Source of the DNA: an uncultured Clostridia bacterium
GTDB taxonomy: Bacteria; Bacillota_A; Clostridia; TANB77; CAG-508
DNA: 25,447 bases
Direction: 5' to 3'
Assembly (NCBI GenBank): GCA_944388685.1
Contig: CALXJS010000023.1
Coordinates: 1 to 25,447, forward strand
The position numbers were made by a program, and so were the translations under genes. This document shows positions 1 through 25,447 of the stretch, in pieces. Numbering within the stretch: the first letter of the stretch is position 1; every line of letters starts with the position of its first letter. The notes below the pieces were generated by a model. That model saw only the letters and a program-made list of their open reading frames with translations. It searched no databases and was not told the origin of the DNA.

Positions 1-8
1 TGGCAATC

Positions 9-60
9 AAAAAAGTAACCAATTTTGGTAGTTTTTATTTTCCCTTTTTTGGTTACTTTT
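9..60. terminator. Inverted repeat at left edge, likely bidirectional terminator
   Basis: The arms AAAAAAGTAACC (9-20) and GGTTACTTTT (51-60) are complementary over ten bases around a 30-base pyrimidine-rich loop. T-rich sequence follows on the plus strand (61-66), and reading the minus strand a run of T follows the stem (9-14). This could end a gene entering from the left or stop minus-strand read-through. A second small hairpin (AGAACG/CGTTCT, 78-95) lies beside it. I see no gene in positions 1-391. Confidence 0.45.
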
Positions 61-190
61 ATTTTATCATTTTCATCAGAACGATGCAACGTTCTTGAAT
101 AGGAAAAAACTTCTCCTTTCTACTGATGTCTTAACTTCCTTGAGTATATTTTTACTTTATTGTCTAACGAGCAAAACAAATTTTTACAAA

Positions 191-250
191 AAACTTCCAA
201 TTTTTACTGATTAACCTTTTAAAATATTAACCAATAAATCTTGGAAGTTT
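191..250 (-). terminator. Inverted repeat downstream of spo0A
   Basis: A perfect 10-base inverted repeat, AAACTTCCAA (191-200) and TTGGAAGTTT (241-250), encloses a 40-base A+T-rich loop. It lies about 140 bases past the spo0A stop codon. Reading the minus strand, the second arm is followed by TTTGTAAAAATTTGTTT, so it may be the spo0A terminator, although the loop is long. A smaller hairpin (CTATGA/TCATAG, 304-321) and AGCATA/TATGCT across the spo0A stop (384-398) lie in between. The stretch is otherwise featureless. Confidence 0.35.
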
Positions 251-391
251 ATTGTCCTATGAATATTTCATTTATCGCTTTGGTTGCTGATTTTTCACTT
301 TTCCTATGACTATTTTCATAGAGTTTATAGGCTTACAGACAGATTTTATGATTTTATGTACTCTCACTCTTGCAATGCTTTCAAGCATATC

Positions 392-1216
392 CTATGCTGA
401 TTTTAATTCAAGGCGTAGCTTATCAGCTATCATTGCTATAAACTCTGAATTTGTAGGCTTTCCTTTTGCAGCTGATATTGTATAACCAAATATATTTTCA
501 ACTGCTTCTTGTTGACCTCTTCCCCATGCTACTTCTATGGCATGGCGAATTGCTCTTTCTACACGACTTGGTGTTGTATTGAACTTATGGGCAATTTGTG
601 GATATAAACTTTTCGTAATTTGATTAATCACATCTATATCATTCACAACCATCATAATTGCTTCTCTCAAATACTGATATCCTTTAATATGTGCAGGTAC
701 ACCAACTTCATGAATGATATTTGTAACTAATGCTTCTAAATTTTCTTCTGTTTTTGTATTATCTGAAGATATTTCTATATACTGTGGCTTTGATTCTCTT
801 GCTATAAAATTATTATTTCCACTTTGTGTTGCTGGCTTATAAAATTTAAATTCTCTAATTCTTTTTATTAGTACTTCAATATCAAAAGGCTTTACTACAT
901 AATATTGTGCTCCTAATTCTATTGCTCTTTGTGTTATTTTATCTTGACCTACTGCTGATAGCATAATGCAAATTGGTTTTTTAGCTATTTTAATTTTGTT
1001 AATATTTTCTAAAACGCCTAATCCATCTAAATGTGGCATTATGACGTCTAATAATATAACATCTGGTACTGTATTTGTTATTATATCTATAACTTCTGTT
1101 CCATCTTTCGCTTTTGCAATAACCTCCATATCTTCTTGTGCATCTATATATGATGCTAATGTTTGACTAAATTCTTGATTATCATCTGCAATCAAAACTG
1201 TTACTTTTTCTTTCAT
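392..1216 (-). CDS. spo0A: Spo0A, sporulation master response regulator
   Basis: This is the transcription factor that commits the cell to sporulation when phosphorylated by the phosphorelay or by orphan histidine kinases. Residues 1-125 form a receiver domain with the acidic pocket D11-D12, phosphoacceptor D57 (LLDVIMP), S87 and K109 (VVKPFD). The C-terminal third is the Spo0A-specific effector domain with the recognition-helix signature [18 protein letters not shown]. The usual spo0A partner spoIVB is not directly upstream; a YigZ gene is. I place the start at 1216, giving 274 residues, because GGAGGG (1222-1227) sits five bases before that ATG. An in-frame ATG 14 codons upstream (1258) lacks a ribosome site and lies at the promoter. 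Identity is very secure. Confidence 0.97.
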
Positions 1217-1258
1217 TTTTTCCCTCCAAAAACAAATTGTAAATAATTTACAGTTCAC

Positions 1259-1287
1259 ATTATATTATTACAGATAATAATTTGCAA
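1259..1287 (-). promoter_or_regulatory. Sigma-A promoter of spo0A
   Basis: Reading the minus strand, TTGCAA (1282-1287) and a perfect TATAAT (1259-1264) are separated by exactly 17 bases. Transcription should start near 1252, leaving a leader of about 35 bases before the GGAGGG site. I did not find a clear Spo0A box (TGTCGAA-like) or a sigma-H promoter next to it. Confidence 0.75.
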
Positions 1288-1326
1288 TAAAAATTGGTAA
1301 TTTTTTCCATTTATTTTATAAAACTA

Positions 1327-1965
1327 TTATTTTTCTATACTTTTCTCTATATATTTTTTAGATAAAATTTTTAAATATAATAAATTTACATTTTTTAATT
1401 CAAAATCTTTTAATAATTTTTCTTTTACATCGTCTTCCATCTCTATTTTACAAACAATTTCTTCTGTATAAATAGAATTTTTTATATTTATATCATTATT
1501 TTTACAATAATATTTAAATTTTTCAAAATTATTATATTCTACGGCTACTTCACACTCTTCTCCTAATATAAGATTTGATATGTTACTTTCTTCTATCGCT
1601 TTTAGTAAGACATCAGAATAGGCTCTTACTAACCCACCTGTCCCAAGTAAAATCCCTCCAAAATATCTGGTAACTACAATTACTACATTTATTAAATTAT
1701 TTTTTTGCAAAATATTTAACATTGGAGAACCTGCTGTTCCAGAAGGTTCTCCATCGTCACTAAATCTTTCGATAATTGTTTCATCTTCTAATATACGATA
1801 AGCAATGCAATTGTGTCTTGCATCAAAATATTTCTTTTTGATTTTCTTAATTTCTTCTTCTGCTTCTTCCTTTGATGATACTTTTATGAAATTAGCAATA
1901 AATTTTGATTTTTTGACAACAATTTCTGTTCTAATGTTTTCTTTTATAGTTAAATAACGATTCAT
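1327..1965 (-). CDS. YigZ/IMPACT family protein
   Basis: This 212-residue protein belongs to the YigZ/IMPACT (UPF0029) family, whose biochemical role in bacteria is not settled; the eukaryotic relative regulates the kinase Gcn2. The N-terminal IMPACT domain shows the family signatures DDGEPSGTAG at residues 70-79 and RYFGGILLGTGGLVRAYS at 100-117. The remainder matches the usual C-terminal DUF1949-type ferredoxin-like domain, and the total length is normal for the family. The start at 1965 is preceded by an AAAGGAA-type ribosome site. It lies 83 bases downstream of the flavoprotein stop, with palindrome A in the gap, and is probably the last gene of that transcript. Family assignment is firm, function is not. 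Confidence 0.9.
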   Translation of the reverse strand: MNRYLTIKENIRTEIVVKKSKFIANFIKVSSKEEAEEEIKKIKKKYFDARHNCIAYRILEDETIIERFSDDGEPSGTAGSPMLNILQKNNLINVVIVVTRYFGGILLGTGGLVRAYSDVLLKAIEESNISNLILGEECEVAVEYNNFEKFKYYCKNNDINIKNSIYTEEIVCKIEMEDDVKEKLLKDFELKNVNLLYLKILSKKYIEKSIEK

Positions 1966-2000
1966 CTTTTATTCCTTTTCTTTTCTATTTTTGTTTGGGG

Positions 2001-2045
2001 TGTCCAATTGGGGACGTTTCTTTTTGAGACATCCCCAATTGGACA
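2001..2045. repeat. REP/REPIN-like palindrome A
   Basis: The arms TGTCCAATTGGGGA (2001-2014) and TCCCCAATTGGACA (2032-2045) form a perfect 14-base inverted repeat with a 17-base loop containing CGTTTCTTTTTGAGACA. The first 32 bases match, with one difference, the left arm of the element at 17281-17398, and weaker relatives occur at 3370-3437 and 25215-25268. This copy starts three bases after the TAG stop of the flavoprotein gene. It could also act as a transcription terminator or mRNA-end stabiliser. Confidence 0.8.
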
Positions 2046-2048
2046 AAA

Positions 2049-3353
2049 CTACAATCCTGCCACATATCCAGTTGAATAAGCTATCTGTAAATTAAATCCA
2101 CCTGTATAACTATCTACATCAATGATTTCTCCTGCGAAATATAATCCTTTTACTTTTTTAGATTCCATTGTTTTGGGATTAATTTCTTTGATATTAATTC
2201 CTCCACTTGTAATGATTGCTTCTTCAATTGGCCTAAATTCTTTTATAGTCATTTCAAAATTTTTTATCATTTTAACAAGTTCTTCTCTTTCTTTTTTGGT
2301 AATTTCATTTACTTTTTTATCAGGCTGTATGTTGCTTTTTTGTATAATAACTGGAATTAGTTTTTGAGGTAATAATTTTTCTAAGCTATTTTTAAATTGC
2401 TTATTTTTTACTTCTTCAAAGTCTCGCAAAATACGAGCATCTAATTTCTTTTCATCTAATGCTGATTTTAAGTCTATTTTTAATATAATTTTTTTATCTT
2501 TTAGTAATCTATCAATTTGTTTATATCTTACTAAATGTGCTGATGCACTTAAAATTGTTGGGCCTGAAACTCCAAAATGAGTAAACAGCATTTCTCCAAA
2601 GTCTTCATAAATCGTTTTATTTTTTTCTATATCTAGCAACTGTATTCCTACATTTCTTAAACTTAATCCCTGTAATTCTTTACATTCTTGTTTTTCAAAT
2701 GTTTCTAATGGTACCAGTGATGGCTTTATAGTTGTTATCGTATGTCCTAATTTTTCTGCCAATATATATCCATCTCCTGTTGAACCTGTTAATGGATAAC
2801 TTTTTCCTCCTGTTGCCAATATGACTTTGTCTGCTTGTAATATGCTATGATTGGTTTTTACACCAATTACTTTTTTATCAATGGTCTTTTTTGATTTCTC
2901 TTTTTCATTAATATTTTCTTTATTGATTCCATCATTTGATTTTACCAATATTTCTAATACAGTTGTATGATATTGTACTTTTATATTTAGTTCCTTTATC
3001 TTTTTTATAAAACATGCTAATACATCTATTGATTTATCTGTTACAGGAAAAATTCGATTACCTCTTTCTTCTTTGACATTTAATCCCTGCTGTTTTAGGA
3101 AATGAATAATATCTTTATTCGTAAACTGTTGAAAAGCACTATGTAAAAACATGCCATTTCCAGGGGTATTTTTTATAAATTCCTCCATATCTAGTGATGA
3201 AGTAATATTACATCTTCCTTTACCCGTAATCAATAGCTTTTTTCCTAGCTGTCCGTTTTTTTCTAATAAAACAACTTCATTTCCATTTTCTTTGGCGGTA
3301 ATTGCTGCCATCATACCAGCAGGACCACCACCAATGACAATTACTTTATTCAT
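2049..3353 (-). CDS. YhiN/HI0933 family FAD-dependent flavoprotein
   Basis: This is a 434-residue predicted NAD(P)/FAD-dependent oxidoreductase of the HI0933/YhiN (BaiN-like) family; the physiological substrate is unknown for most members. The dinucleotide-binding fold starts at once with VIGGGPAGM (residues 6-14) and a ribose-binding acidic residue at E31 (LLEKN). The family signature LGKKLLITGKGRCNIT is at 36-51, and the C-terminal FAD motif GLYFAGEIIDVDSYTGGFNL lies near residue 407. Residues about 138-161 are a Lys/Asn/Glu-rich insertion, probably a surface loop. The protein stops right after GYVAGL, shorter than I expect for the family, and palindrome A begins three bases beyond the stop. 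AAAGGAA precedes the ATG at 3353. It is probably co-transcribed with the PLP enzyme upstream. Confidence 0.92.
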   Translation of the reverse strand: MNKVIVIGGGPAGMMAAITAKENGNEVVLLEKNGQLGKKLLITGKGRCNITSSLDMEEFIKNTPGNGMFLHSAFQQFTNKDIIHFLKQQGLNVKEERGNRIFPVTDKSIDVLACFIKKIKELNIKVQYHTTVLEILVKSNDGINKENINEKEKSKKTIDKKVIGVKTNHSILQADKVILATGGKSYPLTGSTGDGYILAEKLGHTITTIKPSLVPLETFEKQECKELQGLSLRNVGIQLLDIEKNKTIYEDFGEMLFTHFGVSGPTILSASAHLVRYKQIDRLLKDKKIILKIDLKSALDEKKLDARILRDFEEVKNKQFKNSLEKLLPQKLIPVIIQKSNIQPDKKVNEITKKEREELVKMIKNFEMTIKEFRPIEEAIITSGGINIKEINPKTMESKKVKGLYFAGEIIDVDSYTGGFNLQIAYSTGYVAGL

Positions 3354-3369
3354 CTAAATTCCTTTCTGT

Positions 3370-3437
3370 GATGATTTTGAGACGGACGATGATTTTTTGC
3401 TCCGTCCTAAAATCATCGTCCGTTCCCAATCATCATC
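3370..3437. repeat. REP/REPIN-like palindrome C (diverged copy)
   Basis: The inner arms ACGGACGATGATTTT (3382-3396) and AAAATCATCGTCCGT (3409-3423) are a perfect 15-base inverted repeat with a 12-base loop. GATGAT-rich outer arms extend the pairing imperfectly to 3370 and 3437. The pieces TTTTGAGAC and ATTGGGAACG (minus strand) resemble the matching parts of palindromes A and B. The right end overlaps the TGA stop of the PLP enzyme gene (3433-3435). Confidence 0.65.
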
Positions 3438-4668
3438 TTTTCATCTCTTCTATTGCTTTTAATATACCATATTTTCCATAATCATAAGTCAAACTACCTT
3501 GCATATAAGCTATATATGGTTCTCTAATTGGTCCATCACAGCTAAGTTCAATAGTTGAACCTTCTGTAAAAGTTCCTGCTGCCATTATGACTTCATCTTC
3601 ATATCCGCCCATTGGACTTGGCTCTGGAACAACAGATGAATCAATTGGAGATCCTTTTTGAATTCCTTGACAGAATTTTATTAATTTTTCAGCGGTTCCT
3701 AAATGAATTGTTTGCACTATATCTGCTCTTTCTTCATTGTATTTTGGTTCAACTGTATACCCTAATTCTTCTAAAATGGCACTAGCAAATACGGCTGTTT
3801 TGACACTACTTGCTACAACTTGTGGCGCAAAAAATAGTCCTTTTAATAAATTGGTATTTTGATTTAAAGAAGGTCCTATTTCTTTTCCAATTCCTGGAGC
3901 CGTTAATCTTTCCGCACATAGTTTTATTAAATGTGCTTTTCCCACAATATATGCTCCACTTGTGGCAATACCTGCACCTAAGTTTTTCATTAATGAACCT
4001 ACTGCAATATCTGCTCCAACTTCAATTGGTTCTCTATCTTGCACAAATTCTCCATAACAATTATCCACCATGATAATTACTTCTTTGTTGACTTCTCTTA
4101 TAGCTTTTATGGCTTTTTCGATTTTTTCTATTGTCAAACTTTCTCTTGTTGAATAGCCTCTTGACCTTTGAATTTCGACTAATTTGATATCTTGCTTTGC
4201 TAATCTTTCTTTTATTTTTTCAATATTAAAATCATTGTTAATTAATTCAATTTGTTCATAATGGATTCCATAGGCTTTCAATGAACTTTCATTTACTTCT
4301 TTTCCAATTCCAATAACGGTTTGCAATGTGTCATATGGTTCTCCTGTTATACTAAGCATAGTGTCATTAGGACGTAGTAATCCTGATAGGGTAATTGCTA
4401 AAGCATGTGTTCCTGAAATAAATTGTGCTCTTACCAAACTATCTTCTGCTTTAAATATTTTGGCATAGATTTCTTCTATTTTGTTTCTTCCTACTTCATC
4501 TATTCCATATCCTGTTGATGTTGCTAAATGCATTTCTTGCAAATTACATTCTTGAAATGCTTCAATTACCTTTACGCTATTTTTACTACATATTTCTTCT
4601 ATTTTTTTGAATTGTGGTTCTATTTTTTTTTCTATTTTTTTTGATAGTTCCAATAATTCTTGGTTCAT
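3433..4668 (-). CDS. Methionine gamma-lyase-like PLP enzyme (YnbB family)
   Basis: This 411-residue fold-type I PLP enzyme belongs to the family annotated as 'methionine gamma-lyase family' or 'aluminium resistance protein' (B. subtilis YnbB-like). Reactions are poorly established; a C-S lyase activity is plausible. The visible cofactor motifs are the SGTHAL phosphate-binding turn (residues 85-90), the PLP-ring aspartate in VDNCYGEF (D202) and the Schiff-base lysine in GSLMKN (K228). C-terminal blocks such as DGPIREPYIAYMQGSLTYDY are also typical, and the length is normal. The ATG at 4668 follows a strong AGGGGGAA site at a proper distance. It heads a likely three-gene transcript with the flavoprotein and YigZ. 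Family membership is firm; substrate is open. Confidence 0.9.
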   Translation of the reverse strand: MNQELLELSKKIEKKIEPQFKKIEEICSKNSVKVIEAFQECNLQEMHLATSTGYGIDEVGRNKIEEIYAKIFKAEDSLVRAQFISGTHALAITLSGLLRPNDTMLSITGEPYDTLQTVIGIGKEVNESSLKAYGIHYEQIELINNDFNIEKIKERLAKQDIKLVEIQRSRGYSTRESLTIEKIEKAIKAIREVNKEVIIMVDNCYGEFVQDREPIEVGADIAVGSLMKNLGAGIATSGAYIVGKAHLIKLCAERLTAPGIGKEIGPSLNQNTNLLKGLFFAPQVVASSVKTAVFASAILEELGYTVEPKYNEERADIVQTIHLGTAEKLIKFCQGIQKGSPIDSSVVPEPSPMGGYEDEVIMAAGTFTEGSTIELSCDGPIREPYIAYMQGSLTYDYGKYGILKAIEEMKR

Positions 4669-4740
4669 TAAAATTCCCCCTAAAAATTAATTTGTTTTTA
4701 TATGGTTAACTTTCTTATTTTTTATTTCTTTGGCATATTT

Positions 4741-4769
4741 ATTTTACTACATTTTACCTTTGTTCGCAA
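4741..4769 (-). promoter_or_regulatory. Probable sigma-A promoter of the PLP enzyme operon
   Basis: On the minus strand TTGCGA (4764-4769) and TAAAAT (4741-4746) are separated by exactly 17 bases. This places the start near 4734, with a 65-base A-rich leader before the gene at 4668. The match is four of six bases at -35 and five of six at -10. Confidence 0.5.
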
Positions 4770-4818
4770 TACTATTTCACGTTTCGATTTACTTTATGTG
4801 ACTATTGTGATATAGAGA

Positions 4819-4849
4819 TTGAAACTTATTCAAAGATTACTTTTATATT
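4819..4849 (+). promoter_or_regulatory. Weak candidate promoter for the structured RNA at 4.9 kb
   Basis: TTGAAA (4819-4824) and TATATT (4844-4849) lie 19 bases apart, slightly long for sigma-A. A start near 4856 would give an RNA of about 175 bases ending at the terminator near 5028. Confidence 0.25.
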
Positions 4850-4884
4850 ATCGTTTTATCATGTTCTAAGTTGTCTTACTTTAA

Positions 4885-4971
4885 AGGGAAAAGGACATCA
4901 AATACCCTTACAGTAAACACAATCTGAAGGAAGAGAGGCTTGTAAAGTTTTTCATTGAGTTCTTTTCTCCT
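4885..4971 (+). ncRNA. Candidate structured RNA, unassigned family
   Basis: Positions 4885-4901 (A-GGG-AAAA-GGAC-a-TCAA) can pair with 4955-4971 (TTGA-GTTC-TTTT-c-TCC-T), giving about 16 base pairs with two single-base bulges. Inside, CTTACA (4907-4912) can pair with TGTAAAG (4941-4947), leaving an apical segment with the purine-rich run GAAGGAAGAGAGG. A perfect terminator hairpin follows ten bases later on the same strand. No protein of credible length fits here. The overall shape is a rod-like small RNA of about 85-175 bases; I cannot match it to 6S, SRP, tmRNA or a riboswitch class. The strand is inferred from the terminator and weak promoter. Confidence 0.35.
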
Positions 4972-4982
4972 ATTACATATTA

Positions 4983-5027
4983 AAAAATAGCTGTAATTGT
5001 TTATATTTTACAATTACAGCTATTTTT
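4983..5027. terminator. Bidirectional intrinsic terminator (rpsF-ssb-rpsR operon)
   Basis: The arms AAAAATAGCTGTAATTGT (4983-5000) and ACAATTACAGCTATTTTT (5010-5027) are a perfect 18-base inverted repeat with a 9-base loop. The arms end in A/T runs, so both strands read a stem followed by T residues. On the minus strand it ends the ribosomal operon; on the plus strand it could end the candidate RNA at 4885-4971. Confidence 0.85.
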
Positions 5028-5032
5028 ATTGT

Positions 5033-5147
5033 ATAGGAAAATCGAATTTTATCTTGACCTTATGTGGATTTTTCCGTATACAACAAGGTTAATCTACATA
5101 TATTTGTGAAGTACTGCGAAGCAGTCTTCACATGTGTGTGTCGAAAT
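5033..5147 (-). repeat. Duplicated structured element, copy 1 (after rpsR)
   Basis: This 115-base segment aligns along its length with 5935-6051. Conserved blocks in plus-strand order are ATAGGAAAA, TATCTTGACC, GGATTTTTCCG or its equivalent, ATACAACAAGG, and GTCGAAAT. It contains a hairpin GGAAAA-TC/GA-TTTTTCC (5036-5043 with 5067-5075) and a second hairpin TGTGAAG/CTTCACA (5105-5132) with inner CTGC/GCAG. The last base overlaps the rpsR stop codon. It lies between rpsR and the operon terminator, so it should be present in the mRNA 3' end. Confidence 0.75.
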
Positions 5148-5425
5148 TATTTTTGTGCATATGGTAATAATGCAATATGTCTTGCTCTTTTTATAGCAAT
5201 TGTGATATCTCTTTGATGTTTTGCACACATTCCGGTATTTCTTCTTGGTAAGATTTTACCTTTATCACTAATGAATTTCTTTAATTGTTCTGGATTCTTA
5301 TAATCTAAAACAAAATTTTTATCACTACATAATAAACATACTTTTTTTCTTTGTTTTCTGAATCTTGGATTGTAATCCTCATCATAATTTTTATTATTTC
5401 TCTTATTTTGTTTTTTATCTGCCAT
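5147..5425 (-). CDS. rpsR: 30S ribosomal protein bS18, zinc-binding type
   Basis: This 92-residue protein of the small ribosomal subunit binds 16S rRNA next to S6. It has a Lys/Asn-rich N-terminal extension followed by the conserved core ending [19 protein letters not shown]. Residues C30, C33, C67 and H70 make a CxxC...CxxH site, so this is the zinc-containing ('C+') form; many bacteria carry a zinc-free paralogue and switch under zinc starvation. It is the last gene of rpsF-ssb-rpsR, 21 bases after ssb, with GGGGGGAA upstream of its ATG. Confidence 0.96.
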
Positions 5426-5446
5426 TTTCTATTCCCCCCTAACAAA

Positions 5447-5878
5447 TTAGAATGGTAGGTCATCACTTGAAGACATTTCAAAATCTGCTCCCATGTTACC
5501 AGGTGCTGTATTTCCAAATGTATTTTCAAAAGTTGTATTGTTTGATGTTTCTCCATCTCTTTTACTATCTGCAAAATATGCTTCTTCAGCAACAACTTCT
5601 GTTACATAATGTTTTTGTCCTTGTTCATCATCCCAAGTTCTTGTTTGAATTCTTCCAATAACACCTACTTGTTGACCTTTCTTAAAGTACTTACTACAAA
5701 ATTCTCCTAATTTACTCCATGCAACAATATTGATAAAATCTGCTTGTCTTTCTTCTCCTTGTCTTACAAATCTTCTATTAACTGCTAGACTAAATGAAGA
5801 TACTAATGTATTACTTGTTTGTGTATATCTTGTTTCTGGATCTCTTGTTAATCTTCCCATTAAAATTACTTTGTTCAT
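5447..5878 (-). CDS. ssb: Single-stranded DNA-binding protein
   Basis: SSB coats single-stranded DNA during replication, recombination and repair and recruits partner proteins. The 143-residue product has the OB-fold opening MNKVILMGRLTRDPETRYT, the core DFINIVAWSKLGEFCSKYFKKG at about residues 47-68, an Asn/Thr/Gly-rich linker, and the acidic interaction tip DDLPF at the extreme C-terminus. The position between rpsF and rpsR is the conserved arrangement in Firmicutes. AAAGGTG precedes the ATG at 5878, and a stable hairpin (5901-5925) lies just upstream of that site. Confidence 0.96.
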   Translation of the reverse strand: MNKVILMGRLTRDPETRYTQTSNTLVSSFSLAVNRRFVRQGEERQADFINIVAWSKLGEFCSKYFKKGQQVGVIGRIQTRTWDDEQGQKHYVTEVVAEEAYFADSKRDGETSNNTTFENTFGNTAPGNMGADFEMSSSDDLPF

Positions 5879-5900
5879 TTCTTATCACCTTTCTTTACTT

Positions 5901-5925
5901 TAAATAAAGGCCCCTTCTTTATTTA
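5901..5925 (-). promoter_or_regulatory. Hairpin in the ssb leader
   Basis: TAAATAAAG (5901-5909) and CTTTATTTA (5917-5925) are perfectly complementary around a GCCCCTT-type loop. On the minus strand the stem ends about eight bases before the ssb ribosome site and is not followed by a T run. It is therefore more likely an mRNA-processing or translation-control hairpin than a terminator. Confidence 0.4.
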
Positions 5926-5934
5926 ATTTATTAT

Positions 5935-6051
5935 ATAGGAAAAATCCTCTTCTATCTTGACCACATATAGATTTTTCCGCATACAACAAGGCTAATTCAC
6001 CTTGTTGCGTACAAGATTGTTTTGCAATTTTGTACATATGGACGTCGAAAT
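5935..6051 (-). repeat. Duplicated structured element, copy 2 (between rpsF and ssb)
   Basis: This 117-base segment is the second copy of the element at 5033-5147. The hairpin GGAAAAATC/GATTTTTCC (5938-5946 with 5970-5978) is a perfect nine-base stem. The second hairpin GTACAA-ATTG/CAAT-TTGTAC (6009-6035) has the same architecture as in copy 1 but an unrelated sequence. Copy 2 also has CAACAAGG/CCTTGTTG (about 5984-6007) and, just beyond, CGAAATC/GATTTCG (6046-6062). It fills most of a 200-base gap between rpsF and ssb. Confidence 0.75.
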
Positions 6052-6078
6052 CTTTGATTTCGTTAACACACGCCTTTC

Positions 6079-6363
6079 TTATTTTTCTATTTTTACAGTA
6101 ATAAATTTTATAATATCATCTGTAATTCTGTAAACTCTTTCAAGTTCAGCTATTAATTCTGGTTTTGCTTCAAAGTTGAACAAAAGATATGTAGCTTCTT
6201 TGAATTTTTTAATATCATATGCTAATCTTCTTTTTCCCATGTTTTCAACTGATTCCACTTTACCATTTTCATTGATTAATCCTGTGAATTTTTCTTCTAA
6301 AGCTTTTAAACCTGCTTCGTCAACGTTTGGATTAACAATGATAATACTTTCATATTTATTCAT
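6079..6363 (-). CDS. rpsF: 30S ribosomal protein bS6
   Basis: S6 binds the central domain of 16S rRNA as a heterodimer with S18. The product opens MNKYESIIIVNPNVDEAGL and ends ERVYRITDDIIKFITVKIEK, typical of bS6 in sequence and length (95 residues). Two in-frame ATGs occur, at 6369 and 6363. I choose 6363 because the ribosome site GGGAGG lies nine bases before it but only three before the first. It is the first gene of rpsF-ssb-rpsR. In many bacteria the leader of this operon binds the S6:S18 complex; a hairpin CTTGCAA/TTGCAAG (6402-6408 with 6432-6438) is present in the leader, but I could not confirm the known motif. Confidence 0.95.
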   Translation of the reverse strand: MNKYESIIIVNPNVDEAGLKALEEKFTGLINENGKVESVENMGKRRLAYDIKKFKEATYLLFNFEAKPELIAELERVYRITDDIIKFITVKIEK

Positions 6364-6506
6364 TATCATTCACCTCCCTATGGATTTATAACCTGCATTT
6401 TCTTGCAAGTAGAGATACTTCTTTTTTATAATTGCAAGTTTATTTTTTCCATTACAAGAAATACAAATTCTTATAATGTAAAAAATATTGTTCTTTAATT
6501 ATAAAA

Positions 6507-6538
6507 AATAGCTGTATTATCTTTAAAGCACAGCTATT
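6507..6538 (-). terminator. Terminator after the radical SAM operon
   Basis: AATAGCTGT (6507-6515) and ACAGCTATT (6530-6538) form a nine-base stem. On the minus strand it is followed by TTTTTTA. It lies between the radical SAM stop and the rpsF leader. Its stem sequence resembles the terminator at 4983-5027. Confidence 0.7.
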
Positions 6539-6570
6539 CTATCATATTTTTTTATAGATTTCAAGTATAT

Positions 6571-6614
6571 TTTTCACTTTTTATCTAATAAATTTTCACT
6601 TTTTATCTAATAAA
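6571..6614. repeat. Perfect 22-base tandem duplication
   Basis: The unit at 6571-6592 (TTTTCACTTTTTATC...TAAA) is repeated exactly at 6593-6614. The second copy ends three bases before the stop codon of the radical SAM gene. It is probably a replication-slippage duplication without function. Confidence 0.85.
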
Positions 6615-6617
6615 TTG

Positions 6618-8195
6618 CTATATTACCTCTAATTTTTCATAATTCTCCATACATACTCTTTTTGCTTCTGGTTTCATAAAAGTCAGTCTTTCAATCAATC
6701 TTTGATAATGCTCTTTAGAATTTTCTAGTACATCTTCTAGTTTATCTATTTTTTTACTAGCATATATATTATAATATTGAATTCCTTCTTCTATTTGTTT
6801 CTTAGAAACAGTATAATGTCCAAAATAAATTAAATTAAATAAGTCTTTCCATTCTTTCTCATTAAAATCTTTCTTTTCCATATATTGAGTAATAATTGAA
6901 TAAGAACTATTTTCATAGTCCTTTTTTAAGGTTGCTTTTTTTGTATTTATCATATCTAATAATTCTTTTGATAGACCTACTAATTGACTTAAGAGAATCA
7001 CATTTTCTTTTAAATAATCTTGTATAACTCTAATAGCATAGTACAAAATTGTATGATTTTCTTCTAAAATAGAGGCTCCTGCATAATCCCTAATGTGAAT
7101 TGTTTTAGACCTAAGAACAGCCAATGGATTAACTTCATTAATGATTTTTGTTCGATAAAAATAGCCTTTATCTAACAAAGAATAAGAAATGATATTATGA
7201 TATATATTTGATATGATATTTTCATAAGAATCTGTATATAAATTATTTAAACTATATAATTGTTCATTTCCCCATGTTGCAATATTCCCATTGTAACTAA
7301 TTAGAAAATCCAATCCCCATTCATCATTTTTATTTTTTACTAAAGATGGATTACTATAAGAATTATATTTCATATCATTATCAAAAAGTGTAATTAATTG
7401 TTCTAAATTATTAGCATTTGGATTTCTCAAATTTACTTTTAAGTTAGAATGAAATATTTGTGCAATTCCTACACTTATTTTATAACCATCAGGAAAGTGT
7501 AATGCATATCGATATAATCCAATTTTAAAAATTTCCTCATTATCTGATACGTATTTTTTTCCATCCGTTTTTGTACAACCATAATGTTCAATTACTTTTT
7601 CAATAGAATTATCTCCTGTTAATGTATGTAATTGTAATTCAAAATTTTCTTTATCTGCGAAAAAATTTTTATATACGTCAATAATATTGAAAATACAATT
7701 GATTCCTATTTTAGATATATGCCATTTATCAATGCTAATTCTAAGAACAACTTTTGTAGGTGTTTTTCTTTGACATAATGCTTCGTACATTTCACTAATC
7801 ATATTTCTAGTAATTTTAGCATCTGCTCCCCACATACCGCTTGTGACAATTACGATTCTATCAGTCTGTGCTCTTCTAATAGTTTCTTTTATATATTCAA
7901 ATTTTTTAAATGGCTCTCCTCCACCTAAAATAGATAAATACCCATTGTTAGAGGCATTAATAAATGCGATAAACTTTTCAAATCCTTCTCTTGAAAATTC
8001 ATACTGCTCTCTTGGTAACTCAAAGCCCTCATTATCTGATCTAAAAAAGCAATGTGAACATTGAACATCACAAAATTTTGTAAAAAATACAAAAGCCATT
8101 GTTTTTCCTTTAAAGGTTTTCATTTTATTTTCATGAATCTTAACCTTTGTTATAATTTCTTGAATATATGTATTTGGCTCATCAAAAATATTCAT
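6618..8195 (-). CDS. Radical SAM enzyme, unassigned subfamily
   Basis: This 525-residue protein carries the 4Fe-4S/SAM motif CDVQCSHC (C42, C46, C49) followed by a SAM-binding GGGEP (residues 91-95) in a typical N-terminal half-barrel. A late segment, YNGNIATWGNE...NNLY, resembles the start of SPASM-like C-terminal regions but has Trp where a cluster cysteine is usual, and no further CxxC motifs occur. So one cluster is expected. Roughly 200 helical C-terminal residues are unassigned. I prefer the ATG at 8195 (GGAGGG ten bases upstream) to the in-frame ATG at 8213, which overlaps that site. It follows the phosphatase gene closely and ends the apparent four-gene operon. Function is unknown; peptide or small-molecule modification is possible. 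Confidence 0.8.
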   Translation of the reverse strand: MNIFDEPNTYIQEIITKVKIHENKMKTFKGKTMAFVFFTKFCDVQCSHCFFRSDNEGFELPREQYEFSREGFEKFIAFINASNNGYLSILGGGEPFKKFEYIKETIRRAQTDRIVIVTSGMWGADAKITRNMISEMYEALCQRKTPTKVVLRISIDKWHISKIGINCIFNIIDVYKNFFADKENFELQLHTLTGDNSIEKVIEHYGCTKTDGKKYVSDNEEIFKIGLYRYALHFPDGYKISVGIAQIFHSNLKVNLRNPNANNLEQLITLFDNDMKYNSYSNPSLVKNKNDEWGLDFLISYNGNIATWGNEQLYSLNNLYTDSYENIISNIYHNIISYSLLDKGYFYRTKIINEVNPLAVLRSKTIHIRDYAGASILEENHTILYYAIRVIQDYLKENVILLSQLVGLSKELLDMINTKKATLKKDYENSSYSIITQYMEKKDFNEKEWKDLFNLIYFGHYTVSKKQIEEGIQYYNIYASKKIDKLEDVLENSKEHYQRLIERLTFMKPEAKRVCMENYEKLEVI

Positions 8196-8215
8196 TTGTA
8201 AAAATCCCTCCATAA

Positions 8216-8740
8216 CTAAAATTTAATAATCTCACAAGTTTTAAAATGATAGCAAAATAAATTGTTACTTTTAGGAATTCCTTTGAAATAGCAACAAATT
8301 GCTGGGATGACACCAGCATGTGTTACCACTAATACATCCTTTTTTTCATATATTTCTTTATATTCATCTAAAAAATTGTAAACACGATTTAGTAGTTGTT
8401 GTACACTTTCAGCTCTATCATACTGACAATTAAGAGAATAATTCCAAAATGAAGAATAATCAAATTCCTCTTTACATAATCCTTCAAATTCTCCAAAATC
8501 TCTTTCCATAATTCTTGAATCTGTAACAACAGGAATTTGGTAATTACTTATAATTTCTGCTGTTTTCTTAGCACGAATTAATGGAGATGAAATGATTTGA
8601 TAAAATTCAGTTTGGTTTAGCAATTCTCTTGTTAAATTTGCTTCCTGAATTCCCAAATCATTTAATGGAATATCTGCTCTTCCTTGAATCTTATTCTTTA
8701 AATTCCAATCTGTTTTACCATGTCTAATCACATATAACAT
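8216..8740 (-). CDS. Histidine phosphatase family protein
   Basis: This 174-residue protein of the phosphoglycerate-mutase/histidine phosphatase superfamily has the full catalytic set: R6-H7 in VIRHGKT, R56 in SSPLIRA, E79 in MERDFGEFEG and H141 in VVTHAGV. It should be an active phosphatase on a small phosphorylated molecule. It is compact, like CobC- or PhoE-type enzymes, but nothing nearby suggests cobalamin synthesis. It lies nine bases after the unknown 257-residue gene and just before the radical SAM gene, so the three are probably translated together and act on one pathway. A GAGG site precedes the ATG. Confidence 0.88.
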   Translation of the reverse strand: MLYVIRHGKTDWNLKNKIQGRADIPLNDLGIQEANLTRELLNQTEFYQIISSPLIRAKKTAEIISNYQIPVVTDSRIMERDFGEFEGLCKEEFDYSSFWNYSLNCQYDRAESVQQLLNRVYNFLDEYKEIYEKKDVLVVTHAGVIPAICCYFKGIPKSNNLFCYHFKTCEIIKF

Positions 8741-8749
8741 AAAAAAACC

Positions 8750-9523
8750 TCATCTTATAAAACTATTTTTTTCTTTTGCAGGAAATACACTGTCCATTAC
8801 TTTTTTATCATTACTAGTATCCCAATCAATAAAGGAAAATCCTCTTTGTGATAACATATATTCTAAACAAAGTTCGTGTATCCCTATACCTTTTAAATAC
8901 TTTTCAAATTCTTCTATCTTTTCTTTATTTGCCTCTATATTTTTCGCTGTTTGCTTAAATCCTTCTATTACTTTATCTTTATCTTCTATAGAATGTACTC
9001 TTACATCATCTACATGATAATGTCTTCCCCAACCTTCTCGAGAAGCACGTAAGTATATAACATCAGAATCTTTATTAAACTTTTCAATTTCTCTATGACT
9101 ACAATTCCACACTTGTTCCACATTATGGCTATATTTAATAGAATTCAACCAATCTCTATTGTCAAAAGAAATTCTTCCTGTTATCACATCATGTCCATTT
9201 TCAAAAGGCTTTTTACAATACCAAACTTCCGAAAATCTAGCTAAAAACTGGTCATCTAAACTTACTTTAAATTTTTCTAAATCTTCCATGGAACTTATAC
9301 AAAAATTTGGTAGTTTATAATAATCATAAGAAGGGATAGAAGATACGATATACATTCCAGTATTAGGATTACTTTCTAATTCTTTTTCTATATCTTGTAT
9401 TAGTGTATTCACGTGAAAGGCTGGATATCTATGAATTTCCTTTTCCAAATCTTCTTGTTTTTTTAATCCAAATTCCACTAATACCAGATGTTTTTTCCAT
9501 TTATTCGGTATTTGCTGTGCCAC
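8750..9523 (-). CDS. Unrecognised 257-residue protein in radical SAM operon
   Basis: I do not recognise this protein. It is soluble, with no signal peptide or membrane segment. The most conserved-looking part is residues 112-176, with GRISFDNRDWLNSIKYSHNV and then VIYLRASREGWGRHYHVDDV, rich in Arg, His and Trp and suggestive of a phosphate- or nucleotide-binding site (inference). Residues about 180-210 are charged and helical. The likely start is GTG at 9523 with AAAGGGGG upstream, since no suitable ATG precedes the conserved part. It begins 31 bases after the Ca2+ ATPase stop and ends nine bases before the histidine phosphatase. Likely partner of the phosphatase and radical SAM enzyme. Confidence 0.75.
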   Translation of the reverse strand: MAQQIPNKWKKHLVLVEFGLKKQEDLEKEIHRYPAFHVNTLIQDIEKELESNPNTGMYIVSSIPSYDYYKLPNFCISSMEDLEKFKVSLDDQFLARFSEVWYCKKPFENGHDVITGRISFDNRDWLNSIKYSHNVEQVWNCSHREIEKFNKDSDVIYLRASREGWGRHYHVDDVRVHSIEDKDKVIEGFKQTAKNIEANKEKIEEFEKYLKGIGIHELCLEYMLSQRGFSFIDWDTSNDKKVMDSVFPAKEKNSFIR

Positions 9524-9554
9524 TAAAAATGCCCCCTTTCTATTTACGATTGTC

Positions 9555-12176
9555 TTATTTTACCATTTTTCCCATATTTTGCCAATAGTTTTTTGCAATT
9601 TTTTCATTTTTCTTAATATTTTCTCTATTTACTTTTTTTTGTAATTCCATAATTGGTATTGGTAATAGTGAGATACCTAATGTTATTCCCCATTGTACTC
9701 CAGTTAAATTCGTTACATTAAATATGTTTGCTAAAGCTGGAATAAATACCACAATAGTTTGTACAAAAATCCCCAGTATAAAACTTCCTATTAAAAACTT
9801 ATTTTCTAATATACCAACTTTAAAAATTGATTTTTCACTTTTTATATTAAAACTGTGAACAAGTTCTAGTAATCCCATACTAATAAATGCCATGGTCCTT
9901 CCAACCTCTACGCCATAATATTTATTTCCAATACTAAATGCAATTAATGTAAGCATTCCTATCATAATGCCCTCTAATATAATTTTACTCCATAACCCAT
10001 CTGCAAATATTCCTTTTTTTGAATCCATTGGTTTTCTTTCCATAATATCTTTTTCTGGTGGCTCTAATCCAATAGCAATTGCAGGTAAAGAATCTGTTAC
10101 TAAATTTATCCATAGTAATTGGATAGCAAGTAATGGAGATTGAAGACCTAATACCAATCCCATAAAAATGGTTACAATTTCTCCTATATTTGTCGCAATT
10201 AAAAAATGAATCGCTTTTCTAATATTATCGTAAATATTTCTTCCTTGCTTTACAGCATCAACAATGGTTACAAAATTGTCATCTACTAAAATCATATCTG
10301 CCGCATTTTTGGCAACATCTGTACCACCTTTTCCCATGGCAATTCCAATATCTGCACTTTTTAATGCTGGACTATCATTTACTCCATCTCCTGTCATAGC
10401 AACAACAGTACCATTTTTTTGCCATGCCTTTACAATTCTTACTTTATGTTCAGGAGTCACTCTTGCGAAAACTGTAAATTTTTGAATTTCTTTTTCAAAT
10501 GTTTCTTGCTCTAATTTATCTAATTCTTCTCCTGTAATGGCTCTATCTTTTTTAGAATATATTCCAATTTTTTCTGCAATTGCCTTTGCTGTTGCAATAT
10601 GGTCCCCTGTAATCATAACTGTTTTGATACCTGCTTTTTTACAAGTTTCTACTGCTTCTTTAACGCCTTCTCTTGGTGGATCGATCATACCAATTAATCC
10701 GACAAAATTCAAATTATTTTCAATGATAGAACTTTCTAATTTGTTTGGTAAACTATCCACTTCTTTATACGCCACAGCAATCACTCTTAAAGCTTTATTA
10801 GCCATTTTTTCATTTTCTTTTAAAACATTTTCTTTTTGCATACCAATACATCTATTTAATAATACATCTGGAGCACCTTTCGTTATTATTCTATACTTTC
10901 CATTTGCTAACTTATGTACGGTTGTCATCAATTTTCTTGTTGAGTCAAATGGAATTTCATTAACTCTTGGCATAGATTGATATAATTGCATTTTATCCAA
11001 TTTGTTTTTGTATGCCACTTCCACTAATGCCATCTCAGTTGGCTCTCCTACTACTTCTATTTTCCCATTATTTTTTTCTATTTTGCTATCTGTACACATA
11101 GTAGCCAGTTCCATTGCAAAATTGGGGTTTTCTGATCTAATTTCCACTACTTTCATTTTATTTTGTGTTAAGGTTCCCGTTTTATCAGAACATATGACAT
11201 TACTACTTCCCAGTGTTTCAACTGCTGGTAATTTTCTAATAATACTATTTCGTTTTGCCATTTTGGTTACACCAATGGATAGCATAATGGTAACAATTGC
11301 TGGCAATCCTTCTGGTATCGCTGCCACAGCTAATCCCACAGAAGTCATAAACATTTCCATTGGTGGTATTTTTTTGATAATACCTATTACAAAAATCACC
11401 AAACAAATAATTAAACAAATAACCCCTAATATTTTTCCTACTTGATTTAATTTCTTTTGAATTGGTGTTTCTGGTGATTCATTTTCAATAATCATATTAG
11501 CAATTTTTCCAACTTTTGTATCCATTCCAACTTCTGTAACAACAACTCTCGCATGTCCATTTACTACTGTACTTCCCATAAATACCATATTGACAATATC
11601 GCCTAATGGGATTCCTTTTTTACAAACGGTATCTCCATTTTTTTCTACACCTTCTGTTTCTCCTGTTAGACTAGATTCTTCTACTTTTAAATTAAAGCTT
11701 TCTATAATTCTACAATCTGCTGGGACACGATTTCCTGCTTCTAAAATAATAACATCTCCTATGGTTAAAGTTTCTGATGGTACTTCCATTTCTATTTCAT
11801 TTCTAATTACCTTTGACATCTGTGGCGTCATCTTTTTTAAACTTTCAATTGATTTTTCAGCCTTTGCCTCTTGTAAAACACCCATGATGGCATTTAATAC
11901 CACAATCGCTATGATAATGATGGAATCAATATAATCATTTTCTCCTTGATACCAAGATACACCTGCTGATACAATAGACGCCATAATTAAGATAATAATC
12001 ATAAAATCATTAAATTGCTTAAAAAATTTAATGATGATTCCCTCTTTTTTAGTATTTTCTAATTCATTTTTACCATACTGATTTTGTCTTTTTAAAACTT
12101 CATCCGTATTTAATCCTTTACAAAAATCAGTATTAAGTTTTTTCTCAACTTCTTCTTTTCTAAGCATTTCCCACAT
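9555..12176 (-). CDS. P-type Ca2+-transporting ATPase (type II)
   Basis: This 873-residue membrane pump exports Ca2+ from the cytoplasm using ATP. It has all P-type landmarks: the TGET loop of the actuator domain (171-174), phosphorylated D331 in DKTGT, KGAPD in the nucleotide domain (433-437) and TGDGVND (595-601). Calcium ligands match SERCA-type pumps: PEGLP in M4 (E289), NIGE in M5 (N663, E666) and NLVTD in M6 (N691, T694, D695), so two-site calcium binding is plausible. About ten membrane segments are visible. The ATG at 12176 follows AAGGAG. It is the first gene of an apparent operon with the 257-residue protein, the phosphatase and the radical SAM enzyme. Transport of another divalent cation is less likely. 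Confidence 0.94.
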   Translation of the reverse strand: MWEMLRKEEVEKKLNTDFCKGLNTDEVLKRQNQYGKNELENTKKEGIIIKFFKQFNDFMIIILIMASIVSAGVSWYQGENDYIDSIIIIAIVVLNAIMGVLQEAKAEKSIESLKKMTPQMSKVIRNEIEMEVPSETLTIGDVIILEAGNRVPADCRIIESFNLKVEESSLTGETEGVEKNGDTVCKKGIPLGDIVNMVFMGSTVVNGHARVVVTEVGMDTKVGKIANMIIENESPETPIQKKLNQVGKILGVICLIICLVIFVIGIIKKIPPMEMFMTSVGLAVAAIPEGLPAIVTIMLSIGVTKMAKRNSIIRKLPAVETLGSSNVICSDKTGTLTQNKMKVVEIRSENPNFAMELATMCTDSKIEKNNGKIEVVGEPTEMALVEVAYKNKLDKMQLYQSMPRVNEIPFDSTRKLMTTVHKLANGKYRIITKGAPDVLLNRCIGMQKENVLKENEKMANKALRVIAVAYKEVDSLPNKLESSIIENNLNFVGLIGMIDPPREGVKEAVETCKKAGIKTVMITGDHIATAKAIAEKIGIYSKKDRAITGEELDKLEQETFEKEIQKFTVFARVTPEHKVRIVKAWQKNGTVVAMTGDGVNDSPALKSADIGIAMGKGGTDVAKNAADMILVDDNFVTIVDAVKQGRNIYDNIRKAIHFLIATNIGEIVTIFMGLVLGLQSPLLAIQLLWINLVTDSLPAIAIGLEPPEKDIMERKPMDSKKGIFADGLWSKIILEGIMIGMLTLIAFSIGNKYYGVEVGRTMAFISMGLLELVHSFNIKSEKSIFKVGILENKFLIGSFILGIFVQTIVVFIPALANIFNVTNLTGVQWGITLGISLLPIPIMELQKKVNRENIKKNEKIAKNYWQNMGKMVK

Positions 12177-12196
12177 ATTTTTTCTCTCCTTCGTAT

Positions 12197-12208
12197 AGAC
12201 AATTGTCT
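12197..12208. promoter_or_regulatory. Palindrome AGACAATTGTCT, possible operator
   Basis: A perfect 12-base palindrome lies 21 bases upstream of the Ca2+ ATPase start, followed by another TTGTCTA half-site (12215-12221). It sits in the divergent region between the ATPase and ytaF. It could be a repressor operator, but no regulator gene is nearby and similar TAGACAAT strings recur by chance or design at 13020, 13141 and 23447. Confidence 0.25.
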
Positions 12209-12285
12209 TGTCCTTTGTCTAACTAATTGTATTCACGTAGATAATTTTTATGACTACTTTTTAGAAACACTATTTTTTAACTTAA

Positions 12286-12315
12286 TTCATATGCTATCAT
12301 TAGAAACTTTATAAA
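12286..12315 (+). promoter_or_regulatory. Possible promoter of ytaF
   Basis: TTCATA (12286-12291) and TATAAA (12310-12315) are 18 bases apart on the plus strand, placing a start near 12322 and a 34-base leader. The match is moderate. YtaF homologues are often made during sporulation, so a sporulation sigma factor could be used instead. Confidence 0.3.
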
Positions 12316-12355
12316 CATAACAACTTAAATTTACATTTAGAACGGAGGTTTTTAT

Positions 12356-13018
12356 GTGTTATTAAACTGCATCATTTTAGCAATTTCTAGTAGTATAGAT
12401 TCTCTTGGAATTGGTATTACATATGGAATAAAAAATACCAAAATAACCATGGGTGCTAAATTCATTTTATTTTTTATTAGCTTTATCATTTCTATCATTT
12501 CCATATATTTGGGAAATTTATTAAAATACATCTTTCCTGACTTTCTTATTCATTACTTAGGCAGTTTCCTTTTAATGTTTATGGGATTGTTTATGTGTTT
12601 TCAATCATTAAAAAAATCAAAGCAAGGGTGTAACACAAAAGATGAGAAAGGTTCAAAAATGTCAGATAAAGGAAAAATATATTCTTTTTTTATTAAATGT
12701 TTGGGAATTACCATAAAAATTATTAAAAATCCTAGTTCTTCTGATTTAGATAAATCCAATACTATTGATTCTAAAGAAGCCATGTTTTTAGCTTTGGCAC
12801 TTTCTTTAGATAGTTTTTGCATTGGTATCGGCTTTAGCATGATAAATACATTTCTCATTATATTTCCATTATTAACAAGTTGTTTTCAATTAGGTCTCTT
12901 AACTATTGGAAATCGTTGTGGACAAAAATTATATTCTTTTCGTAAAATCCCTGATAACATTTTGTCAACGATTTCTGGCGTTTCATTAATTATTATTGGA
13001 TTTTGTAAAATGATATAA
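12356..13018 (+). CDS. ytaF: Sporulation membrane protein YtaF
   Basis: YtaF is a polytopic membrane protein of the MntP/cation-efflux-like fold, associated with sporulation in Firmicutes; its substrate is unknown. The 220-residue product shows the internal two-fold repeat of the family: SSSIDSLGIGITYG near residue 10 and LSLDSFCIGIGFSM near residue 148, each with a membrane-embedded Asp. A hydrophilic Lys/Ser-rich loop occupies about residues 84-135, and about six hydrophobic segments are visible. Translation seems to start at GTG (12356) with ACGGAGG seven bases upstream. An overlapping ATG two bases earlier reads only three codons before a stop. It is on the opposite strand to its neighbours and has no operon partners. 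Confidence 0.85.
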   Translation: MLLNCIILAISSSIDSLGIGITYGIKNTKITMGAKFILFFISFIISIISIYLGNLLKYIFPDFLIHYLGSFLLMFMGLFMCFQSLKKSKQGCNTKDEKGSKMSDKGKIYSFFIKCLGITIKIIKNPSSSDLDKSNTIDSKEAMFLALALSLDSFCIGIGFSMINTFLIIFPLLTSCFQLGLLTIGNRCGQKLYSFRKIPDNILSTISGVSLIIIGFCKMI

Positions 13019-13058
13019 TAATTGTCTATATAAACTAATTTTATTTTTACTTTTCCAT

Positions 13059-13191
13059 TGCTTTATGAAGTAAAGCATGATAATATAGAAACAAGAAACT
13101 AGTGTTATGGTCACGGATTGAATGACCTAGTCTATCATGCTAGACAATTACTTGCATGATAGTTGCCTTAAATGCAGAAAGGAGAATACGT
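13059..13191 (+). promoter_or_regulatory. Structured leader of the orphan gene
   Basis: The segment holds GCTTTA/TAAAGC (near 13060-13075), then GGTCA/TGACC (13109-13127). Two mutually exclusive stems follow: GTCTA/TAGAC (13130-13145) and CTATCATGC/GCATGATAG (13132-13162), sharing bases 13132-13145. The ribosome site AAAGGAG (13178-13184) follows. A -35/-10 pair TTGCTT (13058-13063) and TAATAT (13081-13086) is spaced 17 bases. Overlapping alternative stems before a ribosome site are typical of switching leaders, but no known riboswitch class is recognisable. Confidence 0.4.
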
Positions 13192-13647
13192 ATGAAACAA
13201 TCGCGGTTCAAGAATCTCACGTATCAACGTAAAAAGCAGAAATTATTAACTGAAATTCAAAAGAAATGTGGTGGTGCGTTGTCCGAAAAAGACCTCGAAA
13301 CCATTGCGAGAAATCTCGCAATTAACACACAATGTACCCTAGAACTAGTTAACTCTTCTGAACAGATGCAGAAAGAGTTAACCTTGGTCTGGATGACACC
13401 ACCAATAAATCCTAAACCTAGCTATATTTATACTAGGGAATATGGGCATGTATTAATTGGAAATGCCGGCTTCATTTCAATTTCTGAATACTGGAATCGA
13501 CAACTTGATTATCCCGAAGACTTTACCGACCGACCGATTTTTTCACCCAGTGAAAAACTTGTCATCAAGGTAGAAAAGCATTCGACTTCTATATCTTCAC
13601 CCTGTTTGCAAAAAGAATACCGGATAGTTATCTACCTTCCTGAATAA
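13192..13647 (+). CDS. Orphan hypothetical protein, G/C-richer than surroundings
   Basis: I do not recognise this 151-residue protein. The N-terminal 65 residues are basic and helical (FKNLTYQRKKQKLLTEIQKK, then LSEKDLETIARNLAIN). The second half looks like beta strands, ending KEYRIVIYLPE, with no membrane segment or signal peptide. The ATG at 13192 has AAAGGAG seven bases upstream; an in-frame ATG at 13156 has none. Codons such as CGG, TCG, CTC and ACC are commoner than in the neighbours, and base composition is visibly richer in G and C, suggesting recent transfer. It stands alone on the plus strand between ytaF and smc with its own leader and terminator. Confidence 0.75.
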   Translation: MKQSRFKNLTYQRKKQKLLTEIQKKCGGALSEKDLETIARNLAINTQCTLELVNSSEQMQKELTLVWMTPPINPKPSYIYTREYGHVLIGNAGFISISEYWNRQLDYPEDFTDRPIFSPSEKLVIKVEKHSTSISSPCLQKEYRIVIYLPE

Positions 13648-13678
13648 TGTAATGGCAGGCCAAACGGCAACTAGATCC

Positions 13679-13711
13679 ACAAAAGCAGAGGTTCTATCCC
13701 TCTGCTTTTGT
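13679..13711. terminator. Convergent terminator of the orphan gene and smc
   Basis: ACAAAAGCAGAG (13679-13690) and CTCTGCTTTTGT (13700-13711) pair perfectly, with one more G-C pair inside and a seven-base loop. It lies 32 bases after the orphan gene and two bases after the smc stop codon, so it can serve both converging genes. Confidence 0.8.
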
Positions 13712-13713
13712 AA

Positions 13714-16700
13714 TTAATTATTCTTTAATTTCATAGACAATAATTTTGATATTCCATTTTCCTCCATCGTAATTCCATAAACGGTATCTGCTGCCTCCAT
13801 AGTTCCTTTTCTATGTGTAATGACTAAGAACTGTGTATTTTTAGAAAATTTCTTTAAATATTCTGCATATCGATAAACATTGACATCATCAAGTGCTGCT
13901 TCTATCTCATCTAGTACGCAGAATGGTGCTGGATTAATTTTCAAAATAGCAAACAGTAAAGCAATGGCTGTAAAGGCTTTTTCTCCTCCAGATAATAACA
14001 TCATATTTTGTAGTTTCTTTCCTGGCGGTTGTACAGTTATTTCTATTCCACATTCTAAGATATTATCTTTATCTTCCAATGTTAAACTTGCATTTCCTCC
14101 ACCAAATAATTCTTTAAATACTTCTGCAAAATTCTTATTAATTAGTTCAAATTTTTCTTTAAATTGTTCTTTCATAATACTTGTCATGTCTGTTATAATT
14201 TTTCTTAATTTTGCCATTGTGCTTTCTAAATCCACTCTTTGTTCACACATGAAGTCATATCTATCTTTTAAGTTTTTGTATTCTTCTATGGAATCAACAT
14301 TGACACTTCCTAATTCTCTAATTTCGTTTCGCAAATCTTTTACTTTTTTCTGTGTCAATTGTACATTATCTGGTTTTCGGTAATCTACAACATTGTTTGG
14401 TGTAAGTTCATATTCTTCCCACATTTTATTAATAATACTATTTATATCTTCTTCCAATTTGGTTTTCTTAACATCTATTTTTACAATCTGGGCTTTTAAA
14501 TCTTCTATTACCTTAAACTTACTATTGATTTCTTCTTCTTGTTCTGCCAATTTCTCATTTTTCTGTGTTCTTTTTTCTTTTAATTCTTCAATTTTAGAAC
14601 CGCTATTTTGTACTTCTTCTTTGATTTTTTCAATTTTGTCTTTGATTTCTTCAATTGATTTTTCCAAATTAAAATTATCTTGTGTAATTTGCTCAATTTG
14701 CACTCTTTTATTTTCAATACTTTTATTAGTGCTGTTAATCTCAGAATCAATTCTTTCTTGTAGTTCCTCTATTGAACTTTCGCTTTCATCAAATGAAGAT
14801 ACAGAAATTTTTAAATTGGTAATATCAAAATTCAAATCATCTACATATTTTTGGTTATCTTTATTTAGTTCTGCAAACTCTGTGATGATTTTCTTTAATT
14901 TCTCATTTTCTTCATTAATCGCTTCTATTTGTTCTTGGAATGCTGTTTTATTTTTAGTACTTTCCTCTTTTTGCTCATCCAATTTTTTACTTTCTTCTTT
15001 TAATTTATTTAATCTTGTTTCAATTCGCCCAATATTGTCTTCAATGGCATTTATCTTTTCTTTTCCTGTTGCATAAGTAATTTCAATTTCCTGTAATTCT
15101 CTTTCAAAGCTAGAGGCTGTCTCTAAAACATTTTGAATAGAGGTTTCATAATTTTCTTTTTCTTGTTCTAATTTTTGTATTTGTTCCTCTAATTTTTTAA
15201 TTTCTTTTTGTAGTTTTTCTATTTCTCTTCCTCTACCTAAAATGTTGACTGTCTTTTTCGCAACAGAACCACCTGTGATAGCTCCTGATGGATTAATCAC
15301 ATCTCCATCTACTGTAATTATTCTAAAGCTATATCCATTGTCTTTGGCTACTCTAATAGCTGTATCCATATCTTGTACAATCACCGTTCTTCCTAATAAA
15401 TTTAGGATAATATTTTCATATTTTTTGCTATATTGAATTAAATCTGAGGCAATACCAATAATTCCATTGTTTTTGCCTTTGATTTTTTCAAGTTTCTTTC
15501 CTCTTACAGATGTAATTGGTAAGAAAGATGCTCTACCTAAGTTATTTTTTCTTAAATGTTCTATTAATCTTTTGGCATCTTCTTCATTTTCTGTTACAAT
15601 ATTTTGCAAGCTACTGCCCAAACACATTTCAATGGCTGTTTGATATTCTTCTGGAACTTCTATAATATTTGCTAAAACACCATGCATACCTTTTCCTAAT
15701 TCTTTTGTGGTTTCACAATCTTTTAGCAACGTTTTTACACTCTTAATATATCCCTCTTTTTCTTTTTCAGTTTCAATTAAGAATTTTAATTTTGATTCCT
15801 TAATTCGTTTTTCTCCTGAAAGCATATTGATTTTACTATCGAAATCTTTGATTTTTCTGTCTGCTTCTTCTTTTTCTTTGTTGACATCTTCTAAATCTGT
15901 CAAGATTTTATTTCGTTTACTTTCAATTTCATAAAATTCCTTGGCAATTTCTTCTTTTTTCATTCTAGTACTATCCAACTCAGAAACATTGCCTGTTATC
16001 TCATTTTTGATTTGTGTTTGTCTTTTTTGATAGTTTTGATAATTAATATCTTGCTCACTAATACTTGCTTGTAACGCATACTTTTTATCTGTATTGTCTT
16101 CTACCGTCTTTTTATGTGCCTCTATTTCTAACTCTTTACTAGATAGTTTTTTTGTAATTTCTGCTAATTCGTTTTCTTTTTCTTCTAATTCTTTTGCAAA
16201 TTTTTCTTTATTCTGTTTTAAATTTTTCTTCTTTTCTTCTTTTTGCTTTTTCTCTTCTTCTAGTTCTTTTATCCTTGCAGATAACTCTTCAATTTCTTTC
16301 TCAAAACGCTCTTTATTTTGTTTATTATTTTCAATCCTTGTATTAGAAACATTGATATCTGAATTTAGCATTTCAATTTCTTTTTTGCTTTCAAATCCTA
16401 AATTAGACATCTCTTCAATAGACTCTGTAATATTATCGATTTCTGATTTTAATTCTTCTTTTAATGCTTTAATTCTTTCTAATCTGCCTTCTTCATCATT
16501 ACATTGATTTTTATAGATTTCTTCATCTTTTACAATATCTTCTAACTCTTTTTTATATTTTTCTATATTGTATAAAAATAATCCAATTTCAATATTTTTT
16601 AATTCCTCTCTTAAATTCAAATACTTCTTTGCCTTTTCTGACTGTTCTTTTAATGGTTCTAAATTTGTTTCGATTTCAGCTAATATATCATTAATTCTTA

Positions 16701-17265
16701 GAAGATTTAATTTTGTATGTTCTAATTTTTTCTCACTTTCAGCTTTTCTGACTCTATATTTTACAATTCCTGCTGCTTCTTCAAAAATATGTCTTCTATC
16801 CTCTGATTTATTACTTAAAATCTCATCAATTTTTCCTTGTCCAATAATAGAATAGCCATCTTTTCCAATACCTGTGTCCATAAAAAGTTCTAATACATCT
16901 TTCAATCTGCATGGTACTTTATTGATATAATATCCCGTTTCTCCACTTCTATATATCTTTCTTGTAACCGTAACTTCTGTATATTCAATAGGTAATGTTC
17001 CATCTGTATTATCAAACACCAAAGAAGCTTCTGCAAAGCCTAGTGATTTTCTATTTTGTGTACCTGCAAAGATGATGTCTAACGATTTAGAACCTCTTAG
17101 AGATTTCATACTTTGCTCGCCTAATACCCATCTAATTGCATCTGATATATTACTTTTTCCAGAACCATTAGGTCCAATGACACTGGTAATTCCTGGCATA
17201 AATTCTAATACGGTTTTATCTGCAAATGACTTAAATCCTTGTAATTCCAATCTTTTTAAATACAT
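13714..17265 (-). CDS. smc: Chromosome partition protein SMC
   Basis: SMC is the ATPase of the condensin-like complex (with ScpA and ScpB) that compacts and segregates the chromosome. The 1183-residue protein has Walker A GPNGSGKS at residues 31-38, long coiled coils at about 170-500 and 670-1020, and a hinge at about 515-640 (EVPEEYQTAIEMCLGSSLQNI through SGAITGGS). It ends with the C-terminal ATPase half, with signature LLSGGEKA near 1090 and Walker B VLDEIEAALDD near 1117-1127. The length is normal. The ATG at 17265 follows AGAGGAG. The common neighbours rnc and ftsY are absent: upstream is ppaC, separated by palindrome B, and transcription probably comes from the ppaC promoter. Confidence 0.97.
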   Translation of the reverse strand: MYLKRLELQGFKSFADKTVLEFMPGITSVIGPNGSGKSNISDAIRWVLGEQSMKSLRGSKSLDIIFAGTQNRKSLGFAEASLVFDNTDGTLPIEYTEVTVTRKIYRSGETGYYINKVPCRLKDVLELFMDTGIGKDGYSIIGQGKIDEILSNKSEDRRHIFEEAAGIVKYRVRKAESEKKLEHTKLNLLRINDILAEIETNLEPLKEQSEKAKKYLNLREELKNIEIGLFLYNIEKYKKELEDIVKDEEIYKNQCNDEEGRLERIKALKEELKSEIDNITESIEEMSNLGFESKKEIEMLNSDINVSNTRIENNKQNKERFEKEIEELSARIKELEEEKKQKEEKKKNLKQNKEKFAKELEEKENELAEITKKLSSKELEIEAHKKTVEDNTDKKYALQASISEQDINYQNYQKRQTQIKNEITGNVSELDSTRMKKEEIAKEFYEIESKRNKILTDLEDVNKEKEEADRKIKDFDSKINMLSGEKRIKESKLKFLIETEKEKEGYIKSVKTLLKDCETTKELGKGMHGVLANIIEVPEEYQTAIEMCLGSSLQNIVTENEEDAKRLIEHLRKNNLGRASFLPITSVRGKKLEKIKGKNNGIIGIASDLIQYSKKYENIILNLLGRTVIVQDMDTAIRVAKDNGYSFRIITVDGDVINPSGAITGGSVAKKTVNILGRGREIEKLQKEIKKLEEQIQKLEQEKENYETSIQNVLETASSFERELQEIEITYATGKEKINAIEDNIGRIETRLNKLKEESKKLDEQKEESTKNKTAFQEQIEAINEENEKLKKIITEFAELNKDNQKYVDDLNFDITNLKISVSSFDESESSIEELQERIDSEINSTNKSIENKRVQIEQITQDNFNLEKSIEEIKDKIEKIKEEVQNSGSKIEELKEKRTQKNEKLAEQEEEINSKFKVIEDLKAQIVKIDVKKTKLEEDINSIINKMWEEYELTPNNVVDYRKPDNVQLTQKKVKDLRNEIRELGSVNVDSIEEYKNLKDRYDFMCEQRVDLESTMAKLRKIITDMTSIMKEQFKEKFELINKNFAEVFKELFGGGNASLTLEDKDNILECGIEITVQPPGKKLQNMMLLSGGEKAFTAIALLFAILKINPAPFCVLDEIEAALDDVNVYRYAEYLKKFSKNTQFLVITHRKGTMEAADTVYGITMEENGISKLLSMKLKNN

Positions 17266-17280
17266 GTATATCTCCTCTTT

Positions 17281-17398
17281 TGTCCAATTGGGGACGTTTC
17301 TGTTTGAGACATTTTTATGTCAACTCACAATGTTTAGTTTAAAATATTTTATAAATCAACATAAAAATGTCTCAAACAGAAACGTCCCCAATAAGACA
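17281..17398. repeat. REPIN-like large palindrome B between ppaC and smc
   Basis: Positions 17290-17320 and 17359-17389 form a perfect 31-base inverted repeat, beginning GGGGACGTTTCTGTTTGAGA. Flanking bases TGTCCAATT (17281-17289) and AATAAGACA (17390-17398) extend it to 40 bases with two mismatches. The 38-base loop is very A/T-rich. Each arm equals one unit of the family seen at 2001-2045. The right end abuts the ppaC stop codon (17399-17401), and the left end is a few bases from the smc ribosome site. It would form a very stable hairpin in a ppaC-smc transcript. Confidence 0.9.
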
Positions 17399-18325
17399 TT
17401 ACATATTTTTATCAATATTTGGTAACAATTGTTTCTTTCTTGAAACAACACCTGGTAAAAATGCTCTATTATTTTCCAATTTTACATCAAATGCTTTTTC
17501 TACAGCATCTGTTCTATCTCCTAAAGCTATAATTTCTGAGTTACTGTTTAAGATATCTGTTATTGCTAGTACAAAAAGTTTTAAACCTTTTTTCTCAATC
17601 TCGCTATTGATTGCACTTTCTAAATCTTTTTGTCTTTTTAATACTTCTTCAATATCAACCGTATTTACTTGTGCAATCACAAATTTATTTCCATCTTTAT
17701 CAAGATTTTTAGCGTCTAAATTTACTAATTCTGCTTCTGAGAAATCTCCTAAGTCTGTTCCTGCTTTTAACATATCTAATCCATATTCTTCAATATTGAT
17801 TTCTGCTATTTTTCCTAATTCTTCTAATGCTTTTTTATCATAGTCTGTTGTTGTTGGAGATTTTAATAATAATGTATCTGATATGATGGCGCTTGCCATT
17901 AAAATTGCTTCTTCTTTGCTAATTTCATGTCCTAATCTTTTATATTCTTCAAACAAAATCGTACATGTACATCCATATGGTTTTGCTGTATAGTATAAAG
18001 GTTCTGATGTTTCAAAATTTGCTATTCTGTGATGGTCTGTTACTGATAAAATTTTTGCATTTTCAATTCCTTCTACACTTTGATTAAATTCATTATGATC
18101 TACTAAGCATACTTCTTGTCCTTCTTCTACTTTATCTATCATTTCTGGTGCTTCTAATTTTAAATAATCTAATACATATTGTGTTTCTTTATTAATTTTT
18201 CCTAATCTTTTTGCACCTGTGCAATTCCATCCATTTTTCTTGTCTAGTCTTTCGCTTACTAAACTTGCACATATTGAATCTGTGTCTGGGTTTTTGTGTC
18301 CAAATATAAATACTTCTTTTTCCAT
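17399..18325 (-). CDS. ppaC: Manganese-dependent inorganic pyrophosphatase (family II)
   Basis: This enzyme hydrolyses pyrophosphate to phosphate in the cytoplasm, pulling biosynthetic reactions forward. The DHH domain has the metal ligands GHKNPDTDS (H10, D14, D16), D76 in LVDHNE, DHH at 97-99 and D150 in IISDT. The DHHA2 domain ends with the substrate-binding SRKKQ (295-299). No CBS domains are inserted, so it is the simple, unregulated form, 308 residues. Two ATGs are possible, at 18331 and 18325; GGAG is two bases from the first and eight from the second, so I use 18325. A perfect sigma-A promoter lies upstream. smc follows after palindrome B. Confidence 0.96.
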   Translation of the reverse strand: MEKEVFIFGHKNPDTDSICASLVSERLDKKNGWNCTGAKRLGKINKETQYVLDYLKLEAPEMIDKVEEGQEVCLVDHNEFNQSVEGIENAKILSVTDHHRIANFETSEPLYYTAKPYGCTCTILFEEYKRLGHEISKEEAILMASAIISDTLLLKSPTTTDYDKKALEELGKIAEINIEEYGLDMLKAGTDLGDFSEAELVNLDAKNLDKDGNKFVIAQVNTVDIEEVLKRQKDLESAINSEIEKKGLKLFVLAITDILNSNSEIIALGDRTDAVEKAFDVKLENNRAFLPGVVSRKKQLLPNIDKNM

Positions 18326-18368
18326 TTTCATTTCTCCTTTATTTCGATTTTTTCTTTATTTCTCACTT

Positions 18369-18397
18369 ATTATATTTTCATTTACCAAATTTGTCAA
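18369..18397 (-). promoter_or_regulatory. Consensus sigma-A promoter of ppaC
   Basis: On the minus strand TTGACA (18392-18397) and TATAAT (18369-18374) are both perfect, with exactly 17 bases between them. Transcription should start near 18362, about 37 bases before the ppaC start. A strong constitutive promoter fits a housekeeping pyrophosphatase and probably serves smc too. Confidence 0.9.
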
Positions 18398-18488
18398 TTA
18401 GGAAAACACGCAATTATTCAATTTATTACTATCAAAAGCTAAAAATTTTTTATCAACCTATAATTGTGTTTGTATATATTAAGTAAAC

Positions 18489-18525
18489 AAATACACACTC
18501 TGCTTGCTGAATAGAGTGTGTATTT
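18489..18525 (-). terminator. Terminator-like hairpin after hslO
   Basis: AAATACACACTCT (18489-18501) and AGAGTGTGTATTT (18513-18525) are a perfect 13-base inverted repeat with an 11-base loop. It lies about 65 bases past the hslO stop. On the minus strand the stem ends ATTTGTTTACTT, a weak T run, so termination is probable but not ideal. Confidence 0.6.
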
Positions 18526-18591
18526 AAATCATTCTTCTGGCGACTACTTTTGTGCCTCCTTATTTTTATTATAGCATATTTATCAAATAAC

Positions 18592-19479
18592 TTATTTTTC
18601 TTCTATATTCTTCAAAATATTTTCCAATTCTTGTTTATTAAATTGATATTTTTTATTACAGAAATGACAAACCAATTCTGCCTTTCCTTCTTTTTCTATA
18701 ATATCTTCTAGTTCTTCTTTACCAATTGTCATTAAAGCATCTTGCATATGTTCTTTTGAACAGTCACATTTAAATTGTGGCACAATATTATCTTCTATAA
18801 TTTCAACCTGTTCATCTCCTGTTATTCTTTTTGCAATTTCTTCTAATGTTAAATTTTGGTCTAACATTTTTGACATTGCTCCAGCCTTAAAGATAGATTG
18901 CTCTACTGTTGATATATCTTCTTCTGTTGCATCTGGCATTGGATTAATTAAATAGCCTCCACTTGCCCTTACACCATTTTTATCCACTAAAACGCCTAAT
19001 GCCACTGCTGAATCTCTTTGTTCTGAATTTACAAAATAATTTGCAAAATCCTCTGCTATTTCTCCTGATACTAATGGAGATATGCCAATATATGGATCTT
19101 TTAATCCAATATCTTTTACTACATTGATATATCCCTCATATCCAACAGCCCCACCAACATCTAATTTTCCATCTTCATTTAATGGCAATTCCACTACTGG
19201 ATTTGTAGCATATCCTTTTACAATTGGTTTATTGTTTGCTGTCGCAATCATAACACCGATTGGTCCATTTCCTTTTAATTGCACTGTTAACTTGTCCTTA
19301 CTTCCTTTCATTTCTGTCGCCATAATGGCTGTTATCGTTAGTAATCGTCCAAATGCAGCAGTTACGACTGGACTCATATCATGTATTTTTCTTGCCTCTT
19401 CTACCATTTCTGTTGTATTGGCACATACAACAGAAATTCTTCCTTCATGTGCTAAAAATTTTATTATTTTATCTGACAT
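18592..19479 (-). CDS. hslO: Hsp33 redox-regulated chaperone
   Basis: Hsp33 is a cytosolic holdase chaperone activated by oxidation and unfolding. The 295-residue product has the N-terminal substrate-binding domain (KFLAHEGRISVVCANTTEMV onward, including the conserved GPIGVM and GYEGYINV segments). At the C-terminus are the zinc switch cysteines C238-x-C240 and C271-xx-C274, which release Zn2+ and form disulfides on oxidation. Length is normal. The start at 19479 is unusual: the clear ribosome site AAAGGAG (19514-19520) is over 30 bases upstream, separated by a hairpin and a three-codon ORF. It lies about 60 bases after the glycan cassette and may be partly co-transcribed. Confidence 0.96.
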   Translation of the reverse strand: MSDKIIKFLAHEGRISVVCANTTEMVEEARKIHDMSPVVTAAFGRLLTITAIMATEMKGSKDKLTVQLKGNGPIGVMIATANNKPIVKGYATNPVVELPLNEDGKLDVGGAVGYEGYINVVKDIGLKDPYIGISPLVSGEIAEDFANYFVNSEQRDSAVALGVLVDKNGVRASGGYLINPMPDATEEDISTVEQSIFKAGAMSKMLDQNLTLEEIAKRITGDEQVEIIEDNIVPQFKCDCSKEHMQDALMTIGKEELEDIIEKEGKAELVCHFCNKKYQFNKQELENILKNIEEK

Positions 19480-19489
19480 ATATATTCTT

Positions 19490-19520
19490 GTATGATATTT
19501 AAATAATCATACGCTCCTTT
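19490..19520 (-). promoter_or_regulatory. Hairpin and mini-ORF in the hslO translation start region
   Basis: On the minus strand, AAAGGAGC (19513-19520) is followed three bases on by ATG ATT ATT TAA (19510 down to 19499), in frame with hslO. GTATGAT/ATCATAC (19506-19512 with 19490-19496) forms a seven-base stem over this mini-ORF. The hslO ATG lies 10 bases beyond the hairpin, with no other good ribosome site. Folding would bring AAAGGAG close to the hslO ATG, or the mini-ORF may compete for ribosomes. Confidence 0.45.
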
Positions 19521-19537
19521 CTTTACTCTTTATAATT

Positions 19538-20128
19538 TTAACCAATTTTCAAAATTTTAAATTTCTTATGAATGTACTGTAAAAAATTGATACTTCCATT
19601 TTTCTGTGAATATTTCTTTTTTTCTTCTGTTTGCTTGATATTGTCGATACCTCTTAAAAAAGCTTCAATTGCACATCCATGTGAACATATGACAATACAT
19701 TTGTTGTCATTTTCTTCTGCTATCTTTTGAATACATATATTCATACGTTTTTTTACACTTTCTGTTGTTTCTTGTCCTTGTATTCCTCTAATCTCATTAT
19801 ATTTTTCCTTATCTATCAAAATTTGTGGATTTATTTTTTTTATTTCTTCCCATAACATTCCATCATATATCCCAAAATCTTTTTCCATTAAATCATTACA
19901 AATATTAATATTTAATTTAAAATAGTCTGCTGTAGGTTTAATTGTTTCTATACATCTAGTTGATGGACTAGAATATATTCTTTCTATGTTATATTTTTTT
20001 AATTTTTCTAATAACTTTTTTGCCATTTTCTTACCTTCATCTGTTAACGGAAAATCTGTTCTTCCTGATAAAGCATTTATTTTATTTCCTTCACATTCCA
20101 TATGTCTTATTAACATTATTGAAGTCAT
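19538..20128 (-). CDS. Histidine phosphatase family protein of glycan cassette
   Basis: This 196-residue phosphoglycerate-mutase-like phosphatase has the catalytic pattern R8-H9 (LIRHMECEG), R58 (SSPSTRC), E82 (MEKDFGIYDG) and H150 (ICSHGCA). The residue after RH is Met rather than Gly, a tolerated variation. The substrate is unknown; in this setting a sugar phosphate is a reasonable guess. I choose the ATG at 20128, which has AGGAGAG six bases upstream, over an earlier in-frame start that would overlap that site. It begins one base after the pyruvyl transferase gene ends, so the two are translationally linked. Confidence 0.87.
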   Translation of the reverse strand: MTSIMLIRHMECEGNKINALSGRTDFPLTDEGKKMAKKLLEKLKKYNIERIYSSPSTRCIETIKPTADYFKLNINICNDLMEKDFGIYDGMLWEEIKKINPQILIDKEKYNEIRGIQGQETTESVKKRMNICIQKIAEENDNKCIVICSHGCAIEAFLRGIDNIKQTEEKKKYSQKNGSINFLQYIHKKFKILKIG

Positions 20129-20129
20129 A

Positions 20130-21224
20130 TTATTCTCTCCTATCAACACGGTTTGTTTCTGCTTTGTCTAGTTCTGTTTTTATATACTTCTTAGATTTAT
20201 TCGTTTCTTTTATTATAAATTCATTTATTGGTTCATAATCAATTTCTTTTTTTATAATTTCTTCTAATGTACTCATTTCTTTTATATTTCTCTCTTCTAG
20301 ATGGAAACGAGACAATAAATCATTAAATTTATTTGCATTACTACTCCTTGATATTCCAACAAATTTTTTATTATATTTTATAGAAAAAACTGCTCCATGA
20401 AATGTATCTGTAATCACATAATCTGCGTTTTTAAAATATTCTAACAATTCAAATGGTGTTACATTTATATTTTTATCACACCAAGGTTGATATAATCCTA
20501 ATCCTATAGTCTTTAAATGATTTTTACTTGCAAATTCTTTTATATACTTCACTTCATTTTCATTACATAAACGATAATCATATGAATATATAATGATATA
20601 TTTTTCTTCGTTAATCTCTATCTTAGGCATATACTTTCTAAAATCATATATAAATACAGGATCTAAGTTTTCTAATATCTTATGCTTGTTCTTTAATATT
20701 TTTTCAACAAAACTATATGTATTCTTATCTCTTACAGATATATTTTGTAGACAATCTAATCCCTCTTTTACTTTTTCTTCTAATTGATACTTTCTTATCT
20801 GGTCATAAGTAGTATGTCCACAACTTGCTGCATAAGTTATTGTGTAATTAGATACATCTTTCCCAAATAGTTGCTGTGTAAATCCAATATTTCCATTTCC
20901 AATACAATTAAATACTTCATCACTACCAATAATTGCAAAATCATAATCATTACAAAAATTGTTTTCTTCTGTTAATCCCAAATATCTCTTTCCATATTGT
21001 CCAATAATTTCGTCTCTTCTTTTCCTAAAAGCTACAAATTCCTGGTTATCCCAATCTTTTTCTCCTCTATCATTAAATTCTATTCCTTTATATACTTTTC
21101 CTGGCTTTATATCAATAAATTCAACATCATTTCCATACTCTTCTAGTATACTTTTTAATGACAATGCCTGAAAAAAGGATCCATAATTTTTTACTCTTTG
21201 CATTGATAATATTCCTGTTTTCAT
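20130..21224 (-). CDS. Polysaccharide pyruvyl transferase family protein
   Basis: Members of this family (WcaK/CsaB-like) transfer pyruvate from phosphoenolpyruvate onto sugars of exopolysaccharides or cell-wall glycans. The 364-residue product opens with the family pattern NYGSFFQALSLKSILEEYG (residues 13-31). Near residue 275 it has the highly typical YVITDTFHGAVFSIKYNKKFV segment, where the His is thought to be catalytic. There is no signal peptide, so it acts at the cytoplasmic face on lipid-linked intermediates. It lies 14 bases after the FrhB-like gene, and the pairing of these two genes is common in Firmicute surface-glycan loci. Confidence 0.88.
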   Translation of the reverse strand: MKTGILSMQRVKNYGSFFQALSLKSILEEYGNDVEFIDIKPGKVYKGIEFNDRGEKDWDNQEFVAFRKRRDEIIGQYGKRYLGLTEENNFCNDYDFAIIGSDEVFNCIGNGNIGFTQQLFGKDVSNYTITYAASCGHTTYDQIRKYQLEEKVKEGLDCLQNISVRDKNTYSFVEKILKNKHKILENLDPVFIYDFRKYMPKIEINEEKYIIIYSYDYRLCNENEVKYIKEFASKNHLKTIGLGLYQPWCDKNINVTPFELLEYFKNADYVITDTFHGAVFSIKYNKKFVGISRSSNANKFNDLLSRFHLEERNIKEMSTLEEIIKKEIDYEPINEFIIKETNKSKKYIKTELDKAETNRVDRRE

Positions 21225-21238
21225 ATTTCCTCCTATAT

Positions 21239-22315
21239 CTAATTTTCCATTGTCTTATCTAATGCCATATTAAATCCCTGTTCAATATATATATGTTTAA
21301 ATTTTTCTGTGTTTTTATGTTTTTTTGATGGTTGCTTTAATTGTGCATTTCCTTCTATAGCTTCTTCTATTGTTCTTTCTTCCATAAATATTTTTTTACT
21401 TAAATTTTCTATTATCTTTTTTCCTTTATCTGTATTTATCAATATGACAGATACTCCATCTTCTATTGGATAATGAAATTTTATTTTCTTCCCTAATCCC
21501 CAAAAATCTCCTAATGTAATATCTCCTACTCTTTCTTTTCTAGCATATCTACAATTATAACAGTTTTCTCTATAAAATAATCCTTCTAAAAAAGCGCGAT
21601 AATATAAATCTTCTTTATTATGTTTTTTATAAATAACCTCATTTTTGTAATATGCTGTAAAATACCAATTATTTTTTCCTCTAAAACTAATATCATCTAC
21701 TTTTTTATGCATAGGCAAATATTTTAAATATTCCCTTAAATATTTTTGAGGCGGTACTCCATGACATATTAAATCAATTGTTAATAGATTGTTTGTATCT
21801 ATCTCTTTTAGGAAACTTTTTAATCCACTAATTTGACATGGTGTGCCAATGAAAACTACTTTTTTATTTTCTTTTAAGCAACTTTTTACATCTGAATAGC
21901 TTTTTCCTATTTTACTTTGAACATATTTAGAACCACAAAATTCTTTTACTTGTTTCAATGTAGTAGCCATTGTATGTTCTAATTCCATCTTCTCGTTAAA
22001 TTTTGTTCCAAAAGCCACACCATCATTCTCTATAACATATTTATAGATTTCATATGCAATTCCTCCTGAAGAACTATTTTTTCTTGTTTCTTCGTCTAAT
22101 GACCAAGCTGCATATACCTTCAATGGATTATAGAAATTAATTTCATTATTCTCTGGACACTTTTTTACACATAGATTACAATTAATACATTTTTGTTTAT
22201 CAATGCTAGGTATTAATATGCCTTCTTCATTTTCAACCATCTTTATACATTTTCTGGGACATACATTATAACATACACTACATCCTGTACATTTATTTGT
22301 ATTGCATATTTCCAT
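21239..22315 (-). CDS. FrhB-like iron-sulfur protein (coenzyme F420 hydrogenase beta family)
   Basis: This 358-residue protein has an N-terminal 2x[4Fe-4S] ferredoxin domain (C9, C12, C15, C19 and C43, C46, C49, C53) followed by the FrhB-family flavin domain with VFIGTPCQISGLKSFL and, later, CYNCRYARKERVGDITLGDFWG. True F420 enzymes are not expected in this organism. In polysaccharide loci of Clostridia such proteins sit beside pyruvyl transferases and glycosyltransferases and are thought to carry out a redox step on a sugar, though this is unproven. It lies 11 bases after the glycosyltransferase gene. Family is firm, reaction unknown. Confidence 0.88.
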   Translation of the reverse strand: MEICNTNKCTGCSVCYNVCPRKCIKMVENEEGILIPSIDKQKCINCNLCVKKCPENNEINFYNPLKVYAAWSLDEETRKNSSSGGIAYEIYKYVIENDGVAFGTKFNEKMELEHTMATTLKQVKEFCGSKYVQSKIGKSYSDVKSCLKENKKVVFIGTPCQISGLKSFLKEIDTNNLLTIDLICHGVPPQKYLREYLKYLPMHKKVDDISFRGKNNWYFTAYYKNEVIYKKHNKEDLYYRAFLEGLFYRENCYNCRYARKERVGDITLGDFWGLGKKIKFHYPIEDGVSVILINTDKGKKIIENLSKKIFMEERTIEEAIEGNAQLKQPSKKHKNTEKFKHIYIEQGFNMALDKTMEN

Positions 22316-22326
22316 TCTATTTCACC

Positions 22327-23178
22327 TCATTCTATTAGCTTATAATTTCTTTTAGGTAATATTGGTGATAACTTTTTATCTTTCATTGCTCCTAAGATAC
22401 AATCGATTCTCATCGGAACACTTTCAGTTTCATTTTTAATAAAACTTAATATATATTTTTTATATTCTTCTGGTGCCATTTCATACAATTCCATCATATG
22501 TGCTAACATTTTATACATATCTGTACATCTTTTAATGTTTGGGCTAGACATAATGCTACCTGGTCTATTTCTATAATAATTGAAAATTGGAAACTCTCCA
22601 TAAGCTAATTTTTGTGCCAATATAGTAGCTTTCATTGAATATATCATATCTTCATAATACATATCTTCTATAAATGTAATATTATTATCTTTTAAGAATT
22701 TTGTATTCCAACATTTACTTGGTACTCCAAAGAAAATATCACAACTAAGTCTAGCTTCTTTAGTAGAATTTTCCGCATTCGATAAATATATAGCATTACT
22801 TCCCCCAATATATTGAACCCCAAAGAAGGCAATATCTACTCTTCCTTTTTGTAATACTTCACTAATTCTTGTTAATGTATGATTGTCATACATTGTATCA
22901 TCACCATCTAAATATACTATATACTCACCTCTTGCCCTTTTTACTGCAATATTTCTAGATGCTCCTAATCCTATATTTTTGTCATTATTCACAAGAATTA
23001 CATTATCTCTTTCATATTTTTTTATCTTTTCATTCGTTTTATCTGTGGATCCATCATTTACAACTATTAATTCAAAATTTTTATAGTCTTGTTGTAATAC
23101 ACTATTTATTGCTCTTTCAATATAATTCTCTATATTATACGCAGATATAATAATAGAAAAGCTAATATCTTCTTTCAT
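22327..23178 (-). CDS. Family 2 glycosyltransferase (GT-A fold)
   Basis: This 284-residue inverting glycosyltransferase uses a nucleotide sugar to extend a surface glycan. It has the opening strand SFSIIISAYNIENYIERAINSVL, the nucleotide-binding D42 in VVNDGSTD, GLGASRN at 70-76, and the metal-binding DGDD at 91-94; YYEDMIYS near residue 172 should supply the catalytic base. No membrane anchor is seen. The open frame extends 50 codons further upstream to 23328, but that part crosses the promoter; GGAGGAG four bases before the ATG at 23178 fixes the start. It is the first gene of the four-gene cassette. Confidence 0.9.
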   Translation of the reverse strand: MKEDISFSIIISAYNIENYIERAINSVLQQDYKNFELIVVNDGSTDKTNEKIKKYERDNVILVNNDKNIGLGASRNIAVKRARGEYIVYLDGDDTMYDNHTLTRISEVLQKGRVDIAFFGVQYIGGSNAIYLSNAENSTKEARLSCDIFFGVPSKCWNTKFLKDNNITFIEDMYYEDMIYSMKATILAQKLAYGEFPIFNYYRNRPGSIMSSPNIKRCTDMYKMLAHMMELYEMAPEEYKKYILSFIKNETESVPMRIDCILGAMKDKKLSPILPKRNYKLIE

Positions 23179-23209
23179 AAATCTCCTCCATCTTTTAATA
23201 GCTTTATTA

Positions 23210-23238
23210 AATATACCATATTTTACAAAATAATTCAA
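23210..23238 (-). promoter_or_regulatory. Sigma-A promoter of the glycan cassette
   Basis: On the minus strand TTGAAT (23233-23238) and TATATT (23210-23215) are 17 bases apart, with a start predicted near 23203 and a 25-base leader to the glycosyltransferase ATG. Upstream are a small hairpin ACTTG/CAAGT (around 23311-23325) and TTTCAC/GTGAAA (about 23394-23426). Nothing else is recognisable between 23239 and 23450. Confidence 0.6.
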
Positions 23239-23451
23239 TATTTCTAGTTTTGCACATCTATTTGACAAATGCGGAAAGTATAGCTGTAATACAAAATATA
23301 TGTCACTTGCTTCGTTCAAGTAAACCAAACTAACTCAGACCTTCTATACAGATAATTCCAATTTTCTTTTAAAAATAAGCCACAAAGCTTACATTTCACA
23401 AATTATTTTCACTTTATGTCGTGAAATAGAAAATTTTTTTACTATTTCTAG

Positions 23452-23506
23452 ACAATAAAAAATATTCAATTGAACATTTAACATTTCAAATTGAATATTT
23501 TTTATT
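23452..23506 (-). terminator. Terminator of the rpiB-tagO transcript
   Basis: CAATAAAAAATATTCAATT (about 23453-23471) and AATTGAATATTTTTTATTG (about 23488-23506) are a perfect 19-base inverted repeat. The stem overlaps the stop codon of the phosphoglycosyltransferase-rubredoxin gene. It is A/T-only apart from three pairs but long. Confidence 0.75.
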
Positions 23507-24738
23507 GATGTATTTCAAACATATCTTTTCCTTCGCCACAAACTGGGCAAACCCAATCATCTGGTAAATCCTCAAAGGGTGTTCCTGGAGCAATTCCTGC
23601 TTTTTCATTTCCGAATTTTGGATTATAAATATATTTACACTCAATGCATTCATATCGTTGATTGTCTGACTTTTCCGTTTTAAAATTTCTATAGCCTAAA
23701 CTGATTGCTACAATTACCATAAGCAAAAATGATAAAGCTTTCCATATTCCACTTTCTAGCATAATCACCGCAAATATTCCAAAAGTTGCACTAATTCCAT
23801 ATAGGATTAAAACTGCTTGTTTTTGACTAAATCCTTTTGCCACAATTCTATGGTGTAAATGCCCTTTATCTGCTTTAAATATAGCTTTAATAGATTTGCC
23901 CTTTATCAATCTTCTAATAATTGCCCAAAATGTATCAAATAATGGTAATCCCAAAACAATTAATGGTAATACAATTACAGCTGCTGTATAGGTTTTTGCT
24001 ACACCTAAAATAGAAATAATAGACAATGAAAATCCTAAGAAGTTTGAGCCTGTATCACCTATGAACGTTTTTGCTGGTGCAAAATTGAATGGTAAAAATC
24101 CAACTAATGCTCCTGCCAATGCTGTAATTAATAATATTGCTACCATTGGTGAATCATTTAATACAAATATAATTAACAATGATATTGCTGATATGACTGA
24201 TATTCCTGAAGATAAACCATCTAATCCATCTATTAAGTTAATCGCATTTGTTACCCCTACAATCCATATGATTGTTATGATAATAGAAAACATTTCTTGC
24301 ATTTCAATTGTATCTAAAAATGGCAATGTAATATCATCTATTCTTACTCCAAATGCAACTGTTACAATAGCTGCTAATACTTGTCCTATTAATTTTGTTA
24401 TTGGTTTTATTGTTTTTATATCATCAACTACACAAGTAATAGAAATGATTAGTATTCCTAAAAACATTCCTAATAGTTTTTCTCCATATCGTTCTATCCC
24501 GAAATAGATTAATTGAATTTTCTATGCTCATGACAATTAATAGATAAATTACAGAAACTAAAAATCCTAATATGACTGCTGGGCCACCAAATTTGGGCAT
24601 TGCCTTTTTATGCATTCTTCTTTGATCTTTCGGAACATCTACAGCACCTACTTTATGAGCAATTTTTATGGTATACGGTGTTGCCATAAATGTTACGATA
24701 AATGCAAGCAAAAATGCAATTGCAATATCTCCCCACAT
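23502..24738 (-). CDS. WecA/TagO-type phosphoglycosyltransferase fused to rubredoxin (one frameshift)
   Basis: The encoded enzyme transfers a sugar-1-phosphate, usually GlcNAc-1-P, to undecaprenyl phosphate, the first step of teichoic acid or surface glycan synthesis. Frame one (24738-24502) gives the start and first membrane helices with [15 protein letters not shown]. The other frame continues with [31 protein letters not shown] and [10 protein letters not shown], the catalytic Asp and His motifs. After the last helix comes a complete rubredoxin ([12 protein letters not shown] ... WVCPVCGEG), an unusual fusion. The frames join at TTT-C (24501-24504), giving about 411 residues. ATG 24738 is preferred to 24744 because GGAGG is seven bases upstream. 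A sequencing error, a real mutation or programmed shifting are all possible. Confidence 0.85.
24498..24507 (-). other. Frameshift site inside the tagO-like gene
   Basis: Frame one reads CTA TTT CGG GAT (24507 down) and soon diverges from the family, ending after about 25 off-frame codons at 24424. The productive frame reads TTC GGG ATA GAA (24503 down) into the conserved catalytic region. Skipping one base at TTT-C restores the protein. The Phe tRNA reads both TTT and TTC, and the next zero-frame codon is CGG, which looks rare in this genome. Confidence 0.6.
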
Positions 24739-24755
24739 AATCATTCCTCCATAAT

Positions 24756-25202
24756 TTATTTCATATTTTCATTTTCGATTTCTTCTATAATTTTAATTCT
24801 CTCCATATGTCTTCCGCCTTCAAATTCTGTTCCTAACCACATTCTTAAGATGCAAATTGCCTCATTAACACTAACATAATCTGCACCTAATGCTAAGACA
24901 TTGCTATCATTGTGTAATCTTGAAAATTTAGCTGTTTCTTCATTATAGCATGGCGTACTTCTAATTCCTTTAAATTTATTTGCTACAATACTCATTCCTA
25001 AACCGGAACGACAAATTAATATTCCTTTCTCTGCTTTTCCTTTTTGAACTGCAGTAGCTACTTCTTTTGCAATATTGGGATAATCTACCCTTTCTTCAGT
25101 CATACAACCATAATCTATATATTGTATTTCCTTTTCATCTAAGTATCTTTTGATTTCTTCTTTTAATTTATAACCTCCATGATCACTTCCAATTGCTATC
25201 AT
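24756..25202 (-). CDS. rpiB: RpiB/LacA/LacB family sugar-phosphate isomerase
   Basis: The family interconverts ribose 5-phosphate and ribulose 5-phosphate (RpiB) or related sugar phosphates (LacAB, AlsB). The 148-residue product has GSDHGGYKLK at residues 5-14, the catalytic cysteine C64 in ILICRSGLGMSIVANK, HND at 97-99 and EFEGGRHMERI near the C-terminus. Most members read CGTGIG where this one has CRSGLG, so substrate preference may differ from ribose 5-phosphate. The ATG at 25202 follows AAAGGAGG. The tagO-like gene follows 17 bases later, probably in one transcript. A leader ORF ends one base before this start. Confidence 0.9.
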   Translation of the reverse strand: MIAIGSDHGGYKLKEEIKRYLDEKEIQYIDYGCMTEERVDYPNIAKEVATAVQKGKAEKGILICRSGLGMSIVANKFKGIRSTPCYNEETAKFSRLHNDSNVLALGADYVSVNEAICILRMWLGTEFEGGRHMERIKIIEEIENENMK

Positions 25203-25203
25203 C

Positions 25204-25281
25204 TTAGTTCCTCCTTTTTGAACGATAGGGACGTGCCAAATCGTTCAAAAAAGAAACGAAAGGGACAGCCCATATATTCAT
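25204..25281 (-). CDS. Possible 25-residue leader ORF upstream of rpiB
   Basis: On the minus strand an ATG at 25281, with AGGAG eight bases upstream, opens a 25-codon frame (MNIWAVPFVSF...SKRRN). Its TAA stop is one base before the rpiB ATG and overlaps its ribosome site region. This layout would allow translational coupling. Most of the ORF is made of the REP-like element D, so it may be an accidental frame. No similarity is recognised. Confidence 0.3.
   Translation of the reverse strand: MNIWAVPFVSFLNDLARPYRSKRRN
25215..25268. repeat. REP/REPIN-like palindrome D in the rpiB leader
   Basis: TTTTTGAACGAT (25215-25226) and ATCGTTCAAAAA (25240-25251) are a perfect 12-base inverted repeat around a loop with GGGACGTGCC. 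The following bases to 25268 (GAAACGAAAGGGACA) give, on the minus strand, TGTCC...CGTTTCTTTTTTGAACGAT, clearly related to the unit at 2001-2032. The stem ends right at the rpiB ribosome site. Confidence 0.6.
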
Positions 25282-25301
25282 TTTTTAATCTCCTATATAA
25301 A

Positions 25302-25330
25302 AATATATCATAAGTTTTTTCATAATACAA
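25302..25330 (-). promoter_or_regulatory. Possible promoter of rpiB
   Basis: On the minus strand TTGTAT (25325-25330) and TATATT (25302-25307) are 17 bases apart, with a start predicted near 25295, just upstream of the leader ORF. The -35 match is weak. Confidence 0.4.
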
Positions 25331-25350
25331 TAAGAAATTAGAAAATTCAC

Positions 25351-25379
25351 TTGCATTTCAAAAAAAAATATGTTAGAAT
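25351..25379 (+). promoter_or_regulatory. Sigma-A promoter of rpsT
   Basis: TTGCAT (25351-25356) and TAGAAT (25374-25379) are 17 bases apart, with an extended -10 TG at 25371-25372 and an A-tract in the spacer. Transcription should start near 25386, about 39 bases before rpsT. A TATAAT at 25389-25394 has no matching -35. Confidence 0.65.
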
Positions 25380-25424
25380 ATCAGATGTTATAATGAATAA
25401 TTGACTAAGAGGAGGTGCTTATAG

Positions 25425-25447
25425 ATGCCAAATATTAAATCAGCTAA
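25425..25447 (+). CDS. rpsT: 30S ribosomal protein bS20, first seven codons
   Basis: The window ends inside this gene. The visible residues MPNIKSA match the nearly invariant N-terminus of bS20, a primary 16S rRNA-binding protein. A strong ribosome site GAGGAGGTG (25409-25417) lies eight bases before the ATG, and a good promoter is upstream. It is divergent from rpiB. Confidence 0.85.

Follow-up and report, generated by a model that had tools for sequence, protein, structure and literature searches.

A dispersed, hairpin-built repeat at the rpsF-ssb-rpsR operon of an uncultured Clostridia bacterium is probably a non-autonomous mobile DNA element

A structured repeat found twice at the rpsF-ssb-rpsR operon of an uncultured Clostridia bacterium is probably a non-autonomous mobile DNA element, built of hairpins and 107-186 bp long in the full forms seen. 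A mobile repeat was one of the readings offered in a preliminary description of the window (the whole 25,447-nucleotide stretch of DNA analysed here), and it agrees with the many copies in related genomes, with relatives' sites that lack the insert, and with the occurrence of tandem copies.

Two copies at the operon and a dispersed family

Both copies are oriented along the plus strand and so run antisense to the operon, whose genes run on the minus strand as rpsF (ribosomal protein S6, 6079..6369, TIGR00166), ssb (single-stranded DNA-binding protein, 5447..5878, TIGR00621) and rpsR (ribosomal protein S18, 5147..5425, TIGR00165). Copy 1 (5029..5146) is 3′-truncated, lacking the last third of the element, and ends ...GTCGAAA immediately ahead of the rpsR stop codon. 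Copy 2 (5931..6082) is full length, has the right end GCCTTTCTTAT, and scores 119.9 bits over positions 1-152 of our covariance model R1, which was built from 39 copies including copy 2 itself. The preliminary description had the two sites right, but its ends, 5033-5147 and 5935-6051, leave out the first arm of hairpin P1 and the right end of copy 2; it also placed both copies in gaps between operon genes, which holds for copy 2, in the rpsF-ssb gap, but not for copy 1, which lies beyond the last gene, rpsR. That the copies are related and share an orientation was borne out: a 56-nt stretch is 82% identical between them (5038-5093 versus 5941-5996), and the block TTTTCCGYATACAACAAGG occurs in the window only at these two places when up to 3 mismatches are allowed, with no matches in 100 shuffles.

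The first hairpin, P1 (5029..5083 in copy 1, 5931..5986 in copy 2), had been missed. It pairs TTGTATAGGAAAATC with GATTTTTCC-G-TATACAA in copy 1, with one bulged G, and the conserved block ATACAACAAGG, previously taken as single-stranded, is mostly the 3′ arm of this 15-16-bp stem. The second hairpin, P3, has the two-part stem originally reported, GTGAAG-T-ACTGC/GCAGT-CTTCAC with a GAA loop in copy 1 (5106..5131, type A) and GTACAA-G-ATTG/CAAT-TTTGTAC in copy 2 (6009..6035, type D). Copy 2 also has the inner stem of P4 (6046..6062, CGAAATC/GATTTCG), and its outer P2 and P4 stems are broken, which suggests that it may be a chimera of two subtypes. Folded as RNA and compared with shuffles, copies 1 and 2 gave z-scores of -5.3 and -4.8 on the plus strand and of -3.5 and -2.9 on the minus strand.

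Beyond the window the element is dispersed and variable. The full form reads TTGTATAGGAAAAATC..GATTTTTCC(G)TATACAACAAGGTTARRY..P3..P4..YTTTTCTTAT, with several types of P3 and P4, and there are shorter deletion forms, copies of hairpin P1 alone (L212, L229) and tandem copies (L038, L104, L118, L268, L285). At least 118 stretches in public genomes match TTTTCCGNATACAACAAGG, several per genome, and the source is in most cases a MAG under the name uncultured Clostridia, Clostridium or Eubacteriales. Nine of the matching loci, from other taxa (L023, L025, L052, L054, L065, L075, L076, L090, L111), contain neither element end and therefore look like chance pattern matches. Left ends with at most one mismatch numbered 15 in G002, 32 in G006, 56 in G013, 2 in G016, 20 in G023, 14 in G037 and 16 in G040, against 0-1 for the reversed pattern, some copies counting double because P1 can be a perfect palindrome. 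The search of relatives by covariance model that the preliminary description had proposed did find further copies: with R1 the element was detected in 68 of the 145 genomes sampled from one bacterial family, that of G040, and in 7 of 391 genomes from the same class, 6 of these 7 being also in the family sample, under stricter filters and with at most 21 (family) or 7 (class) candidates scored per genome. Near-identical copy sets occur in some genomes, such as G093, and the 778 kb of G013 hold 20 full copies, 7 without the 5′ part, 3 without the 3′ part, 1 without both and 6 at contig edges.

The element matched no Rfam family above its gathering score; a second search gave 7 sub-threshold matches, of which the only one over the element was to sRNA_1300 (20.2 bits versus a gathering score of 48.8). 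An exact pattern search of viral contigs and a search of phages with copy 1 as query each returned 0 matches, and no account of the element was found in the open-access library searched, including the available portions of PMC6542083, PMC3446304, PMC2267715, PMC3733652, PMC10969869, PMC3049150 and PMC4424553.

Other repeats were seen in the same sequences. A second structured family (GTTCTTGTATAGGAAAAATC..hairpins..GAACAATA..), with the same P1 palindrome as the element, is present in L062, L081, L018, L135 and L067, and in L218 (G013 C20, near 3524-3612) a GGGGACAG..CTGTCCCC palindrome is inserted in the P1 loop of an element copy. The window itself contains a direct repeat, ATTTTTCACTTTTTATCTAATAA, as two abutting copies at 6569-6613, just beyond the 3′ end of a minus-strand ORF (6618-8213), and two near-identical 32-nt repeats with GGGGACGTTTC at 2001-2032 and 17281-17312. 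In a related genome (L164) the GGGGACGTTTC motif also borders the gene of a RAYT-type Y1 transposase, which gives the 32-nt repeats the look of REPs from a separate RAYT system.

Covariation and the level at which pairing is kept

The stems P1, P2 (the outer stem of the 3′ part), P3 and P4 covary. We counted paired cells and double changes in three alignments, in which copies share ancestry and the counts are not independent events: A2 (52 copies, P1 and P3) is 97.8% paired with double changes in 8 of 27 pairs, and A3 (39 copies) is 97.1% paired with double changes in 15 of 43 pairs (94 cells). The largest, A4, comprises 103 matches at E <=1e-8 from 96 chosen sources and, being fitted to the model, leans towards structure; it too is 97.1% paired, with double changes in 30 of 43 pairs (485 cells), against 35-54% paired and double changes in 4-14 pairs (13-62 cells) in slid controls. 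A kept fold with changed stem sequence, first noted between the two window copies, thus extends across the family. Further pair types were not above shuffles, 492 of 500 reaching the A2 count and 282 of 500 the A3 count.

Selection on an RNA from the plus strand would be expected to leave more G-T than A-C cells, and selection on one from the minus strand the reverse. A3 has 13 G-T and 18 A-C cells and A4 has 47 and 31 among 3,871 cells; the two alignments lean opposite ways, so the pairing is probably kept at the DNA level. For comparison, 22 tRNAs from the same loci, identified with ARAGORN, have 36 G-T and 0 A-C among 469 pairs; because ARAGORN favours standard pairs, the zero is partly built in, and the wobble rate gives the firmer comparison, at 1.25% of element pairs against 7.7% in the tRNAs. 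This informal test on related copies favours a DNA-level fold, and with wobble pairs rare and roughly even between strands, unlike those of the tRNAs, the RNA-level selection initially proposed is not supported. Predicted energies differ with the molecule assumed: the plus strand is favoured in 62 of 76 copies with RNA energies and in 29 of 76 with DNA energies.

These results bear on the idea that the repeat is an RNA regulatory or processing element under selection in the rpsF operon, the least probable of the explanations weighed here. The strong fold, the covariation, the position of copy 2 in an operon spacer and the plus-strand preference of the RNA energies would suit it, although the plus strand is antisense to the operon in both copies. 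Apart from the wobble test and the Rfam result, the distribution argues against it. In 30 operon loci of relatives the model search gave one strong match, outside the operon genes (L136 702-830), and one weak match overlapping there, leaving 0 strong copies at the operon, while the same element adjoins many unrelated genes elsewhere; a dedicated role in S6/S18/SSB balance, as once suggested, finds no support in this pattern.

Insertion sites and the hairpin and T-tract target

Copy 2 is an insertion. The rpsF-ssb gap could be aligned between the window and 18 of the 30 relative loci, the other 12 being cut off or more diverged, and in 17 of the 18 it is short and without the element; the spacer is 200 bp with copy 2 and about 45-70 bp in relatives. 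In the remaining relative, L132, a repeat unlike the element, structured-looking and about 200 bp long, occupies the ssb-rpsF spacer where the window has copy 2, which suggests a repeated insertion target. Copy 1 is very probably an insertion as well, since the relative L133 has the site without an insert, as ...CTGTTTTTTTAT|TATTTTTGTGC; weak model matches near the rpsR end in L131 and L134 (E 0.005-0.008) suggest that this site, too, may be a repeated target or carry old remnants. Copy 1 adds length between rpsR and a terminator-like hairpin. As probably tolerated passengers, the two copies make the rpsF-ssb spacer and the rpsR 3′ flank longer.

The boundary between element and target DNA was examined at L117, a site without the element in 14 of 16 relatives. 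All 14 have TAT or TAC at the point where the right end of the element finishes, 11 of them as TTAT or TTAC, and the L117 copy ends TTAC; from this we infer that the last bases of the element's right end are probably target DNA. The right-end TTA may be conserved as a neighbouring stop codon, as in both window copies; in copy 2 it is common to the rpsF stop codon TAA (6079..6081, minus strand). Divergence at L112, the other site compared (17 loci), was too great for base-exact use.

The left flank of the element ends in a T-run plus TTA, and copies tend to sit immediately 3′ of a hairpin with a trailing T-tract that ends TTTTTTA; one copy (L202) sits behind the 3′ end of a tRNA. Both window copies abut hairpins. 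The target of copy 1 (4984..5028, plus strand) is a 17-bp hairpin and T-tract (...TATTTTTA) that looks like the operon terminator, and that of copy 2 (5900..5930, plus strand) is a 10-bp hairpin, TTAAATAAAG..CTTTATTTAA, plus TTTA, the hairpin being kept in relatives without the insert. The right end of the element, a hairpin plus CTTTTCTTA, resembles this target.

The preference extends to the family, in counts from which orthologous sister-species sites were removed only where the 40-nt flanks were identical. A hairpin abuts 89 of 183 unique copies against 204 of 915 base-shuffled flanks. Among copies at T-tracts (148 with a tract of at least 5 ending in A, minus 12 tandem copies), 77 of 136 have an abutting hairpin and 59 lack one by the test used, against 363 of 1500 other intergenic T-tracts sampled from 3722. 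Copies are found in convergent gene gaps more often than gaps at large (32 of 107 versus 166 of 1386 gap views) and less often in divergent ones (7 versus 206). Of the 136 copies, 101 lay in the loci used for sorting by gene orientation; after 6 of them in ORFs and 16 at edges had been left out, the hairpin excess held in convergent gaps (12/20 versus 121/412, Fisher p 0.006), codirectional gaps (20/30 versus 249/805, Fisher p 9e-5), antisense gaps (11/22 versus 363/1879, Fisher p 0.001) and divergent gaps (4/7 versus 92/543, Fisher p 0.02). Because the excess is present in all four orientations, tolerance near gene ends alone does not account for the hairpin preference.

A hairpin with a T-tract is the same target logic as that of group IIC introns in the accessible part of PMC4424553, and it raises a further explanation, that the repeat is a retro-element moved through RNA by a reverse transcriptase at terminators, in the manner of a SINE or a very small group IIC intron. 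Copies with only the left end do outnumber those with only the right (40 versus 18 off contig edges), in loci mostly picked by a left-side pattern and with incomplete right-end patterns. The truncation bias in G013 does not run that way, with 7 copies lacking the 5′ part, 3 the 3′ part and 1 both; RVT_1 was not found in 3 of 8 genomes, namely G093, G013 and G040, all rich in copies (MAGs being incomplete); and the covariation is poor in wobble pairs. Movement through RNA seems to us very unlikely.

Candidate movers and known systems

No gene was found to travel with the element. In loci L001-L178 and L199-L258 and the window, searched with right-end patterns that miss some types, 97 left ends were paired with a right end, 50 stood alone (10 at edges), 24 right ends stood alone (6 at edges) and 10 arms were reversed; no left and right end lay 230-5000 bp apart, and no autonomous copy was seen. 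Among genes of at least 100 aa within 1500 bp of copies, the largest group covered 7 loci and was judged by eye to be housekeeping, so that no linked gene emerged. A reading as attC (GTTAGGC) was also considered and dropped, no matching R″ box being seen.

An ordinary MITE, moved by the DDE transposase of an insertion sequence whose terminal repeats gave rise to P1 (TTGTATAGGAAAAATC..GATTTTTCCTATACAA) and which inserts at TA or TTA, is a possible explanation, if on balance a less than likely one. P1-only copies exist, TTA stands at both junctions, and MITEs commonly occur without a partner in their own genome. On the other side, the left and right ends of the full element do not form an inverted repeat, the loci searched hold no end pair at the spacing of a larger parent, and copies prefer hairpin targets, which is not usual for DDE elements.

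A further candidate mover is a Y1 (HUH) transposase, of IS200/IS605 or RAYT type, acting on single-stranded hairpins as it does for REPs and PATEs: hairpins lie near both ends, insertion takes place 3′ of a short motif rich in T, many genomes of the family have Y1 genes (89 of 145), and element fragments lie within about 300 bp of such a gene at L163 and L168. We nevertheless consider this quite unlikely. Taking the element and Y1 samples as the same 145 genomes and counting Y1-negatives by subtraction, both occur in 42, the element only in 26, Y1 only in 47 and neither in 30 (Fisher p=1.0). No Y1 match was found in 4 of 9 element-bearing genomes, nor in 7 of 19 genomes with at least 10 element matches, including G093 with its near-identical copies (MAGs being incomplete). 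The remaining flanks of the 28 Y1 loci examined carry no element ends, and many RAYT genes have GGGGACG-type repeats instead.

The mobile DNA element we favour could spread as follows. An enzyme would recognise the folded element DNA, as a single strand or a cruciform, and would join it at the TTA that follows a hairpin and its T-tract. Since the element's right end looks like this target, the next copy could land there, giving the tandem arrays seen. A fuller version, which we advance only tentatively and regard as doubtful in all its parts together, would need neither a Y1 transposase nor a reverse transcriptase to be resident: the folded DNA would be inserted at hairpin and T-tract sites by a host enzyme or an unknown one, the element's own end would re-create the target, and whole hairpin modules would be exchanged with pairing preserved.

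Among known systems the best match in kind is bcr1, along with the remaining group A repeats of the Bacillus cereus group; BOX elements and group IIC introns are analogous in part. The element is not a member of any of these families. The hosts of bcr1 belong to a different bacterial class, and hairpin targeting and hairpin subtypes are not described for it in the accessible portions of the literature beyond the original papers. Its TTTAT end motif fits the element's left flank, TTTTTTAT, and the right end is TTCTTAT in most copies. Some plasmids carry bcr1, according to the available text of PMC6542083; three element copies compared with a plasmid collection gave chance-level matches or none, with no relevant DNA similarity. 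BOX, RUP and SPRITE of Streptococcus pneumoniae are likewise small structured repeats, BOX being modular, and like our element are overrepresented between convergent genes and inserted into one another; BOX and RUP are bounded by terminal inverted repeats and duplicate their target (all from the accessible part of PMC3049150), whereas the element lacks an end-to-end inverted repeat and, unlike them, has a hairpin plus T-tract target. Group IIC introns share insertion at intrinsic-terminator motifs (PMC4424553, in the part available), but the element is only 107-186 bp long, without an internal reverse transcriptase or a ribozyme domain recognisable by eye. REP/RAYT and IS200/IS605-type non-autonomous elements are also short and hairpin-rich; they differ in their Y1 partner, with which our element has no association, and the RAYT genes here are mostly flanked by other repeats. 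Like a MITE, the element is short, dispersed and polymorphic for insertion, but it is not AT-rich relative to the genome, a MITE feature in the accessible part of PMC3049150 (copies have 24-43% G+C, most 31-40%, and the surroundings about 27-31% at the first loci examined), and its ends, TTGTATAGG on the left and CTTTTCTTA on the right, are not spanning terminal inverted repeats.

Repeats of this small, structured kind, bcr1 and BOX among them, are common, and the mover of some, for example the CGTC REPs, is unknown as far as the available text of PMC3733652 goes. Strong base-pair covariation alone is no proof of RNA function, and the wobble-pair rate together with strand symmetry can help to tell DNA folds from RNA folds. 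With its many copies, near-identical sets, insert-free sites, structural subtypes and measurable target, this family offers direct tests of how such an element moves.
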